The notes under the pieces were generated by a model. The model saw only the letters and a list, made by a program, of their open reading frames with translations. It had not been told where the DNA came from and made no database searches. A stretch of DNA of 64,000 nt from Georgenia faecalis (GTDB lineage Bacteria; Actinomycetota; Actinomycetes; Actinomycetales; Actinomycetaceae), in the NCBI RefSeq assembly GCF_003710105.1, contig NZ_CP033325.1, forward strand, positions 3,286,001-3,350,000. Direction: 5' to 3'. This document shows positions 1 to 64,000 of this stretch, piece after piece. Position 1 is the first letter of the stretch, and every line of letters starts with the position of its first letter. The position numbers and the translations under genes were made by a program.

Positions 1-983
1 ACCGCGTCGAGCACGCGGTCGAGCCCGGGCAGGTACTCCTCCTCGTGGACCGAGGCGGGGTAGGGCATGTGGAACCCGCCCACCCGCAGCACGGGGGCCT
101 CGAGGTCGTAGAAGCACTGCTCGCCGATGCGGGCGGCGAGCTCGGCACCCGCCCCGAAGAACACGGGGGCCTCGTGGGCGACGACGAGCCGGCCCGTCCG
201 GCGCACCGACGCCGCGACCGTGGCGACGTCGAGCGGGGAGATGGACCGCAGGTCGATGACCTCGAGGCTGTGGCCCTCCTGCTCGGCGGCGTCGGCGGCC
301 GCGAGGAGCGTCTTCACGGTCGGGCCGTAGCCCGCAAGGGTGACGTCGGTGCCGGGGCGGACCACCCGGGCCGCGTGCAGCCCGGTGCTCACCGCCTCCT
401 CGGACAGGTCCACCGGCGCCTCGACGTCGACCTCCGCCTTGTCCCAGTAGCGGGCCTTGGGCTCGAAGAAGAGCACCGGGTCAGGAGAGGCGATGGCCTG
501 CTGGATCATCGTGAAGGCGTCCGCCGGGGCCGCCGGGGAGATGACCCGCAGGCCCGCGGTGTGGGCGAAGAGCGCCTCGGGCGACTCGCTGTGGTGCTCG
601 ATCGCCCCGATCCCGCCGCCGTAGGGCACGCGGATCACCACGGGCATCGGCACGCGCCCGCCGGAGCGGTAGGTGAGCTTGGCGAGCTGCGTGGTGATCT
701 GGTCGAAGCCGGGGAAGATGAACCCGTCGAACTGGATCTCGCACACCGGCCGGTACCCGGCCATGGCCAGGCCGACGGCGGTGCCGATGATGCCCGACTC
801 CGCGAGCGGGGTGTCGACGACCCGCTGGGGGCCGAACTCCCGGTGCAGGCCGTCGGTGACCCGGAAGACGCCACCCAGCGGCCCGATGTCCTCGCCCATG
901 AGGAGGACCTTGGGGTCGCGCCGCATCGCCGCGCGCAGACCGGCGTTGATCGCCTTCGCCAGCGGGGTCCCGGCCGCCCTCAC
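1..983 (-). CDS. pdhB: 2-oxoacid (pyruvate / branched-chain) dehydrogenase E1 component, beta subunit; 3' end cut by window edge
   Basis: Beta subunit of the thiamine-diphosphate-dependent E1 of a 2-oxoacid dehydrogenase complex, which decarboxylates pyruvate or a branched-chain 2-oxoacid in the cytoplasm. The N-terminus (RAAGTPLAKAINAGLRAAM, then LMGEDIG) and the C-terminal PYPASVHEEEYLPGLDRVLDA are typical of the family. About 327 codons are present and family members have about 330, so only some ten residues lie outside the window. The GTG start at 983 overlaps the stop of the alpha gene (GTGA), implying translational coupling. The sequence does not decide between pyruvate and branched-chain substrates; an E2 gene would be expected beyond position 1. 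Confidence 0.9.
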   Translation of the reverse strand, partial: MRAAGTPLAKAINAGLRAAMRRDPKVLLMGEDIGPLGGVFRVTDGLHREFGPQRVVDTPLAESGIIGTAVGLAMAGYRPVCEIQFDGFIFPGFDQITTQLAKLTYRSGGRVPMPVVIRVPYGGGIGAIEHHSESPEALFAHTAGLRVISPAAPADAFTMIQQAIASPDPVLFFEPKARYWDKAEVDVEAPVDLSEEAVSTGLHAARVVRPGTDVTLAGYGPTVKTLLAAADAAEQEGHSLEVIDLRSISPLDVATVAASVRRTGRLVVAHEAPVFFGAGAELAARIGEQCFYDLEAPVLRVGGFHMPYPASVHEEEYLPGLDRVLDA

Positions 984-2203
984 AGCGCCACCGCCGCCCG
1001 CGCGTCGGACACCGGCGCGTGGAGCTCGTCGTCTCGGGTCGGCTCGGCGAAGGACGCCTGGTAGGCCTCGAACGCGGCGCGCTCCTCCTCGACGAGGGGG
1101 TGGCGGGCGGCGTAGACGGACTCGAACATCGCCGTCGCCGGGGAGGCCGTGAGGGCGCGGCAGTACTCCCGGGTGCTGCGGCCCAGCTCCTCCGCCTCGG
1201 CCTCGACCGCGGCGAAGAACTCGGCGTCGGCGCGGCCCGCGCGGCCGAGGTAGGCGCGCACGCGGTCGATGGGGTCCCGCTGACGCCAGGACTCCTCCTC
1301 CTCGCGGGTGCGGTAGCGGGTGGGGTCGTCCGAGGTCGTGTGGGCGCCCATCCGGTACGTGTAGGCCTCGATGAAGGTGGGTCCCCCGCCGCTGCGGGCC
1401 CGGTCCAGGGCCTCCGCGGTGACGGCGTAGGTGGCGAGGACGTCGTTGCCGTCGACCCGGACGGAGGGGATGCCCACCCCGTCGCCGCGGCGGGAGAGCG
1501 GCACGCGCGCCTGACCGGCCGTGGGGACGGAGATCGCCCACTGGTTGTTCTGGCAGACGAAGACCACCGGGGCGTTGGTGACGGCGGCGAAGACCATGGC
1601 CTCGTGGACGTCCCCCTGGGACGTCGCCCCGTCGCCGACGTAGACGACGACGGCGCGGTCGCGGTCCGGCTCGCCCGTGCCGACGTCGCCGTCGCGCTGG
1701 ACACCCATGGCGTAGCCCGTGGCGTGCAGGGCGTGAGAGCCGATGACGAAGCTGTAGAGGTGGAAGTTGTGCGCCTTCGGGTCCCACCCGCCGTGCTCGA
1801 TGCCGCGGAAGACCCGCAGCAGTGCGCGGACGTCGAGCCCCCGGGTGAGGGCGACGCCGTGCTCGCGGTAGGAGGGGAAGACGAAGTCCTGGGCGGCGAG
1901 GGCGCGGCCCGAGCCGACCTGGGCCGCCTCCTGGCCCAGGCTCGGGGGCCACAGGCCCAGCTCGCCCTGACGCTGGAGCGACGTCGCCTCCGCGTCGAAG
2001 CGCCGGGTGAGGACCATGTCGCGGTAGAGGCCGCGGACGGCGTCGTCGTCGAGGTGGGCCGCCCAGCCGGCGTAACGAGGGTGGTCGAGGCGGCGACCCT
2101 GGGGATCGAGCAGCTGTACGAGCGTGTCGGGATCGGCCGACGTGCTCGTCGTGACCGGCGTCGGGTGGGTGTCCGTGGTGCTGGATACGTCCATCGTGGT
2201 CAC
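980..2203 (-). CDS. pdhA: 2-oxoacid (pyruvate / branched-chain) dehydrogenase E1 component, alpha subunit
   Basis: Alpha subunit of the thiamine-diphosphate-dependent E1 enzyme; it carries the cofactor-binding segment and pairs with the beta subunit encoded directly downstream with a 4-nt overlap. The ThDP motif is visible as GDGATSQGD followed by CQNNQWAISVP, and the substrate-side stretch FPSYREHGVALTRG is intact. Length (407 aa) is normal, with a Ser/Thr-rich N-terminal extension. The start is undecided: GTG at 2203 lies only 3 nt from a GAGGAG Shine-Dalgarno, ATG at 2194 lies 12 nt from it. Two adjacent palindromes just upstream suggest a local repressor. The pyruvate assignment is the family default; branched-chain 2-oxoacids are possible. 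Confidence 0.9.
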   Translation of the reverse strand: MTTMDVSSTTDTHPTPVTTSTSADPDTLVQLLDPQGRRLDHPRYAGWAAHLDDDAVRGLYRDMVLTRRFDAEATSLQRQGELGLWPPSLGQEAAQVGSGRALAAQDFVFPSYREHGVALTRGLDVRALLRVFRGIEHGGWDPKAHNFHLYSFVIGSHALHATGYAMGVQRDGDVGTGEPDRDRAVVVYVGDGATSQGDVHEAMVFAAVTNAPVVFVCQNNQWAISVPTAGQARVPLSRRGDGVGIPSVRVDGNDVLATYAVTAEALDRARSGGGPTFIEAYTYRMGAHTTSDDPTRYRTREEEESWRQRDPIDRVRAYLGRAGRADAEFFAAVEAEAEELGRSTREYCRALTASPATAMFESVYAARHPLVEEERAAFEAYQASFAEPTRDDELHAPVSDARAAVAL

Positions 2204-2235
2204 GCGCTCCTCGGTTCCGGGGGTCGGGCCTCGAA

Positions 2236-2264
2236 CCTACGCCAGCGTAGGCTACGGATCCGTA
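2236..2264 (-). promoter_or_regulatory. two adjacent palindromes upstream of the E1 operon (candidate repressor operator)
   Basis: Positions 2236-2251 read CCTACGCCAGCGTAGG, a 7-bp perfect inverted repeat around 2 nt. Positions 2253-2264 read TACGGATCCGTA, a perfect 12-bp palindrome. They lie 33-61 bp upstream of the E1 alpha start. Tandem palindromes of this size are typical operators for dimeric regulators such as the TetR family. No obvious regulator gene is adjacent, so the binder is unknown. Confidence 0.5.
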
Positions 2265-2391
2265 ACCCGCCGTTGTAGGGCGCCCACAGATCTGCGCGGC
2301 GCTGGTTGTCCGCGCCGCTCCCCGCGGCCCGCCGCTGCGGGCCCCCTCGCTCCCGTAAGCCCGCGCGTCGCGCCGCCAGGCCGGCGCGCCG

Positions 2392-3474
2392 TCAGCGCAG
2401 GGCAGCCTGCTGCCGCCAGGCACCGGCCACGGCGAGGAAGGCGTCGTTGGCCTCGTGATCGCCGATGCTCACCCGGACGCCGTCGCCGGCGAAACCGCGG
2501 ACGAGGACGCCCTCGCGCGCCGCCTCCTGCGCGAACGCGAGCGCCCGGCGGCCGAGGGGCAGCCAGACGAAGTTGCCCTGGGCGTCCGGCACCGTCCAGC
2601 CCTGCTCGGCGAGCGCCGCGAGCACGCGCCCCCGCTCGGCGACGATGTGCTCGACCCGCTCGGCGAGCGCGTCCTCGGCCCGCAGCGAGACCCGGGCGGC
2701 GACCTGGGCGAGGGCGTTGACCCCGAACGGCGTCGAGACCGCCCGCAGGCCGCGGACGAGCCGGGGCCGGGCGACGGCGTACCCCACCCGGAGGCCGGCG
2801 AGCCCGTACGCCTTGGAGAAGGTCCGGAGCAGGACGACGTTCTTGTGGTCGGCGACGAGGGCGAGCCCGTCGACGACGTCGGGGTCCCGGACGAACTCCA
2901 CATAGGCCTCGTCGAGCACGACGAGCACCTCGCGCGGGACCCGCGCCAGGAACGCGCGCACCTCGGCCTCGTGCAGCGCCGGGCCGGTGGGGTTGTTGGG
3001 GCTGCACAGGAGGACGGCGCGGGTGCGCGGGGTCACGGCCTCGGCCATGGCGTCGAGGTCGTGCCGCCCGTCGGCGGTCAGCGGGACCGGGACGGAGCGG
3101 GCCCCGGCCACCCGCACGGCGATGGGGTAGGCCTCGAAGCTGCGCCACGCGTGGACCACCTCGTCGCCGGGGACGCACGCGGCCCGCAGGAGCGTCTCGA
3201 GGACCGCGACCGATCCGTTCCCGACGACGACCCGGTCCGCGCCGACGCCGAGCCGCTCAGCGAGCGCGGCGACGAGGCCGGTGGCGGCCATGTCGGGGTA
3301 GCGGTTGAGGTCCGCGGCGGCGTCGGCGACGGCCGCGACCACGCCCGGCAGGGGCGGGTAGGGGTTCTCGTTCGAGGACAGCTTGAACGTCGCCGCCCCC
3401 GCCGGTGGGCGCTCACCGGGGACGTAGGCGGGCAGCTCGTCGAGGTCGGCGCGCAGCCGGAACGCAGGGGCCAT
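2392..3474 (-). CDS. hisC: histidinol-phosphate / aromatic amino acid aminotransferase (class I/II, PLP)
   Basis: PLP-dependent aminotransferase of the HisC/Pat family, 360 aa, which transfers amino groups to imidazole-acetol phosphate (histidine synthesis) or aromatic 2-oxoacids. Seen: the N-terminal KLSSNENPYPP substrate loop, CSPNNPTG, LDEAYVEF and the PLP lysine in TFSKAYGLAGLRVGY, all family hallmarks. No other his gene is nearby, so a role as the second actinobacterial copy (Pat, phenylalanine/tyrosine transamination) is as likely as histidine synthesis. It reads in the same direction as the E1 genes, 188 bp upstream of them. The start at 3474 has no clear Shine-Dalgarno; CATCCT lies 6 nt before the ATG, so the mRNA may be leaderless. 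Confidence 0.88.
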   Translation of the reverse strand: MAPAFRLRADLDELPAYVPGERPPAGAATFKLSSNENPYPPLPGVVAAVADAAADLNRYPDMAATGLVAALAERLGVGADRVVVGNGSVAVLETLLRAACVPGDEVVHAWRSFEAYPIAVRVAGARSVPVPLTADGRHDLDAMAEAVTPRTRAVLLCSPNNPTGPALHEAEVRAFLARVPREVLVVLDEAYVEFVRDPDVVDGLALVADHKNVVLLRTFSKAYGLAGLRVGYAVARPRLVRGLRAVSTPFGVNALAQVAARVSLRAEDALAERVEHIVAERGRVLAALAEQGWTVPDAQGNFVWLPLGRRALAFAQEAAREGVLVRGFAGDGVRVSIGDHEANDAFLAVAGAWRQQAALR

Positions 3475-3523
3475 AGGTCAAGGATGCCCGTCGTCGGAGG
3501 GTGAGAGGTGCAACGATCGGCAC

Positions 3524-3901
3524 ATGGGCTTCCTCATCCAGCTGGTTCTCAACGGCATCGCGCTCTGGTTGTGCGCGTGGCTGCTCGACGGCGTCTCGAT
3601 CACCCAGGCCGCGACGGCCGGGGAGCAGGTGGTCGTGGTCCTCGTCGTCTCCTTCATCTTCACCGTGGTCAACGCCGTCATTAAACCCGTCGTGAAGTTC
3701 TTCTCACTGCCGTTGACGATCCTCACGTTCGGGCTCTTCACGCTCGTCATCAACGCGCTCATGATCCTCCTCACGAGCTGGATCACCGGGCTGATCGGCT
3801 GGGGGCTGCACGTCGACGGGTTCTGGTGGGCCGTCGGGGCGGGCCTCGTCATCTCCATCATCACCTGGGTGCTCAGCGCGCTGGTGCCCGCCGACCACTG
3901 A
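3524..3901 (+). CDS. phage-holin-like 4-TM membrane protein (holin superfamily IV)
   Basis: Small integral membrane protein, 125 aa, with four predicted transmembrane helices (about residues 1-22, 33-55, 60-85 and 95-120). The hallmark stretch NAVIKPVVKFFSLPLTILTF followed by GLFTLVINALM identifies the family, named after phage holins but widespread in actinobacterial chromosomes with no prophage. Its function is unknown. It is divergent from the hisC-like gene and convergent with the serine hydrolase, whose stop lies 4 bp away. There are no phage genes around it, so it should not be read as prophage evidence. Confidence 0.85.
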   Translation: MGFLIQLVLNGIALWLCAWLLDGVSITQAATAGEQVVVVLVVSFIFTVVNAVIKPVVKFFSLPLTILTFGLFTLVINALMILLTSWITGLIGWGLHVDGFWWAVGAGLVISIITWVLSALVPADH

Positions 3902-3904
3902 CGC

Positions 3905-5434
3905 TCAGCCGTCCGGCACCCGGCGGACCTGGAACACCGTCGAGGTGACCACGGTGCCGGGCGCGCCGGACGCCTCGGCCAGGCGCTCGGACCACACCCG
4001 TACCGAGACGTCGCCGCTCGCCTCGGCGAGGTCCGCCGTCTGCGCGTACGTGGTGACGGCGTGCGCCTCGGAGAACCCGACGTCGGTGCGGTGCGGCCCG
4101 GCGTGCCCGGCCGTGAGGGAGCGCGCCACCGTGGTGCGACGGGGCTCCGCCGGGTTGGGCGTGCCGTCGAGCCCGGGGATGACGTCCTCGAGGTGCTCGA
4201 GGCTGAGGACGTGCGCGCGGGGCGGGGTGGGCATGTGGGCCGCCGGGCTGCCCGCGGTGAGGACGGCCGCGACCGTGTAGCGGGTGGCGAACACCGGGTC
4301 CGCGGCCAGGCGCATCGCCGTCAACCCGCCCTGGCTGTGACCGACGAGCGTCACCTCCTCCCCGGCGGCGATCCCCGCCTGGTCCATGGCCCGCGCCACG
4401 CCCTCCTCGGCGTCGCTGGGCAGGCCGACGAACGCCTCGGCGTTGGTGAGGTTGTCCAGCGGGTTGGACCCGCCGCCGCCCTGGTGCTGCGTGCCGGGGA
4501 CGAGCACCGTCCAGGTCCGGCGCCCGTCGGGGTGCTCGACCCGGCGGACCTCCACCGTGCCCGGTCGCCCGCCCGCCGCGGGCGCGAGGCGGTCCATCGC
4601 CCGGAGCAGGTCCCCGCCGCCGCTCGCCGGGGGGACCTCGCGCGGCGGGAGCACGGGCGTCACCTCCACCGCGTGGTCGCCCCGGGGCCCGCCGACGACG
4701 ACGGCGGGCAGGGCCTGCAGCGCGAGCGCGACGGGGAGGAGGGCGCGCTGCTCCGGGCTGAGGTCGCCCAGCGGGAGGCCGGCGAGCTCCGCCCCGTCCG
4801 GCAGGGCGAACCACGGCAGGTAGTGCTGCAGCTCGGCGGCGGCCTCCCGCACCGTGCGCTGGGTGGCGAGGCCGTGAGGCACGCGCGAGCCCGGCGGGCC
4901 CTCGGGCAGCGGGAGCGCGTCGAGGGCGGCCGCGAGCGCCGACCGTCCCGGCACGAGGCCCAGGGGCAGGTCGCCCAGCATCCGCACGCTCACCAGGGCC
5001 GGGCCGAGGGACCGTGAGAGCACGAGGTGCGGGGTGCGGACCCGGGCGGCGAACGCCGACCACGACGGCGTGGCCGGCGACCCGAACGGGGCGCGAGAGG
5101 CCCCCTCCGCCTCCTCGTAGGCCATCCGCGCCTGCCGCAGGCTCCCCTCCAGCTCGGCGACGACCGGCTCCAGCGAGGAGAAGCTGCCCGGCCCGTCGAC
5201 GGCCGCCTCGACGAGGCCGATCGCCCACTCGGCGCGCTGCGGCACCCATTGGCCGTCCCAGCGCAGGTGACCCCGCGCCCGCAGCAACGACGTCCGGCCG
5301 AGGTCGAGGACCCGGCCCGCCTCGGCGAGGCGTTCCTCCAGGGCGCGCAGCTCGTCGGTGTCCACCTGGGTGCGCCCGAACCCGCCCGTGACGATGACGG
5401 CCGCGGCGGAGGGCTCCGGCCGGTCGCGGCTCAT
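3905..5434 (-). CDS. alpha/beta-fold serine hydrolase with helical N-terminal region
   Basis: Protein of 509 aa. The C-terminal third has an alpha/beta hydrolase core: the nucleophile elbow GHSQGG with Ser367, an acid candidate Asp417 (LEDVIPG) and His458 (SEAHAVTTY), the right order and spacing for a catalytic triad. The N-terminal 150 residues are Ala/Glu/Arg-rich and helical, like the packing domain of WXG100-linked hydrolases. No signal peptide is visible. Its ATG overlaps the stop of the upstream WXG100-like gene (ATGA), so the two are translationally coupled and probably interact. A lipase or esterase role is possible; type VII export is inferred only from the partner. The substrate is unknown. 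Confidence 0.75.
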   Translation of the reverse strand: MSRDRPEPSAAAVIVTGGFGRTQVDTDELRALEERLAEAGRVLDLGRTSLLRARGHLRWDGQWVPQRAEWAIGLVEAAVDGPGSFSSLEPVVAELEGSLRQARMAYEEAEGASRAPFGSPATPSWSAFAARVRTPHLVLSRSLGPALVSVRMLGDLPLGLVPGRSALAAALDALPLPEGPPGSRVPHGLATQRTVREAAAELQHYLPWFALPDGAELAGLPLGDLSPEQRALLPVALALQALPAVVVGGPRGDHAVEVTPVLPPREVPPASGGGDLLRAMDRLAPAAGGRPGTVEVRRVEHPDGRRTWTVLVPGTQHQGGGGSNPLDNLTNAEAFVGLPSDAEEGVARAMDQAGIAAGEEVTLVGHSQGGLTAMRLAADPVFATRYTVAAVLTAGSPAAHMPTPPRAHVLSLEHLEDVIPGLDGTPNPAEPRRTTVARSLTAGHAGPHRTDVGFSEAHAVTTYAQTADLAEASGDVSVRVWSERLAEASGAPGTVVTSTVFQVRRVPDG

Positions 5435-5715
5435 CCGGCGTCACCGGCCCGGTCGAGGGCGACCTCGCGCGCGACGACGACGGCGGCGGTGCGGGCGTCG
5501 TCGACGAGGCCCTCCAGCCGGTGCGAGCCCCCGAGCAGCTCCATGAGGCGTGCGGTGAAGGCGTCGGCGGCGACGCCGACCCACGCGTGCGGGACCGCGG
5601 ACCGCAGCGCGTCCTGGACGACGCCGAGCGCCGCGCGTGCCGCGTCGACGTCGGCCAGCGCCTCGCTCGAGGTGTCCCACGAGGCCGCCCCCCAGCCCCA
5701 TGCCGGCTCTCCCAT
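5431..5715 (-). CDS. WXG100-like small helical protein, partner of the serine hydrolase
   Basis: Small protein of 94 aa predicted to form two helices joined by a turn containing WVG (PHAWVGVAADAF), which matches the WXG signature of type VII secretion (ESX) substrates in length and position. The start at 5715 was chosen over longer in-frame starts because GGAGAGGGGG lies just upstream and coding character begins there. The stop overlaps the hydrolase start by 4 nt. No ESX machinery is in the window, so it could be a secreted partner, a chaperone, or only a structural relative. Confidence 0.7.
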   Translation of the reverse strand: MGEPAWGWGAASWDTSSEALADVDAARAALGVVQDALRSAVPHAWVGVAADAFTARLMELLGGSHRLEGLVDDARTAAVVVAREVALDRAGDAG

Positions 5716-5902
5716 CGCACCCCCTCTCCGCGCTGCCACGCTAGGGACCGCCCCGGTCGCCGAGAGCGGCGCCACGACGCCGCCGGGGACGGCCGGGCCG
5801 ACGGCGCCCCTGTGGAGGACACCGGGACCGCCATCGGGTGCGGCCGGGTCAGGTGTCGCGGCGGGGGTGGAAGACCCCCGGGATCCGGGCGAGAATGCCG
5901 CC

Positions 5903-6424
5903 ATGAGCCCCCGTCCCTACACCGTCTCCTTCGTCTGCACCGGGAACATCTGCCGCTCCCCCATCGGCGAGGTGGTGCTGCGCGACCTGCTGACCCAGGC
6001 CGACCTGCCCATGCCGGTGTCCGTCATCTCCGCCGGCACGGGCGACTGGCACGTGGGCGGCCCCGCGGACCCGCGGGCCCTCGCCACGCTCACCGAGTTC
6101 GGGCACGACGGCGCGGCGCACCGGGCGCGCCAGTTCACCCGGGACAGCTTCGCCGAGGCCGACCTCGTCCTCGCGCTCGACCGCAGCCACGAGCAGGCGC
6201 TGCGCCGGATGGCGCCGACCCCCGAGGACGCCGCGAAGGTGCGGCTGCTGCGCTCCTTCGACCCGGACGCCGTCGCCGCCGGCGAGCTCGAGGTCGACGA
6301 CCCGTACTTCGGCGAGGACGCCGGGTTCCGGCGGACCTACGAGGAGGTCCTCGCCGCGTGCCACGGCGTCGTCGAGCACCTGCGCCAGGTGCTGGCGACG
6401 ATGGACGCCGCCGCGGAGCACTGA
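5903..6424 (+). CDS. low-molecular-weight protein-tyrosine phosphatase
   Basis: Cytoplasmic phosphatase that hydrolyses phosphotyrosine through a cysteinyl-phosphate intermediate. The P-loop is intact: CTGNICRS with nucleophile Cys12 and Arg18, and the general acid Asp133 sits in VDDPYF. Length is 173 aa, normal for the family. An open frame continues upstream, but the ATG at 5903 precedes the conserved N-terminus and is preferred. It is followed after 4 bp by a fructosamine-kinase gene, so the two are co-transcribed. Arsenate reductase is unlikely because the DPYF acid loop is that of phosphatases. Confidence 0.9.
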   Translation: MSPRPYTVSFVCTGNICRSPIGEVVLRDLLTQADLPMPVSVISAGTGDWHVGGPADPRALATLTEFGHDGAAHRARQFTRDSFAEADLVLALDRSHEQALRRMAPTPEDAAKVRLLRSFDPDAVAAGELEVDDPYFGEDAGFRRTYEEVLAACHGVVEHLRQVLATMDAAAEH

Positions 6425-6428
6425 GGCC

Positions 6429-7241
6429 ATGCGCAAGCGCGGCCGCCCCGCCGCGATCGCCGCGGAGGTCGCCGGCCTGCGCTGGCTCGCCGCGGCTCAC
6501 CCCGGTGGCGGCACGGCCGTCGCGCGGGTCACCGGCCACGGCACGGACTGGCTGGAGACGGCGCACGTCGACCACGCCGCGCCGGACACGGCCGCCGCCG
6601 AGGACTTCGGGCGGAGCCTCGCGCGCACGCACGCCGCCGGGGCGCCGTTCCTCGGGTGCGCGCCGCCCGGCGTCGTCGGGGACGGGGTCATGGGCCGGGC
6701 CCCGCTCGTGCTGCACGCCGACGCCGCCACGGCACCCGCGGCGTGGGGGGAGTTCTACGCGGCGGACCGGCTGCTGCCCTACCTCGAGGGCGCCGTCGGG
6801 AACGGGTCGGTCGACGCGGCGGGCGCGCGCACGATCGAGCGGTGCGCCGAGCGGGTCGCCACCGGCGCCTTCGACGCGCCGCAGCCCGGGCTCGTACGTA
6901 CGCCCGCGGCGCGGCTCCACGGGGACCTGTGGGGCGGGAACGTCCTGTGGACCCGCCGGGCGGGCCCGGCCGACGGCGCGACCTCCGCCGTCGAGGCCGT
7001 CCTCATCGACCCGGCCGCGCACGGCGGGCACGCCGAGTCCGACCTGGCCCAGCTCACCGTGTTCGGCAGCCCGTACCCGGACCGGGTCCTCGCCGCCTAC
7101 GACGAGGTCTCCCCGCTCGCCGACGGCTGGCGCGAGCGCACCGGCCTGCACCAGCTCCACATGGTCCTCGTCCACGCGGCCCTCTTCGGCGGCGGCTACG
7201 GCGCGCACGCGGTGGCGCTGGCGCGCCGCTACGGCGGCTGA
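6429..7241 (+). CDS. fructosamine kinase family protein
   Basis: Kinase-like protein of 270 aa related to fructosamine-3-kinases, which phosphorylate ketosamine adducts on glycated proteins or small molecules so that they decompose. Seen: the catalytic loop HGDLWGGN near residue 164 and the metal-binding IDPAAHGGH, both characteristic. It follows the tyrosine phosphatase gene by 4 bp in an apparent operon that leads on to purB. The biochemical substrate in bacteria is often unknown, so the family name is safer than a specific reaction. Confidence 0.88.
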   Translation: MRKRGRPAAIAAEVAGLRWLAAAHPGGGTAVARVTGHGTDWLETAHVDHAAPDTAAAEDFGRSLARTHAAGAPFLGCAPPGVVGDGVMGRAPLVLHADAATAPAAWGEFYAADRLLPYLEGAVGNGSVDAAGARTIERCAERVATGAFDAPQPGLVRTPAARLHGDLWGGNVLWTRRAGPADGATSAVEAVLIDPAAHGGHAESDLAQLTVFGSPYPDRVLAAYDEVSPLADGWRERTGLHQLHMVLVHAALFGGGYGAHAVALARRYGG

Positions 7242-7312
7242 CGGGCGGGCCGGCCACGCCGGGCTCACGGACGCCCCCGCGCCGGGAGCGGCACCTCTGG
7301 GAGGATGCCGCC

Positions 7313-8758
7313 ATGAGCGCCGAGCCCACTCGCCCCGTCCGCCTCGCCGAGCTGGAGCCCGCCGTCGCGCTCGGCCCGCTCGACGGGCGGTACCGCCCCG
7401 TCGTCGCCCCGCTCGTCGACCACCTGTCCGAGGCCGCGCTCAACCGGGCCCGGCTCCAGGTCGAGGTCGAGTGGCTGGTCCACCTCACCCGCACCGGCGC
7501 CCTGCCCGGCGCCCCGACGCTCACCGACAAGGACGTCGCCTACCTGCGTGGCGTCGTCGCGAGCTTTGGGCAGGCGGAGATCGCCGAGCTGGCGGAGATC
7601 GAGGCGGAGACCCGGCACGACGTCAAGGCGGTCGAGTACTTCCTCAAGCGCCGGCTCGCGGCCGCACCGGAGCACCTCGGCGCCGGGACCGTCCTGCCCG
7701 CGGTGAGCGAGATCGTCCACATCTTCTGCACGAGCGAGGACATCAACAACCTCGCCTACGCGATCGGGGTGCGGGACGCCGTCGAGCAGGTGTGGCTGCC
7801 CGCCGCCACGGCCCTCGTCGACGACGTCGCCGCCCTCGCGCGGGCCCAGGCCGACGTGCCGATGCTCGCCCGCACCCACGGGCAGACCGCCACGCCGACG
7901 ACGCTCGGCAAGGAGCTCGCCGTCTTCGCCGCGCGCCTGCGCCGCCAGCTGCGCCGGGTCGCCGCGGCGGAGTACCTCGGCAAGGCGAACGGGGCGACGG
8001 GCACCTACGGCGCCCACGCCGTCGCCGTCCCCACGACGGACTGGGAGGAGGTCGCGCGCACGTTCGTCGAGCACCTCGGCCTCACGTGGAACCCGCTCAC
8101 CACGCAGATCGAGTCGCACGACTGGCAGGCGGAGCTGTACGCCGACGTCGCGCGCTTCAACCGGGTCCTCCACAACCTCGCCACCGACGTGTGGACGTAC
8201 ATCTCGCTGGGCTACTTCCGCCAGCGGCTCTCCGCGCAGGGCTCCACCGGCTCCTCGACCATGCCGCACAAGGTCAACCCCATCCGCTTCGAGAACGCCG
8301 AGGCCAACCTGGAGATCTCCTCCGCGCTGCTCGACACGCTCGCCGCCACGCTCGTCACCTCCCGGCTCCAGCGCGACCTCACCGACTCCACCACGCAGCG
8401 CAACATCGGCGTGGCGTTCGGTCACTCGCTGCTCGCCATCGACAACGTCCGCCGCGGCCTCGCCGGGCTCGACGTCGACCGCGTGCCGCTCGAGCGCGAC
8501 CTGGACGCCTCGTGGGAGGTGCTGGGGGAAGCGGTGCAGTCGGCGATGCGCGCGGCGTCGGTCGCCGGCGTCGAGGGCATGGCCGACCCGTACGAGCGGC
8601 TCAAGGCCCTCACCCGGGGCCAGCGCGTGGACGCCGCGGCCATGCGGGAGCTCATCGGCGGCCTGGGACTGCCCTCGGACGTCGAGGCCCGCCTGCTCGC
8701 GCTCACGCCCGCCGGGTACACCGGGCTCGCGGCGTCGCTCGTCCGCCACCTCGGCTGA
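7313..8758 (+). CDS. purB: adenylosuccinate lyase
   Basis: Catalyses two steps of purine synthesis: SAICAR to AICAR plus fumarate, and adenylosuccinate to AMP plus fumarate. The fumarase/aspartase signature SSTMPHKVNPIRFENAE near residues 313-325, the catalytic-histidine region ARTHGQTATPTTLGKE and TSEDINNLAYA are all present. The 481-aa length fits the longer, E. coli-like PurB form. The start ATG at 7313 is supported by the conserved PLDGRY N-terminus. The gene is 71 bp downstream of the kinase gene and ends before the copper-operon promoter. Confidence 0.95.
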   Translation: MSAEPTRPVRLAELEPAVALGPLDGRYRPVVAPLVDHLSEAALNRARLQVEVEWLVHLTRTGALPGAPTLTDKDVAYLRGVVASFGQAEIAELAEIEAETRHDVKAVEYFLKRRLAAAPEHLGAGTVLPAVSEIVHIFCTSEDINNLAYAIGVRDAVEQVWLPAATALVDDVAALARAQADVPMLARTHGQTATPTTLGKELAVFAARLRRQLRRVAAAEYLGKANGATGTYGAHAVAVPTTDWEEVARTFVEHLGLTWNPLTTQIESHDWQAELYADVARFNRVLHNLATDVWTYISLGYFRQRLSAQGSTGSSTMPHKVNPIRFENAEANLEISSALLDTLAATLVTSRLQRDLTDSTTQRNIGVAFGHSLLAIDNVRRGLAGLDVDRVPLERDLDASWEVLGEAVQSAMRAASVAGVEGMADPYERLKALTRGQRVDAAAMRELIGGLGLPSDVEARLLALTPAGYTGLAASLVRHLG

Positions 8759-8809
8759 GACCGGCTTCCCTCGGCGCGCTCGGCGCGCTCGGCGAACCCC
8801 TCGGCGGGA

Positions 8810-8826
8810 ATACCCCCGAGGGGTAC
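8810..8826 (+). promoter_or_regulatory. CsoR operator overlapping the csoR-copZA promoter
   Basis: Positions 8810-8826 read ATACCCCCGAGGGGTAC, a GC-rich pseudo-palindrome of 7-3-7 form as bound by copper-sensing CsoR repressors. It overlaps a plausible -10 box, TACCAT at 8824-8829, so bound repressor would block RNA polymerase and Cu(I) binding would release it. The same 7-3-7 box occurs at 46861-46877 upstream of the second copper ATPase. The -10 assignment is inferred. Confidence 0.75.
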
Positions 8827-8866
8827 CATGTTCTCGTCTGCACAGACCGAGGGAGGGGTGGTTCGC

Positions 8867-9148
8867 GTGGCCGGGTACAGCGGCACGAAGGACGACTACG
8901 CCAAGCGCCTGCGCCGCGTCGAGGGCCAGGTCCGCGGCATCGCCCGGATGGTGGACGAGGACGCCTACTGCATCGACGTCCTCACCCAGATCGCGGCCGT
9001 GACCAAGGCCCTGCAGGCTGTCGGTATCGGGCTGGTCGAGGACCACCTCGGCCACTGCGTCGTCGACGCCGCCCGCTCCTCCGACGCGGAGGGCGCCGAG
9101 AAGGTCCGCGAGGCCTCCGAGGCGATCGCCCGGCTCGTCCGGTCCTGA
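8867..9148 (+). CDS. csoR: copper-sensing transcriptional repressor CsoR
   Basis: Small all-helical Cu(I)-responsive repressor. The Cu(I) ligands are intact as Cys35, His60 and Cys64 (AYCIDV and EDHLGHC), matching the Cys-His-Cys set of characterised CsoR proteins, and the DNA-contacting RLRRVEGQVRGI helix is present. A longer frame starts at ATG 8828, but that ATG is inside the putative -10 box next to the operator and so should not be translated. GTG 8867 has GAGGGAGG at the proper distance and gives 93 aa, the usual length. It is the first gene of csoR-copZ-copA. Confidence 0.92.
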   Translation: MAGYSGTKDDYAKRLRRVEGQVRGIARMVDEDAYCIDVLTQIAAVTKALQAVGIGLVEDHLGHCVVDAARSSDAEGAEKVREASEAIARLVRS

Positions 9149-9203
9149 GCACGACGGCGCCTCCCCCTGGCGGCGCCGGAACGACCACCACCAAGGAGAG
9201 AAC

Positions 9204-9458
9204 ATGAGCGCCGACCCGGCACCGATCGACCGCACCACCGTCCTCGACGTCGAAGGCATGACCTGCGGCCACTGCGTCTCCGCCGTGACGAAGGAGCTCG
9301 AGCAGGTCCAGCACGTGTCCAACATCAGCGTGATCCTGCGCAACGGCGGCCTCTCGGAGGTCACGGTGGTCTCCGACTCGGTCCTCGACCAGGACGCCCT
9401 CCGCGCCGCCGTCGACGAGGCCGGGTACACCGTCAAGGCCATCCACGTCGACAACTGA
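9204..9458 (+). CDS. copZ: copper chaperone (heavy-metal-associated domain)
   Basis: Cytoplasmic Cu(I) chaperone, 84 aa, consisting of one HMA domain. The metal site is GMTCGHC with both cysteines, followed by the usual beta-alpha-beta-beta-alpha-beta pattern. It hands Cu(I) to the CopA ATPase and can load CsoR. AAGGAGAG lies 5 nt before the ATG. It sits between csoR and copA, which supports a copper rather than mercury role. Confidence 0.93.
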
Positions 9459-9585
9459 CCCCGCCGAGGCGCGGCCCGGCGCCGCGGGGAGGGCTCCCGC
9501 GAGCCGGGGCCGCGCCCGCGCTCCCCCCACCGGCCCGACGGCGCACCCCCGCCGCGAGGCGCCCCCAGCAGAAAGGAGGCCCGCC

Positions 9586-12087
9586 ATGACCCCGAGCGGA
9601 CCCTCCGAGAGCACCGTCCTGGCGTCCGACCCGCAGGCACCCGGCCCCGACGGGGCCGCGCCCGAGGCTGAGGTGGACCTCGCCGTCGAGGGCATGACCT
9701 GCGCCTCCTGCGTGGCCCGGGTGGAGAAGAAGCTCAACAAGCTCCCCGGCGTCACCGCCACCGTCAACCTCGCCACCGAGTCCGCCCACGTCGAGCTCAC
9801 CGACGACGTCCCCGACGCCGACCTCCTCGCCGCCGTCGCGAGCGCCGGCTACACCGGCACCGTCACGCGCCGGCACGCCACCCACGCGACGCCCCCGCCC
9901 CCCGCTGCGTCCTCGGCGCACGCCACGACGGCGCACTCTCCCGACGCGTCCGACGCCCTCGAGGAGGGCGGCGGCCCCCTCGCCGCGGGCGGTGCCGACC
10001 AGGCCGCCGGCGACGACGTCTCCTCCCCCTCCCAGCGCCGCTCGGCCGACCTCCTGCGCCGCCTGCGCGTCGCCGCGGTCCTCACGGTCCCGGTCGTCGC
10101 AATCTCGATGATCCCGGCGCTGCAGTTCACCGGCTGGCAGTGGGTGGTCGCCACCCTCGCCCTGCCCGTGGTGACCTGGGGTGCCTGGCCGTTCCACCGC
10201 TCCGCCGCCCGCGCCGCCCGGCACGGGGCCTCGACGATGGACACCCTCGTCTCGGTCGGCGTCCTCGCCGCGACCGGCTGGTCGCTGTGGGCGCTGCTGC
10301 TCGGCGGGGCCGGCGCGCTCGGGATGCGGATGACCCCGCAGCTCTTCCCCGCCGAGGGCGCGAGCCTGACGCCCGGGATGCCGGAGCTCTACTTCGAGGT
10401 CGCCGCCGTCGTCACCACCTTCCTCCTCGCCGGCCGCTACGCGGAGGCCCGCTCGCGCCGCCGCGCCGGCGACGCGCTGCGGTCGCTGCTGTCCATGGGC
10501 GCCAAGGACGTCGCGCGCGTGAGCATCGACGCCGACGGCCGGCGGACCGAGCGGCGGGTCCCCATCGCCGCGCTCGGCGTCGACGACCTCTTCGTCGTCC
10601 GCCCGGGCGAGAAGGTGGCCACGGACGGCGTCGTCGTCGAGGGCCGCTCGGCCGTCGACACCTCGCTGCTCACCGGCGAGCCGGTCCCGGTCGACGTCGC
10701 CCCCGGCGACGCCGTCACCGGGGCCACGGTCAACACCAGCGGCACCCTCCTCGTGCGCGCCACCCGCGTGGGCGAGGAGACCACGCTCGCCCAGATCGGG
10801 CGCCTGGTGACGCAGGCGCAGACGGGCAAGGCGCCGGTCCAGCGCCTCGCCGACCGCATCTCGGCGGTCTTCGTGCCCGTCGTCTTCGTCCTCGCGCTCG
10901 GCACGCTGGCGGTGTGGCTGCTCGCCGGGGCGAACGCCCAGGCCGCGTTCACGGCCGCCGTCGCCGTCCTCATCATCGCGTGCCCGTGCGCGCTGGGGCT
11001 GGCGACGCCGACCGCCCTGCTCGTCGGGACCGGCCGCGCCGCCCAGCTCGGCATCGTCATCAAGGGCCCGGAGACCCTCGAGTCCACCCGCCGGGTCGAC
11101 ACCATCGTGCTCGACAAGACCGGCACCGTCACCGAGGGCCGGATGGAGCTCGCCGACGTCGTCGTGGCGCCGGGGACCGACCGAGCCCTGGCCCTGCGCC
11201 TCGCCGGCGCGGTCGAGGCGGCCAGCGAGCACCCCATCGCCCAGGCGGTCGCCCGCCGGGCCGAGGCCGAGGCGGGCGCGCTGCCCGCCGTCGAGGGCTT
11301 CCGCAACCACGCCGGCCGCGGGGTCAGCGGCCTCGTCGCCGACGGCGGCGCTCCCGCCGGCACCCCGCCCCGCGCCGTCGAGGTGCTCGTCGGTCGCCCG
11401 TCCTGGCTGACCGAGCGCGGGGTCGCCGGGGTCGGCGCGGACGACGCGCTCGGCCGGGCCCACCGCGCCGCGGAGGCGGACGGCGCGACCACGGTCGTCG
11501 TCGCCTGGGACGGGACCGCCCGCGCCGTCCTCGCCCTGCGGGACCAGGTGAAGGCGACGTCGGCCGAGGCCGTCGCCCGCCTGCGCGCCCTCGGCATCAC
11601 CCCGATGCTCCTCACCGGTGACAACCGGGCCGCGGCCGAGCGCGTCGCCGCGCAGGTGGGCATCGCCCCCGAGCACGTCGTCGCCGAGGTCCTGCCCGGC
11701 GAGAAGCTCGACGTCGTCGCGCGGCTCCAGGCGCAGGGCAAGGTCGTCGCCATGGTGGGGGACGGCGTCAACGACGCCGCGGCCCTCGCCCAGGCCGGCC
11801 GGCAGGGCCTCGGCCTCGCCATGGGCACCGGCACCGACGTCGCCATCGAGGCGAGCGACATCACCCTCGTCAGCGGGGACCTGCGGGCCGCCCCGACGGC
11901 GATCGCCCTGTCCCGCCGCACACTGCGGGTCATCAAGCAGAACCTCTTCTGGGCGTTCGCCTACAACGTCGCGGCGATCCCGCTGGCGGCGCTCGGGCTG
12001 CTCAACCCGATGATCGCGGGGGCGGCCATGGCGATGAGCTCGGTGCTCGTCGTCGCCAACTCGCTGCGGCTGCGCCGCGCCGGCTGA
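9586..12087 (+). CDS. copA: Cu(I)-translocating P-type ATPase
   Basis: P1B-type ATPase of 833 aa that exports Cu(I) across the cytoplasmic membrane. Domains in order: one HMA domain with GMTCASC near residue 36; an acidic, Pro/Ala-rich linker (about 100-150); eight transmembrane helices with the translocation motif CPC ([13 protein letters not shown], near 465); actuator loop LTGEPVPV; phosphorylation site DKTGT near 510; HP locus [14 protein letters not shown] and [14 protein letters not shown] hinge. AGAAAGGAGG is an excellent Shine-Dalgarno. The CPC motif and csoR-copZ context mark it as a Cu(I) exporter. Confidence 0.95.
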
Positions 12088-12100
12088 CCGGCGCGGCTGA

Positions 12101-12131
12101 CCCGCGCGGGCGGCCCACGCCCGCCGCGCGG
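12101..12131. terminator. GC-rich inverted repeat between convergent copA and metQ
   Basis: The 75-bp convergent gap contains CCGCGCGG-GCG pairing imperfectly (one bulge) with CGC-CCGCCGCGCGG. It could act as a shared terminator, but there is no T-run on either strand, so this is a weak call. Confidence 0.35.
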
Positions 12132-12162
12132 CGACCCCGGTCCCGGGGCCGCCGCGGGTGCG

Positions 12163-13002
12163 TCAGAACGCGGGGACGATCTCCCCGGCGGGCCAGCGCT
12201 CGCTGATGAAGTCGCGGACCTCGTCGGAGTGGAGCAGCTCGTCGAGGGTGAGGATCGCCGGGTCCTCGACGTCCTCGGCGCGCACGGCGACGAGGTTGGC
12301 GTACGGGTTGTCCTCGCCGGGCTCGAGGACGAGCGCGTCCTCGGCCGGGTTGAGCCCGCCCTCGAGCGCGTAGTTGCCGTTGATGACGGCGGCGTCGAAG
12401 TCCTCGAGCGTGCGGACCAGCTGGGCCGCCTCGAGCTCGACGAGCTCGACGTTCTTCGGGTTCTCGGCGATGTCGAAGACCGAGGGGTTCTCGACGTCGG
12501 CGAGCGCGAAGACCCCGCCCTCCTGGAGGAGCTCCAGCGCCCGCGCCTGGTTGGACGGGTCGTTGGGCACGCCGATCTGGGCGCCGTCGGGCAGGTCCTC
12601 GAGGTCCGTGACGCTGCTCGAGTACACGCCGAACGGCTCGATGTGGACGCCGTCGAAGTGCTCGAACTCGTACCCCTTCTCCTCGACCTCCGCCTCGTAG
12701 TACGGCAGGTGCTGAAAGAAGTTCGCGTCGAGCTGTCCCTCGGCGAGCTGCACGTTGGGCTGGATGTAGTCGGTGTACTCGACGATCTCCAGGTCGATGC
12801 CCGCGTCCGCGGCGAGCTCGTCGTCGACGAACTCGAGGATCTCGGCGTGCGGGGTGACGCTGGCGCCGACGGTGAGCGTCGTGACGCCGCCGGTGGTGCC
12901 GTCGGTCTGCTCGGACCCGCCGGACTCCTCGCCCGAGCAGGCCGCCATGGTCATCGCGACGGCGGCGGTGAGGGCGGCGGCGCGGTAGCGGGTGGGACGC
13001 AT
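12163..13002 (-). CDS. metQ: methionine ABC transporter substrate-binding lipoprotein
   Basis: Extracellular lipoprotein of the MetQ/NlpA family that delivers methionine to MetNI, 279 aa. The signal peptide ends in a lipobox (TMAAC, lipidated Cys22). Family motifs seen: VGASVTPHAEILEF, DYIQPNVQL, LDANFFQH and GVPNDPSNQARAL. The start ATG at 13002 has AGAAAGGAAC upstream; the longer frame reads into metI sequence and is rejected. It is the last gene of metN-metI-metQ, 19 bp after metI, under SAM-riboswitch control. Confidence 0.93.
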   Translation of the reverse strand: MRPTRYRAAALTAAVAMTMAACSGEESGGSEQTDGTTGGVTTLTVGASVTPHAEILEFVDDELAADAGIDLEIVEYTDYIQPNVQLAEGQLDANFFQHLPYYEAEVEEKGYEFEHFDGVHIEPFGVYSSSVTDLEDLPDGAQIGVPNDPSNQARALELLQEGGVFALADVENPSVFDIAENPKNVELVELEAAQLVRTLEDFDAAVINGNYALEGGLNPAEDALVLEPGEDNPYANLVAVRAEDVEDPAILTLDELLHSDEVRDFISERWPAGEIVPAF

Positions 13003-13021
13003 GGGGGTTCCTTTCTGCGGC

Positions 13022-13699
13022 TCAGCGGTGGTCCACGGCGCGGACCAGGAGGTCGCCGAGCATCTGGACGAGCTGGACGAGGATGACGATGACGACGACG
13101 GTGACGACCATGACATCGGTCTGGAACCGGACGTAGCCGTGGTTGATGGCGAGCGCCCCGAGGCCGCCGGCCCCCACGGCCCCGGCCATCGCCGAGTACG
13201 AGACGAGGGTGATGACCGTGACGGTGAGCCCCGAGAGGAGCCCGGGCAGGGCCTCACGCACGAGGACGCCCCAGACGATCCCCAGGCGGGAGGCGCCGAC
13301 CATCTGCGCCGCCTCGACCTTGCCCGGGTCCACCTCCCGCACCGCCGTCTCGACGAGGCGGGCGAAGAACGGGATGGCGGCGATCGACAGGGGGACGACG
13401 GCGGAGCGCCAGCCGAAGGTGGTCCCGGTGAGGGCGCGGGTGAGCGGGATGATCGCCACCATGAGGATGATGAACGGCAGGGAGCGCCCCACGTTCACCA
13501 CGACGTTGAGGACGCCGTGCAGGGCGGGCGCGGGACGCAGCGCGCCGGGCGCCGTCGTCGCCAGCGCCAGGCCCAGCGGCAGGCCGCCGAGCACGGTGAC
13601 CAGCGACGCCAGCGCCACCATGGCCAGGGTCTCGACCGTCGCCTCGGGGAGGTTCTCGGTGATGACCGGGTTGGTCGCCACCTCCTCGAGCCACGTCAT
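13022..13699 (-). CDS. metI: methionine ABC transporter permease
   Basis: Integral membrane permease of the MetNIQ importer, 225 aa with five or six transmembrane helices. The EAA-type loop that docks the ATPase is visible as EAAQMVGASRLGIVWGVLV, and GRSLPFIILM is typical of MetI. The ATG overlaps the metN stop (ATGA), so the two are coupled. Confidence 0.93.
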   Translation of the reverse strand: MTWLEEVATNPVITENLPEATVETLAMVALASLVTVLGGLPLGLALATTAPGALRPAPALHGVLNVVVNVGRSLPFIILMVAIIPLTRALTGTTFGWRSAVVPLSIAAIPFFARLVETAVREVDPGKVEAAQMVGASRLGIVWGVLVREALPGLLSGLTVTVITLVSYSAMAGAVGAGGLGALAINHGYVRFQTDVMVVTVVVIVILVQLVQMLGDLLVRAVDHR

Positions 13700-14670
13700 C
13701 ACGCCACCTCCGCGTGCAGGCCGGCGCCGTGGAGGGTGCCGAGGACCTCGGCCCGCCGGGCCGCGGGGACGGTGAGGCGCAGGCGGCCCACCCGGTCCCC
13801 GGCGAGCGTCTCGATGGTCCCGGCGGAGACGTCGACGTCGGCGCCCAGGCCGGCGACCGTGGCGAGCACCGACGCGGTGCCGTGCCCGGCGCCGAAGGAC
13901 AGCTCGACGTCGACCGTCCCCGCCTCGGGGCCGGCCGGCGGCAGCGGGACGAGGGCCCGGGCGAGCCGGGACCGCGGGTCGGCGACGACGTCGGCCACCG
14001 CCCCGTGCTCGGCGATTCGGCCGTGCTCGAGGAGCGTGACGGAGTCGCACACCTCGCGGACCACCGACATCTCGTGGGTGATGATGAGGACGGTGAGACC
14101 GAGGCGGTCCCGCACGTCACGGATGAGCCCGAGGATCTGCCGCGTGGTGTCCGCGTCCAGCGCCGACGTGGGCTCGTCGCACAGGAGCACGGCCGGGTCG
14201 GCCGCGAGCGCCCGGGCGATGCCCACCCGCTGCTTCTGGCCGCCGGACAGCTGCGCCGGGTAGGCGTCGGCACGGTGCGTGAGCCCGACGAGCTCGAGGA
14301 GCTCGCGGACCCGCTCCGCCTGGCGCGCCCGGGGCACCTTCGCCACGCGCAGCGGGTAGGCGACGTTCTCCGCGGCCGTGCGGGCCTCGAGGAGGTTGAC
14401 GTGCTGGAAGACCATCCCGATCCGCCGGCGCTGCGCGCGCAGGGCGCGCTCCCCGAGCGCGGCGAGGTCGGCGCCGTCGATGACGACGCTGCCGGACGTG
14501 GGGCGCTCGAGCGCCGTGAGGCACCGGATGAGGGTGGACTTCCCGGCGCCGGACTCCCCGACGATCCCGTGGATGCGGCCGCGTTCGACGTGCAGGTCGA
14601 TGCCGTCGAGGGCCACGACCTCACCCCCGCGGGCGGGGTAGACCTTGCGCAGGCCGGACAGGGTGATCAC
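13699..14670 (-). CDS. metN: methionine ABC transporter ATP-binding protein
   Basis: ATPase of the MetNIQ importer, 323 aa. Walker A GESGAGKST at residues 38-46, signature LSGGQKQR near 140, Walker B LLCDEPTSALD. The C-terminal 80 residues match the NIL domain, which senses methionine and inhibits uptake when the cell is replete. GTG start at 14670 with Shine-Dalgarno GGAGG 7 nt upstream; that Shine-Dalgarno overlaps the closing stem of the SAM riboswitch. Confidence 0.94.
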   Translation of the reverse strand: MITLSGLRKVYPARGGEVVALDGIDLHVERGRIHGIVGESGAGKSTLIRCLTALERPTSGSVVIDGADLAALGERALRAQRRRIGMVFQHVNLLEARTAAENVAYPLRVAKVPRARQAERVRELLELVGLTHRADAYPAQLSGGQKQRVGIARALAADPAVLLCDEPTSALDADTTRQILGLIRDVRDRLGLTVLIITHEMSVVREVCDSVTLLEHGRIAEHGAVADVVADPRSRLARALVPLPPAGPEAGTVDVELSFGAGHGTASVLATVAGLGADVDVSAGTIETLAGDRVGRLRLTVPAARRAEVLGTLHGAGLHAEVA

Positions 14671-14775
14671 AGGCTCGCCTCCATCGGTCCTGGCGGGAGC
14701 ACCCGTCTGCGGTGCACGGAGGCACGCGGGTTGCTGCAGCGTCGACGAGCCAGGTCTCTCGGCTGCTCTGGATGG
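14671..14775 (-). promoter_or_regulatory. SAM-I (S-box) riboswitch controlling metNIQ
   Basis: Reading the minus strand, P1 CCATC (14775-14771) pairs with GATGG (14685-14681). Between them are the conserved SAM-I blocks in order: CAGAG, CGAGAGACCTGGC, GTCGAC, GCAGCAACC and GGTGCTCCCGCCAGGACC. P2 closes by CAGC/GCTG. The 3' strand of P1 merges with the Shine-Dalgarno of metN (GATGGAGG), leaving 10 nt to the GTG. This layout implies SAM binding stabilises P1 and hides the ribosome-binding site (translational control); that mechanism is inferred. Confidence 0.85.
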
Positions 14776-14958
14776 TCCGGAAATGGTAGGCCGCGGGCGA
14801 CGGCCGTCCCGAGAAGTGTCTCAGCATGTGGGAAACGCCGGCTGTCGTCGTCCCGGTTCGCCCCCGGCGCCGCCGTTCGTCATGCTGGGCCGCAGCGACG
14901 GGCAGCCCGGCGCGCACGGGGCGCACGGGCGCGCACGACGAGCGGGGGGCGGTGGCGG

Positions 14959-15729
14959 ATGGCAGCCGAGGGGGCGGCGCGGCGCCGGCTGAGCGCGGAG
15001 GTGTGGATCGTCCTCGGGCTGTCCGTGGGGCAGTCCGCGGTCTACGCGCTCGTCCAGATCTACGCCCGGCTCACCGCTGAGACGCCGCTGGGCGCGCAGT
15101 CCACGGCCCTCAACCCCTCCCGCTCGCCCCGCCCCTACCTGGACCTCACGTACCAGCTCCTCAACATCGGTTTCTCGCTGGTCCCCGTCCTCCTCGTGCT
15201 CTTCCTCCTGTCCGAGCCCGGCCGGCGGGCCACCGCCCGCATCGGGCTGGACCGGACCCGTCCCGTCCGCGACCTCGGCGCCGGCCTCGCCCTGGCGGCC
15301 CTCATCGGCCTGCCGGGCCTCGCGCTCTACGCCGCCGGGCGGGCCCTGGGGATCACCGTGGAGATCCAGGCCGCCGCCCTCGACAGCACGTGGTGGGCCG
15401 TCCCCGTCCTCATCCTCGCCGCGCTGCGCAACGGCCTGCTCGAGGAGGTCATCGCCGTCGGGTACCTCATCGAGCGGCTCGAGCAGCTCGGCTGGCGCCC
15501 CGCCGCCGTCGTCGCCGCCAGCGCCCTGCTGCGCGGCGCCTACCACCTCTACCAGGGCATCGGGCCGTTCTTCGGCAACGTCGCCATGGGAGTCGTCTTC
15601 GCGCTGTACTACCTGCGCCGACGCCGGACCATGCCGCTCGTCGTCGCCCACACGCTCATCGACGTCGTGGCGTTCGTCGGCTACACGCTGCTGCCCGAGG
15701 CGTGGCTGGAGGCGCTGCGGCTCACCTGA
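14959..15729 (+). CDS. CPBP-family intramembrane protease (Abi/CAAX-like)
   Basis: Polytopic membrane protein, 256 aa, with about seven helices. It carries the CPBP metalloprotease signatures: a glutamate pair in LLEEVIAVGYL (usual form EExxxR), a histidine in GAYHLYQG and another in VVAHTLIDV. The last residues of the first motif deviate from the consensus. An open frame extends far upstream, but the ATG at 14959 precedes the conserved region and earlier sequence covers the metN riboswitch. Likely roles are protein processing or immunity to peptides; the target is unknown. It is divergent from metN. Confidence 0.8.
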   Translation: MAAEGAARRRLSAEVWIVLGLSVGQSAVYALVQIYARLTAETPLGAQSTALNPSRSPRPYLDLTYQLLNIGFSLVPVLLVLFLLSEPGRRATARIGLDRTRPVRDLGAGLALAALIGLPGLALYAAGRALGITVEIQAAALDSTWWAVPVLILAALRNGLLEEVIAVGYLIERLEQLGWRPAAVVAASALLRGAYHLYQGIGPFFGNVAMGVVFALYYLRRRRTMPLVVAHTLIDVVAFVGYTLLPEAWLEALRLT

Positions 15730-15812
15730 GCCCACGGGGTGCCCCCCGACGGGCCGCGCTCGACGGGTGGACCTCCCGGATCCGCGGCGCGGTGCGCCGT
15801 AGACTCCCCGCC

Positions 15813-18446
15813 ATGACGGCGCCGGCGCAGGAGGAGGGCCGCCAGTCCCCCCGAGGCGCCCGCACGCCCCGCCGCGGGGTGCTCCTCGTCGACGTGCCGG
15901 AGACGCGCGTGCGCCGCCCCGGCGACCTCGTCGAGCTCATCCTCTCGGGCGTGGGGATCGGCATGGTGCTGCTCCTCGCCGTCTACGCCCACGGGACGGC
16001 GCTCGGGGTGACCGAGGACGTGCAGTCCGCGGCGGGCCTCGTGCTGCGCGAGCTGCTGCTCCTGCCGGTCACCGTGCTCGAGGGCCTGGTGACGTTCTTC
16101 CTCCCACCCGTGATCATCGTGCTGCAGCTGGTCAAGCGGCGCTGGCGGGTGGTCCTGGAGGCCGTCCTCGCGGCCGTCGTCGCGGCGCTCGTCGCCACGC
16201 TCGCCATCTGGCTCCTCAACACCTTCGACCCCCGGGCCCTCACCGTCGGCCTCACCATCACCGTCGGTGGCGACCGCGTCATCGCGCTCAACCCCTACTC
16301 GGCCGCCCTGGCCGCGTTCTTCACGGCGCTGGGCACCCGCTCCCAGCGCCCGTCCCTGCGGTGGTCGTGGAACCTCCTGTGGGTCGTCCTCGGCCTGGCC
16401 GTCATCCGCGGCCAGCTCACCCTCCCCGGCGCGGTCGTCACCGTGCTCCTGGGCCGGGCGGTCGGCCTGGGCGCCCGGTACGCCGTCGGCGTGCTCAGCG
16501 ACCGGGCCAACGGCATCGGCCTCGTCCGGGGGTTGCGGCGGGCGGGGCTGGACCCGGTCCGCGTGGTGCGGCTGGACCCTGCCCGCCCCGGCGCGGAGCC
16601 CCGGGCGTGGACGGTGACGACGTCAGCCCCCATCGGCTACACCGAGCGGGCGGAGCCGCTCACGGAGGAAACGGTCGACGGCGCGCGGGAGGCGGTCCCG
16701 GGCCGGCCGCCGGACACCATCGACCTCGACCCGACGACCGACGCGGCCGCCGCCGTCGCCGCCGCGGCGCCCCGGTCGGGCGTGACGCTCGACCCCGTCG
16801 GCGCCCACCGGGTGTACTCCGCCTGGGACGTCGAGGGCACCCGGTGGTACGTCGCCGTGCTCGACGGCCACCGCCAGGTCGTCGGGTACCTCGCCTCGCT
16901 GTGGACTGCGCTGCGCATGCGCGGCCTCGACCATCGCCGCTCCGCGACCCTGCGCGACGCCGCCGACCGCGCCGCCCTGCTCACCTACGCCGTGTGCGAC
17001 GCCGGCGTGCGCACGCCCCTGCTCGCCGGCATCGCCGTCGCCCAGGACTCCGTGCTCATGACCTCGCGGCACGTCCCCCGGGCCCGCCGGCTGCCCGAGC
17101 TCACGCCCGAGGAGATCGACGACGCCCTCCTCGACGAGCTGTGGTCCCAGCTGCGCCGCGCCCACAGCCGGGGGGTCGCTCACCGCGACCTCACCGCCAA
17201 CGCGATCCTCGTCGACGACGACCGCCAGGTGTGGCTCCTCGACTGGGAGCACGGCGAGATCGCCTCCTCCGAGCTCTCCCGGCGCCTCGACCTCGCCCAG
17301 CTCCTCACCCTCCTCGCCGTGCAGATCGGCCCCGAACGGGCCCTCGCCAGCGCCGCCCGGAACCTCGAGACCGACGAGCTGGCGGCCATCGCGCCCCTGC
17401 TCCAGCCGGTGGTGCTGCCCGCCCAGACGCGCTCGTCGACCGTCAACCACCGCGAGCTGCTCAACGCCCTGCGCGCCGAGCTCGTCGACCTGGTCCCCAC
17501 CGCCACCGTCGAGCCGGTGCGGCTCGAACGGTTCAGCGTGCGCACCGTGGTCATGGTGACCATCGCCGTCATCGCCATCTGGGTCCTGCTCGGCACGCTC
17601 AACTTCGAGCAGGTGGCCGAGGCCGCGCGCGACGCGAACCCGGTGTGGCTCGTCGTCGCCTTCGGGCTGGGCCTGAGCACCTACGTGGGGGCCGCCATGA
17701 CGCTCCTCGCGTTCTCCCCGGAACGGCTCGGGGTGTGGCGCACGACCCTCGTGCAGGTCGCCGCGTCCGTCATCTCGCTGGTCGCCCCGGCGGGCGTGGG
17801 GCCGGCCGCGCTCAACATCCGCTTCCTCACCCGGCGCAAGGTCGAGACGCCCATCGCCGTCGCGACCGTGGCGCTCGTCCAGGTCACCCAGTTCGTCACC
17901 ACCATCCTCCTGCTCGTCACCGTTGCCCTCGTCACGGGCAGCGCGGGGACGCTGTCGTTCCCCACGGACGGGGTGGGGATCGCGGCCGGCGCGGTCATCC
18001 TCCTCGCCGGCGTGACGATGCTCGTGGCGCCGCTGCGCACCTGGATCTGGAGGAAGATCGGGCCGACGCTGAGCCAGGTGTGGCCGCGCGTCCTGTGGGT
18101 GGTGGGCAACCCCCGCCGCCTGGCCATCGGCATCGCCGGCAACATCGTCATGACCGTGGGGTTCATCGCCGCGTTCGGTGCCTCGCTGGCGGCGTTCGGC
18201 TACACCTTGTCGCTGACCTCGCTCTCCATCACGTACCTCACCAGCAACGCCGTCGGCGCCGCCGTGCCGTCCCCCGGCGGCATCGGCCCCGTCGAGGCGG
18301 CCCTCACCGCGGGCCTGTCGGTGGCGGGCATCCCCGCCGGCGTCGCGTTCTCCGCCGCGCTCGTCTTCCGGGTGCTCACGTTCTGGATCCGCGTGCCCAT
18401 CGGGTGGGTGGCGCTGCGGCACCTGCAGCGCCGCGGCGACCTCTAG
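15813..18446 (+). CDS. kinase-like / lysylphosphatidylglycerol-synthase-TM fusion membrane protein
   Basis: Large protein (877 aa) with three parts: an N-terminal membrane block (about residues 40-230), a cytoplasmic protein-kinase-like fold (about 300-560) and a C-terminal eight-helix block of the LPG synthase/flippase TM family (UPF0104, about 570-870). The kinase part keeps HRDLTANAILVDDD and LDWEHGE, resembling the catalytic loop and metal-binding motif of aminoglycoside-phosphotransferase-like kinases. The TM block has VAPAGVGPAALNIRFLTRR and PSPGGIGPVEAALTAGL. There is no lysyl-transferase domain, so it may flip or sense a lipid. ATG 15813 follows TAGACT by 7 nt, implying a leaderless mRNA. 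Confidence 0.8.
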   Translation: MTAPAQEEGRQSPRGARTPRRGVLLVDVPETRVRRPGDLVELILSGVGIGMVLLLAVYAHGTALGVTEDVQSAAGLVLRELLLLPVTVLEGLVTFFLPPVIIVLQLVKRRWRVVLEAVLAAVVAALVATLAIWLLNTFDPRALTVGLTITVGGDRVIALNPYSAALAAFFTALGTRSQRPSLRWSWNLLWVVLGLAVIRGQLTLPGAVVTVLLGRAVGLGARYAVGVLSDRANGIGLVRGLRRAGLDPVRVVRLDPARPGAEPRAWTVTTSAPIGYTERAEPLTEETVDGAREAVPGRPPDTIDLDPTTDAAAAVAAAAPRSGVTLDPVGAHRVYSAWDVEGTRWYVAVLDGHRQVVGYLASLWTALRMRGLDHRRSATLRDAADRAALLTYAVCDAGVRTPLLAGIAVAQDSVLMTSRHVPRARRLPELTPEEIDDALLDELWSQLRRAHSRGVAHRDLTANAILVDDDRQVWLLDWEHGEIASSELSRRLDLAQLLTLLAVQIGPERALASAARNLETDELAAIAPLLQPVVLPAQTRSSTVNHRELLNALRAELVDLVPTATVEPVRLERFSVRTVVMVTIAVIAIWVLLGTLNFEQVAEAARDANPVWLVVAFGLGLSTYVGAAMTLLAFSPERLGVWRTTLVQVAASVISLVAPAGVGPAALNIRFLTRRKVETPIAVATVALVQVTQFVTTILLLVTVALVTGSAGTLSFPTDGVGIAAGAVILLAGVTMLVAPLRTWIWRKIGPTLSQVWPRVLWVVGNPRRLAIGIAGNIVMTVGFIAAFGASLAAFGYTLSLTSLSITYLTSNAVGAAVPSPGGIGPVEAALTAGLSVAGIPAGVAFSAALVFRVLTFWIRVPIGWVALRHLQRRGDL

Positions 18447-18453
18447 CGTCCCG

Positions 18454-18476
18454 CCCGACGTCGGCCCAACGTCGGG
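18454..18476. terminator. hairpin downstream of the membrane fusion gene
   Basis: CCCGACGT (18454-18461) and ACGTCGGG (18469-18476) form a perfect 8-bp stem with a 7-nt loop, 8 bp after the stop at 18446. There is no T-run. A second hairpin, CCGAGCC/GGCTCGG (18491-18510), ends directly before a TAAGGT -10-like box at 18511 that may start the next gene. Confidence 0.45.
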
Positions 18477-18573
18477 ACCCATCCCCCTGCCCGAGCCGCG
18501 GTGGGCTCGGTAAGGTGCGTGCGGCGGCGCACGGGAGGGGCACCCGGCCCGCGAACCCAGCGCGGGAGGTGCG

Positions 18574-20190
18574 ATGAGCACGGCCAACGAGGCGACGCCG
18601 GCGGCGGTCCGCCGCGCAGCGCCCGCGCCAGGCGCCGGGCGCCGGTTCCCCGCCGCCCGCCAGCGGGCCGGCCGCCGGTTCCCCACCCCGCGCCATCCGG
18701 AGGCCTGGGTCCTCGCCGGGGTGACGGCAGCGGTGTACTGGCTCATCGCCGTCATCCAGTGGCGGCGGTTCGAGTCGCCGTCATGGGACCTGGGGATCTT
18801 CACCCAGCTCGCCAAGGCCTACGCCGACCTCGGCGCGCCGATCGTCCCCATCAAGGGCGAGGGCTTCAACCTCCTCGGCGACCACTTCCACCCCGTGCTC
18901 GTCCTCCTCGGCCCCGTCTACCGGCTGTTCCCCTCGGGCCTGACGCTCCTCGTGGTCCAGGCGCTCCTCATCGCCGTCTCCGTCGTCCCCCTCACCCGGG
19001 TCGCCGTCGACCGGCTCGGCCGCCGGGCGGGCGTCGCCGTCGGCGTCGCCTACGCCTTCTCGTTCGGCATCCAGGGGGCGGTCGGCGCCCAGTTCCACGA
19101 GATCGCGTTCGCGCTCCCCCTCCTCGCCCTCGCCCTCGAGGCGTTCCTGCGCGGCCGCTGGACGGTGTGCGCGCTCTGGGCGGCGCCCCTGGTGCTCGTC
19201 AAGGAGGACCTGGGGCTCACGGTCGCCGTGCTGGGGTTCGTCCTCGTCCTGCGCGGAGCTCGCCGCGAGGGCCTCGCCCTGGCGGTGTGGGGCGTGGTGT
19301 GGTTCCTCCTCGCGGTGCAGGTGATCCTCCCGGCGCTCAACCCGCGCGGCCAGTGGGACTACACGGACCGCCTCACGCTCGGCGACGTCGCCGGCGACCC
19401 GCTCGGGACGATCGCCGCGGTGTTCACCCCGGGTCAGAAGATCGTCACGGCCCTCATGCTCGTCGGTGTCGCCGGCGTGGTCGGGCTCCGCTCCCCGCTC
19501 ATGCTCGTCATGGTGCCGACGCTCGCGTGGCGCTTCGTCGGCAACGTCCACTTCTACTGGGGCTGGACGTGGCACTACAACGCCGTCCTCATGCCCGTCG
19601 CCATCGCGGCCCTCCTCGACGCCCTCGGCCCCCGGGCCGCGGACGACGACGCGCCTGCCACCCCCACCTCGGGCGACGGCACGCCGGCACCCGGCCCACC
19701 GCGCGACCCGCCCGCCGACGGCTCGGTCCCCGCCGCACCGCACGACGACGGCGCCCGAGCCAGCGCCCAGGCCTCCCGCGGACCGGGGCGCGGGCGGGCG
19801 GCCGCGGCGATCGCCGTCTCCCTCCTCGTCAGCCTCCTCGCCACGCCCGACCTCGTCCTCGGGCGCCTGGTCGAGGCGGAGTCCTACCGTCCGGCCGAGC
19901 GGGCCGAGGCGGCGCAGGGCGCGCTCGACGCCGTCCCCGAGGACGTCACCGTCGCCAGCGACATCGCGCTCCTCGCCTACCTCGTGCCGACGACGACGAC
20001 CTACTGGTCCGGCAACGGGGACAACCCGGCCACCGAGTACGTCGTCGTCGACCAGCTCAACTCCACGTGGGGCGGCAACGCTCCGCGCGATGCCGCCACC
20101 TACGCCGAGGGGAAGCACCCCGGCACCGACTACGAGCTCGTCTACGACGAAGGGGGGTACCAGGTCGCACGCCTGGTCAGCGGACCCTGA
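18574..20190 (+). CDS. DUF2079 polytopic membrane protein (GT-C-like)
   Basis: Membrane protein of 538 aa with about ten helices, recognisable as DUF2079 from SPSWDLGIFTQLAKAYAD near residue 70 and LLGDHFHPVLVLLGPVYR. The fold resembles GT-C glycosyltransferases that use lipid-linked sugars, and the Asp in WDLGIF lies where such enzymes keep a catalytic acid. Residues about 360-400 form a low-complexity Pro/Asp/Ala-rich cytoplasmic insert before the last helix and an extracytoplasmic C-terminal domain. A role in cell-envelope glycan assembly is plausible but unproven. Confidence 0.8.
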   Translation: MSTANEATPAAVRRAAPAPGAGRRFPAARQRAGRRFPTPRHPEAWVLAGVTAAVYWLIAVIQWRRFESPSWDLGIFTQLAKAYADLGAPIVPIKGEGFNLLGDHFHPVLVLLGPVYRLFPSGLTLLVVQALLIAVSVVPLTRVAVDRLGRRAGVAVGVAYAFSFGIQGAVGAQFHEIAFALPLLALALEAFLRGRWTVCALWAAPLVLVKEDLGLTVAVLGFVLVLRGARREGLALAVWGVVWFLLAVQVILPALNPRGQWDYTDRLTLGDVAGDPLGTIAAVFTPGQKIVTALMLVGVAGVVGLRSPLMLVMVPTLAWRFVGNVHFYWGWTWHYNAVLMPVAIAALLDALGPRAADDDAPATPTSGDGTPAPGPPRDPPADGSVPAAPHDDGARASAQASRGPGRGRAAAAIAVSLLVSLLATPDLVLGRLVEAESYRPAERAEAAQGALDAVPEDVTVASDIALLAYLVPTTTTYWSGNGDNPATEYVVVDQLNSTWGGNAPRDAATYAEGKHPGTDYELVYDEGGYQVARLVSGP

Positions 20191-20245
20191 CCGCGTCCCC
20201 ACCCGCAGCCGCTGGGCCTTGAGGGGGAGCGCCTATGGTGGCCCC

Positions 20246-20890
20246 ATGACCGCCCCGTCCCGTCCCACCGGTGTCGTCCGCAGCGCCTTCCACGGGCCGG
20301 TGCGGCTCGCCCTCGCGACGCTCGCGCTCGTCCTCCTCGCGCTGCCCACGCTCGTCCTGCCCGCTCAGGCTCACGACGCCCTCGTCGCCTCCGAGCCCGC
20401 CGACGGCGCCGTGCTGGACGCCTCCCCCGAGCGGGTACGCCTCACCTTCAGCGGTGACGTCCTCGACGTCGGCCCGGTCGTCGTCGTCACCGACGCCGCC
20501 GGTGACGTCGTGGCCGACGGGACCCCGGAGGTGGCCGGCCCCGACGTCACGCTGCCGCTCGCCTCGGCCCTGCCCGGCGGCGGGTACGACGTCGCCTGGC
20601 GGGTGGTCTCCAACGACGGGCACCCCATCGAGGGCGCCTTCGGGTTCACCGTCACCGGGGTGGCGGCCGAGCCGACCTCCCCGGCCGCAGCGCCCTCCCC
20701 GAGTCCCGCGGCCACGCTGGCGGGCTCCACGGACGACGTCGCCCCCACCCAGGACCCGACCAGCGAGACCCCGGGCACCGGGCTGCAGGGGCTGCCCCTG
20801 TGGGTCAGGCTCCTCCTCGCGGCGGCCGCGACCGGTGGCGTGGTCGCCCTCATCGTCCTCGTCCTCCGCCAGCTCCGGGAGAACCGCTGA
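20246..20890 (+). CDS. CopC-domain copper-binding secreted membrane-anchored protein
   Basis: Exported protein of 214 aa: signal peptide ending AQA at residue 42, a CopC domain, a Ser/Pro/Thr-rich linker and one C-terminal transmembrane helix with a basic tail (LRQLRENR). Cleavage after AQA would leave His43 as the mature N-terminus, the usual Cu(II) ligand of CopC; a second conserved His lies in NDGHPIEGAF. It probably binds Cu(II) outside the membrane. It is unlinked to either copper ATPase and has no CsoR box. TATGGT sits 6 nt before the ATG, so transcription may be leaderless. Confidence 0.85.
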   Translation: MTAPSRPTGVVRSAFHGPVRLALATLALVLLALPTLVLPAQAHDALVASEPADGAVLDASPERVRLTFSGDVLDVGPVVVVTDAAGDVVADGTPEVAGPDVTLPLASALPGGGYDVAWRVVSNDGHPIEGAFGFTVTGVAAEPTSPAAAPSPSPAATLAGSTDDVAPTQDPTSETPGTGLQGLPLWVRLLLAAAATGGVVALIVLVLRQLRENR

Positions 20891-20969
20891 CCCCGGTCCG
20901 GTTGCACCGTCCCCGGACCCGGGGAAGGCTCAGGTGATCGAGCGACACCGACCTGAAGGAGCTGGCTTC

Positions 20970-21158
20970 ATGAGCACTCACGACGAGGAGCGCGCGGCCG
21001 TGCCGGGCACCGAGGAGCGGGCCCCGGGCGACGTGCCCAACCCCGAGACCGGCGTCGGGCTGGGCAACGACGGCGAGGCGAACACCTTCGAGCCGGAGGA
21101 CGACCCCGATGCGGTCAACCCGGACGACGTCGGCACGGACGACGACGCGACGGCCTAG
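20970..21158 (+). CDS. small acidic, probably disordered protein
   Basis: Sixty-two residues, about one third Asp/Glu, no hydrophobic core, signal peptide or cysteine; predicted to be disordered. GAAGGAG lies 7 nt before the ATG, which supports translation. I do not recognise a family. A similar low-complexity small protein is encoded at 25686-25874. Confidence 0.65.
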   Translation: MSTHDEERAAVPGTEERAPGDVPNPETGVGLGNDGEANTFEPEDDPDAVNPDDVGTDDDATA

Positions 21159-21243
21159 GCCGCACGGCACCGCCGTGGACCGTGTCCGGCATCACCCCGC
21201 CCCCGCTGGGAGGTGCCGGACGCCCCGGCGTAGCGTCGACGGC

Positions 21244-21753
21244 ATGCGACGCACCACACTTGTTTCCGTAGCACTGCTGGCCGGGCTCAGCCTCGCCGGC
21301 TGCAGCGACAGCACGACCACGCCCGAGGAGACCGCGACCACCGAGGCCACGGCGACCGCCGAGGCGTCCGCCGAGATCACCAGCTGCGAGGCCTACTACG
21401 AGGGCACCGGCACCCCCCTGGCCCAGCGCGCCGCGGCCGCCCGCCAGGCGCTCACCGCCGGCGAGGTGACGGACGACGTCGCCTACGGCGAGATCAACAT
21501 GCTCGAGCAGCGGATCTCCGACCTCGCCGAGGAGGCCCCGGAGGCCCTCGCCGGCACCTTCGAGGAGATCAACGCCCCCTTCGCCGAGACGGTCGAGCTC
21601 TACAACGCCGCCGCCGCGCAGGACCCGCCCGAGGGCGAGGAGGCGCCGGCCTTCGCCGACTTCTCCGCGGTCGACGTCAGCGGTTCCGAGGCGGCCGAGG
21701 GCGAGCTCGAGACGGCGTGCACCGACGCCGGCTACGAGGTCCCCGCCTCCTGA
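21244..21753 (+). CDS. small lipoprotein of unknown function
   Basis: Exported lipoprotein of 169 aa with a clear lipobox (LSLAGC, Cys20), a Thr/Glu/Ala-rich linker (residues 22-46) and a helical domain with two cysteines (TSCEAYY and ETACTDAGY) that could form a disulfide. The domain is not recognised. TAGCGT lies 7 nt before the ATG, fitting a leaderless transcript. A terminator hairpin follows the gene. Confidence 0.8.
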   Translation: MRRTTLVSVALLAGLSLAGCSDSTTTPEETATTEATATAEASAEITSCEAYYEGTGTPLAQRAAAARQALTAGEVTDDVAYGEINMLEQRISDLAEEAPEALAGTFEEINAPFAETVELYNAAAAQDPPEGEEAPAFADFSAVDVSGSEAAEGELETACTDAGYEVPAS

Positions 21754-21765
21754 GCCGTCCCACCC

Positions 21766-21800
21766 GACGCCCCGAGAACCCCGCCGGTCCTCGGGGCGTC
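21766..21800. terminator. bidirectional hairpin terminator between the lipoprotein and PfkB genes
   Basis: GACGCCCCGAG (21766-21776) and CTCGGGGCGTC (21790-21800) form a perfect 11-bp stem with a 13-nt loop between two convergent genes (stops at 21753 and 21822). It lacks a strong T-run, as is common in high-GC actinobacteria. Confidence 0.65.
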
Positions 21801-21821
21801 GTGCGTCTGGGGGCCCTCCGC

Positions 21822-22793
21822 TCAGCCGACGGCGGCGCCCCGGTCAGGGTCCCCGGCGCCCGCCTCGGCCCCGGCCTGGGCCTCGGGGGCACCGTCGGTG
21901 GCGCCGTCCGCCACCGCGTCGACGACCTCGGTGCTGAGCCAGTCGGGGTCGCCGGGGTGGGAGATCACCCAGGCGGCGGCGACGACGGCGCGGCGCACCG
22001 CCGCCAGCGGCGCGAGCCGCTCCGCGTAGAGGTAGTGGGCCAGCGCGGCGAAGAACGTGTCACCGGCGCCGGAGGGGTAGCTCACCTCGCCGACGTCGTA
22101 CGCGGCGACGCGCGCCGGCTCCGCCAGCTCCGGGGTGAGGACGAGGGCGCCGTCGTCGCCGAGCGTCATGACGAGCAGCCGGGCGGTGGACCGGTCCCGC
22201 AGGGAGAGCAGCACCTCCTCCTCCCGGCCGTGCACGCGGTCGTTGCACATGGAGACGACGTCGGCGGCGAGGAAGTCCTCGTCGTCGGGGTTCTCCACGC
22301 CGCGGACGTCCTGCAGGTCGACCATGACCGGGACCCCCGCGGCCTGTGCCATCCGGACGAGCGGGCGGCACAGGTCGATGTTGCCGAGGACGACGACGTC
22401 CGTCGTGAGCAGCGGCTCCTCGAGGTGGTCGGGGTCGAGGAGCGCCGACGGGGCGTCCCCGAGGTCGACGTTGATCTGGCGTCGGCCCATCGGGTCGACG
22501 AGGACGACGGCGCGGGGCGTGCGCGGCAGGGTGCGGGAGCACAGCGCGGTGGTCATGCCGAAGCGGAACGCGGCGGCGTCGATGGCCGCGGCGGCCGCGT
22601 CCTCACCCAGGGGTGCGGCGAGGCAGACCTCGTCCCCCAGCGCGGCGAGCGTGCGCGCGACGGAGAACCCGACGCCGCCCACGCCCGTGACGATCTCGTG
22701 CGGGACCGAACGCACCCGTGTGTACGGGACCGGGAAGCTCTCGACCGGCAGGATCATGTCCTGGCTGGCGATGCCAGCAACGATGGCCTTCAT
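21822..22793 (-). CDS. PfkB-family carbohydrate / nucleoside kinase
   Basis: ATP-dependent sugar or nucleoside kinase of the ribokinase fold, 323 aa. The anion-hole and catalytic-base motif is SYPSGAGDTFFAAL and the N-terminal substrate motif is GVGGVGFSVARTLAALG, slightly off the usual GG..N.A. The C-terminal 35 residues are low complexity. Start at ATG 22793, with GAGGGGG 8 nt upstream. It stands alone between a terminator and the phosphoglycerate mutase gene, so the substrate cannot be inferred. Confidence 0.85.
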   Translation of the reverse strand: MKAIVAGIASQDMILPVESFPVPYTRVRSVPHEIVTGVGGVGFSVARTLAALGDEVCLAAPLGEDAAAAAIDAAAFRFGMTTALCSRTLPRTPRAVVLVDPMGRRQINVDLGDAPSALLDPDHLEEPLLTTDVVVLGNIDLCRPLVRMAQAAGVPVMVDLQDVRGVENPDDEDFLAADVVSMCNDRVHGREEEVLLSLRDRSTARLLVMTLGDDGALVLTPELAEPARVAAYDVGEVSYPSGAGDTFFAALAHYLYAERLAPLAAVRRAVVAAAWVISHPGDPDWLSTEVVDAVADGATDGAPEAQAGAEAGAGDPDRGAAVG

Positions 22794-22906
22794 GGAACTG
22801 ACCCCCTCGGGGTGTACGGCCACGCTGCCGCACACAATGGGTCAGCCTAGCCATGATCATAAGCGGGGCACACCGGTGCCGGTGAACTTTCGGCCAGACC
22901 TTCGGC

Positions 22907-23662
22907 TCAGGTCCCGCCCTGCTGGGCGATGGCGAGCGCCTCGGCGTGCGCGGCTCGAGGGTCGAGGTACCGGCCGCCCCGGACGAGGGGCCGCAGGTCG
23001 GGCCCGAGCTCGTAGGCCAGCGGCCGGGCGTTGGGCAGGTTGAGCCGACGGAGCTCCTCCCCGTCGAGGTCGTCGAGGAGCCCGCACAGCGCGCGCAGGG
23101 AGTTCCCGTGCGCGACGACGAGGACGTGGCGCCCGGCGCGCAGGTGCTCGCTCAGCGGGCCCCGCCACAGCGGTTCGAGGCGGACGACGACGTCGGCCAG
23201 GGACTCGGTGGCCGCGACCGCCTCGGGCGGGAGGCCGGCGAACGGGGGCAGGGTGCGCCACAGCGCGACCGTCTGCGGCGCCAGGGCGGGCGGGCGGCCC
23301 TCGAGCGACCGGCGCCAGTGGAGGAACTGCTCGACGCCGTACCGTTCGGCGACCTCCGTCTTGAGGTAGCCCGACAGGGCGCCGTAGCTGCGCTCGTCGA
23401 GCCGCCAGTCGCGCACCACGGGGACGTCCCCGCCGAGGGCCTCGGCGACGAGGTCGGCGGTGTGCCACGAGCGGACCAGCTCGGAGGCGAGGATGACGTC
23501 GGGCCGCCACCCCAGCGCCGCCAGCCGGGCACCGGCGTCGTGACTCGCCTGCTCGCCCACGGGGGTGAGGGCGACGTCGAGGACGCCCGTGAAGATGCCG
23601 AGGGCGTTGCCGACGCTCTCCCCGTGCCGGAGCAGCATGAGCGAACCGGGCGTCGTGGGCAC
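22907..23662 (-). CDS. gpmA: 2,3-bisphosphoglycerate-dependent phosphoglycerate mutase-like protein
   Basis: Histidine-phosphatase superfamily, 251 aa, closest by layout to dPGM of glycolysis (3-phosphoglycerate to 2-phosphoglycerate). The phospho-histidine motif LLRHGES (His13) is followed by FTGVLDVALTPVGEQ; DERSYGALSGYLKTEVAERYG and VVAHGNSLRAL give the second histidine. Several consensus positions differ from textbook GpmA (for example GESVGNALGIF in place of GESxWNxxN), so it may be a second mutase or a phosphatase paralogue. Confidence 0.8.
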   Translation of the reverse strand: MPTTPGSLMLLRHGESVGNALGIFTGVLDVALTPVGEQASHDAGARLAALGWRPDVILASELVRSWHTADLVAEALGGDVPVVRDWRLDERSYGALSGYLKTEVAERYGVEQFLHWRRSLEGRPPALAPQTVALWRTLPPFAGLPPEAVAATESLADVVVRLEPLWRGPLSEHLRAGRHVLVVAHGNSLRALCGLLDDLDGEELRRLNLPNARPLAYELGPDLRPLVRGGRYLDPRAAHAEALAIAQQGGT

Positions 23663-23698
23663 CGTCCTAGCCTGCCAGCCCCGCGGGCCGCCCCTCGC

Positions 23699-24292
23699 TC
23701 AGCGCAGGGGGACGAACCGGTAGGCCCCCTCCGCCCGCGTGCGCACGCCGCCGTCGGGCGCCCGGTCGACGACGAGCATCCGCCCGGCCACCGGGAGGAC
23801 CATGCGCCCGCCCGGCGCGAGCTGGCCGACGAGCGCGGGCGGCAGCTCCGTCGCCTCGGCCGAGACGAGGATGCGGTCGAACGGCGCGCCGTCGGGCAGC
23901 CCCAGGACACCGGGGAGGGCCTCGACGATGCGGGCGCCGGTCACGCCCGCCGCGGCGAGGTTCGCGGCTCCCCTGCGGGCGAGCTCGGGCTCGAGCTCGA
24001 CGCCGACGACGGAGCCCCCGGGGACGAGCAGGGCCAGCAGCGCCGTCGTCCAGCCCGACCCGGACCCCACGTCGAGCACCCGGTGGCCGGGTCCCGGACC
24101 GAGGAGGACGAGCATGCGGGCGACCGTGCTCGGCTGGGAGCACGTGGCGCCGTGCCCGATCGCGAGAGGCACGTCGCGGTGGGCGCGGCCGCGTACCCGT
24201 CGCGGCAGGAACGCCCGACGGTCGACGGCGGCCATCGCCTCGGCGACCCGCCCCCCGACGTCGTCCACCCCGCCATGGTCCCGCGCCGTCAC
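23699..24292 (-). CDS. pcm: protein-L-isoaspartate O-methyltransferase
   Basis: SAM-dependent enzyme that methylates isoaspartyl residues in damaged proteins, 197 aa. The SAM-binding motif I is VLDVGSGSGWTTALLA, preceded by the PCMT-specific CSQPSTVARML, and RRAFLPRR marks the N-terminus. GTG 24292 is the likely start; no strong Shine-Dalgarno is seen. It is divergent from the DUF488-like gene with only 26 bp between starts. Confidence 0.88.
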   Translation of the reverse strand: MTARDHGGVDDVGGRVAEAMAAVDRRAFLPRRVRGRAHRDVPLAIGHGATCSQPSTVARMLVLLGPGPGHRVLDVGSGSGWTTALLALLVPGGSVVGVELEPELARRGAANLAAAGVTGARIVEALPGVLGLPDGAPFDRILVSAEATELPPALVGQLAPGGRMVLPVAGRMLVVDRAPDGGVRTRAEGAYRFVPLR

Positions 24293-24318
24293 CGGGTCGC
24301 CAAGACCACAATGGCCGG

Positions 24319-24663
24319 ATGCGGCTGCTCACGGTCGGGCACGGCTCCCTCGACCGCGTCGCCCTGGCATCGCTCCTGGCCGGGGCGGGCGTGGAGCGCG
24401 TCATCGACGTCCGGCGCTTCCCGGGGAGCCGGCGCAACGACGACGTGCGACGCGAGGCCCTCGAGCAGTGGCTCCCGGAGACGGGGATCGCCTACGCCTG
24501 GCAACCGGCACTCGGAGGCCGGCGCCACCTCAGGCCGGACGGGAGGATCACCGCGCACGTGCCGGCGGCCGGCGCGCGGCCGGACGGGGTCGGGCGCCTC
24601 GTCTGGGACGGCGCTGGTGGTGCGGACGACGCGCCAGGACGCACGAAGGCCCCGACACCGTGA
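24319..24663 (+). pseudogene. DUF488-like gene, truncated at the C-terminus
   Basis: The first 75 residues are clear DUF488 (LTVGHGSLDRVALASLL, VIDVRRFPGSRRN and YAWQPALGGRRHL). Intact members continue for another 70-80 residues including a cysteine-containing motif near the end; here the frame instead runs into unrelated Gly/Ala/Arg sequence and stops inside the downstream terminator after 114 aa. I read this as a deletion that joined the 5' half to the cspA terminator. It may still make a short protein. CACAAT lies 6 nt before the ATG. Confidence 0.6.
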
Positions 24664-24679
24664 GGTGTCGGGGCCTTCG
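24644..24679. terminator. strong bidirectional hairpin terminator (cspA / DUF488)
   Basis: CGAAGGCCCCGACACC (24644-24659) and its exact complement (24664-24679) form a 16-bp stem with a GTGA loop. A second perfect hairpin, CGAACCTC/GAGGTTCG (24684-24701), stands between it and the cspA stop at 24711. Together they form a double terminator for cspA on the minus strand and end the DUF488 transcript on the plus strand; the DUF488 stop codon is in the loop. Confidence 0.85.
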
Positions 24680-24710
24680 AGAACGAACCTCAGGAGGTTC
24701 GAGACTCAGA

Positions 24711-24914
24711 TCAGATGGGGCGAACGTTCTCCGCCTGGGGACCCTTGGGGCCCTGCGTGGTGTCGAACTCCACCTTCTGCGCCTCGTCCAGCGAGCGGTA
24801 GCCGCTCGAGGAGATGGCGGAGTAGTGGACGAAGACGTCGGCGCCGCCGTCGTCGGGGGCAATGAAGCCAAAGCCCTTGTCAGCGTTGAACCACTTCACG
24901 GTACCTGTGGACAT
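24711..24914 (-). CDS. cspA: cold-shock protein (nucleic-acid-binding CSD)
   Basis: Sixty-seven-residue cold-shock domain protein that binds single-stranded RNA/DNA and melts mRNA secondary structure. RNP1 (KGFGFIAPD) and RNP2 (VFVHYSAI) are intact, with the canonical N-terminus [19 protein letters not shown] 24914 was chosen over the upstream ATG because AAGGAG lies 7 nt before it and it gives the usual length. About 200 bp separate it from the next gene, room for a long 5' leader as in other csp genes. Confidence 0.95.
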
Positions 24915-25113
24915 GTGGTACTCCTTCCAGAGCATTCAAACAGCACCCGCCTTTCGGATGCCGCTTGTTACGGTGTTCGTCGTCTGCTCCAAGAAGGCAA
25001 AGCGTCCCGGCCGAAACCGGGGGCACACAAGACCGATGAAATCACTGCAACTGTTCCATCACCATAGCCCACCCGCCCCGGGAGCGCGCAAGCCCGAGGC
25101 GACGTGACCTGCG

Positions 25114-25563
25114 TCACAGCTGGCGCGGGGCCTCTCGCTCGAGGACCAGCGTCGTCCCGGGGTCCTCCGGGCCGGAGCGCAGCGTGAGGGTGCCCGCCTC
25201 GAGCTGGGCCTCCCACTCCTGGCTGCCGCCGATGGCCTCCTCGTCGACGGACACGACGACCTCATGGATGAGGCGGCCGGTCTCGGCGCTGACGGCGAAC
25301 GGCCCGGCGTAGGCCAGGTAACGGACAGCCCCGCGCTCGTCCGGGTCGGTGGCGCCCGCGGCGGCCAGCTGGACCGAGACGTACCCGTCGGGCGTGTAGA
25401 GGATCGAGCCGGAGGCCCCCTCACCGAGCGGGTGGCTCACCGCTCCGTCCATGCCCGTGCGGGTGTAGGCGACCAGGCGCCACGCGCCCACGAGCTGCTC
25501 CCCCAGACCCAGGGGGATCCGTTGGGACCGGTCCCGGACCGGCCGTTCACTACCTGCGGACAC
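25114..25563 (-). CDS. lipocalin-like domain protein
   Basis: Cytoplasmic protein of 149 aa of the lipocalin-like family, with the signature LVGAWRLVAYT near the N-terminus, followed by GSILYTPDGYVSVQL and a beta-rich body. GTG 25563 is the start because AAGGAAGG precedes it by 7 nt and longer frames lack coding character. The family is small and poorly characterised; ligand binding is inferred from the fold. Confidence 0.8.
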   Translation of the reverse strand: MSAGSERPVRDRSQRIPLGLGEQLVGAWRLVAYTRTGMDGAVSHPLGEGASGSILYTPDGYVSVQLAAAGATDPDERGAVRYLAYAGPFAVSAETGRLIHEVVVSVDEEAIGGSQEWEAQLEAGTLTLRSGPEDPGTTLVLEREAPRQL

Positions 25564-25685
25564 GTGGGTTCCTTCCTTCGGCACGCACGACGGCACGGTG
25601 GTGCCCCGTGCCGAGTATCGCCTCCCGGTCGCCCCGGTGCAGGCGGACGGCAGGACGCCGGCGGCAGGAAGTGGCCCGTCGGTCG

Positions 25686-25874
25686 CTAGGGCTTCGCGCG
25701 CAGGTCGTCGGGCTCGTCGGAGCCGTCGGCCTCGCGCGCGTCGGCGACCGTGTCGGGGTCCTCCCCGCCCATGCCGAAGCCGGGCGACGGCTCGGGGGCG
25801 CCCGCGCCGGCGTCGGCGGCCGGGATCCCCTCGTCGGGGCGGATGTTGGGCTGGAACGGCTGTGCCATGGACAT
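25686..25874 (-). CDS. small Pro/Asp-rich hypothetical protein
   Basis: Sixty-two residues, rich in Pro, Asp, Glu and Gly, probably disordered. No Shine-Dalgarno is visible; TAGACA lies 6 nt before ATG 25874, which would fit a leaderless mRNA (ATG 25868 is an alternative). No family is recognised, and it resembles the 62-residue acidic protein at 20970-21158 only in composition. Confidence 0.5.
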   Translation of the reverse strand: MSMAQPFQPNIRPDEGIPAADAGAGAPEPSPGFGMGGEDPDTVADAREADGSDEPDDLRAKP

Positions 25875-25950
25875 GCGGGCTGTCTACCAGCGGACGCGGA
25901 CCGCCGCACCCCGGGCGCGGCTCGACCACGGCAGCTCTGGCCCAGGCGCG

Positions 25951-25989
25951 CAGCGGCCCGGCCCGGCGACTGCCGGGACCGGGCCGCTG
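25951..25989 (-). terminator. hairpin terminator of the subtilase gene
   Basis: CAGCGGCCCGG (25951-25961) pairs perfectly with CCGGGCCGCTG (25979-25989), beginning 8 bp after the subtilase stop at 25997. Confidence 0.65.
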
Positions 25990-25996
25990 GGTGGGG

Positions 25997-28900
25997 TCAG
26001 CGCCCCACGGTGATGATCCCCATGTCGAGGCCGGGGTGGTACCCCGCGTCACCGCTGTAGAGGACGGTGATGACCGTCGTCGAGCGGATCGCCGGGATGG
26101 TGAGCACCGCAGTGCCGTTCTCGTCGAGCGTGACGGGGCCGATGCGACGGAAGTTGGCGTACGCCGTCACCGTTCCCGTCGGGACGGGCGCTCCGTCGCT
26201 CCCGGACACCGTGACCGTGACCTCGGCGTCCGACCCGCGCGGTACCCGCCAGTCGGCGTCCAGGCTGACGTCCGGCCACGCCTTGGCGATGACCAGCCGG
26301 GCCGGGGCGCTCGTCGAGCCGGCGACGTCGGCGCTGCCGGCGTAGACCGCGACGAGGTCGTGCCGCCCCACCGGGAGGTTCTGCGGCAGCGCGATGGTCG
26401 CCGTGCCCACGAGCCCGTCGACGACGAGCGTCCCGGTGGCGACGACCTGCCCGCCGACCCGGATCTCCACGGACCCGCTCGGGGCCGCCGAGGCGCCGGT
26501 GACCACCACGGTGGCGGTGACCGGCTCCCCGAACGCCACCCGGTCGTCGGACAGGGTGAGCGTCGTGGTCGAGGCGGACTGCCCGACCACCACCGTCACC
26601 GGGGCGGAGGTCGAGGGCCCGAACGCGGCCGTGGCGGGGGTGAACCGTGCCGTCAGCGTGTGGCTGCCGGCGCTGAGCGTCGCGGTGATGCTCGCCGTGC
26701 CGCCGGTCACCGGGGCCGAGCCCAGCTCCGTCGCGCCGTCGAAGAACGTCACCGTGCCGGTCGCCTCCGGCGGTGCGACCGTCGCGGTGAGCGTGAGCTC
26801 CTCCCCGGCGGTGCGGTCACCCGAGACCGCGAGGGTCGTCGTGGTCGCGACGACCTGCGGCTCCTCCACGACGACGTCGACGACCTGGGCGCGGGAGCCC
26901 GGGGTGGCGTTGTGCGTGTGCAGGACGAGCAGCGGCGGGGGGTCCTCGCCCAGGTCGGCCGCGCGGTGCACCTCGAGCTCCGTGCCGTCGTCGGCGACGA
27001 AGAGCAGCGAGTTCGGTGCCCCGCCGTCGAACCAGTAGTCCGGCGCGTACGGGTCGGCCGTGAACTCCTCCGTGGTGTCGATGATGTCCGTGCCGCTCGG
27101 GGCGTAGCCCGAGAACGTCCACACCTGGAACGTCGGCACCGTCTCGGGGTCGAAGAGGTCCACGCTGATCGGGGCGACGAGGACGTTGTTGTCGAACACC
27201 GTGGTGTCGACGTTGCCGAACTGGGTGTTGATCGGCAGGACCTCGACGGTCTCCTCGGTGGCGAGGTCGGTCGTCACGGCGACCGTGACGTCGTCGTCGG
27301 CCGAGAGCTTCTGGATCGTCGTCTGCAGGTCGACGTCCCCGTCGCTGTCCACGTCGGTGTCGATGACCGGGATGACGTTCGTGCCCAGGGTGGGCCACTC
27401 CCCCTGCATCGCGATGCCGATGCCGACGACGCCGAGGAGGGGGTCGCTGCCCGCGTCGGCGAGCTGGGGGGCGGTCGACGCGAAGCCGACGTAGCGCACG
27501 TCACCCGCGGCGACCGACGACGGCGACGTGGCGACGTCGGACTCCTCGAGCTGCGGGCTCTCCGCGACGAGTGCCATCGGCGCGGCGAACGAGACCCACC
27601 CGAGGGAGTCGTCGGTGTGCCCGGAGTCGACGCCGCGGCCGGTGAGCACGAGCGGCGCCGTGAGGTCCGCAGGGCCGTCGAACGTCACCGGCTCCTCCGC
27701 CTCGAGGTCGCTCACCAGGCGCGGGGCGGCGTGCACCGGCACGCGGAGCTCGCCCCCCTCGTCCCCCTGCGGCGTGAGGACCAGCCGCCCGGAGAGCGTG
27801 GCGAGGAAGTCCCGGGGCACCCCGACCCCCGAGTTCACGCCCTGCGTCGGGTCCATCTCCCGCACGAGCGTGGCCGGGTCGGCCGTGAGGGTGAGGGTGA
27901 CCGTCTGGGTCCGTCCGGGCTGGACGGTGATGGAGGCCGGCGTCACGGCGATGGTGGCCCCACCGGTCGCCGTGGACCGCGTGAAGGCGGTGTCGAACGA
28001 CGCCGGCGCCGCGGACTTGTTCTCCACGGTGATGGTGCGGCGTTCGACGACGACCTCGTCGGCGACGTTGACGATGCCGAAGGTCGCCGTGACCGACGCC
28101 GGGTTCTCGGTGTCGTAGGCGATGACCTCGGTGCTCACGGCATCGAGGGCGTCGACCCGCCCGGCACCCACGCGCTCGGGGCCGAACGCGGGGCCCTGGG
28201 GGCCCTGGTCCCGGTAGACGTCGTGCGTGGCCGTGTTGATCACGGCCGCCTTGACCTCCTGGGCGTCCCAGGTGGGCCGCACCGCCTGGACGTTCGCGGC
28301 GATGCCGGCGACGTGCGGGGCGGCCATGGACGTGCCCGAGAGGGTGTTGGCCGCGGTGCCCGCGCCGGACGCGGCGGACGAGATGGACGTGCCCGGTGCC
28401 GCGACGTCGGGCTTGACGATGCCGAGCGAGCCGTGGGCGCCGCGCGAGGAGCCGCTGTTGAGCGTGTCCGCGAGGGTGTCGTCCTCGACGAAGGCCGCCC
28501 CGGCGAGCGACGGGCTGAGCCGGACGGTGAGCGTGCCGGCCTGGATCTCCGGCAGGAGCAGGTCGGTGACGTCGTCGGTGAGCTGGGCGCCGGGGACGGC
28601 GGGGTTGCCGGAGATCCCGGCGGAGAAGAACGGGAGCTCGGACCCGATGAGCACGCCGACGGCCCCGGCGGCCTGCGCGTTGTTCCACCGGGCGACGCTG
28701 CCGCACGCGCGGGTGGCGTCGTTGTCGTCCCAGTACAGCCAGACGATGTTGCCGGCGATCTGCTCGGCGTACGGCGCGAGCGACGTGCACCCGCTGACGT
28801 CGGCGCCGAGGTAGACGACCGGGGCGGTGACGTCCGCGTCGCTGGCGTAGGCGACGGTCATCTGGGCGGCGTGCAGGCCCTCGAGTGCGTCGTTGGCGGC

Positions 28901-30160
28901 GTCGACGACCTCGATGGCGTCGTACGTCATGGTGTCGCCCACGGAGTTCGCCACCGCGAGCGCGCTGCCGGCGTTGCCCGGCGAGCCGCCGACGTCGACG
29001 ATGTCGCCGGAGTTGCCGGCCGACATCACCGGGATGGTGCCCAGGCGCGCAAGCTGGTCGATGAAGAGGTTCTCCGGGTCGTCGACGGGGGCCTCGGCGG
29101 CGCCGAGGGAGAGGTTGACGACGTCGAGGCGGTCGTTGAAGTCGAAGTCGTTGTTCGGGTCGGCCGCCCACTCGAGGGCGTTGATGGTGACGTTGGTGCT
29201 GCCGCCGTCGTCGCCGAACACCTTGAGGGCGTAGATGCCGGCCTCCGGGGCCGAGCCCGGGCCGATCTGCCAGTCGCGGATGTCCTCCAGCGCGGCGTAG
29301 TCCCCGCGGAAGGTCTCCCCGTCGGGTGTGACGCCGTAACCCGCGGCGGTGCCGGCGACGTGGGTGCCGTGCCCGCTGCCCCCGCCGGTGTACGGCCCGT
29401 CGATGGGGTTGGGGTCCGGGTGGGGGACGCCCAGCGCCGGGTCGTCGGCGCCGGCGTCGTAGTCGGTGCCGGCGAAGTCGTAGCCGCCGAGGAACTTCTC
29501 GGGGTCGAAGAGCCCCGCGGGGATCGGGCCCGTTCCGTCCTCGCCGTAGGCGGCGGCGTAGGCCTCCTCGGTGCCGGGGCCGCCGAAGTCGGCGTGGGTG
29601 TAGTCGACGCCGGTGTCGATGATGCCCATGCGGATGCCCGCGCCGGTCCCGCCGGCCTGCTCCCAGGCCTCGATGGCGCGGGTGAAGACGTCCGTGCCCT
29701 TGTTGTCCGGGGTCTTGGGGGTGACGAGGTAGACCTGGACGACGTCCTCGGACGCCGCCAGCGCGCGGACCTGCGCGGCCTCGCCGGTGACGATCGTGCC
29801 GGCGAGGAGCTTGGTGGTGACGGAGAGCTGGACCGGCGCGGCTGTGCGGGCCCGTGCGCTCGCCTGCGGCACCACGTCGTCGGCGAGGGCCTCGATGTCC
29901 GCCGCCGCGGCCGTCACGGCGGCATCGCTGCCGCCGGACTCGGCCACGTCGAGCGCGGAGGGCGCGTCCAGCTGGACGAAGGCGGTGACGCGGCCCTGGG
30001 CGTCGCGCAGCGCCGGGACCACCTTGTCGGTGGCGTCGATGCCCGCCTGCGCGGGCAGTCCGGACGGGTCGTCGTCCGGGACGGCGGCTGCGGCCGGCCC
30101 GAGGGCGGCCGCCGCGGCGAGAGTGAGGGTGGTCAGTGCTGCTGTCAACGGTCGGCGCAT
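25997..30160 (-). CDS. giant secreted S8 (subtilisin-like) serine protease with Ig-like repeats
   Basis: Exported protease of 1387 aa. Order: signal peptide (LAAAAALGPAAAA), propeptide-like region to about residue 140, S8 catalytic domain with Asp near 180 (GIIDTGVDYTH), His near 263 (GHGTHVAGT), oxyanion Asn (SAGNSGD) and Ser near 612 (GTSMAAPHVAG). A PA-type insert (about 450-560) lies between the His and Ser blocks. C-terminal to it are a beta-rich region and at least three Ig-like repeats (VTVTFFDGATEL-type, from about residue 1090). No wall anchor is seen, so it is probably released. The start at ATG 30160 leads directly into the signal peptide; its ribosome-binding site is weak. Confidence 0.92.
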   Translation of the reverse strand: MRRPLTAALTTLTLAAAAALGPAAAAVPDDDPSGLPAQAGIDATDKVVPALRDAQGRVTAFVQLDAPSALDVAESGGSDAAVTAAAADIEALADDVVPQASARARTAAPVQLSVTTKLLAGTIVTGEAAQVRALAASEDVVQVYLVTPKTPDNKGTDVFTRAIEAWEQAGGTGAGIRMGIIDTGVDYTHADFGGPGTEEAYAAAYGEDGTGPIPAGLFDPEKFLGGYDFAGTDYDAGADDPALGVPHPDPNPIDGPYTGGGSGHGTHVAGTAAGYGVTPDGETFRGDYAALEDIRDWQIGPGSAPEAGIYALKVFGDDGGSTNVTINALEWAADPNNDFDFNDRLDVVNLSLGAAEAPVDDPENLFIDQLARLGTIPVMSAGNSGDIVDVGGSPGNAGSALAVANSVGDTMTYDAIEVVDAANDALEGLHAAQMTVAYASDADVTAPVVYLGADVSGCTSLAPYAEQIAGNIVWLYWDDNDATRACGSVARWNNAQAAGAVGVLIGSELPFFSAGISGNPAVPGAQLTDDVTDLLLPEIQAGTLTVRLSPSLAGAAFVEDDTLADTLNSGSSRGAHGSLGIVKPDVAAPGTSISSAASGAGTAANTLSGTSMAAPHVAGIAANVQAVRPTWDAQEVKAAVINTATHDVYRDQGPQGPAFGPERVGAGRVDALDAVSTEVIAYDTENPASVTATFGIVNVADEVVVERRTITVENKSAAPASFDTAFTRSTATGGATIAVTPASITVQPGRTQTVTLTLTADPATLVREMDPTQGVNSGVGVPRDFLATLSGRLVLTPQGDEGGELRVPVHAAPRLVSDLEAEEPVTFDGPADLTAPLVLTGRGVDSGHTDDSLGWVSFAAPMALVAESPQLEESDVATSPSSVAAGDVRYVGFASTAPQLADAGSDPLLGVVGIGIAMQGEWPTLGTNVIPVIDTDVDSDGDVDLQTTIQKLSADDDVTVAVTTDLATEETVEVLPINTQFGNVDTTVFDNNVLVAPISVDLFDPETVPTFQVWTFSGYAPSGTDIIDTTEEFTADPYAPDYWFDGGAPNSLLFVADDGTELEVHRAADLGEDPPPLLVLHTHNATPGSRAQVVDVVVEEPQVVATTTTLAVSGDRTAGEELTLTATVAPPEATGTVTFFDGATELGSAPVTGGTASITATLSAGSHTLTARFTPATAAFGPSTSAPVTVVVGQSASTTTLTLSDDRVAFGEPVTATVVVTGASAAPSGSVEIRVGGQVVATGTLVVDGLVGTATIALPQNLPVGRHDLVAVYAGSADVAGSTSAPARLVIAKAWPDVSLDADWRVPRGSDAEVTVTVSGSDGAPVPTGTVTAYANFRRIGPVTLDENGTAVLTIPAIRSTTVITVLYSGDAGYHPGLDMGIITVGR

Positions 30161-30312
30161 CGATGGCTCATTTCGGCGAGATGGATGCTGGGCGTCGGAC
30201 GGACCCGTCGGGACCGCCGTTGGTCCCTCCTGAAACGGTAGCCCGCACCCAGGTCGCACGTCTCTAGACCTTCGGAGGTGGCGCCGCGCGCCACCCTGGG
30301 GTAGCGGTGGGC

Positions 30313-30446
30313 GTCGAGTTCGCTGCTTCTCGCCGAGTTCGCTGTTTCATGCCGAGTTCGCTGTTTGATGCCGAGTTCGCTAGTCAGAACTATCGAACTC
30401 GGCATGGGTTGGCGAACTCGGCACCGCCGCGGTGCCCGAGTTCGCT
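30313..30446. repeat. 19-bp-period repeat cluster, copy 1
   Basis: The core GCCGAGTTCGCT occurs at 30313, 30332, 30351 and 30370, exactly 19 bp apart (unit GCCGAGTTCGCTGTTTCAT). Two inverted cores (CGAACTCGGC) follow at 30394 and 30413, again 19 bp apart, then one more direct core at 30435. The cluster fills most of the 307-bp gap between the subtilase start and the EamA stop, and the rest of that gap shows no gene. A second copy with the same plan lies at 35704-35837. Direct and inverted units can pair into long hairpins. Confidence 0.9.
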
Positions 30447-30467
30447 ACTTCCTGCCGGGCGAGCGGC

Positions 30468-31340
30468 TCACGGCGGCGCGGCGTCCGCGCCGCGCGGCCC
30501 GGCGGCGCGCACCGCGCCGGCGCTGGCGAGCGCCACGAGGGCGATCGCGGCCAGCTGGACCGGGCCGAGCGCCTGGTCGAGCACGAGGAAGCCCGCGAGC
30601 GCCGCGATGGCGGGCGCCAGGCTCATCATCACGGCGAAGGTCGCCGCCGGCAGCCGCCGCAGAGCGGCCATCTCCAGGCTGTAGGGCAACGCCGAGGACA
30701 GGACGGCGACCGTGGCGCCCGCAGCCAGCGTCCCGGGCGCGAGGAGGGCGCCGCCCGCGTGGGCGAGCCCGAACGGCAGGCTCAGCGCCGCGGCGACGGC
30801 CATGGCTAGCGCCAGCCCGTCGGCGCGGGCGAAGCGACGGCCGACCCGTGAGCTGAGCACGATGTAGGCGGCCCACAGGGCCGCCGCGACGAGCGCGAAG
30901 AGCACCCCGAGCGGGTCGAGGCCCCGGACGTCACCGCCCCCGAGGAGGACGACGCCGGTCAGCGCGAGCCCCGCCCACACGAGGCTCGTCCACCGGCGGG
31001 CGGCGACGACGGACAGGGCCAACGGGCCGAGGAGCTCGAGCGTGACGGCGGCGCCCAGCGGGATGCGGTCGATGGCTGCGTAGAACGCCGTGTTCATCCC
31101 GCCGAGCGCGAGGCCGAAGGCGGCCACGAGCCGCCAGTCGGCGGCGCTCCGCCCGGAGAGCCGGGGGCGGAAGAGGACGAGCAGGATCGCGGCGGACAGG
31201 GCGAGGCGCAGCGTGACGACGCCGAGCGGACCCACGCGCGGGAACAGCAGGGCCGCGACGGCGGCCCCGAACTGGGTGGAGCCGGCGGCCGCGAGGACCA
31301 GGAGCACCGCGCCGGCGCGGCCTGCCGGGAAAGGCTGCAC
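30468..31340 (-). CDS. EamA-family (RhtA-like) metabolite exporter
   Basis: Ten-helix drug/metabolite transporter of 290 aa with two EamA repeats. RhtA-like features are FFPRVGPLGVVTLRL-type sequence in the first repeat and SSALPYSLEMAALRRLP in the second, typical of threonine/homoserine exporters. GTG 31340 is the start because GGAGGAACC directly precedes it and the first helix follows; the longer frame is rejected. Substrate unproven. Confidence 0.85.
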   Translation of the reverse strand: MQPFPAGRAGAVLLVLAAAGSTQFGAAVAALLFPRVGPLGVVTLRLALSAAILLVLFRPRLSGRSAADWRLVAAFGLALGGMNTAFYAAIDRIPLGAAVTLELLGPLALSVVAARRWTSLVWAGLALTGVVLLGGGDVRGLDPLGVLFALVAAALWAAYIVLSSRVGRRFARADGLALAMAVAAALSLPFGLAHAGGALLAPGTLAAGATVAVLSSALPYSLEMAALRRLPAATFAVMMSLAPAIAALAGFLVLDQALGPVQLAAIALVALASAGAVRAAGPRGADAAPP

Positions 31341-31707
31341 GGTTCCTCCGCGGTCGTGACGTCGCCCCACCGTAGCGACCGCTCCCCCGCGGGGGCCGGC
31401 GTGCCCACGCCGCATCCCGACGCCGGGCCGTGCCGGACGCGCTCGCCGCACCCCGGGGCCCGACCGGCAGCCAGCCAGCCAGCCAGCCAGCCATGGAACT
31501 GGATTTCATCGACAAAGGTCGGTCCGGAAGTGTTTGACGCCGATCCTCACCGTTGGGAGAGTGCGAGGCGAGCGGCGACGCCGATGGGGGCAGACGCGTT
31601 CACCTCGGGTTCATCGCGTGGTCGCGCACGCGACCTGCACACGGAACCGCACCGTCACCCGTCCGCCCTAGCGTCGCGGCTACCCGCACCCACGAAGGAG
31701 CTCATCC
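31341..31707 (+). other. gene-free region with a (CAGC)6 tract and the promoter of the wall-anchored hydrolase
   Basis: No convincing coding frame lies in these 367 bp. Positions 31468-31491 hold six perfect CAGC units. A TAGCGT -10-like box is at 31669-31674 and GAAGGAG at 31694-31700, 7 nt before the GTG of the next gene. Base composition is less biased at 31500-31560 than in the flanking genes. Confidence 0.6.
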
Positions 31708-34700
31708 GTGCACAACCCCCGCAGCGCCGCCGGTTGGAACCGGCGGGCGGCGGTCGCCACCGCCGGCGCCGCCCTCCTGCTCGCCCCCATGGCCACCGCC
31801 TCGGCCACGCTGGCCACCCCCGCCGCGAGCACCGTCGTCGCGCCGCACGGGATGGACCTCGTCGCCGACGGCGTCTTCGCCACCGCCGAGACCGACCGCG
31901 TCGCGCCCGGCCTGGACGTCACACGGTTCTCCCGTCAGGAAGAGGCGGGGTGGACGGCGGGCGCCGTCATGGTCGCCGACCTGTCCGTGCCCACGCTGTC
32001 GGTCGACGTCGTCAACTCCGGCGCCGTCACCGAGCCGGCCACCGTCTCCGAGCACCTGGCGAACAACGGGGCGGTCGCTGCGATCAACGGGGACTTCTTC
32101 GACATCAACTACTCCGACGCCGCCAACGGCACCGCCGTCTCGCGCGACGGCGTCCTCAACGGGACGTCGACGCCCAGGGCCGGCCTGACGATCACCGAGG
32201 GGCTCGCCGCGGTCCAGGGCGTCGCCGCCGTCGCGACGGTCACCGTCGACGGCACGGACCACCGCGCCGGGGGCGTCAACACCCCGCACCTGCCCGCCGG
32301 GTCCGTGGGGGTCTACACCCCGGCGTGGGGCGGGCACACCCTCGACCGTCCCGTGGGCGGGCCGGAGTCCGTCTCCCCGAACGTCCGCCGTGCGACGGTG
32401 GTCGACGGCGTCGTCACCGCCATCGGGCTCGGTGGTGGAGCGCCGAGCATCCCGGAGGACGGGTTCGTCCTCCTCGGCCGCGAGGCCGGCGCGGACCTCG
32501 TCGCCTCGCTGAGCCTCGGTGACGAGGTGGGCCTCGACATCACCACCGACGTGGGTGCCGACGTCGCCCTCACCGGTGGCGAGGTGCTCATCGCCGACGG
32601 CGTCGTCGTCGCGGCCGACGCGGCCGTCCACCCCCGCACCGCCGTGGGGGTGAGCGAGGACGGCACCCAGCTGTTCGCCCTGGCCCTCGACGGGCGGGCG
32701 CACTTCGGGCGCGGCATGTCGACCATCGAGCTCGCCGAGCTGCTCGCGGACCTCGGCGCCCACGACGCCGTCAACCTCGACGGCGGAGGCTCGACCACCA
32801 TGGTGGCGCGCCTGGCCGGTGACGCGGAGACGACGGTGCTCAACCGCCCCTCCGACGGGGTCGAGCGCCCGGTGCCCAACTCGCTCGCGTTCTTCTCCAG
32901 CGCCCCCGCGGGCACCGCGACCGACGTCGCCGTCGAGCCCGTGAGCGACCTGGACGGCGCCGACACCGTCCTGCCGGGCCTGCACCGCACCCTGGCGGGC
33001 ACCGGGCTCGACGCGAACCTCGCGCCGGTCGCCGTGGACGGCACCTTCACCGTGGGCTCCGACGCCGTCACCCTCACCACCGACGGCGCCACCGCCGTCG
33101 TGCAGGGCGAGGAGCGCGGCCGGGCCACGCTCACCTACGCGGCCGGCGGCCTCACCGCCGCTACCGGGATCGAGGTCCTCGGCGCGCTCGACCACGTGCG
33201 GGCGGACCGCAACGTCATCGCCCTCGAGGCGACCGACGACGCGGCCACCATCCACCTCACCGGTTACGACGCCGACGGCCACGGATCACCGATCGAGGTC
33301 CAGGACGTCACCGTCACCGCCCCGGAGGGCTTCACCATCACCCCCGACGGCGTCGACGCCTTCACCGTCGAGTCCTCGCTCGAGCAGGGCGGCGGGACCG
33401 CCTCGCTCGTCGTCGGCGACGCGGTCGTCGACCTGGCGCTCACCGTCGGCTTCGAGGAGGTGGAGGTCCTCGACCTCGCCGACGCCGCCGACTGGACCTA
33501 CGACGTCGCGCGCGCCACCGGCGAGACCGCTCCCGCCGAGGGCCCCGAGGCCGGCACGAACGGCCTGCGCCTCACGTACGACTTCACCACCTCCACGAGC
33601 ACCCGCGGCTTCTACGCCATCGCCCCGGAGCCGGTCGTGCTCCCCGGCCAGCCCCGCTCCCTCACCCTGTGGGTCAAGGGCTCGGGCAACGGCGAGTGGC
33701 CCCGGCTGCAGGTGCGCACCGGGGAGGGCGTGGTGACCAACCTCGACGGTGCGCTCGTCGAGTGGGAGGGCTGGCAGCAGGTCTCCTTCCCCGTCCCCGC
33801 CGGCATGGCCTACCCGCTGACGTTCGAGCGGGTCCGCATGATGGAGACCCGCCCCGACGCCCAGTACGCCGGCGACGTCACCGTCGGCCCGCTGTCGGTC
33901 GTCCTCGCCGCGGACGTCGACGCGCCGCAGGTGACGCCGGTGCACGACCCGGTGATCGTCACCGACGGCACCGTCACGGACCGCCCGCTCCAGGTCGCCG
34001 TGATGTCCGACGCCCAGTTCGTCGCGGCCAACCCGACGAGCCCCCTCGTCGAGGCGGCCCGGCGGACGCTGCGGGAGATCGTCGCCGCCGAGCCCGACGT
34101 GCTCGTCATCAACGGCGACCTCGTCGACGAGGCGTCCCCCGCGGACTTCGACCTGGCCCGGACCGTCCTCACCGAGGAGGTGGGCGACGCGGTGCCGTGG
34201 GTCTACGTCCCCGGCAACCACGAGATCATGGGCGGCCCGATCTCCAACTTCATCGAGGAGTTCGGCGCGCCCAGCACCGCCCGCACCCTCGACGGGACGC
34301 GCCTCATCACGCTCAACACCGCCGGGGGCACCTACCTGTCCGGGGGCATCGATCAGCTGCGGATGCTCGAGGAGCAGCTCGCCGACGCGGCCGCGGACCC
34401 CGCCGTCAGCGGTGTCCTCGTCTTCTCCCACCACCCCACCCAGGACCCGCTGCCCAACAAGGCCAGCCAGCTGGGCGACCGCGAGGAGGCGGCGGCGATC
34501 GAGCGCACGCTGGCGGACTTCCGCTCCGGCAGCGGCAAGTCGGCCGCCATGGTCAACGGGCACGTCGGCGTCTTCCACGGACGCAGCAGCGAGGGCGTGA
34601 GCTACCTCGTCAACGGCAACTCCGGCAAGGGTCCCAGCGGCACCCCCGCCACCGGTGGGTTCACCGGGTGGACGATGCTCGGCGTGGACCCGGCCGCGGG

Positions 34701-35565
34701 TGTGGTCGGGGACGTCCCCGCCGTGCCGGACGCACGCCTGGCCTGGATGCGGGCCGAGGTGATGGCCCGCGTCGACGCGCTGCACCTGGCCGGCCCGGAC
34801 ACCCTGGAGGTGGGCGAGAGCGCGACCGCGTTGGCCACCCTCGTCCAGGACGAGGGGCGCGAGGTGCCCGTCGCGTGGCCCGTCTCCGCCCAGTGGGGCG
34901 GCGACGACGTCCGGATCGACGACGGCTCCGTGCCGGCCGGTGACGAGGACGACGCCCTCGAGGAGGCCGGCGGGGTGCTCCGGTACAACCCCCGCACCGG
35001 GGCGCTCACCGCGCTCAGCGGCGGCGTCGCGACGCTCACCGTCACGGTCAACGGCGTGACGGCGGAGCTCGACGTCACGGTCCCCGAGCCGGAGGTGCCG
35101 ACCGAGGACCCCACCGACGTGCCGACGGAGGACCCGACGGATCTCCCGACCGAGGAGCCGACCGATCTCCCGACCGAGGAGCCGACCGATCTCCCGACCG
35201 AGGAGCCGACCGATCTCCCGACCGAGGAGCCGACCGATCTCCCGACCGAGGAGCCGACCGGTGAGCCCACGCCGGACCCCACCGACGGGCCCAGCGACGG
35301 GCCCAGCGACGGGCCCAGCGACGGGGCGCCGGGCGGGGAGCCCACCACGACGCCCACGCGGGCGCCGGGCGAGGGTGGGCCCTCGGCCGGGCGGCCGGGC
35401 GGCGGCGCCGACGGCGGGGCCGATGGCGGATCCGGCTCGGGTGGTGCGCTGCCGAGCACGGGCGCCGACGGGGCCTCCGTGGCCGTCGCCACCGCCCTCG
35501 CCCTCGCGGCGGCCGGCGTCCTCGCCTCCCTCGGGGCGCGACGACGGGCCGCGCGGGCGCACTAG
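31708..35565 (+). CDS. wall-anchored phosphodiester glycosidase / metallophosphoesterase fusion
   Basis: Exported protein of 1285 aa: signal peptide (1-35); NAGPA-type phosphodiester glycosidase domain (about 60-400; AAINGDFFDINY and AVNLDGGGSTTMVARL); beta-rich linkers; a calcineurin-like metallophosphoesterase domain (about 755-1000) with SDAQF, INGDLVDE, PGNHEIMGG, FSHHPTQ and NGHVGVFHG. The first motif is Asp-x-Gln instead of Asp-x-His. Then a Thr/Pro/Glu repeat stalk and a sorting signal LPSTG near 1248 with hydrophobic stretch and Arg tail. Probably a sortase-anchored surface enzyme acting on phosphodiester-linked sugars. GTG start with GAAGGAG upstream. Confidence 0.9.
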   Translation: MHNPRSAAGWNRRAAVATAGAALLLAPMATASATLATPAASTVVAPHGMDLVADGVFATAETDRVAPGLDVTRFSRQEEAGWTAGAVMVADLSVPTLSVDVVNSGAVTEPATVSEHLANNGAVAAINGDFFDINYSDAANGTAVSRDGVLNGTSTPRAGLTITEGLAAVQGVAAVATVTVDGTDHRAGGVNTPHLPAGSVGVYTPAWGGHTLDRPVGGPESVSPNVRRATVVDGVVTAIGLGGGAPSIPEDGFVLLGREAGADLVASLSLGDEVGLDITTDVGADVALTGGEVLIADGVVVAADAAVHPRTAVGVSEDGTQLFALALDGRAHFGRGMSTIELAELLADLGAHDAVNLDGGGSTTMVARLAGDAETTVLNRPSDGVERPVPNSLAFFSSAPAGTATDVAVEPVSDLDGADTVLPGLHRTLAGTGLDANLAPVAVDGTFTVGSDAVTLTTDGATAVVQGEERGRATLTYAAGGLTAATGIEVLGALDHVRADRNVIALEATDDAATIHLTGYDADGHGSPIEVQDVTVTAPEGFTITPDGVDAFTVESSLEQGGGTASLVVGDAVVDLALTVGFEEVEVLDLADAADWTYDVARATGETAPAEGPEAGTNGLRLTYDFTTSTSTRGFYAIAPEPVVLPGQPRSLTLWVKGSGNGEWPRLQVRTGEGVVTNLDGALVEWEGWQQVSFPVPAGMAYPLTFERVRMMETRPDAQYAGDVTVGPLSVVLAADVDAPQVTPVHDPVIVTDGTVTDRPLQVAVMSDAQFVAANPTSPLVEAARRTLREIVAAEPDVLVINGDLVDEASPADFDLARTVLTEEVGDAVPWVYVPGNHEIMGGPISNFIEEFGAPSTARTLDGTRLITLNTAGGTYLSGGIDQLRMLEEQLADAAADPAVSGVLVFSHHPTQDPLPNKASQLGDREEAAAIERTLADFRSGSGKSAAMVNGHVGVFHGRSSEGVSYLVNGNSGKGPSGTPATGGFTGWTMLGVDPAAGVVGDVPAVPDARLAWMRAEVMARVDALHLAGPDTLEVGESATALATLVQDEGREVPVAWPVSAQWGGDDVRIDDGSVPAGDEDDALEEAGGVLRYNPRTGALTALSGGVATLTVTVNGVTAELDVTVPEPEVPTEDPTDVPTEDPTDLPTEEPTDLPTEEPTDLPTEEPTDLPTEEPTDLPTEEPTGEPTPDPTDGPSDGPSDGPSDGAPGGEPTTTPTRAPGEGGPSAGRPGGGADGGADGGSGSGGALPSTGADGASVAVATALALAAAGVLASLGARRRAARAH
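35137..35256 (+). repeat. five tandem 24-bp units coding the stalk of the wall-anchored protein
   Basis: Five near-identical 24-bp units, each encoding TDLPTEEP, run without interruption; only the first differs, by one base. Degenerate copies precede them from 35101. The near identity at DNA level suggests recent expansion and probable length variation between strains. Confidence 0.92.
35284..35319 (+). repeat. three tandem 12-bp units (DGPS repeats)
   Basis: GACGGGCCCAGC is repeated three times without change, encoding Asp-Gly-Pro-Ser, directly after the 24-bp array in the same stalk. Confidence 0.88.
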
Positions 35566-35591
35566 AACCATCTGAATCCCCGGGGGGGACC

Positions 35592-35632
35592 CGAGGGGGT
35601 GCGCGCGACTGGAGGGCGTGCGCACCCCCTCG
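35592..35632 (+). terminator. hairpin terminator of the wall-anchored hydrolase gene
   Basis: CGAGGGGGTGCGC (35592-35604) pairs perfectly with GCGCACCCCCTCG (35620-35632), 27 bp after the stop at 35565. Confidence 0.7.
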
Positions 35633-35703
35633 TGGTGCCGGGGCCGGGGCGCGCGCCCCCTCGTGGTGTCCGCGCCGGTGGGCGACCCTGCTGCCCACTC
35701 CAC

Positions 35704-35837
35704 GCCGAGTTCGCTGTTTCACGCCCAGTTCGCTATTTCACGCCGAGTTCGCTAGTTCCTCCTATCGAACTCGGCACAAACCCTCGAACTCGGCGCACGA
35801 GCGAGCGCCGAGTTCGCTAGTTCGCGCCGAGTTCGCC
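35704..35837. repeat. 19-bp-period repeat cluster, copy 2
   Basis: Direct cores GCCGAGTTCGCT (one with GCCCAG) at 35704, 35723 and 35742, inverted cores CGAACTCGGC at 35766 and 35785, then direct cores at 35807 and 35826. All neighbouring cores within a block are 19 bp apart, as in copy 1, and the order direct-inverted-direct is the same. It lies between two convergent genes (35565 and 35859). Confidence 0.9.
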
Positions 35838-35858
35838 AGTTCCGCGCCCCGCCCTCCG

Positions 35859-36476
35859 CTACGGACGGCGGGCGATCCGCGGCGCGAACCGCCCCACCCG
35901 GTCGGTGTACCGGGCGTACGCCTCCCCGTGCACGCGCCGCAGGTACGGTTCCTCGACCGCCCGGACCTGCACCTCGACGGCGATGGCGAGGCACGCGAGC
36001 GCCGCAGCCGTCACGACGGTGGGCACCAGCAGGACCAGCCCGACCAGCGCCGCGATCATCGCGGTGAAGATCGGGTTGCGGACGACGGCGAACGCGCCCG
36101 TCGTGACGAGGTCCGTGCGCTCGGCCGGGTCCACCCCGATGCGCCACGAGCTGCCCATGCCGGCCTGCGCCGCGAGGACGCCGAGACTACCGAGCGCCAT
36201 GAGCCCGACGCCGGTCCACGGGAGTGCGGCCGGGAGCGCGACGGCCGCCGGGACCGCCTCCACCACGGCCAGGGCCGGGCCCGCCGCCCCGAGCACGAGG
36301 GCGGCGACGAACAGGATGCCGCCCCACCACGGCGCCGATCCCGGCGCGCCGGACAGCCCCCGGTAGCCCGCGGACCCGGTGGCGCGACGGTGCACCCACG
36401 CCCGGACGGCGAACGCGCCGAAGAGGCCGAGCCCGTACAGGACCAGCGCCGCGAGCGCGGCCCGCTCAGTCGTCAT
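35859..36476 (-). CDS. isoprenylcysteine carboxyl methyltransferase-like membrane protein
   Basis: Membrane protein of 205 aa with about five helices, of the ICMT/phospholipid-methyltransferase fold that uses SAM. The conserved C-terminal core is present: GSSWRIGVDPAERTDLVTTG, VRNPIFTAM, and EEPYLRRVHGEAYARYTDRV. Bacterial members rarely have prenylated protein substrates, so the acceptor is unknown. The start overlaps the end of the CDF transporter gene by 11 nt, making it the third gene of a metal-linked operon. Confidence 0.85.
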   Translation of the reverse strand: MTTERAALAALVLYGLGLFGAFAVRAWVHRRATGSAGYRGLSGAPGSAPWWGGILFVAALVLGAAGPALAVVEAVPAAVALPAALPWTGVGLMALGSLGVLAAQAGMGSSWRIGVDPAERTDLVTTGAFAVVRNPIFTAMIAALVGLVLLVPTVVTAAALACLAIAVEVQVRAVEEPYLRRVHGEAYARYTDRVGRFAPRIARRP

Positions 36477-37113
36477 CGTCGTCCTCGACGAGCTCGCCCT
36501 CCCAGGCCTCCCTGCCCTCGTGGACCGCGAAGGCGGCGATGACGAAGGCGGCGACCGGGTCGAGCCACGTCGCGCCGGTGAGGGCGTAGAGCCCGACGCC
36601 GGCCAGGGTCGAGACGCTGAGGAGCACGCAGATCCGCGTCTCGGCGGCGTCGGCGAGGATGAGGTTGTCGCCCAGCTGCCGTCCCACCGCGCGTTTCATC
36701 GACGCCAGGACCGGCATGACGACGATCGAGGCGACGAGCAGCCCGATGGCGAGCGGGGAGCTCTCGGGCGCCTCGCCGTCGAGGAGGCTGCGGACGCCCT
36801 CGACGGTGACGTAGGCCGCGAGGAGGAAGAAGGTGACGGCGACCGCCTTGAGGGTGAGCCGCTCCTTCCGCTCGTCGGTGTCGCCGTGCCGCAGCCGCGC
36901 CGCCAGCCGCAGGCCGACGAGGACGGCGGCGATCGACTCGATCCCCGAGTCGACGCCGAACCCGACCACGGACACGAGCCCGGCGAGCAGGCCCGCGGTG
37001 ATCGCGACGGCCCCCTCGACGACGTTGTACGCGACAGTGAACTGGGCCAGGCGCAGTCCCCGGCGGGTGAGGCGCTCCACCTCCATGGCCCCCAGCTCGC
37101 GGGTCCCGCTCAT
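36466..37113 (-). CDS. cation diffusion facilitator-like metal transporter
   Basis: Membrane protein of 215 aa with six helices, of the compact CDF branch without a long cytoplasmic domain. Candidate metal-site acids are in GFGVDSGIESIAAV (helix 2) and LADAAETRICVL (helix 5). The C-terminus ends in a run of five aspartates. The GGAGGAGGT Shine-Dalgarno is strong and the ATG overlaps the stop of the upstream CmtR-type regulator (ATGA), so export of Cd, Pb, Zn or a similar ion under that sensor is likely. Confidence 0.87.
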   Translation of the reverse strand: MSGTRELGAMEVERLTRRGLRLAQFTVAYNVVEGAVAITAGLLAGLVSVVGFGVDSGIESIAAVLVGLRLAARLRHGDTDERKERLTLKAVAVTFFLLAAYVTVEGVRSLLDGEAPESSPLAIGLLVASIVVMPVLASMKRAVGRQLGDNLILADAAETRICVLLSVSTLAGVGLYALTGATWLDPVAAFVIAAFAVHEGREAWEGELVEDDDDD

Positions 37114-37499
37114 GCCGGCACCTCCTCCCTCGTCGGGTCGGCGGTGCCGTACGTCGGGCAGAGCGTCACCGCGTCCCCGGTGAGCGCCAGCAGCCGCTCG
37201 GCGGCGGCCAGGAGCTCCAGAAGGGCCTCGGGGTGGGTCAGCCGGAACACGGACGCCCGCCCCTCGGGCCGCGACGTCACGAGGCCGCAGTCCCGCAGGC
37301 AGGCGAGGTGCCTCGACACGGTCGACTGGGCCAGGCCCAGGTGCTCGGTGAGGTCGACGACCCGGTGCTCGCCGAGGGCGAGGTGGCGCAGGATCGTCAG
37401 CCGTGAGGGGTCGCCGAAGCCGCGGAAGAGGCAGGCGGCGGCCGCGAGCGCCGTGGCGTCGTCGGCGACGCGGGTCTCCGGGGTGCTCGGCATCGTCAT
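37110..37499 (-). CDS. cmtR: CmtR-type ArsR/SmtB metal-sensing repressor
   Basis: Winged-helix repressor of 129 aa that leaves DNA when metal binds. The recognition helix LAQSTVSRHLACLRDCGLV holds Cys67 and Cys71 four residues apart, and Cys114 is in TLCPTYG. This three-cysteine pattern is that of the Cd(II)/Pb(II) sensor CmtR of Mycobacterium (Cys57, Cys61, Cys102). It is the first gene of an operon with the CDF transporter. An imperfect inverted repeat (CAACGATGATACC / GGTGCATCGATG, 37501-37532) directly upstream is a candidate operator. Confidence 0.88.
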   Translation of the reverse strand: MTMPSTPETRVADDATALAAAACLFRGFGDPSRLTILRHLALGEHRVVDLTEHLGLAQSTVSRHLACLRDCGLVTSRPEGRASVFRLTHPEALLELLAAAERLLALTGDAVTLCPTYGTADPTREEVPA

Positions 37500-37530
37500 T
37501 CAACGATGATACCGCTTTAGGTGCATCGAT

Positions 37531-37731
37531 GGGCAAGGCCTGGCCGACCTGGGGAGCCAGGTGTGGTCGCGGTCGCTGAGGCTCAACGGCATGGGCGACG
37601 TCGCCGGGCAGCTCCTCGACGCGTACGGCTACCGGGGCGAGGTCGCCAAGGTCCACCACGGGTACCGCCAGTTTCTACGCCCTCCCGGCATGAGCCTAAA
37701 AGTGATGGCAGCGGCCCCGGGCGATCGGTAG
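37531..37731 (+). pseudogene. headless coding remnant between cmtR and the SRPBCC gene
   Basis: Frame +1 from 37531 reads LADLGSQVWSRSLRLNGMG and continues to LLDAYGYRGEVAKVHHGYRQ. For about 45 codons the third base is G or C, as in the real genes here, then the bias collapses at 37670 and the frame stops at 37731. There is no start codon or ribosome-binding site before it. It looks like the middle or end of a degraded gene; I do not recognise the family. Confidence 0.45.
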
Positions 37732-37763
37732 CGTCGCGCCCAAGGACGATGCGAGGGGGCGCC

Positions 37764-38291
37764 GTGGCGGGAACATTCGATGTCGAGGTCTCGAGGGACT
37801 TCGCCGCGCCGGTCGAGCGCGTGTGGGCAGCATGGACCGAGCCGGCCGACCTGCGCCGGTGGTGGGGTCCGGCCGGGTTCACCTGCCCTCGGGCCGAGGC
37901 CGACGTCCGCGTGGGCGGGCGCATCGCGGTGACGATGCGCGCGCCCGAGGAGTGGGGCGGGTTCGAGCAGCACAGCACGTGGACCATCACCGACCTGGAC
38001 GCCCCGCGGCACCTGCGGTACGTCTTCACCTTCACCGACGCGGCCGGCACGGCGATCACCCCGGAGCAGGCCGGGATCCCCGCGGAGGGCGTCCCCGAGC
38101 GGGGGGAGCACGAGGTGCGCCTCGAGGACCTCGGCGAGGGCCGCACCCGGCTCCACATGCGCGAGGCCGGCTACGGCACGTCGGAGTCGCGCGACATGTC
38201 GCGCGCCGGGCTCGAGCAGTGCCTGGACAAGATGGCGGCGCTCGTCGGCAGGCCGGACGACGGGGCCCGCGACCCCGGCGGGCACGAGTGA
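37764..38291 (+). CDS. SRPBCC / AHSA1-domain protein
   Basis: Cytoplasmic protein of about 175 aa with the helix-grip fold of the Activator-of-Hsp90 (AHSA1) group: FDVEVSRDFAAPVERVWAAW, RRWWGPAGFTCP and the C-terminal MSRAGLEQCLDKMAALV. These proteins bind hydrophobic ligands or act as stress-related helpers; the ligand is unknown. GTG 37764 (after GAGGGGG) and ATG 37749 are both possible starts. It overlaps or abuts the downstream DNA-repair gene (GTGA at 38288). Confidence 0.85.
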   Translation: MAGTFDVEVSRDFAAPVERVWAAWTEPADLRRWWGPAGFTCPRAEADVRVGGRIAVTMRAPEEWGGFEQHSTWTITDLDAPRHLRYVFTFTDAAGTAITPEQAGIPAEGVPERGEHEVRLEDLGEGRTRLHMREAGYGTSESRDMSRAGLEQCLDKMAALVGRPDDGARDPGGHE

Positions 38292-38302
38292 GGGGCTCCG
38301 CG

Positions 38303-38983
38303 ATGGCCCATGGCACGACCGATGCCGCCCCCACCGCAGCAGCCGTGCACGCTTCGCTCATGGCAGCGGCCGACAAGACCCAGCGGCGCAAGATCCTCGC
38401 CCGGATGACCAACGAGACGACAACCGTCATCGGTGTACGCATGGGAACGGTGTTCGCGATCGCGAAGGCGCATACCGCCATGCCGCTGAGCGAGGTCGAC
38501 CGCCTCCTCGACAGCGACGCGTACGAGGAGCGCATGGTCGCTGTGAGCATCCTCGACTTCAAGGCCCGCCGGCCCCGGATCAGCGCCGAGGAGCGTCGGG
38601 CGCTGTACGAGCTGTGGATGCGGCGGCTCGACCGCATCGACACCTGGGACTACATCGACCGCTCGGCGCCGCGAGTCGTCGGCACGTACCTGGTCGACCG
38701 CCCGCGCGACGTGCTCTTCACGCTCGCCCGGTCGGAGAACCGCTGGCACCGTCGCGCGGCCGTCGTCGCCTCCTACGCCCTCGTCCGCTCCGGCGACCTC
38801 GACGACCCGCTCGCCCTGTGCGAGCTGCTCGCCGCCGATCCGGAGCGGTTCGTGCAGACCACGGTCGGCACCGCCCTGCGGGAGATCGGTCGCGTCGACG
38901 CCTCCCGGCTCGAGGCGTTCCTCGCGCGGCGCGGGGACGATCTCAGCGCCGAGGCCCGGCGCACCGCGCGCACCGCGCTCTGA
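38303..38983 (+). CDS. AlkD-like DNA alkylation repair protein (HEAT-repeat glycosylase family)
   Basis: HEAT-repeat protein of 226 aa resembling DNA glycosylase AlkD, which removes bulky 3- and 7-alkyl purines. Seen: YELWMRRLDRIDTWDYIDRS, the conserved Trp-Asp segment that contacts the lesion, then RSENRWHRRAAVVASYALVR. ATG 38303 has GAGGGG 8 nt upstream; GTG 38288, overlapping the previous stop, would add five residues. It is co-directional with the SRPBCC gene. Confidence 0.83.
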   Translation: MAHGTTDAAPTAAAVHASLMAAADKTQRRKILARMTNETTTVIGVRMGTVFAIAKAHTAMPLSEVDRLLDSDAYEERMVAVSILDFKARRPRISAEERRALYELWMRRLDRIDTWDYIDRSAPRVVGTYLVDRPRDVLFTLARSENRWHRRAAVVASYALVRSGDLDDPLALCELLAADPERFVQTTVGTALREIGRVDASRLEAFLARRGDDLSAEARRTARTAL

Positions 38984-39002
38984 CCGACCGTCCGTCGGCC
39001 GC

Positions 39003-39560
39003 TCACCGGGCCAGGAGCGCGGCAGCGACGCTGCGCGCCGTCGCCGTCGTGTGCCCCGGGGACCGGAGCCGCATGGCGAGGTCACCGGTGACGACGAGGA
39101 GGAGCTGGTCGGCGAGCTCGTCCGCGCGCCGCGCGTCCACCGCGGCGGCGAGCCCGGCGAGCCGGGCGCGCATGGTGTCGGTGTCCTGGCGCACCGCCCG
39201 CGCGATCTCGGCCGGTGCGTCGGCGTACTCGGCCGCGGCCCCGAGGAACGCGCACCACCGCGAGCCGATGGGTCGCGCGCGGAAGGTGTCGAGCGCGTCG
39301 AAGACCGCGAGCAGCCGCCCCTCGTGCGACTCCTGGGCCGCGATCGCGCGGTCCCACTCCTCGAGCCACACGCGGTGGCGACGCTCGAGCACCGCCGCGA
39401 CCAGCGCCTCCTTGCTGGGATAGCCGCGGTAGAGCGTGGCGGCGGACACCCCGGCGCGCGCGAGCACGGCGTCGACGGGGGTGGCGGCGATGCCCCTCGA
39501 GAAGAACAGCTCGTCGGCGGCGTCGAGGAGCCGAGCCTCGGTGCTCGCGCGGATCGGCAT
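39003..39560 (-). CDS. TetR-family transcriptional regulator
   Basis: Regulator of 185 aa with an N-terminal TetR helix-turn-helix (LLDAADELFFSRGIAATPVD then AGVSAATLYRGYPSKEALV) and a helical ligand domain. It is divergent from an MFS gene with 23 bp between starts, the classic arrangement for a repressor of its neighbour. TAGGGT is 6 nt before the ATG, so its mRNA is probably leaderless. Confidence 0.9.
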   Translation of the reverse strand: MPIRASTEARLLDAADELFFSRGIAATPVDAVLARAGVSAATLYRGYPSKEALVAAVLERRHRVWLEEWDRAIAAQESHEGRLLAVFDALDTFRARPIGSRWCAFLGAAAEYADAPAEIARAVRQDTDTMRARLAGLAAAVDARRADELADQLLLVVTGDLAMRLRSPGHTTATARSVAAALLAR

Positions 39561-39566
39561 GGCTGC

Positions 39567-39600
39567 ACCCTAGACTCCCCAATGTGAAACGTCCGTTTTC
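39567..39600. promoter_or_regulatory. overlapping divergent promoters and candidate TetR operator
   Basis: TAGGGT on the minus strand (39572-39567) and TAGACT on the plus strand (39571-39576) are -10-like boxes sharing two base pairs, each 6-7 nt from the start codon of its gene. GAAACGTCCGTTTTC (39586-39600) is a near palindrome starting inside the MFS start region. A repressor bound there would block both leaderless transcripts. The binder is inferred from position. Confidence 0.6.
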
Positions 39601-40765
39601 GTTCGGCTCGAGGTCACCCCTGCCCCTCCTCGCGGCCGGGACGGGCCTCATCGCCGCCACGTACGGCCTCGTCCGGCTCGCCTACGGCCTCGTCCTGCCG
39701 AACGTGCAGGACGAGCTCGGCCTGGGCGTCGCCGCGGCGGGCGTCGTCTCCGGCGGTGCGTCGGTGCTCTACTGCGCCGGGGCGGTCCTCGGCTTCCTCA
39801 CGGCCGCACGCCACGCCCGCGCCCTCGTCGTCGTCGCGGCGCTCAGTGCGGCTCTCGGCGCGACCGGCATGGCCCTCGCCCCCAGCCCCGCGGTCTTCGC
39901 CGTCGCGGCGATCGTCAGCTCGGCGGGTGCCGGCCTCGCCTCACCGGCGCTCGTGGCCGCACTGCAGGACCACCCGGCGACCCGGCGCCACCCGCGCGCC
40001 CAGTCCATCGTCAACGCGGGAACGGGGCCGGGGCTCGCCGTCGCCGGCGCACTGGCGCTCGCGCTCCTGCCGAGCTGGCGCGTGGTCTGGGTGGTCGCGG
40101 CGGTCGTCACCCTGGCCGCCGGCGCCGCCGTCCTGCTCACCATGGGACGGGGCTCCCCCGGGCCGACGACGCGGGCCCTGCCCCCGGCGTCGTGGTTCAC
40201 CGCCCACCGGAGAGTGCTCGCCGCCGCCCTGCTCATGGGTGCCGGCTCCGCCGCGGTGTGGAACTACGGGCGGGCGTTCCTCGTCGACTCCGGCGCGGGC
40301 GACGCCGTCTCGGTGACCGCGTGGATCGCGCTCGGTGCCGGGGGCACCGCCGTCGCCCCGACCGCACGGTGGGTGAGCGGGCTCGGAGCGCAGCGCGCCT
40401 GGGTCGTCACCACCGGCACCCTCGCCGCAGCCTCCGCGGCGCTCGCGCTCGTGCCCGACAGCACGCCCCTCGCGCTCGCCGCGTGCGCCGCCTTCGGGTG
40501 GGGCTACACCGCCGGGAGCGGGGCGCTCATCGCCTGGACCGTGCAGATCGACGCGCCACGGGCGCCCGCCGGGACCGCGCTGGCCTTCGTCACGCTGATC
40601 CTCGGGCAGGCGGCCGGAGCGAGCACCGTCGGCGCCCTCGTGCCCGAGGCCGGCTACCCGGCGGCGTTCCTCGGGGCGGCGGTGGCCGCCGCCGCGGCCA
40701 TCCTCCCCGCCCTCACCGGTCCTCGCTCAGGTCAGCCCGATCCGGCCCTCAGCCACTCCGCGTAG
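39584..40765 (+). CDS. MFS transporter (efflux type)
   Basis: Membrane transporter of 393 aa with twelve predicted helices, of the YbfB/CynX-like MFS group (FGLVRLAYGLVLPNVQDELGL-type N-terminus). GTG 39584 follows TAGACT by 7 nt and is the probable leaderless start. It is divergent from a TetR gene that presumably represses it. The last 34 nt overlap the end of the convergent NmrA-like gene. Substrate unknown. Confidence 0.88.
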   Translation: MKRPFSFGSRSPLPLLAAGTGLIAATYGLVRLAYGLVLPNVQDELGLGVAAAGVVSGGASVLYCAGAVLGFLTAARHARALVVVAALSAALGATGMALAPSPAVFAVAAIVSSAGAGLASPALVAALQDHPATRRHPRAQSIVNAGTGPGLAVAGALALALLPSWRVVWVVAAVVTLAAGAAVLLTMGRGSPGPTTRALPPASWFTAHRRVLAAALLMGAGSAAVWNYGRAFLVDSGAGDAVSVTAWIALGAGGTAVAPTARWVSGLGAQRAWVVTTGTLAAASAALALVPDSTPLALAACAAFGWGYTAGSGALIAWTVQIDAPRAPAGTALAFVTLILGQAAGASTVGALVPEAGYPAAFLGAAVAAAAAILPALTGPRSGQPDPALSHSA

Positions 40766-41469
40766 GTGGGGCCGACCACCTCGGCATCGTCGCCCGGCAC
40801 GAGCGCGCCGTCACGCAGTGCCCGTCCGAGGCGGCCGGGGACGGGCAGCGGCACGGTGACGGCCGGCCGGTCGGGGAGCCGCCGCGTCATCTCCCACAGG
40901 GTGAGCACCTCCGGCCCCGCCAGGTCGACGGCCGTGCCGGCCCGGCGCCCCGTCGCGACGTCCGCGATCACCCCCGCCACGGCGTCGAGCGCGACGGGCT
41001 TCATCCGCATCTGCGTGACGAGGGCGAGCGGACCGATCGAGAACCGGTCCAGGCTCTGACGGGCGAACTCGAACCACGCCGTCGAGCGCACGATGACGAG
41101 GTCCTCGCTCACCTCCCGGGCGAGGCGCTCCTGGGCGGCCTTCCCCGCGAAGTACCCGTACCCCTGAACCTCGGGCAGGTCGCAGTGGACGATCGAGAGC
41201 AGCACGTGCCGCGCGCCGGACGCGCGCGCCGCGGCCGCGACGGCGCGCGTCGACCGCGTGAAGAAGTCCGTCGCGACCGTCCTGCTCGTCGTCGCGTGCC
41301 CGGTCGCCTCCACGATGACGTCGGAGCCCCCGAGTCGCTCGACGGCGTCGTCCCGCAGGACGTCGAACCCCGTGGAGCGGGAGACCAGCGTGGCCGTCGC
41401 CCCGCGCTCCACGAGGGCCCGCTCGATCGCCCTGCCCGACGGTCCTCCACCCACGACGGCGACGCGCAC
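40732..41469 (-). CDS. NAD(P)-binding NmrA/SDR-like protein
   Basis: Rossmann-fold protein of 245 aa beginning with the dinucleotide motif VAVVGGGPSGRAIERAL. The tyrosine-lysine pair of extended SDRs occurs as GYGYFAGKAAQERL, as in NmrA/YbjT-type proteins annotated as NAD-dependent epimerases. It is a sensor or oxidoreductase of unknown substrate. GTG 41469 is preceded by GGGAGGGG. Its 3' end overlaps the MFS gene by 34 nt. Confidence 0.82.
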   Translation of the reverse strand: MRVAVVGGGPSGRAIERALVERGATATLVSRSTGFDVLRDDAVERLGGSDVIVEATGHATTSRTVATDFFTRSTRAVAAAARASGARHVLLSIVHCDLPEVQGYGYFAGKAAQERLAREVSEDLVIVRSTAWFEFARQSLDRFSIGPLALVTQMRMKPVALDAVAGVIADVATGRRAGTAVDLAGPEVLTLWEMTRRLPDRPAVTVPLPVPGRLGRALRDGALVPGDDAEVVGPTYAEWLRAGSG

Positions 41470-41593
41470 GGCGGTCCCCTCCCGATCGCTCCGAACGAGG
41501 TACTGCGCGGTGCAACACCGCGCCGCGGCCTTTCGTTCCGCGGTAGCGTCCGGAACGCCTCGGCGGGGGCGTCGTCCTCGTTAGCCTCGGTCG

Positions 41594-41968
41594 ATGACCG
41601 ACCTCACCCTCGACGCCCTCCTCGCCCTCGAGCACCGGGGGTGGGACGCCCTGTGCCGGTCGCAGGGGGGCGCCTTCTACGGCGAGCTCATGACGGCGGA
41701 GGCCCTCATGGTCCTCACCAACGGCATGGTGCTCGACCGCGACGCGATCGCGGCCTCCCTCGACGACGCCCCGCCGTGGGCGACGTACACGCTGACCGAC
41801 GCGCGGGCCGTCCCGGTCGGCACGGACGCCGCCGCCCTGGTCTACCGGGCGACCGCCACCCGCGAGGGGCAGGCCGAGCCGTTCGTCGCGCTCATGACGA
41901 GCGTCTACCGCCGCACGGGAGGACGGACGCGGCTCGCGCTCTACCAGCAGACGACCATCGCGCACTGA
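41594..41968 (+). CDS. NTF2-like (DUF4440-type) protein
   Basis: Cone-shaped NTF2-fold protein of 124 aa: LLALEHRGWDALCRSQGGAF, then TLTDARAVPVGTDAAALVYR and TSVYRRTGGRTRLALYQQT. Members are enzymes or ligand binders of varied function; none can be chosen here. TAGCCT lies 6 nt before the ATG, a leaderless arrangement. Confidence 0.8.
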   Translation: MTDLTLDALLALEHRGWDALCRSQGGAFYGELMTAEALMVLTNGMVLDRDAIAASLDDAPPWATYTLTDARAVPVGTDAAALVYRATATREGQAEPFVALMTSVYRRTGGRTRLALYQQTTIAH

Positions 41969-41992
41969 CCGCGGTCCCACTACGGTGACGCC

Positions 41993-42529
41993 GTGGCGAA
42001 CGACGTCCCGGGCGGTCCCGGATGGGTCATCCGGGGCGACGACCTGCGCCCGGCGATCACCGACCTCGAGGCGTTCCGCGCCGGGATGCGCGACGACCCC
42101 CTGGCGGGCGCGGTCGAGCTGCTGTGGTCGGGGCGACCGGCCGAGGCCGACGTGCTCCTCGCGCAGCAGGACCCGAGCGTGCGCGTCCGCGCCCTGCGCG
42201 CCGACTGCCGACGCGACCGGGGCGACGCGGCGGGAGCGGTCCACGACTACGACGCCCTCGTCCGTGAGTGCACCGGCACTGCGTGGGAGGCGGTCATGCG
42301 GCAGCACCGCGGCAAGGCGCTCCTCGCGACGGGCGCCGCGCAGGCGGCCCTCGTCGAATTTGAGCGCGCCCTCGCGCTGCGGACCGCCGCCGGGGCGGGC
42401 GATGACCTCCTCGCCTCCAGCCGCCAGGCCGTCGACGTCGCCCGCGAGACCGTGGCGCGCCAGACCGCCGCCCGCTCGGCCATCGACGCCGGACTCCCCG
42501 GCGGCGACCGCACGACAGCCGCTGGCTGA
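41993..42529 (+). CDS. TPR-like hypothetical protein
   Basis: Protein of 178 aa with helical repeat character: AVELLWSGRPAEADVLL, DAAGAVHDYDALVREC and KALLATGAAQAALVEFERAL resemble three TPR units. GTG 41993 is 6 nt after TACGGT, fitting a leaderless mRNA. Function unknown. Its last 236 nt overlap the annotated end of the opposite AraC-type gene. Confidence 0.75.
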   Translation: MANDVPGGPGWVIRGDDLRPAITDLEAFRAGMRDDPLAGAVELLWSGRPAEADVLLAQQDPSVRVRALRADCRRDRGDAAGAVHDYDALVRECTGTAWEAVMRQHRGKALLATGAAQAALVEFERALALRTAAGAGDDLLASSRQAVDVARETVARQTAARSAIDAGLPGGDRTTAAG

Positions 42530-43328
42530 CGGCCACGGCGAGCGCGCGGACGGCGCGCGCGTAGGAGCCGGGCGTCGTGCCTGCAACGCCCCGGAAGTCG
42601 CTGGTGAGGTGGGCCTGGTCGGCGTACCCCAGCTCGTCCGCCAGGGCCGCGAGGTCCGTGGTGCCGGAGGCGAGCGCACGGGCGACCTCCTGCAGCCGGA
42701 TGCGCCGGCTCACCCACTTCGGGCCCCGGCCCAGGGTCGAGCGGAGGGCGCGCTGGACGGTGCGCTCGCTCACCCCGAAGGTCTCGGCCACGGGCGCGCG
42801 AGGGCGGGGGCGGCGCGCAAGGTCGGCGACGACGGCGTTCGCGAGCACCTGCTCCGGTCCGAGCGGTCGCTCCGCGAGGCACGCCCGAATCACCGCATCG
42901 GCGGTCCGCGCGCGTGACGCCGGTGTCGACGCGGTGCGGATCTGCGCGAGCAGCGCGTGCAGGCGCTGGTCGAGCACCGCGCGGTCCGCCAGCTGCTGCG
43001 GGGTGAGGTCGCTGAGGACCGCGAGGCCCGCCGGGCGCAGCCGCAGCGCGAAGACGTTCCCCGCCCCACCGATCCGACGTCGCCACGCGCGGGCGTGCAG
43101 CCCGGTCGCCACGAACGGCGCCGGCACGTCGCCCTCTTCGACCGTCAGCGTGATGGCCGGGAGGTCGATGACCCGCTGGTCGATGCTCGCGTGGGTCCCC
43201 ATCCGCCAGTGGACGTGCCAGTACTGGTCGACGACCACCGCCGCAGCCGGATCCGGGTCGAGCCAGCCCGCGGCGTACTGCGCGAGGTTCTCCGGGTGCA
43301 GCACGCCGGACCGTTCGTCGGCGCGCAT
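42294..43328 (-). CDS. AraC-family transcriptional regulator with run-on C-terminus
   Basis: Regulator of 344 aa. Residues 1-170 form an N-terminal sensor domain; the two AraC helix-turn-helices are at about 175-265 (VSERTVQRALRSTLG and YADQAHLTSDFRGVAGTTP). The domain normally ends near RALAVAVSQRL, but no stop is met there and the frame continues for about 75 Arg/Gly-rich residues that are the reverse complement of the opposing TPR gene. I read this as a lost stop codon, not a functional domain. ATG 43328 starts the recognisable domain. Target unknown. Confidence 0.78.
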   Translation of the reverse strand: MRADERSGVLHPENLAQYAAGWLDPDPAAAVVVDQYWHVHWRMGTHASIDQRVIDLPAITLTVEEGDVPAPFVATGLHARAWRRRIGGAGNVFALRLRPAGLAVLSDLTPQQLADRAVLDQRLHALLAQIRTASTPASRARTADAVIRACLAERPLGPEQVLANAVVADLARRPRPRAPVAETFGVSERTVQRALRSTLGRGPKWVSRRIRLQEVARALASGTTDLAALADELGYADQAHLTSDFRGVAGTTPGSYARAVRALAVAVSQRLSCGRRRGVRRRWPSGRRSGAPRSRGRRRRPGGWRRGGHRPPRRRSAARGRAQIRRGPPARRPSRGAPCRGAAA

Positions 43329-43358
43329 GGGGCGGCCTCCCCGCACCCGCCCGACCGC

Positions 43359-43403
43359 CACGTCGCCCACGTCGCCCACGTCACCCACGTCGCCCACGTC
43401 GCC
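43359..43403 (+). repeat. five tandem 9-bp repeats upstream of the AraC-type gene
   Basis: CACGTCGCC is repeated five times in a row (one copy CACGTCACC) from 31 bp upstream of the AraC-type start. Direct repeats in this position may be regulator half-sites or a slipped-strand tract; in the AraC frame they would code Gly-Asp-Val repeats, an unlikely N-terminus. Confidence 0.8.
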
Positions 43404-43429
43404 ATTCTTACGACGTTGCGCCCCGTCCG

Positions 43430-44089
43430 TCACTGGGGGACGGCGACGTCGACGACGAGGCGGCTGGGGTCGGTGAGGGTGAACGTCCGGAAGGGGACCT
43501 CCTCGTCGACGCCGACGTAGACGGTCTTCACCGTCTCGAAGGAACCGGTGGAGAAGACGTCCCTCACCAGCTGCGCGTCGCCGACCGGAAGCGGTCCGGA
43601 GAGGTCGTCCTGGCCGTGGTTCTCGGGCGAGGAGACGTCCTGCATGGTGATCCGCAGCGTGTGCTCGCCGCCGACGTCGATCACCTCCTCGCCCTCGGGC
43701 ACCGTGGCCGCATCGACGTACTCGACCGCCCATGCCGGAGTGCCCGCTCCGGCGAAGTCGATGACGAGGCGGTCGTAGCCCTGGTGCGCAGCGACGCGCA
43801 CGCCGGCGGCGTAAAGATCCTCACCGGCCAGCGACGGTGCGGGGAACTCCGCGTTGCGCTGCGGCTCCACGCCGAAGTCGGGGGTGCCGACCGGCGGCGA
43901 TGGCTCGTCGTCCGTCGCGGTGGGGACCGCACCGGCCGGCTCGGACGGCGCAGCGGACGAGGGTCCGGCCGGTGCCGCGGACTCACCCGTCGCGCGTGGA
44001 TCAGGTTCCGTGCCGCCCTCGTCAGCGGTGCATGCCACCAGGGCGAGCGGGAGCGCTGCGACGACGAGCGCGTTGATCAGGTTCCGCAT
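43430..44089 (-). CDS. AMIN-like domain lipoprotein
   Basis: Exported lipoprotein of 219 aa: lipobox LVAC (Cys20), a Pro/Ser/Glu-rich linker to about residue 75, then an AMIN-like beta domain (HQGYDRLVIDFAG, GTPAWAVEYVDAATVPEGE and FTLTDPSRLVVDVAVPQ at the very end). AMIN-like domains are thought to bind cell-wall components. The start at 44089 puts the signal peptide first. No operon partner. Confidence 0.85.
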   Translation of the reverse strand: MRNLINALVVAALPLALVACTADEGGTEPDPRATGESAAPAGPSSAAPSEPAGAVPTATDDEPSPPVGTPDFGVEPQRNAEFPAPSLAGEDLYAAGVRVAAHQGYDRLVIDFAGAGTPAWAVEYVDAATVPEGEEVIDVGGEHTLRITMQDVSSPENHGQDDLSGPLPVGDAQLVRDVFSTGSFETVKTVYVGVDEEVPFRTFTLTDPSRLVVDVAVPQ

Positions 44090-44295
44090 GGTCGAGGTTC
44101 TCACGATGGTCGACGGCCCGACCGGTGAACCGGTGACCGGGGTGAACCCCGCTCTCGAGGTCACGCCGACGAGGTCGACCGGCCATTCGCACGGCACCAC
44201 TGGAAGGGCCGTGTCGCATTTCTTCAAGACGCCCGACGTGCCCGGTGGTGACGATGGGCGCTGACCGCGGTACCCGCCCGTTCGTGGAGGCAGAC

Positions 44296-44703
44296 GTGAG
44301 GACGACGAACTACACCAACACCCTCATCCAGGTCGCGGACGACTGCCCGGCCGCCAGCGGCCAGGCTCCCCCGGCGAGCACGCCGGGCACCGTCGCCGCG
44401 TTGCAGTACGCCCTCATCGCGGAGCACCCCTACGCCTACACCTCTGACGACGTCCTGTTCGAGGTCTACGCGCTCCGCCGCGGGATCGACGACGCCGCGA
44501 AGCCCGCCGAGCGCGAGGCGTTCTTCGCCAAGGACCAGCCGTGCCTGCGGTCCTCCCCGTTGGGCAAGCGCTACGGGTGGGGCATCCACCACGACGAGCA
44601 GGGCCGCATCGCCCTGGTCGCGGTGGGGTCGAGCGAGTACGACGCCCTCGCGAGCGACCCCTCGCTCACGCGGGTCAAGGCGATGCGCTCGCGGCGCGCG
44701 TGA
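44296..44703 (+). CDS. DUF6157-type hypothetical protein
   Basis: Protein of 135 aa starting [17 protein letters not shown], the hallmark of this small conserved family; also [19 protein letters not shown] and [20 protein letters not shown] 44296 is chosen because GTGGAGG precedes it. Function unknown. Its last 29 nt overlap the end of the convergent copper ATPase gene. Confidence 0.78.
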
Positions 44704-46840
44704 GGACGGCGACGGGGGCCACGCCCGCCTCGGGGCGCAGGTCGAGGCGGCGCAGGAGCTGGGCGTTGGCCGCGACGACGACGGTGGAGGCGGACATGAG
44801 GATCGCGCCCACGGCCATGGGCAGGACGAAGCCCACGGGAGCGAGGACGCCGGCGGCGAGCGGGACGGCGGCGATGTTGTAGCCCGCCGCCCACCACAGG
44901 TTCTGCGTCATCTTGCGGTAGACCGCGCGCGAGAGCTCGATGACCGAGAGGACGGAGCGCGGGTCGTCGGAGGCGAGGATGACGCCGGCGGAGGCGATGG
45001 CGACGTCGGTGCCGGCGCCGATGGCGATGCCCACGTCGGCCTGGGCCAGCGCGGGGGCGTCGTTGACGCCGTCGCCCACCATGGCGACCCTGCGGCCCTC
45101 GCGCTGGAGGGCGGCGACCTTCTCGCTCTTGTGCTCCGGGCGGACCTGCGCGAAGACCTGGGTGATGCCCAGGTCTTCGGCGACCGCGCGGGCGACCGGT
45201 TCGGCGTCGCCGGTGATCATCGCGACGTGGATGCCGCGCCGGTGCAGGGCGTCGACCGCCTGCCGGGACTCGGGCCGGACCTCGTCGGCGAGCGCGACGG
45301 CGCCCGCCACCTCGCCGTCGACGAGGACGTGGAGGACGGTGGCGCCGCGGGCGGACCACTCCCGGGTCTCGGGGAGCGGCCCCATGCCGTGCTCGGGGAG
45401 CAGCGCGGGGCCGCCCACCTCCACCGTGCGGCCCTCGACGGTCGCGCTGACCCCGACGGCGGTCGCGGAGCGGAAGTCGGCCGCCCGGGGGAGGGCGAGG
45501 CCGCGCTGGCGGGCGCCGGCGACGACGGCCCGCGCGAGCGGGTGCTCGCTGTCCGCCTCGGCCGCGGCCGCCAGGGCGAGGAGCTCACCCTCGGGGCGCC
45601 CGACCGGGAGCACCTGGCGCAGGGCGGGCTCGCCACGGGTGAGCGTCCCGGTCTTGTCGACGAGCACCGTGTCGATGGTGCGCATCCGCTCGAGGGCGGC
45701 GCGGTCCTTGACGAGGACACCGCCGCGGGCCGCGCGCTCGGTGGCGATGGACACCACGAGCGGGATGGCCAGGCCCAGGGCGTGGGGGCAGGCGATGACG
45801 AGCACGGTGACGGCGCGGACCAGGGCGTCCTGGGGCGCGCCCACGGCGGCCGACACCACCGCCGTGACGGCGGCCGCGACCAGGGCGTACCAGAACAGCC
45901 AGCCCGCGGCCTTGTCCGCGAGCAGCTGGGCGCGCGTCGAGGAGGACTGCGCCTGCGCGACCAGGCGCTCGATGCCGGCCAGGGCGGTGTCCTCGCCGAC
46001 CGCGGTCACCCGCAGGCGCAGGGCGCCGTCGGTGGCGACGGTCCCGGCCACCACCGCGTCACCCACCCGGCGCGGGACGGGCCGGGACTCACCGGTGATC
46101 ATGGACTCGTCGACGTCGGCACCCCCCTCGACGACCTCGCCGTCGGCGGGGATGCGGCCGCCAGGTCGGACGACGACGACGTCCCCCAGCCGCAGGTCGG
46201 CGGGGGCGACGGTGACGGTGCGCTCGCCGTCGACCTTCTCGGCCTGGTCGGGCAGCAGCGCCGCGAGGGAGTCCAGGGCGGAGGAGGTCTGGGCGAGGGA
46301 GCGCATCTCGAGCCAGTGGCCGAGGAGCATGATGACGACGAGGAGCGCCAGCTCCCACCAGAAGTCGAGCTCGTGGGAGAAGACCCCGAGGCTCGCCCCG
46401 AGGGAGGCGACGAAGGCGACGGTGATCGCCATGCCGATGAGCAGCATCATCCCGGGCCGGCGGGAGCGGAGCTCACCGACGGCGCCGGTGAGGAAGGGCC
46501 GCCCGCCCCACGCGTAGATGACCGTGCCGAGCGCGGGCGAGACCCACGTCAGGCCGGGGACGTCGGGCAGGCGATAGCCCACGAGGTCGGCGAACATCCC
46601 GCTGAGCAGGACCGTGGGCACCGCGAGGACGAGCATGATCCAGAAGAGCCGCCGGAACATCGCCACGTGGTCGTGCCCGCCGTGGCCGGCGTGGTCCATC
46701 TCGTGCCCGCCGTGCCCGGCGTGGCCCATTTCGTGCCCGGCGTGGTCCATCTCGTGCCCGGTATGCCCGGCATGGTCCATCTCGTGCCCGTGGGTGACGG
46801 CGCCGCGCGTTGTCGGCTCGTGCGGGTGTGGTGCGGTCAT
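44675..46840 (-). CDS. copB: CopB-type copper-translocating P-type ATPase with His/Met-rich N-terminus
   Basis: P1B-ATPase of 721 aa. The N-terminus (1-60) is a metal-binding tail of HEMDHAGH repeats instead of an HMA domain. The translocation motif is CPH ([13 protein letters not shown]), typical of CopB-type pumps thought to move Cu(II) or Cu(I). Phosphorylation site [16 protein letters not shown] actuator, [18 protein letters not shown] and [13 protein letters not shown] are intact. GAGGGG precedes ATG 46840. A CsoR box lies 21 bp upstream, so it is likely induced with copZA. Confidence 0.92.
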
Positions 46841-46860
46841 GACGGTCCCCTCGCCGTGGG

Positions 46861-46877
46861 ATACCCCAGTGGGGTAT
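46861..46877 (-). promoter_or_regulatory. CsoR operator upstream of copB
   Basis: ATACCCCAGTGGGGTAT is a perfect 7-3-7 palindrome, 21 bp from the copB start. The outer 7-mers match those of the csoR operator at 8810-8826 except for the last base, so one CsoR probably controls both loci. Confidence 0.78.
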
Positions 46878-46917
46878 CTACGACGGGAACGCCGCGCCGG
46901 CGCCGGACATTCCCGGC

Positions 46918-47136
46918 TCAACCCTGGGCGCGCACCTGCCCGACGACGTCCACCCTGACGTCGACACCCTCCACCGTCGACGGCACGTGGTCGCGAGCGG
47001 TACCGCGGCTGACGTTGACCTTGAGGCCGTAACCGTCGGCGGTGCGGCGCAGTCCGATGCCGACGACGTCGTCGTCGTCCCTCAGCTCGGCGTGGAGCCG
47101 GGTCTTGGCGGCGCGCGCGGCGGCGAGGTCGGACAC
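46918..47136 (-). CDS. small protein resembling the N-terminal domain of the adjacent protease
   Basis: Seventy-two residues: an N-terminal helix ([14 protein letters not shown]) then [19 protein letters not shown] and [16 protein letters not shown]. This beta-alpha-like pattern aligns with residues 48-101 of the neighbouring protease (VGVALGLAPRGDGGVDIALR ... LDVRRTGRIRP). It starts 25 bp after the protease stop, in the same direction. It may be a free propeptide or inhibitor-like module; no function is proven. Confidence 0.7.
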
Positions 47137-47161
47137 GCGGCCACCTCCCCGCGACCGCCGG

Positions 47162-48196
47162 TCACACGAGCGTGGCTCCCAGGGCGGTCAGCACCTCAGC
47201 GATGGGGTTGACGTACGTCAGCCCGGTCCCATTCTCGCCCCCCGTCTCGCTCCCGGCAAAGAGGAGCCCGATCGCCCGGCGGTCGGAGGGCCGGTACACG
47301 AGCGCGCCGCTGTCCCCACCCCGGGAGAAGGGCTCGGGCCCGGCCGCCTCCACCTCGATCTGGTTGTCGAACTGCAGGTCGCCGATCCCGGGACCGTAGT
47401 CGACGACGACGCCGTCGAGCTCGAGCGCGGTCACCCGCCCCCGGGTGACCCCGGTGGTGCGCCCGATCTTCTCCACCTCCTCCTCGCCCGTCGCCGGCGC
47501 GGGACCCGCGAGCGGCCCACCGGGGTAGACCGCCTCCACCACGGGGTCGTCGAGGGCGGCGACAGCGGCGTCGACCGCGAGGGGCGCCCCGGGTGCCACC
47601 GGCACCCAGGCCGCGAGGGCCCCGACGCGGTCCTCCGGCAGCCGCCCACCGTCCGCCGACCCGGGCTGGAGGACGTCGTCCCCCACGCGGGCGTCGGGGG
47701 ACCCGGCCAGCACGTGGAAGTTCGACAGCGCGTGGACGCCGGTACCCCCGGTGAGGGTGACGAAGGCGCCGAGCGTGCCGGCGCTGACGGCGTAGTGGGC
47801 GATCGAGACGCCGGGGCGCAGGGGCCGGACCCGGCCGGTCTCCCCCGTCGCCTGCGCGGTGGCGACGGGCGGCCGCGGGCTCCCGGACGCGAGGGGGCGG
47901 ATCCGCCCGGTGCGCCGCACGTCGAGCCCCGGGCCCACCTCGCCCGCGAGGCGCCGCGCGACCATGCGCGCCGTCGGCGTCCCCAGCGTGTAGCGCAGGG
48001 CGATGTCCACGCCGCCGTCGCCGCGCGGCGCGAGGCCGAGCGCCACGCCCACCGGGGCGAGCGACGCGACCGCAGCACCGACGCCGCGCGCGTCGCCACC
48101 GGCCGGCGCCGTCGCCGGCCGGGCGCGCGTGGCGAGGAGCTCGTCGACGTAGCCGACGAGCTGCCGCTTGAGCGTCCGGGCCTCCTCGAGATCCAT
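47162..48196 (-). CDS. trypsin-like (S1-fold) serine protease, cytoplasmic
   Basis: Protein of 344 aa: an N-terminal helix and a small alpha/beta domain (about 35-101), then a chymotrypsin-like domain. The triad is visible as His161 (HALSNFHVLAG), Asp209 (LAVDAAVAAL) and Ser296 (FSRGGDSGALVYRP). IGRTTGVTRGRV is typical of this subgroup. No signal peptide is found, so it probably works inside the cell or is exported in an unusual way. It is followed by a 72-residue protein related to its own N-terminal domain. Confidence 0.85.
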   Translation of the reverse strand: MDLEEARTLKRQLVGYVDELLATRARPATAPAGGDARGVGAAVASLAPVGVALGLAPRGDGGVDIALRYTLGTPTARMVARRLAGEVGPGLDVRRTGRIRPLASGSPRPPVATAQATGETGRVRPLRPGVSIAHYAVSAGTLGAFVTLTGGTGVHALSNFHVLAGSPDARVGDDVLQPGSADGGRLPEDRVGALAAWVPVAPGAPLAVDAAVAALDDPVVEAVYPGGPLAGPAPATGEEEVEKIGRTTGVTRGRVTALELDGVVVDYGPGIGDLQFDNQIEVEAAGPEPFSRGGDSGALVYRPSDRRAIGLLFAGSETGGENGTGLTYVNPIAEVLTALGATLV

Positions 48197-48312
48197 GCCG
48201 CCAGTCTCGCGCCGACCACCGACATCCGCCGGGCGCGGCGCGGCCGAACCTCGCGCGGCGCGACGCGTGGTCGGCCCTCGGACGGGGGGCTGTCCGGCCG
48301 CACGGGCGCGCG

Positions 48313-48337
48313 TACGCTCCAGGTGCACACGCACCTG
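48313..48337 (+). promoter_or_regulatory. promoter-proximal hairpin upstream of pdxK
   Basis: TACGCT (48313-48318) is a plausible -10 box. CAGGTGC ACAC GCACCTG (48320-48337) follows at once, a perfect 7-bp inverted repeat at or just after the expected start of transcription. It could be an operator or a 5' leader hairpin. Confidence 0.5.
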
Positions 48338-48350
48338 ATGGGAGACGCCC

Positions 48351-49142
48351 GTGGTCCACCTCGCCTACGTCATCGCCGGCTCCGAGGCAACCGGCGGAGC
48401 CGGTATCCAGGCCGACTTCCGCACGTTCCAGCAGCTCGACGTCTACGGCCTCGGGGCGATCACGTGCATCGTCTCGTTCGACCCGGGCAACGACTGGGGG
48501 CACCGCTTCGTCCCGGTCGCTCCCGAGGTCATCGCCGACCAGATCGAGGCCGCCACCTCCTGCCACGACCTCGATGTCGTCAAGCTCGGCATGCTCGGCA
48601 CGCCCGCGACGATCGACGTCGTCGCCGAGAGCCTGGCGCGCCAGCCGTGGCGCCACGTCGTCCTCGACCCCGTCCTCATCTGCAAGGGCCAGGAACCGGG
48701 CGCCGCACTCGACACCGACAACGCCCTGCGCGAGAAGATCCTCCCGCTGGCCACCGTGGTGACGCCCAACCTCTTCGAGGCGACAACGCTCTCCGGGATG
48801 GACTCCATCACCTCCGTCGACGAGCTCATCGAGGCGGCGCGCCGGATCGCCGCCCTCGGCCCCCGCTACGTCCTCGCCAAGGGCGGCGTCGAGCTGCCCG
48901 GTGACGACGCCGTCGACGTCCTCGTCGACGGCGAGAACGTGACGATCTTCTCCGAGCCCAAGGTCGGCAACGAGCGGGTCTCGGGCGCGGGCTGCACCCT
49001 CGCCGCTGCCGTCACCGCCGAGCTCGCCAAGGGCACCGACGTGCGCGACGCCGTCGCCGTGGCGAAGAGCCTCGTCACCGAGGGCATCAAGGCGCGGGTG
49101 CCCTCCCACGCCCCGTTCGACTCCGTCTGGCAGGGCGCCTGA
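48351..49142 (+). CDS. pdxK: pyridoxal/pyridoxine kinase (ThiD/PdxK family)
   Basis: Ribokinase-fold kinase of 263 aa that phosphorylates pyridoxal/pyridoxine (vitamin B6 salvage) or hydroxymethylpyrimidine. Motifs: IAGSEATGGAGIQADFRTFQ, VVKLGMLG, VLDPVLICKG, VVTPNLFEATTLSG and the anion hole VSGAGCTLAAAVTAEL. The GAGCT form and DPGNDWGHRF point to the Gram-positive PdxK/ThiD-like group. No thiamine gene is nearby, so the B6 role is preferred. GTG start with GGGAG 7 nt upstream. Confidence 0.85.
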   Translation: MVHLAYVIAGSEATGGAGIQADFRTFQQLDVYGLGAITCIVSFDPGNDWGHRFVPVAPEVIADQIEAATSCHDLDVVKLGMLGTPATIDVVAESLARQPWRHVVLDPVLICKGQEPGAALDTDNALREKILPLATVVTPNLFEATTLSGMDSITSVDELIEAARRIAALGPRYVLAKGGVELPGDDAVDVLVDGENVTIFSEPKVGNERVSGAGCTLAAAVTAELAKGTDVRDAVAVAKSLVTEGIKARVPSHAPFDSVWQGA

Positions 49143-49161
49143 CACCGCCACGTCCCGACGC

Positions 49162-49623
49162 TCAGGACGGCTCGGCGAGCGCCTCGCGGACCTGCCGCTT
49201 GATCCGCCCGAGCATGGCGGCCATCCCCCGCAGCCGCAGCGGGCTCACCGCGCCGGCGAGGCCCAGCCGGTTGTAAACGTCCCCGGGGACGGCCAGCACC
49301 TCACGCGCGGGCAGGCCGTCGAGCCCGGCGTGCAGGATCCCGGCGAACCCCCGGGTGGTCGGCGCCTCCTGGGGCGCCGAGAAGTACAGGTGCACGGGCG
49401 CGTCCTCGCCCGTCCCCTCCACCTCCGTGCGGAGGAAGATCGGGGACTGGCACTCGGGCACCGGCTCGAGGAGCTCGGGGTGCTCGGTGTAGCGCGCCGG
49501 CAGGTCCGGCAGGTCCCGGCTGAACTCCAGCAGCAGCTGGAGGCGGTCCGGGGTGGAGACCGCGGTGAAGTCGTCGACGATCTCGGCGAAGCCCGCCGGC
49601 AGGTCCTCTCGCGCGTCGGTCAT
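49162..49623 (-). CDS. sufE: SufE-family sulfur acceptor protein
   Basis: Protein of 153 aa that accepts persulfide sulfur from a cysteine desulfurase and passes it to Fe-S assembly or another acceptor. The sulfur-carrying Cys58 is in [32 protein letters not shown] and [19 protein letters not shown] are family hallmarks. The ATG overlaps the stop of the sulfurtransferase gene upstream (ATGA). No SufS or NifS gene is in the window. Confidence 0.9.
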
Positions 49624-50519
49624 CGCTGGGGCACCTCCCCCGGCTCCGGGCCGACGGCGATGGGCACGCGCACGGCGTTGCCCCACTCCGTCCACGACCC
49701 GTCGTAGTTGCGGACCTGCTCGAACCCGAGGAGGTGGGCGAGGACGAACCACGTGTGGCTCGACCGCTCGCCGATGCGGCAGTAGGCGATGACCGGCTCC
49801 TCAGGGTCGAGGCCGGTCTCGCGCTCGTAGATCTCCGCCAGCTCCTCGCGGGACCTGAACGTGCCGTCGTCGTTGGCCGCCCGCGCCCAGGGCACCGACC
49901 GCGCGCCCGGGATGTGGCCGCCCCGCAGGCTGCTCTCCTCCGGATAGTCGGGCATGTGGGTGCGCTCACCGGTGTACTCCGGCAGGGAGCGGACGTCGAC
50001 CATCTGGCCGCCGAGGAAGGCGAGGACGTCCTCGCGGTAGGCACGCACCGAGGTGTCGTCGCGGTCCACGACGGGGTACTCGGCGGGGGCCGGCGACGGC
50101 GCCTGGGTCGTCATCTCCCGGCCCTCCGCCTGCCACTTCGCGCGGCCGCCGTCGAGGAGACGGACGTCGGGGTGGCCGAAGAGGGTGAAGACCCACATCG
50201 CGTAGGCGGCCCACCAGTTGTTCTTGTCGCCGTAGAGCACGACCGTGGTCTCGCGCGTGATCCCCTTCGCCGCCATGAGCGCCGCGAAGGCCTCGCCGTC
50301 GACGTAGTCCCGCGTCACGGGGTCGTTGAGGTCGAGGTGCCAGTCGATCTTCACCGCGCCCGGGATGTGGCCGACCTCGTAGAGGAGGACGTCCTCGTCG
50401 CTCTCGGCGACGACGAGGCCGGGCTCGCCCAGGTGGTCCGCCAGCCACTGCGTGCTCACCAGCCGCTCGGGGTGGGCGTAGGCGGCGAACTTGGGGTCGT
50501 CGTCAAAGGGCAGAGCCAC
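49620..50519 (-). CDS. sseA: sulfurtransferase (thiosulfate/3-mercaptopyruvate type, two rhodanese domains)
   Basis: Two-domain rhodanese of 299 aa: an inactive N-terminal domain (about 20-140, with [11 protein letters not shown]) and a catalytic C-terminal domain ([21 protein letters not shown]) with active-site Cys in [13 protein letters not shown] near residue 262. The CRIGERS loop is typical of actinobacterial SseA/CysA enzymes. GTG 50519 is preferred: GGAGG lies 8 nt upstream and the reading fits VALPFDDD. Coupled to sufE, suggesting a sulfur-relay pair. Confidence 0.92.
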
Positions 50520-50702
50520 GCGTCGTACCTCCGGGTCCGGGGGGTGGGGGTGCGCCCTCATCCTCTCACCGGCGCTGCGGACGCCGCCCGGCGGGCCCAT
50601 GCCCGAGGTGCAGGCGAGGGGGCGACGCCGGAACGCATGGTTCTCGTCACAAACCGCGGCAGCACGCCGTTCCCGGCCCGAGCCGGCGCCTAGCCTGGAG
50701 GC

Positions 50703-51128
50703 ATGGCAGAGCCCGAGGACATCAACTTCCGCACCCGCAAGTGGATCCGCCCGGAGGACCTCAACGCCAACGGCACGCTGTTCGGCGGCAGCCTGCTCCG
50801 CTGGATCGACGAGGAGGCCGCGATCTACGTGACGATCCAGCTCGGCAACGAGCGGGTCGTCACCAAGTACATGTCCGAGATCAACTTCCTCAGCTCGGCC
50901 GAGCAGGGCGACATCATCGAGATGGGCCTGGTGGCCACCAAGTTCGGCCGCACGTCGCTCACCATGCGCGCGGAGGTGCGCAACCTGCTCACCCGCCAGA
51001 GCATCCTCACCATCGACACCATCGTCTTCGTCAACCTCGACGCCGAGGGCAAGCCGGCGCCGCACGGGCACACCGAGATCACCTACGAGCGGAACCGCAT
51101 CCCCGAGCGGCTGCGCGCCCTGACGTAG
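50703..51128 (+). CDS. acyl-CoA thioesterase (hotdog fold, YciA-like)
   Basis: Protein of 141 aa hydrolysing acyl-CoA to fatty acid and CoA. Hotdog-fold signatures: [21 protein letters not shown], with the catalytic Asp/Glu region, and [26 protein letters not shown] lies 6 nt before the ATG, so the mRNA may be leaderless. The last codons and stop are repeated just downstream in a 20-bp tandem copy. Confidence 0.88.
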
Positions 51129-51153
51129 CCCGGGCGCGCCCTGACGTAGCCCG
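51113..51153 (+). repeat. 20-bp tandem duplication of the thioesterase 3' end
   Basis: GCGCGCCCTGACGTAGCCCG at 51113-51132 is repeated exactly at 51134-51153; the first copy includes the stop codon of the thioesterase gene. A small recent tandem duplication without effect on the protein. Confidence 0.9.
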
Positions 51154-51257
51154 CCGCCGCCCGGCCGCCCCGCCCCCGCCGCCTGCGAAGGCGAGATCGC
51201 CGCGTCGATGTGATGCTGACCCCGGCCATCGACACGACGACGAACGAGGCGGCGCTG

Positions 51258-52406
51258 ATGCGAGCAATGGTGTACCGCGGGCCCTACCGGGTCCGCGTGG
51301 AGGAGAAGGACGTCCCCCCGATCGAGCACCCGAACGACGCCATCGTCCGGGTCACCGCCGCCGCGATCTGCGGCTCGGACCTGCACCTGTACCACGGGCT
51401 CATGCCGGACACCCGGGTGGGCATGACCTTCGGCCACGAGTTCATCGGCGTGGTCGAGGAGGTCGGGTCCTCGGTGCAGAACCTCAAGCGCGGCGACCGG
51501 GTGATGGTGCCCTTCAACATCTTCTGCGGCTCCTGCTACTTCTGCACCCGGGGCCTGTACGCCAACTGCCACAACGTCAACCCCAACGCGACCGCCGTCG
51601 GCGGCATCTACGGCTACTCGCACACCGCGGGCGGGTACGACGGCGGCCAGGCGGAGTTCGTCCGCGTCCCGTTCGCCGACGTCGGCCCCACGATCATCCC
51701 CGACTGGATGAGCGACGAGGACGCCGTCATGCTCACCGACGCGCTGCCCACCGGGTACTTCGGGGCGCAGCTCGGGGAGATCGCCGAGGGGGACACGGTG
51801 GTCGTCTTCGGCGCCGGCCCGATCGGCCTGTACGCGGCGAAGTCGTCGTGGCTCATGGGTGCCGGGCGGGTCATCGTCATCGACCACCTGGAGTACCGGC
51901 TCGAGAAGGCGCGGACGTTCGCCCACGCCGAGACGTACAACTTCACCGAGTACGACGACATCGTCGTCCACCTCAAGAAGATCACCGACCACCTCGGGGC
52001 GGACGTCGCCATCGATGCCGTGGGCGCCGAGGCGGACGGCAACCTCCTCCAGCACGTCACGGCCACCAAGCTCAAGCTCCAGGGCGGGTCCCCGATCGCC
52101 CTCAACTGGGCGATCGACTCGGTCCGCAAGGCGGGGACGATCTCGGTCATGGGGGCCTACGGTCCGATGTTCAGCGCCGTGAAGTTCGGTGACGCCATGA
52201 ACAAGGGCCTCACGCTGCGGATGAACCAGTGCCACGTCAAGCGCCAGTGGCCGCGGCTCTTCGAGCACATCCAGGCGGGCTACCTCAACCCGAGCGACAT
52301 CGTCACGCACCGGATCCCGCTCGAGCACATCGCCGAGGGCTACCACCTGTTCTCGGCGAAGCTCGACGAGTGCATCAAGCCGATCATCATCCCGACCGCG
52401 AGCTGA
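51258..52406 (+). CDS. Zn-dependent alcohol dehydrogenase (formaldehyde-dehydrogenase-like MDR)
   Basis: Medium-chain dehydrogenase of 382 aa. Catalytic zinc ligands in [13 protein letters not shown] and [12 protein letters not shown]; structural zinc in [15 protein letters not shown]; nucleotide motif [15 protein letters not shown]. The long C-terminal half resembles glutathione-independent formaldehyde dehydrogenases. ATG 51258 is preferred over the upstream frame start (51210). Co-directional with a hypothetical gene 13 bp downstream. Substrate unknown; aldehyde or alcohol detoxification is likely. Confidence 0.88.
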
Positions 52407-52419
52407 AGGGGATCGAGAC

Positions 52420-52983
52420 ATGCCGTACACCGCCGAGAAGCCGACCCCGCGCGAGACGCCCGAGCAGCTGCGCGCCCGGATCCCGGGGTGGGGGGCGGAC
52501 CTCGACCCCGCCGACCGCCCGTCCTACCCCAAGGAGCAGTTCCTGCCCACGGGGGCGCACTGGGACTTCCCCGAGCGCCAGGTCGAGAAGTGGCCCCGCG
52601 AGCGCTCGATCGAGCACGCGTTCGTCACCCCCGTCTTCGGGACCTCCACCCCGCCCAAGGGCCTGTCCGGCGTCATCCGCAAGTACGCCTACCGCCGCTT
52701 CAGCGAGGCCCGGGCCGCGCACTGGCTGCTCCTCATCGCCGCCGACCGCGTCGACACCGCGGAGTCCGCGGTGACGGCGCTGCTGCGGGGCAAGCCGGAC
52801 AACCCGGTGACCGAGACGGGCATCCTCGCCGAGAGCTCCCCGGTCGCCGACCGCGTCGGGCAGCAGCGGGCCGATGCCGGCCACCACGCGCTCGACCCGG
52901 TCATCGTCGCGGCACCGTGGGTGATCGGCGGCGGCCTGGCGTTCTCCGCCGTGCGGGCCCTGGTCCGGCGCCGGCGCGGCTGA
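52420..52983 (+). CDS. hypothetical protein paired with the alcohol dehydrogenase
   Basis: Protein of 187 aa: a Pro-rich N-terminal half ([20 protein letters not shown]), a helical region ([20 protein letters not shown]) and a C-terminal hydrophobic segment ([20 protein letters not shown]) with a basic tail, suggesting a single membrane anchor. GAAGGGGATCG lies before the ATG, 13 bp after the dehydrogenase. I do not recognise the family; a membrane-recruiting role is inferred. Confidence 0.72.
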
Positions 52984-52997
52984 GCTGCGGGGACCGA

Positions 52998-53030
52998 CCT
53001 CCGGCCCGGCGACCCGTCCCGGGCCGGAGG
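52998..53030 (+). terminator. hairpin terminator of the dehydrogenase operon
   Basis: CCTCCGGCCCGG (52998-53009) pairs perfectly with CCGGGCCGGAGG (53019-53030), 14 bp after the stop at 52983. Confidence 0.7.
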
Positions 53031-53110
53031 GTCGGCGCCCTCGGTAGCCCGCGCGCCCCGGGACCCTCCCCCGGATGCGGGCGGGCCGCGCCTGCGCTGT
53101 CCTTGTCCCC

Positions 53111-53902
53111 GTGCGTGAGTCACTCCTGTTCGGCGCGCTCGCCTCGAGCGCCCTCATCATCGGGGCCGTCGTCGGTGCGCGGTTCACCCTGCCCAAGCGC
53201 CTGCTGGCCGTGCTCCTGTCCTTCGCCGCTGGCTCGCTCATCACGGCGCTCGCCTTCGAGCTCTTCGAGGACGCCTACGAGCACGGCGGGCTCGGGCGGG
53301 CGATCATCGGGCTGCTCGCCGGCGCGATCGTCTTCACGACGCTCAGCGCCCTCCTCGACCGCTGGGCCCAGCCCGGCCGCGGCGCGGTGCCGGCCGACGA
53401 CCACGAGGGCAGCGCCAAGCTCGACACGGACGCCGCGGCGACGGCCGAGGCCCCGAGCTCGGCCTCGGTCAGCGGCGGCGCGGGCCTGGCGCTGCTCGCG
53501 GCGGTGACCCTCGACGGCGTGCCGGAGAACGTCGCCCTCGGCGTCTCCCTGGGCCAGGGCACCGGCGGTATCGCCCTGCTCGCGGCGATCTTCGTCTCCA
53601 ACCTCCCCGAGTCGCTCGTCGGCGCGTCCTCGATGCGCGCCCAGGGCCGCTCGCTGCGCTACATCCTCGGGCTGTGGGGTGCGTGCGCGGTCCTGCTCGT
53701 GCTCGCCGTCGTCGTGGGCGCCGGCCCGCTCTCGGGCAGCGACCCGGCCACCATCTCCCTCCCGCTCGCCTTCGCGGCCGGGGCGGTCATCGCCTCCCTC
53801 GCCGACACCCTCATGCCCGAGGCGTACGAGCACGGCGGGCCGGCCGTCGCGCTGAGCACGGCTGCCGGGTTCGTCCTCTCCTTCGCCCTCTCGCTCCAGT
53901 AG
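53111..53902 (+). CDS. ZIP-family metal transporter
   Basis: Membrane protein of 263 aa with eight predicted helices. ZIP metal-binding helices are visible as LLAAVTLDGVPENVALGVSL and IFVSNLPESLVGASSM; the loop between helices 3 and 4 is low complexity. ZIP proteins import Zn or similar divalent ions. GTG 53111 is my choice; the frame also starts at ATG 53075. Convergent with a VOC gene, 9 bp apart. Confidence 0.85.
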   Translation: MRESLLFGALASSALIIGAVVGARFTLPKRLLAVLLSFAAGSLITALAFELFEDAYEHGGLGRAIIGLLAGAIVFTTLSALLDRWAQPGRGAVPADDHEGSAKLDTDAAATAEAPSSASVSGGAGLALLAAVTLDGVPENVALGVSLGQGTGGIALLAAIFVSNLPESLVGASSMRAQGRSLRYILGLWGACAVLLVLAVVVGAGPLSGSDPATISLPLAFAAGAVIASLADTLMPEAYEHGGPAVALSTAAGFVLSFALSLQ

Positions 53903-53911
53903 CGAACCGCG

Positions 53912-54301
53912 TCAGGGGACGGTCCACCCGGGCAGGGGCGAGCCGACGCGGACGAGGTTGCCGCTGGCGTCCACCAGGGCGAACTCCCGCATGCCGTACG
54001 AGGTGTCGGTCGGCTGCTCGAGCCGGCTCCCGGTGGCCGGGTCCGCCTCGACCCCGGCGCGCCGCCACTGCTCGTGGACGACGTCCGCGTCGTCGACGTA
54101 GACGTAGCAGCTGCCGGCGGTGGCGAGCGGGTCGACGTCGGGCACGGTGATGAAGTGGAGGACGACGTCCCCGCGGCCCACGATGAGGTAGTCCCACTCC
54201 TCGTGCGGCGCCCCGCGGTTCTCGAAGCCCAGGCGCGTGTAGAACGCCAGCGTCTTGGCCAGGTCCGGGCTGGGCAGGATGGGCACCGCGCGCTCGGCCA
54301 T
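53912..54301 (-). CDS. VOC-superfamily (glyoxalase/bleomycin-resistance-like) protein
   Basis: Protein of 129 aa with the paired beta-alpha-beta-beta-beta fold: PILPSPDLAKTLAFYTRLGF, DVVLHFITVPD and MREFALVDASGNLVRVG. The bleomycin-resistance pattern fits, but the ligand is unknown. TACCGT lies 6 nt before the ATG, so the transcript may be leaderless. Confidence 0.83.
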   Translation of the reverse strand: MAERAVPILPSPDLAKTLAFYTRLGFENRGAPHEEWDYLIVGRGDVVLHFITVPDVDPLATAGSCYVYVDDADVVHEQWRRAGVEADPATGSRLEQPTDTSYGMREFALVDASGNLVRVGSPLPGWTVP

Positions 54302-54388
54302 GGCGGCACGGTAGTCGCGTCCGCCACCCCTGACCAGAGCCTCGGCGGCCCGGACGCCTACCGCCCGTTGCCCCCTGTGCCAGGTGCG

Positions 54389-54422
54389 CGAAGGGGGCGG
54401 TGGTCGCCCACCGCCCCCTTCG
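54389..54422 (-). terminator. strong hairpin terminator of the TRAP operon
   Basis: CGAAGGGGGCGGTGG (54389-54403), loop TCGC, then the exact complement (54408-54422): a perfect 15-bp stem 27 bp after the dctM stop. Confidence 0.8.
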
Positions 54423-54448
54423 AAGATCGTCCCGGCCGTGCGCGGGTC

Positions 54449-55765
54449 CTACGGCGCCGCCACGAGCCCCATCACCTCAGGCAGCCACATCGACAGCTGC
54501 GGGACGAACACCACGAGGAAGAGCCCGCCGACGATGGAGAGCAGGAACGGCCACAGCTTGGCGATGACCGGTTCGATCCGGAGCCCGGCCACGCGGGCCC
54601 CCACGAAGAGCACGTTGCCCACCGGTGGGGTGATGACCCCGACGGAGAGGTTGTAGACGATCATCGTGCCGAAGTGCACCGGGTCGATCCCGAACTCCTT
54701 GACGATGGGCAGGAAGATCGGCACGAAGATGAGGATCGCCGGCGTCGGGTCCATGAACGTCCCCACGATGAGCAGGATGACCATCATGAGGATGAGGATG
54801 ACCGTCGGGCTCTCGGTGAAGCCGAGGACGGCGTCGGAGATGACGTCGGGGATCCGGGCGAAGGACATGACGAAGGACAGCGCCGTCGAGACGCCGACGA
54901 GCAGCATGACGATAGCGGTGGTCTGCCCGGCCTCGAGGAGCATCTTCGGCAGGTCCCGGGGGGTGAACCCGCGGTAGAGCATCCCGAGCACGAGGCAGTA
55001 GACGACGGCGATGGCCGCCGACTCCGTGGCGGTGAACCACCCGCCGAGGATGCCGCCGACGACGATGATGATCATCAGCAGCGAGGGCACGGCGCGCCAG
55101 ATCACCGCGAGCGCCTGGGCGAACGTCACCCGCTCGGCGCTCTTCATCTTCCCCGGCTGACGCCGGGAGTAGAGGTAGACGACGATCATGCAGGCGAGGA
55201 CCCACACGAGACCTGGGCCGACGCCGGCCATGAACAGGGCGGCGATCGACGTGCTGGAGACCAGCGAGTACACGATGAAGGTGTTGCTTGGCGGGATGAG
55301 CATGCCGGCCGGGGCGGAGGCGACGTTGACCGCCGCGGAGAACCGGCGGTCATAACCGTCCTGGGCCATGCGCGGGTTCATCACGGTGCCGACGGCGGCC
55401 GCGGCAGCGACCGCCGCCCCGGAGACCGCCCCGAACATGCCGTTGGCGACGACGTTCGTCTGGGCGAGGCCGCCCGGCGCGCGGCCCACGACGACCTTGG
55501 CGGCGTCGATGAGCCGGCCCGCGATCCCGCCGCTGTTCATCAGCACGCCCGCGAGGACGAAGAACGGGATCGCCAGCAGCGGGAAGGAGTTGATCCCCGT
55601 GTACATCCGCTGGGCCGAGGCCAGCACCGCCTGCTCGGCGCCGAGCAGCGGGATGGCGGCGACCAGCGACGTGAGGCCGACGGTGACCGCGATCGGGACG
55701 CTGAGGACGATGCCCAGGGCGATGCCGCCGACCAGGATGAGTCCTGCGAGGGTTGCCGGTTCCAT
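54449..55765 (-). CDS. dctM: TRAP transporter large permease subunit
   Basis: Transport channel of a TRAP (tripartite ATP-independent periplasmic) importer, 438 aa with about twelve helices, driven by an ion gradient. Family signatures: PLLAIPFFVLAGVLMNSGGI, IDAAKVVVGRAPGGLAQTNV, PPSNTFIVYS, TEFGIDPVHFGTMIV-type and VITPPVGNVLFVG. ATG 55765 shares a base with the dctQ stop (TGATG); GTG 55768 is an alternative. Last gene of dctP-dctQ-dctM. Confidence 0.93.
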   Translation of the reverse strand: MEPATLAGLILVGGIALGIVLSVPIAVTVGLTSLVAAIPLLGAEQAVLASAQRMYTGINSFPLLAIPFFVLAGVLMNSGGIAGRLIDAAKVVVGRAPGGLAQTNVVANGMFGAVSGAAVAAAAAVGTVMNPRMAQDGYDRRFSAAVNVASAPAGMLIPPSNTFIVYSLVSSTSIAALFMAGVGPGLVWVLACMIVVYLYSRRQPGKMKSAERVTFAQALAVIWRAVPSLLMIIIVVGGILGGWFTATESAAIAVVYCLVLGMLYRGFTPRDLPKMLLEAGQTTAIVMLLVGVSTALSFVMSFARIPDVISDAVLGFTESPTVILILMMVILLIVGTFMDPTPAILIFVPIFLPIVKEFGIDPVHFGTMIVYNLSVGVITPPVGNVLFVGARVAGLRIEPVIAKLWPFLLSIVGGLFLVVFVPQLSMWLPEVMGLVAAP

Positions 55766-56412
55766 CACGCCTCCCGGCGGTCGTGGGCGGAGGGGTGCGT
55801 GCCGGCGGAGTGGTGCGTGCCCGTGGAGGGGTCCGTGCCCGTGGAGGTGCCGACGTGGTCGGGACCGCCCTCGTCGCGCACGGTGCCGGTCGCGTCGGTG
55901 TGCTCGGCGGCCTCGGCGGGCAGGGCCAGCTCGAGGTACGGCGGCTCCTCCCGGCGGATCATCGCGACGATGAAGTACACGCAGTACAGGGCGATGAGGA
56001 CGCCGGCGACGGGCATCGCGAGGTACATCTGGCCGATGGTGAACGGCAGGGCGCTGAGGTTCTGCCCCCAGGCGCCCTGCGACGCACGCCAGCCGCCCCA
56101 GACGAGGACGACGACGGCGAAGGTGAGGATCAGCGCCTGGACGAGGATCGCCACGACCCGCTCGGCCCGCTCGGGGAGCTTGCGCACGACGAACTCCACG
56201 GCGATGTGGCCGCGGGTGCTGAAGACGTAGGCCGAGGCGAGGAAGCCCAGCCAGACGAAGAGCTGGCGCGCGGCCTCCTCCGACCAGGTGCTGGGCGTCC
56301 CGACGAGCTCACGGCTCGCCACCTGCCACACCACGACGAGCACGAGCACCGCGAAGAGGACGATGGTGAACCACGCCAGCAGGGTGTCGAGCACCTTCTT
56401 GACCGTGTCCAT
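55765..56412 (-). CDS. dctQ: TRAP transporter small permease subunit
   Basis: Four-helix small membrane subunit, 215 aa, with TWSEEAARQLFVWLGFLASA and GHIAVEFVVRKLP, the DctQ core. A disordered Thr/Gly/His-rich tail of about 50 residues follows. AAAGGAGGTGAGGAC is an optimal Shine-Dalgarno before ATG 56412, so the longer frame is rejected. Confidence 0.92.
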   Translation of the reverse strand: MDTVKKVLDTLLAWFTIVLFAVLVLVVVWQVASRELVGTPSTWSEEAARQLFVWLGFLASAYVFSTRGHIAVEFVVRKLPERAERVVAILVQALILTFAVVVLVWGGWRASQGAWGQNLSALPFTIGQMYLAMPVAGVLIALYCVYFIVAMIRREEPPYLELALPAEAAEHTDATGTVRDEGGPDHVGTSTGTDPSTGTHHSAGTHPSAHDRREA

Positions 56413-56471
56413 GTCCTCACCTCCTTTCCTGCCCGCCGAGCGCTGGCGCCCGGCGGGGCGTGTGGGCTCGG

Positions 56472-57497
56472 TTACTCGGCCGCCGCGCGGGCCGCGTCGA
56501 AGAGGGCCTGCTGGCTCTCGTTGGTGATGAACTCCTCGGCGAGCGGCGCGAGGACGGCGTCGAACGCCGCCTCGTCGACCTCGTTGAACGTGGCGCCGCC
56601 GGCCTCCGCCGCGGCGATGGCCTCCTCGGTCGCCGTCATCCACAGCTCCGTGTGCTCCTCGTGGGCGGCGGTCCACGCCTCGTCGAACGCGGCGCGGTCC
56701 TCCTCGGACATCTCGGCGAGCACGTCGGAGTTGATGATGAGGTAGTCGAGCCCGACGAGGTGGTTCGTCTGCGACCAGTGGGGGGCCACCTCGTAGTGGC
56801 GCTGGGTGTGGAAGGAGACCTCGTTGTTCTCGGCGGCGTCGACGACCCCGGACTGCAGGCCGGTGTAGAGCTCGCCGTACGCCATGGGCGTGGCCGAGGC
56901 GCCGAGCGCCTCCGCCATCGCGATGTGGAGGTCGGACTCCTGGACGCGCATCTTCTTGCCGGCGAGGTCGTCGGGCGTCGTCACGGGGCCGAACGTCGTG
57001 TAGACGCTGCGGGCACCCTGGGTGAACCCGCCGAGGACGGTGACGGAGTTCGACTGCTCCAGGGAGGCGTAGAGGTCACCGGTGATCTCGGGGTCGTGGA
57101 TGACGCTCATCTGGTGCTCGACGTCGTCGAAGACCTTGGGGAGGTTGAAGACGACGAAGTCCTCGTTGAGGTTCTCGAGCTGGGGCCCGGAGACGATGGC
57201 CATCTCGACAGAGCCGTCCGAGACGAGCTGGAGGGCCTCGGCCTGGGCGCCGAGCGTCTCGTTGGGGTAGACGTCGATGCTCCAGCGACCGTCGGTGGCC
57301 TCGTCGAGGGTCGACCCGAAGTTCTCGAGGGCGATGAACGAGGGGTGCTCCTCGGTCTGGTTGAGGGCCAGGCGCAGGCTGCGCCCGTCCGCACCGCCAC
57401 CGTCGCCGTCGGCCGCCGTGTCGCCGCCACCGCACGCGGCGAGCACGAGCGCAGACGCCGTCGCCATGGTGAGGATCGTTGCCTTCGTCGGCCTCAT
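56472..57497 (-). CDS. dctP: TRAP transporter substrate-binding lipoprotein
   Basis: Extracellular DctP-family receptor, 341 aa, lipid-anchored at Cys22 (LVLAAC). The carboxylate-binding arginine is in GKKMRVQESDLH and the ligand region in GLQSGVVDAAENNEVSFH. This pocket pattern is common in sugar-acid (uronate/aldonate) receptors, consistent with uxaC and the LarA-like gene nearby, though the ligand is not proven. The start at 57497 puts the signal peptide first; the Shine-Dalgarno is weak. The shared 18-bp operator lies 216 bp upstream. Confidence 0.92.
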   Translation of the reverse strand: MRPTKATILTMATASALVLAACGGGDTAADGDGGGADGRSLRLALNQTEEHPSFIALENFGSTLDEATDGRWSIDVYPNETLGAQAEALQLVSDGSVEMAIVSGPQLENLNEDFVVFNLPKVFDDVEHQMSVIHDPEITGDLYASLEQSNSVTVLGGFTQGARSVYTTFGPVTTPDDLAGKKMRVQESDLHIAMAEALGASATPMAYGELYTGLQSGVVDAAENNEVSFHTQRHYEVAPHWSQTNHLVGLDYLIINSDVLAEMSEEDRAAFDEAWTAAHEEHTELWMTATEEAIAAAEAGGATFNEVDEAAFDAVLAPLAEEFITNESQQALFDAARAAAE

Positions 57498-57712
57498 GGG
57501 TGCTGTCCGTTTCTGCTGTGGTGCACCCCGATCGGGAGTGCACGCGACGGTGGTCCGGGACGCGGGGAACGGCCCGGCTGCCTCACGCGTGGGTGACCGG
57601 GGGGAGGCAGCGACGGCACTGCCGCGCTGCCCACCCCGGGCGATCCCGGTGCGCACGGCTCCGGTTCGCGACAAGGCCGATTCAGCCAGCCTCACGCACC
57701 GCCGTGGTACTC

Positions 57713-57730
57713 GTTGCCATCTGTTGCCAC
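57713..57730 (-). promoter_or_regulatory. shared operator, site 1 (upstream of dctPQM)
   Basis: GTTGCCATCTGTTGCCAC on the plus strand: GTTGCCA repeated after 3 nt (10-bp spacing). It lies in the 287-bp gap between larB and dctP; the rest of that gap shows no gene. Sites 2 and 3 have the same form. Confidence 0.7.
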
Positions 57731-57784
57731 GTCATCGTGTGATCTCCGCGACGCCGGGTGGCCGGCCGTCGCGACGTGGGCAGC

Positions 57785-58459
57785 TCAGGACGCGGCGATC
57801 TGCGCGGCCAGGTGCCCGGCGCCGTACCCGTTGTCGATGTTGACCACGGCCACGCCGGGGGCGCACGCGTTGAGCATGCTCAGCAGCGGCGCGAGGCCGG
57901 AGAAGGCGGCGCCGTACCCCACCGAGGTCGGCACGGCGACGACCGGCGCGGCCACGAGGCCCGCCACGACGCTCGGCAGGGCACCGTCCATGCCCGCGGC
58001 GACGACGACCACCCGGGCGGATCGGAGGAGGTCGAGGCGGGCGAGGACCCGGTGCAGGCCGGCCACCCCGACGTCGACGACGAGCTCCGTGCGCCGACCC
58101 AGGTGCTGCGCCGTGAGCTCGGCCTCGCGCGCCACCGGCAGGTCGGAGGTGCCGGCGCTGACGACGACCACCAGGCCACCGGTGGGCTCGGGGGGCTCCG
58201 GCGGCCAGGCGAGCAGCTGCGCCTCGGGCACGTGCAGGGCGTCGGGCAGGGCGGCCAGCACCGCCGCGGCGTGCGCCGGCGTCGCCCGGGTGAACAGGGC
58301 GCGCGTCCCCGTGCGGCCGATCTCGGCGGCGATGGCGCCGACCTGCTCCGGCGTCTTCGGGCCGCAGAGCACCGCCTCGGGGTAGCCGCGGCGGGCCCCG
58401 CGGTCGAGGTCGAGGTGGGCGACGTCGGGGACCTCGCCCGGCGCGTGGGGCTCGGTCAC
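57785..58459 (-). CDS. larB: nickel-pincer cofactor biosynthesis protein LarB
   Basis: Carboxylase/hydrolase of 224 aa that acts on nicotinate adenine dinucleotide, the first step of the nickel-pincer nucleotide (NPN) cofactor. The C-terminal half resembles PurE: VVVVSAGTSDLPVAREAELT, VVVVAAGMDGALPSVVAGLV and VAVPTSVGYGAAFSGLAPLL. The start overlaps the larE stop (GTGA at 58459). PurE itself lacks the LarB N-terminal region seen here. Confidence 0.92.
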   Translation of the reverse strand: MTEPHAPGEVPDVAHLDLDRGARRGYPEAVLCGPKTPEQVGAIAAEIGRTGTRALFTRATPAHAAAVLAALPDALHVPEAQLLAWPPEPPEPTGGLVVVVSAGTSDLPVAREAELTAQHLGRRTELVVDVGVAGLHRVLARLDLLRSARVVVVAAGMDGALPSVVAGLVAAPVVAVPTSVGYGAAFSGLAPLLSMLNACAPGVAVVNIDNGYGAGHLAAQIAAS

Positions 58460-59295
58460 GGCCGGACCGCGACGAGCGGGAGGGTGAAGGCGCCGGACTG
58501 GATGCCGCGCAGGTCGAGGGCGACGAACCGGAAGCCGGCGGCGCTCACCGCGGCGTGGACCTCGTCGTGGAGCGCGGCGGCGCGCGCGATGTCCTCGGCG
58601 GGCAGCTCCAGGCGGGCCACCTCCCCGTGGTGGCGGACCCGGCAGTCGGCGAAGCCCAGCCGGCGCACCGCCGCCTCCGCCACGTCCACCTGGCGCAGCT
58701 TCGCCGGGGTGACCTCCTCGAAGTGGGGGATGCGCGAGGCGAGGCAGGGGGCGGCCGGCTTGTCCGCCACCGGCAGGTCGAGCGAGCGCGCGACGGCCCG
58801 CACCATCGCCTTGGTCAGGCCCGCGTCGGCGAGGGGGCGCAGGACCGCGTGGTCGGTCGCCGCCTGGGCCCCCGGGCGGTCGGGGCGGAGGGCGTCGTCG
58901 GCGTTCTCGCCGTAGGCGACGGCGACGAGGCCGAGCTCGGCGACGAGCTCGTCCGAGATCCGCGCGAAGAGCTCGTCCTTGCAGTGGAAGCACCGGTCGG
59001 GGCCGTTGGCCCGGTAGGCCGCCACGTCCCCCTCATGGGTGGTGACCTCGACGACCCGCGCGCCGATGGTCGCCGCCGTGGCGTGCGCGGCCCGGCGCTC
59101 GTCGGTGGCGAGCGAGGGCGAGACGCCGAGGATCGCCACGACGTTCTCGGCGCCGAGCGCGCGGACCGCGAGCGCGAGGAGCGTGGCCGAGTCGACACCC
59201 CCGGAGTACGCCACCCCCAGCGGCGCTCGGCCGGCGAGGAGGGCGCCGACGCGGGCCGCGGCGGCCTGCGTGTCGGCGGGGAGATCGTGCGTCAC
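58456..59295 (-). CDS. larE: ATP-dependent sulfur insertase LarE (sacrificial type)
   Basis: Inserts sulfur into the pyridinium dicarboxylate precursor during NPN cofactor synthesis, 279 aa. PP-loop SGGVDSATLL (Ser31) adenylates the substrate. Cys184 in APCLASRIPHF matches the single Cys176 of L. plantarum LarE that gives up its own sulfur, and CFHCKDELF is typical. GTG 59295 follows AGAGGA; an ATG near 59331 would add 12 residues. Coupled to larB. The third maturation gene, larC (nickel insertion), is not in the window. Confidence 0.93.
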   Translation of the reverse strand: MTHDLPADTQAAAARVGALLAGRAPLGVAYSGGVDSATLLALAVRALGAENVVAILGVSPSLATDERRAAHATAATIGARVVEVTTHEGDVAAYRANGPDRCFHCKDELFARISDELVAELGLVAVAYGENADDALRPDRPGAQAATDHAVLRPLADAGLTKAMVRAVARSLDLPVADKPAAPCLASRIPHFEEVTPAKLRQVDVAEAAVRRLGFADCRVRHHGEVARLELPAEDIARAAALHDEVHAAVSAAGFRFVALDLRGIQSGAFTLPLVAVRP

Positions 59296-59360
59296 GGGGG
59301 GTCCTCTCGTGGGGGCCGGTGGGACCATCATGCCCCGGCTCCGTCCCGCCACCTCCTCGG

Positions 59361-59378
59361 GTTGCCACTGGTTGCCAT
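59361..59378. promoter_or_regulatory. shared operator, site 2 (between larE and the LacI gene)
   Basis: GTTGCCACTGGTTGCCAT, the same direct repeat with 10-bp spacing. It lies 66 bp upstream of larE and 32 bp upstream of the LacI start, so one site could serve both divergent transcripts. Confidence 0.72.
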
Positions 59379-59409
59379 GCGCGCCCGGCACCGCATACGG
59401 TCCCCGACC

Positions 59410-60432
59410 ATGGGGCCACAACCCGACGGTGCGCCCCGGCGCGTGACCATCTACGACGTCGCCCGGGAGGCCGGGGTCGCCGCCTCCACGGTCTCGCGGG
59501 CCCTCACCCGCCCGGGGCGCGTCAACGCAACGACGGCGGAGCACGTGCGCGCGACCGCCGAGCGGCTGGGCTACCAGGCCGGGGCCCGGCACGGGTCGGC
59601 GGCGGCCGGCGGCACCCGCCTCCTCGGGGTCGTGGTGCCGGACCTCACCAACCCCCTGTTCGCCCAGGTCGTGCGGGGGGCCGAGCTCGCCGCCGCCGAG
59701 CACGGCTACACGCTGCTCACCGTCGACGGCCAGGAGTCCGAGGACCGCGAGCGCGCCGTGGTCGACCGGATCCTCGGCTCCGTGGAGGGCGTCATCCTCA
59801 CCGGCCCGCGCATGTCGGAGGCGGGGATCCGCGCGGTCGCCAAGCGCCGGCCCACCGTGGTGCTCAACCGCGTGGTGCGGGGCCAGCCCTGCGTGCTCAC
59901 CGACAGCGCGCGCGGGACCCGCCGCGCCGCGGAGCACCTCGGCTCCCTCGGGCACCAGCGGATCACCTACCTCGCCGGCCCGGAGGCCTCCTGGGCGGAC
60001 GCCGTCCGGTGGCGGGCGCTGCGCGAGGCCGCGCTCGAGCTCGAGCTGCGGGCGCGCCGCGTCGGGCCGGTGGCGCCCACGGTCGCCGGCGGGGAGCAGG
60101 CGGCGCGGTTGTGGGCGCAGCGCCCCACCAGCGCCGTCCTCGCCTACAACGACCTCATCGCCATCGGCTTCGTCCGCGGCGTGCGGGCGATGGGGCTGCG
60201 GGTACCCGCCAACGTCAGCGTCGTGGGCTTCGACAACACCGACCTCGGGGCGCTCGGGCACCCCGCCCTCACGAGCGTGGCCAGCCCGCAGCAGGGCCTG
60301 GGCACGGCGGCCGCGCGTAACCTCGTCGCCATGCTGGCCGGCGCCCGGCCCACGGCGGAGCCCCTGCTCCTGCCCGTCAAGCTCGTCGTCCGGGACACCA
60401 CCGCCCGACGCCGGGGAGAGCCGTTCGGCTGA
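59410..60432 (+). CDS. LacI-family transcriptional regulator
   Basis: Repressor of 340 aa with an N-terminal LacI helix-turn-helix (TIYDVAREAGVAASTVSRAL) and a periplasmic-binding-protein-like effector domain (LLGVVVPDLTNPLFAQVV, SVVGFDNTDLGALGHPALTS). TACGGT lies 8 nt before ATG 59410. It stands at the centre of the TRAP/lar/uxaC locus and has a copy of the repeated operator in its own promoter, so it is the likely regulator of all three sites, with a sugar acid as probable effector. Confidence 0.92.
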   Translation: MGPQPDGAPRRVTIYDVAREAGVAASTVSRALTRPGRVNATTAEHVRATAERLGYQAGARHGSAAAGGTRLLGVVVPDLTNPLFAQVVRGAELAAAEHGYTLLTVDGQESEDRERAVVDRILGSVEGVILTGPRMSEAGIRAVAKRRPTVVLNRVVRGQPCVLTDSARGTRRAAEHLGSLGHQRITYLAGPEASWADAVRWRALREAALELELRARRVGPVAPTVAGGEQAARLWAQRPTSAVLAYNDLIAIGFVRGVRAMGLRVPANVSVVGFDNTDLGALGHPALTSVASPQQGLGTAAARNLVAMLAGARPTAEPLLLPVKLVVRDTTARRRGEPFG

Positions 60433-60518
60433 GCCCCGGCACGGGCGTGGTGCTGCTCCGGCGGTACGTTCGCCCTAGGGTCGGGCAGGAACCCGGCACC
60501 GCAGACCTGGAGGAAACC

Positions 60519-61988
60519 ATGTCCGACGTAGACACCACACCCGCCGCGACCGCCGCCCCGGCGACCGCCCAGGTAGGGGTGGCCGGCCTCGCCGTCATGG
60601 GCCGCAACCTGGCCCGCAACCTCGCCCACCACGGCTACGCCGTCGCGCTGTACAACCGCACCCAGACGCGCACGGACGACCTCGTCGCGCAGTACGGCAG
60701 CGAGGGCACGTTCGTGCCGTCGACCTCCCTCGAGGAGTTCGTCACGAGCCTGGAGCGGCCCCGCCGGATCATCATCATGGTCCAGGCCGGCGCCCCGACG
60801 GACGCCGTCATCGACGCCCTCGTCCCGCTCCTCGAGGAGGGCGACATCGTCGTCGACGGCGGCAACGCGCACTACGAGGACACCCGCCGGCGCGAGGCGG
60901 CGCTGCGCGAGCACGGCCTCCACTTCGTCGGTGCCGGCATCTCCGGCGGCGAGGAGGGCGCCCTCAACGGCCCGTCGATCATGCCGGGCGGGTCCCGTGA
61001 GGCGTACGCGGCGCTCGGGCCCATCCTCGAGGACATCTCCGCCAAGTACGACGGCGAGCCCTGCTGCGCCTACATGGGCACCGACGGCGCCGGCCACTTC
61101 GTCAAGATGATCCACAACGGCATCGAGTACGCCGACATGCAGTTCATCTCCGAGGCGTACGACGTCCTGCGGGCCGCCGGCATGGCGCCGACGGAGATCG
61201 CCGGGGTCTTCCAGGAGTGGAACACCGGGGACCTGGACTCCTACCTCATCGAGATCACCTCCGAGGTCCTCGCCCACGTCGACGCCGAGACGGGCAAGCC
61301 GCTCGTCGACGTCGTCGTCGACGCCGCGGAGCAGAAGGGCACCGGCCGCTGGACGGTGCAGACCGCCCTGGAGCTCGGCGTCCCGGTCAACGCCATCGCC
61401 GAGTCGGTCTTCGCGCGCTCGACCTCGGGTCACCCCGAGCTGCGTGCCGCCGCCCGCGCCGCGCTCTCCGGGCCGACGGGCGAGCCCGTCAAGGTCGACA
61501 TGGGCGAGCTCGTCGACGACGTCCGCGACGCCCTGTGGGCGTCCAAGGTCGTCGCCTACTCCCAGGGCCTGGACCAGATCCGCACGGCCAGCCAGGCCTA
61601 CGGCTGGGACGTCGACATCGCCGAGGTCGCGAAGATCTGGCGCGCGGGCTGCATCATCCGGGCGCGCCTGCTCGAGCGGATCCGCTCCGAGTACGCGGCC
61701 CAGAACCTCGTCACGCTGCTCGCGGCGCCCAGCGTCTCCGCCGACCTCGCCACGGCCCAGGACGGCTGGCGACGCGTCGTCGCCCACGCGGTCGCCGCCG
61801 GCCTGCCGGTGCCCGGCTTCTCCGCGGCGCTCGCGTACTACGACACCGTCCGCGCGGAGCGGCTGCCCGCGGCGCTGCTCCAGGGCCTGCGCGACTTCTT
61901 CGGCGCGCACACCTACCGGCGGATCGACCGCGAGGGCGCCTTCCACACCGACTGGTCGGGCGACCGCGGCGAGATCCCCATGCGCTGA
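60519..61988 (+). CDS. gnd: 6-phosphogluconate dehydrogenase (NADP-type, decarboxylating)
   Basis: Oxidises 6-phosphogluconate to ribulose 5-phosphate and CO2 in the pentose phosphate pathway, 489 aa. Rossmann motif VAGLAVMGRNLARNLA; catalytic GISGGEEGALNGPSIMPGG; HFVKMIHNGIEYADMQ with the active-site Lys/His/Asn; C-terminal GRGTGRWT-type KGTGRWTVQTALELG. GGAGGAAACC precedes ATG 60519; TAGGGT is about 40 bp upstream. There is no copy of the lar-type operator here, so it may be constitutive. Confidence 0.95.
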   Translation: MSDVDTTPAATAAPATAQVGVAGLAVMGRNLARNLAHHGYAVALYNRTQTRTDDLVAQYGSEGTFVPSTSLEEFVTSLERPRRIIIMVQAGAPTDAVIDALVPLLEEGDIVVDGGNAHYEDTRRREAALREHGLHFVGAGISGGEEGALNGPSIMPGGSREAYAALGPILEDISAKYDGEPCCAYMGTDGAGHFVKMIHNGIEYADMQFISEAYDVLRAAGMAPTEIAGVFQEWNTGDLDSYLIEITSEVLAHVDAETGKPLVDVVVDAAEQKGTGRWTVQTALELGVPVNAIAESVFARSTSGHPELRAAARAALSGPTGEPVKVDMGELVDDVRDALWASKVVAYSQGLDQIRTASQAYGWDVDIAEVAKIWRAGCIIRARLLERIRSEYAAQNLVTLLAAPSVSADLATAQDGWRRVVAHAVAAGLPVPGFSAALAYYDTVRAERLPAALLQGLRDFFGAHTYRRIDREGAFHTDWSGDRGEIPMR

Positions 61989-62001
61989 CCCGCACCGCGC
62001 A

Positions 62002-62034
62002 GGAGGGGCGCTGGCGCGGCGCCGGTGCCCCTCC
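62002..62034. terminator. bidirectional hairpin between gnd and the LarA-like gene
   Basis: GGAGGGGC (62002-62009) pairs with GCCCCTCC (62027-62034) in the 59-bp convergent gap. Confidence 0.6.
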
Positions 62035-62047
62035 CGCGTCCCCGCGG

Positions 62048-63364
62048 CTAGCGCTGCCGCTCGTGCCGGGCGCGTCGCTCGAGCTTGTCGCGGGTGGCCC
62101 ACAGCCCGGCCGACGGCGTGGAGATGTAGTAGACCTCCTCGCCGTCGGGCATGGTGTTCCACCCGTCCGTCATCACCGCGGGGTCGTAGCGGGCCAGCGC
62201 CTCGTCGATGTCGAGGTAGCCGTAGCCGACCGACTCGATCTCCTCGCGGCTCAGGTGCCCCGGGGCGTAGGTGATGGTGAAGCGGCCCTCGGACGAGCCG
62301 TGGACCAGGTGGGCCGTGCCGTGCGGGATGTCCTGCATGTCGGCCTGGGTGCGGTAGAGGTCGATGACCTCGGCCTGGGACAGGTAGCCGTACCTGCGGA
62401 TGAGGGCGTCGACCTCCGGCTGCTCCCCGAAGCGCTCCACGCCGGGCGCGATGACGACGAGCTCGCCGCCGTCGGCGATGGCCATCCGGGTGCGGTAGAC
62501 CGCCTTGTTCGCCACCCACGTCGCCCGGAACTCGTCGGCCTGCATGACGGCGACGACCTTGTGCACCGGCTCGTCGAACGGGGTGATGTTCTGCGCCAGG
62601 CTCGCCCGGGCCGCCGCGTAGTAGGTCTCGAGGTCGTCACCGACGTAGACGCCGGTGTGGGCCAGGTGCCCTGAGTCGTCGTAGTCCATGACGACCTGGA
62701 GGTAGACGTCCGGCAGGTCGGCGAGGAAGTGCTCCTCGGCGTAGTTGAAGCACGCCCGCACGGGGGTGAGGAGGTTGCCGAGGTTGTTCTCGATGCCGTA
62801 GACCGCCGAGGCCATGTGGGAGGCCCCGAGCAGCCGCTTGCCCCCCAGCCCGATGAAGTAGTTCTTGTTGTGGTTGGCGAAGCCGAGGACCTCGTGCGGG
62901 ACGACGTGGCCGACGTTGATGACGAGGTCCCAGGGCTCGGTGACGAGCATGGTGTTGAGGTCGATGGGGATCTCCCAGTCGACGACGCCGCCCGTGGCCT
63001 CGCGCACCACCTCGGCCGGCACCGTGCCGACGTTCGTCACGCCGTTCTTCCAGTCGTGGGCGTGGATGCGCTCCTGTGGGATCGACCCGAACATCCACCG
63101 GTTCTCCTCGGGCGTGTGCGGCACGTGCTGGCCGAGGGTGGGGATGACGTGCACCTCGGCCCCGGCGGCGTCGAGGAGCTGGTAGAGCCGCTCGGTGATC
63201 CACCCCGCCCCCGAGTGGGCGCGGGTGAGGTCGGGCGGCAGGAGCAGCACCCGGCGCAGCTCGGCGATGCCGAGGCGCTCGCGCGCCTCGTCGAGCAACC
63301 GCTCGCACAGCGCCTCGACCTCGGGGCGGGAGATGAACCGGGCTTCGTGCTGGAACCACGTCAT
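62048..63364 (-). CDS. larA: LarA-superfamily nickel-pincer racemase/epimerase
   Basis: Protein of 438 aa of the lactate-racemase superfamily, whose members use a covalently bound nickel-pincer nucleotide to racemise or epimerise 2-hydroxyacids. All cofactor and catalytic positions of L. plantarum LarA are found: Arg48 (DLTRAH), His80 (LGQHVPHTPEE), His157 (VVPHEVLGF), Lys167 (NHNKNYF, cofactor attachment) and His183 (GASHM, Ni ligand); the spacing His157-Lys167-His183 is exactly 10 and 16 as in LarA. The neighbours suggest a sugar acid, not lactate. ATG 63364 follows TACGGT by 7 nt (leaderless). larA is used as a family symbol. Confidence 0.88.
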   Translation of the reverse strand: MTWFQHEARFISRPEVEALCERLLDEARERLGIAELRRVLLLPPDLTRAHSGAGWITERLYQLLDAAGAEVHVIPTLGQHVPHTPEENRWMFGSIPQERIHAHDWKNGVTNVGTVPAEVVREATGGVVDWEIPIDLNTMLVTEPWDLVINVGHVVPHEVLGFANHNKNYFIGLGGKRLLGASHMASAVYGIENNLGNLLTPVRACFNYAEEHFLADLPDVYLQVVMDYDDSGHLAHTGVYVGDDLETYYAAARASLAQNITPFDEPVHKVVAVMQADEFRATWVANKAVYRTRMAIADGGELVVIAPGVERFGEQPEVDALIRRYGYLSQAEVIDLYRTQADMQDIPHGTAHLVHGSSEGRFTITYAPGHLSREEIESVGYGYLDIDEALARYDPAVMTDGWNTMPDGEEVYYISTPSAGLWATRDKLERRARHERQR

Positions 63365-63416
63365 GGCGCCGACCGTAGACCGCCGCCGGGGCCGGTGTCC
63401 CCTTCGCCCCCACCCG

Positions 63417-63434
63417 GTGGCAACTGGTGGCAAC
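63417..63434 (-). promoter_or_regulatory. shared operator, site 3 (between the LarA-like gene and uxaC)
   Basis: Minus-strand GTTGCCACCAGTTGCCAC, the same GTTGCCA direct repeat at 10-bp spacing. It lies in the divergent promoter region of the LarA-like gene (start 63364) and uxaC (start 63465/63474). Confidence 0.72.
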
Positions 63435-63464
63435 AGGTTGTCCGGCGTGGGCGATCTGGCGAGC

Positions 63465-64000
63465 ATGGCCGGCATGCCGCCACTCGCGTCGGGACCGCAT
63501 CCCGATCGTCTCTTCCCCGCCCAGCCCGAGACCCGGGCGGTCGCGCGGCGGCTGTACGAGCAGGTGAAGGACCTGCCGATCATCTCCCCGCACAGCCACG
63601 TCCCGCCGGCCTGGCTCGTCGACGACCAGCCGTTCAGCGACCCCGCGTCGCTGCTGCTCGTGCCGGACCACTACGCCCTGCGCCTGCTCCACGCGAACGG
63701 CGCCGAGCTCAGCGACCTCGGGCGCGGCCCCGACGGCCCCCTCCCCCTGGACGAGGCCGCCGCCCGCAAGGCGTGGCGGATCCTGTGCGAAAACTACCAC
63801 CTTTTCCGTGGCACGCCGGTGAAGTACTGGTTCGACACCACCTTCGCCGACGTGTTCGGGATCGCCGAGACGCCCAGCGCCCGGACGGCCGACGCCCTCT
63901 ACGACCAGATCGCCGAGGCCCTCACCCGTCCCGAGCTGCGCCCCCGGGCCCTCTTCGAGCGCTTCAACATCTCCGTGCTCGCCACGACGGACGACCCGCT
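63465..64000 (+). CDS. uxaC: glucuronate/galacturonate isomerase, 3' end beyond window
   Basis: First 178 codons of a UxaC-type isomerase that interconverts D-glucuronate and D-fructuronate (or galacturonate and tagaturonate). The metal-binding N-terminal motif IISPHSHVPPAWLVDDQPF and the following YALRLLHANGAEL and YHLFRGTPVKYWFDTTFADVF are characteristic. Full members have about 470 aa. ATG 63465 or 63474 is the start; neither has a good Shine-Dalgarno. Divergent from the LarA-like gene and sharing operator site 3. Confidence 0.9.
   Translation, partial: MAGMPPLASGPHPDRLFPAQPETRAVARRLYEQVKDLPIISPHSHVPPAWLVDDQPFSDPASLLLVPDHYALRLLHANGAELSDLGRGPDGPLPLDEAAARKAWRILCENYHLFRGTPVKYWFDTTFADVFGIAETPSARTADALYDQIAEALTRPELRPRALFERFNISVLATTDDP

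Follow-up and report, generated by a model that had tools for sequence, protein, structure and literature searches.

A mobile 72-base palindrome family in an actinobacterial order and the AbiEi-like/Vsr-like nuclease gene that it flanks

Introduction

REP-like repeats are among the commonest repeats in bacteria, and the RAYT transposase is accepted as their mobiliser. REP, REPIN and BIME elements are extragenic palindromes scattered over the 3' ends of genes or between convergent genes, with arrays of alternating orientation, subfamilies that differ per genome and a DNA-processing gene that sits between palindromes of its own subfamily (PMC2817692, PMC3733652). The REP palindrome is 20–40 bp long, and GT pairing within it has been interpreted as pointing to a function in RNA (PMC3733652). 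A family that lacks RAYT and brackets the gene of an unrelated nuclease would allow one to test directly if the spread of palindromes arose more than once.

Here we analyse two repeat clusters in a 64,000-nucleotide stretch of the Georgenia faecalis genome (contig NZ_CP033325.1, positions 3,286,001 to 3,350,000; the window). The evidence supports them well as two members of a hitherto undescribed family of mobile 72-base palindromes in an actinobacterial order; no description of the family was found in open-licence papers.

Two phased repeat clusters in the window

Both clusters are built from a 10-mer core, GCCGAGTTCG, in direct (D) or inverted (I) orientation. The original prediction described strict 19-bp steps, with four direct, two inverted and one direct core in cluster 1 and three, two and two in cluster 2, and the core positions bear out both layouts. 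It had overlooked the fixed junction steps: core spacing is exact in both clusters (D–D 19, D–I 24, I–I 19, I–D 22). At ≤1 mismatch, GCCGAGTTCGCT had 13 matches in the window versus 0.75 expected, and all 13 lie inside the two clusters. The features are:

25997..30160, - strand: S8 peptidase gene (subtilase with Ig-like repeats; Pfam PF00082), a neighbour whose 5' end adjoins cluster 1
30313..30444, + strand: cluster 1 array, D D D D [24] I I [22] D at 19-bp steps; GCCGAGTTCG 10-mers D at 30313, 30332, 30351 and 30370, I at 30394 and 30413, D at 30435
30351..30422, + strand: 72-bp palindromic unit D D [24] I I of cluster 1 (model E = 2.1e-19)
30468..31307, - strand: EamA-like transporter gene (Pfam PF00892), a neighbour outside the element whose 3' end adjoins cluster 1
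31708..35565, + strand: NAGPA and calcineurin-like phosphoesterase gene, a neighbour between the clusters
35704..35835, + strand: cluster 2 array, D D D [24] I I [22] D D at 19-bp steps; GCCGAGTTCG 10-mers D at 35704, 35723 and 35742, I at 35766 and 35785, D at 35807 and 35826
35723..35794, + strand: 72-bp palindromic unit D D [24] I I of cluster 2 (model E = 2.8e-16)
35859..36476, - strand: PEMT/ICMT-like methyltransferase gene, a neighbour convergent on cluster 2

Cluster 1 is 24 bp from the 3' end of the EamA gene and 153 bp from the 5' end of the S8 peptidase gene, and cluster 2 is placed between two converging genes, 139 bp from the end of the NAGPA/phosphoesterase gene and 24 bp from that of the PEMT/ICMT gene. 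The segment between the clusters had been read as EamA plus a wall hydrolase; the EamA gene is there, and the second gene encodes a phosphodiester glycosidase (NAGPA)/calcineurin-like phosphoesterase instead. A genome scan at 19-bp steps, as had been proposed, gave 132 matches to GCCGAGTTCG-N9-GCCGAGTTCG at ≤3 mismatches compared to 1 for the reversed control pattern.

A 72-bp palindromic unit across one order

Inverted runs are invariably 2 long and the length of direct runs ranges from 1 to 7, so that the unit can be defined as a 72-bp palindrome of four phased copies of a 19-bp module (core CGAGNTCG) in the order D D [24] I I. In G. faecalis (genome G000), outer D modules are also multiplied in 19-bp steps, yielding the direct-inverted-direct arrays, and the genome had 65 model matches over two strands, or ~32 copies. 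The architecture is fixed across genera. A covariance model of the unit matched 47 of 396 genomes of the order, in 24 of 109 genera, and almost none outside; within a phylum-wide sample (396 genomes), matches came only from G000, two further order members and one borderline genome outside the order.

The two arms vary together. In the alignment, 87% of cells were paired versus 30–40% when slid, and 30 of 34 pairs had changed on both sides. Where elements from other genera differ between their D modules, the I module followed its palindromic partner at 63 positions and the swapped partner at 1. The full palindrome is not kept everywhere: outer modules and spacers pair poorly in G000 and G189, and what G000 retains is the modules. 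Inner modules are as conserved as the palindrome ends, which read GCCGAG...CTCGGC or CGTTTT...AAAACG. Compared with REPs, the unit is longer, has two 19-bp modules per arm and lacks a shared GTAG or CGTC foot at its outer ends. In common with REPs, the family has extragenic sites near gene ends, arrays of alternating orientation, subfamilies that vary from genome to genome and, in layout though with another enzyme, a DNA-processing gene between its own palindromes. A known RNA family was rejected, with no Rfam match above the gathering score and only sub-threshold hits to microRNA models that respond to hairpins, as was a phage origin, the exact double core being present in 0 viral contigs and the nuclease profile described below finding no relative there.

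Mobility of the palindromes is well supported. Six copies in genome G546 are nearly alike across CGTTTT-72-AAAACG and have unrelated flanks. Two copies lie in frame inside genes, in inter-domain linkers of tilS and of a fused carboxyltransferase gene; the tilS copy is restricted to one species, whose siblings have a short unrelated linker instead. Rickettsia palindromic elements likewise insert in frame within protein-coding genes; this actinobacterial family differs from them in being far more often intergenic, four-module and associated with a nuclease gene. It resembles MITEs in being short, non-coding, inverted-repeat, multi-copy and able to enter genes, but differs in that no parent insertion sequence was found, inner modules are conserved like the ends, and there is no target-site duplication (flank matches for 2–12 bases fell within ~2 sd of shuffled flanks). 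No exact empty site was found, including in the siblings of the tilS-insertion species; in genus g70, neighbouring genes were mostly non-adjacent in relatives, those that were adjacent had no such palindrome between them, and again no exact empty site was seen. Of the three roles first suggested for the clusters, the miniature mobile element is thus best supported by dispersal, near-identical copies in unrelated flanks and the species-specific in-frame insertion; protein binding is plausible as its mechanism, and intrinsic termination is unsupported.

A nuclease gene recurs between palindromes

RAYT was rejected as the mobiliser, being absent from 21 carrier genomes: a search for the Y1 (HUH) transposase (PF01797) gave 0 matches in G000 and 20 other carriers, and control genomes matched. 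The gene that the palindromes flank encodes another enzyme. It is flanked on both sides at six loci in five genomes (G385, G546 at two loci, G523, Actinotalea sp. M2MS4P-6 and G349) and on one side in G000 and G395. When 1.38 Mb of DNA was searched with a profile of the nuclease, every match adjoined an element. Both-sided flanking applied to 6 of 8 nuclease genes versus 4 of 577 other genes (p = 1e-10), and to 4 of 6 once the two loci picked for being paired were set aside (p = 2e-7). Each of the two nuclease genes of G546 is flanked by a different palindrome subfamily, and protein and element distances were correlated (Mantel r = 0.68, p = 0.0016), a signal that rests largely on three related proteins.

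The product joins an AbiEi-like DNA-binding domain to a Vsr/I-Bth0305I-like PD-(D/E)XK endonuclease domain with intact catalytic residues. A PDB sequence search with the nuclease profile gave no match, and fold comparison was needed. Residues 1–185 matched the AbiEi antitoxin fold, a winged helix followed by a C-terminal antitoxin domain (Z 12.3 to 6y8q, over 166 residues), and also PADLOC AbiEi profiles (E = 3.6e-16); residues 190–302 matched I-Bth0305I (Z 10.2, 3r3p) and Vsr (Z 9.5, 1cw0). E193, D224, E235, D237 and K241 are kept in 8 of 8 proteins. DUF559 and MTES_1575 gave weak matches in 2 of 7 proteins, and plasmids gave one weak match to the protein. The antitoxin of AbiE type IV toxin–antitoxin systems shares its fold with the N-terminal part of this protein, but the C-terminal nuclease domain sets the protein apart, and where palindromes stand on both sides of the nuclease gene, the space between them and the gene holds no toxin gene. 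Likewise, EDxHD homing endonucleases such as I-Bth0305I share the catalytic fold and possibly a cut-and-copy mode of spread, whereas the gene described here is outside introns, joined to an AbiEi-like part, palindrome-flanked and accompanied by many dispersed target-like copies.

Given gene layout, matching subfamilies and fold, the nuclease may have a role in spreading the palindromes. We favour, with a probability of roughly 0.6, a REP-like family of non-autonomous mobile palindromes mobilised by a nuclease partner other than RAYT. The protein, with its AbiEi-like winged-helix part and Vsr-like part, would bind the 19-bp modules, cut or nick at the palindrome and bring about its copying to new sites, in parallel to RAYT and REP but by unrelated chemistry. 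The fuller version is more tentative, and we hold it at a little under even odds: an independent second route to REP-like spread, in which a domesticated AbiEi–Vsr fusion flanked by its own palindromes binds the four phased modules and drives copying of the 72-bp unit, with separate cognate enzyme–palindrome pairs side by side in a single genome. Were the nuclease a dedicated partner, it would be a sequence-specific enzyme with a long, modular, naturally varied target, and enzyme–target pairs could be read from genomes.

Another enzyme outside our view, for example an insertion-sequence transposase, might move the palindromes instead, with the nuclease gene as cargo or by-stander. Many carrier loci and genomes have no nuclease gene nearby (none turned up beside the inspected elements of G189, G362, G032, G237, G424, G297, G467, G268 and G346), and among the loci examined four other genes also sit between two elements. 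We nevertheless consider this unlikely, if a serious contender, as one gene family recurs between palindromes in five genomes and each of these has a subfamily of its own, and neither a target-site duplication of the usual DDE type nor a Y1 transposase in the 21 carriers was seen. A different dispersed repeat, GATCNTGCAGAAACGCTG, served as a control: its 20 loci in G000 lacked such a nuclease gene, and it was rejected as a sibling system.

Position relative to genes

Mapping the copies against gene ends, as had been proposed, placed them between genes, mostly just past stop codons. There were 59 convergent, 69 co-directional and 21 divergent copies and 6 that overlapped a gene call, and all 27 loci examined in G000 were intergenic. 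Convergent regions held 40% of copies versus 16% of intergenic bases (p = 4e-12) and divergent regions 14% versus 28%; 56 of the 69 co-directional copies were closer to the 3' end of the upstream gene. On the mobile-element reading this preference would mostly reflect survival of harmless insertions, and the copies may have a further role at the 3' ends of mRNAs.

The same bias to convergent and 3' positions near stop codons, together with long hairpins carrying compensatory changes, could instead mark gene-end regulators (bidirectional terminators, I-shaped hairpins or mRNA 3' stabilisers) maintained through transcript-level selection, the nuclease gene that adjoins some of them being incidental. 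Hairpin transcript ends without U have been reported in Streptomyces (PMC8269248). Intrinsic terminators have a hairpin followed by a U tract, and no U tract follows these palindromes (T was 2% to 19% at each of the next 30 bases); in one G546 subfamily the hairpin is preceded by TTTT and followed by AAAA on both strands, and the suggestion of complex terminators accordingly finds no support as intrinsic termination. Unlike in REPs, G-U was not favoured over A-C on the gene-sense strand (74 versus 102), which gives no support to selection at the RNA level, and two copies lie inside genes. Termination would account for neither the identity of cores among dispersed copies nor the flanked nuclease, and we regard a purely regulatory origin as improbable.

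Protein-binding arrays were the remaining suggestion, and binding of the modules fits as part of a mechanism: CGAGNTCG is retained at fixed phase in 4 of 4 modules, and the protein linked to the palindromes includes an AbiEi-like DNA-binding domain. AbiEi proteins recognise repeated sequences in the operator of their own genes, and G000 keeps modules in preference to the full palindrome. The cores could thus be operators to which an AbiEi-like regulator binds chromosome-wide, controlling its own flanked gene and occupying the other sites for chromosome organisation or regulation. This is quite unlikely as a full account, however, because the sites avoid divergent promoter regions and prefer 3' ends, are patchily present among species (with a species-specific copy inside tilS), and accompany a protein that retains its full nuclease site.

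Two local duplications of no wider meaning, the null reading had only two copies existed and relatives lacked the periodicity, are refuted by ~32 genome copies, 47 carrier genomes and a strict 19-bp step that belongs to the whole family across genera; local duplication is seen only as tandem growth of 19-bp D modules inside single arrays.

Palindrome copies in the Georgenia faecalis genome

Using GCCGAGTTCGCT with ≤1 mismatch, we found 13 matches in the window compared to 0.75 expected, and all 13 fell inside two clusters of direct (D) and inverted (I) cores:

30313-30444, cluster 1, layout D D D D I I D, 10-base core GCCGAGTTCG
35704-35835, cluster 2, layout D D D I I D D, 10-base core GCCGAGTTCG

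Core steps were constant in both clusters (D-D 19, D-I 24, I-I 19, I-D 22), and the 19-bp period and D/I layouts of the original prediction were thus reproduced. Elsewhere in the window, the C-terminal part of a NAGPA/phosphoesterase protein contains Asp/Leu-Pro-Thr-Glu-Glu-Pro-Thr repeats (35110-35290; Pfam PT repeat), and a short run of the tetranucleotide GCCA lies upstream of the NAGPA gene (31471-31492).

The genome scan proposed with that prediction extended the pattern to the whole 3.43-Mb genome, a single contig (G000:C1) to which the window belongs. The double-core pattern (≤3 mismatches) had 132 matches versus 1 for a reversed control, and the step rules of the window clusters recurred at fetched loci, with rare one-base exceptions. 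Runs of D varied from 1 to 7. Because the I run was always two, in either reading direction of the array, the smallest common unit is D D [24] I I, a 72-bp palindrome. A covariance model of this unit gave 65 matches over the two strands, or about 32 copies. All 27 loci examined were located between predicted genes, and all nine co-directional arrays lay closer to the upstream gene's 3' end. The longest array has nearly uniform spacers, which suggests recent tandem growth:

G000:C1:2059107-2059596 (locus L040, 4008-4497), D7 II D5 II D4 II D3, 490 bp

A terminase small subunit-like gene, perhaps a prophage remnant, was found beside another locus's array (L046, 3395-3826).

Distribution, gene context and mobility

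The 72-bp unit was also present in Actinotalea sp. M2MS4P-6 and genome G189. Among 396 genomes sampled from the order, palindrome matches occurred in 47, representing 24 of 109 genera; among 396 sampled from the phylum, they were confined to G. faecalis, two other order members and one borderline genome outside the order. Copy numbers reached about 40 in G362, 33 in G032 and 14 in G546. The core sequence varied between genomes and even within one (G362 holds three subfamilies, GCCGAGTTCGCACC, GTCGAGATCGAGG and CGAGCTCGTACC), while the 72-bp architecture was constant.

Gene context was determined for 160 copies across many genomes: 59 lay in convergent gaps, 69 in co-directional gaps and 21 in divergent gaps, and 6 overlapped a gene call. 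Gene calls came from a simple purpose-written codon model, with Pfam checks for doubtful cases. Convergent gaps held 40% of copies versus 16% of intergenic bases (p = 4e-12) and divergent gaps 14% versus 28%, and 56 of the 69 co-directional copies were nearer the upstream gene's 3' end.

In G546, six copies were near-identical over CGTTTT-72 bp-AAAACG with unrelated flanks. One of these lies in frame within tilS, separating the PP-loop domain from the substrate-binding domain. At this point the siblings G385 and G219 carry a short linker of unrelated sequence, and in G1031 the linker holds a different palindrome. In a fused carboxyltransferase gene, another copy occupies the linker; it is common to several species and shows compensatory changes. 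We saw no target-site duplication at the palindromes and, the linkers being too diverged, no exact empty site. The family is dispersed, mobile and located at gene ends.

Conservation of the palindrome

In an alignment of 53 palindromes, 87% of cells were paired and 30 of 34 pairs had changed on both sides; pairing dropped to 30-40% once the partner was slid. Outside G. faecalis and G189, in elements with differing D modules, each inverted module agreed with its palindromic partner at 63 positions and with the swapped partner at 1, so the entire palindrome is kept there, not the module alone. In those two genomes the outer module and spacers paired poorly, and the modules are kept instead. The motif CGAGNTCG was nearly invariant in all four modules, in part a search effect because cores of this kind had gone into the model.

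Read on the neighboring genes' strand, mismatched pairs comprised 74 G-U and 102 A-C cells and thus give no sign of RNA-level selection. A search for a U tract 3' of the palindrome found none. An intrinsic terminator was not supported: the G546 subfamily has TTTT before and AAAA after the palindrome on both strands, the reverse of such an arrangement.

A nuclease-like gene flanked by palindromes

Palindrome pairs about 1.1 kb apart bracket one gene in G546 and G385, and every match to its profile in 1.38 Mb of searched DNA adjoined a palindrome. The encoded protein has about 315 residues (structure model mean pLDDT 86.7). In fold comparisons, residues 1-185 aligned with the AbiEi antitoxin (6y8q, Z 12.3) and with Rv2827c. 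The segment 190-302 aligned with the I-Bth0305I homing endonuclease's catalytic domain (Z 10.2) and with Vsr (Z 9.5), and there was a weak match to TnsA (Z 6.1). PADLOC AbiEi profiles also matched (E = 3.6e-16), two family members had weak DUF559/MTES_1575 matches, and E193, D224, E235, D237 and K241 were kept in 8/8 proteins.

This AbiEi-Vsr gene is bracketed on both sides in G385, G546 (two loci), G523, Actinotalea sp. M2MS4P-6 and G349, and has palindromes on one side in G395 and G. faecalis:

G000:C1:390782-391789, minus strand, AbiEi-Vsr gene, two arrays on its 3' side

Both-sided flanking was found for 6/8 family members versus 4/577 other genes (p = 1e-10), or 4/6 without the two loci fetched for being paired (p = 2e-7). 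Each of G546's two genes is bracketed by its own, different palindrome subfamily. Protein and palindrome distances were correlated (r = 0.68, p = 0.0016, all permutations), with three related proteins carrying much of the signal. The gene was absent from 20 control G. faecalis loci of an unrelated dispersed repeat. A gene of the AbiEi-Vsr kind is recurrently flanked by the palindromes; the enzyme link's main weakness is the lack of a nearby nuclease gene at many carrier loci and in many carrier genomes. We consider the link a strong lead, short of proof. Two palindromes within 300 bp also bracket single genes of other kinds at L165, L187, L042 and L026, among them a methyltransferase gene and a GNAT acetyltransferase gene; these are possibly cargo or chance occurrences.

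The AbiEi-Vsr protein may bind the 19-bp modules and cut the palindrome, as duplex or hairpin, after which repair or replication would copy it to other sites; gene ends would be favored as the places where insertions are least harmful. RAYT transposases and REPs likewise combine a DNA-processing gene with palindromes in the same layout (PMC2817692), but RAYT was absent from 21/21 palindrome carriers tested. The palindrome system acts like a REP system without being a member of it, and the family looks undescribed among the openly licensed papers searched.

A second dispersed repeat

G. faecalis contains a second dispersed intergenic repeat, GTGATCNTGCAGAAACGCTG, with about 100 copies, often arranged as closely spaced inverted pairs or as short runs in tandem. 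Examples are:

G000:C1:85485-85522 (L297)
G000:C1:3029969-3030011 (L315)
G000:C1:644026-644100 (L308)

No AbiEi-Vsr gene was near its 20 sampled loci. Three arrays of the first family (L036, L037 and L038) adjoin this repeat, and at G000:C1:402981-403106 (L301) a 54-bp unit containing it is present in three nearly exact tandem copies.
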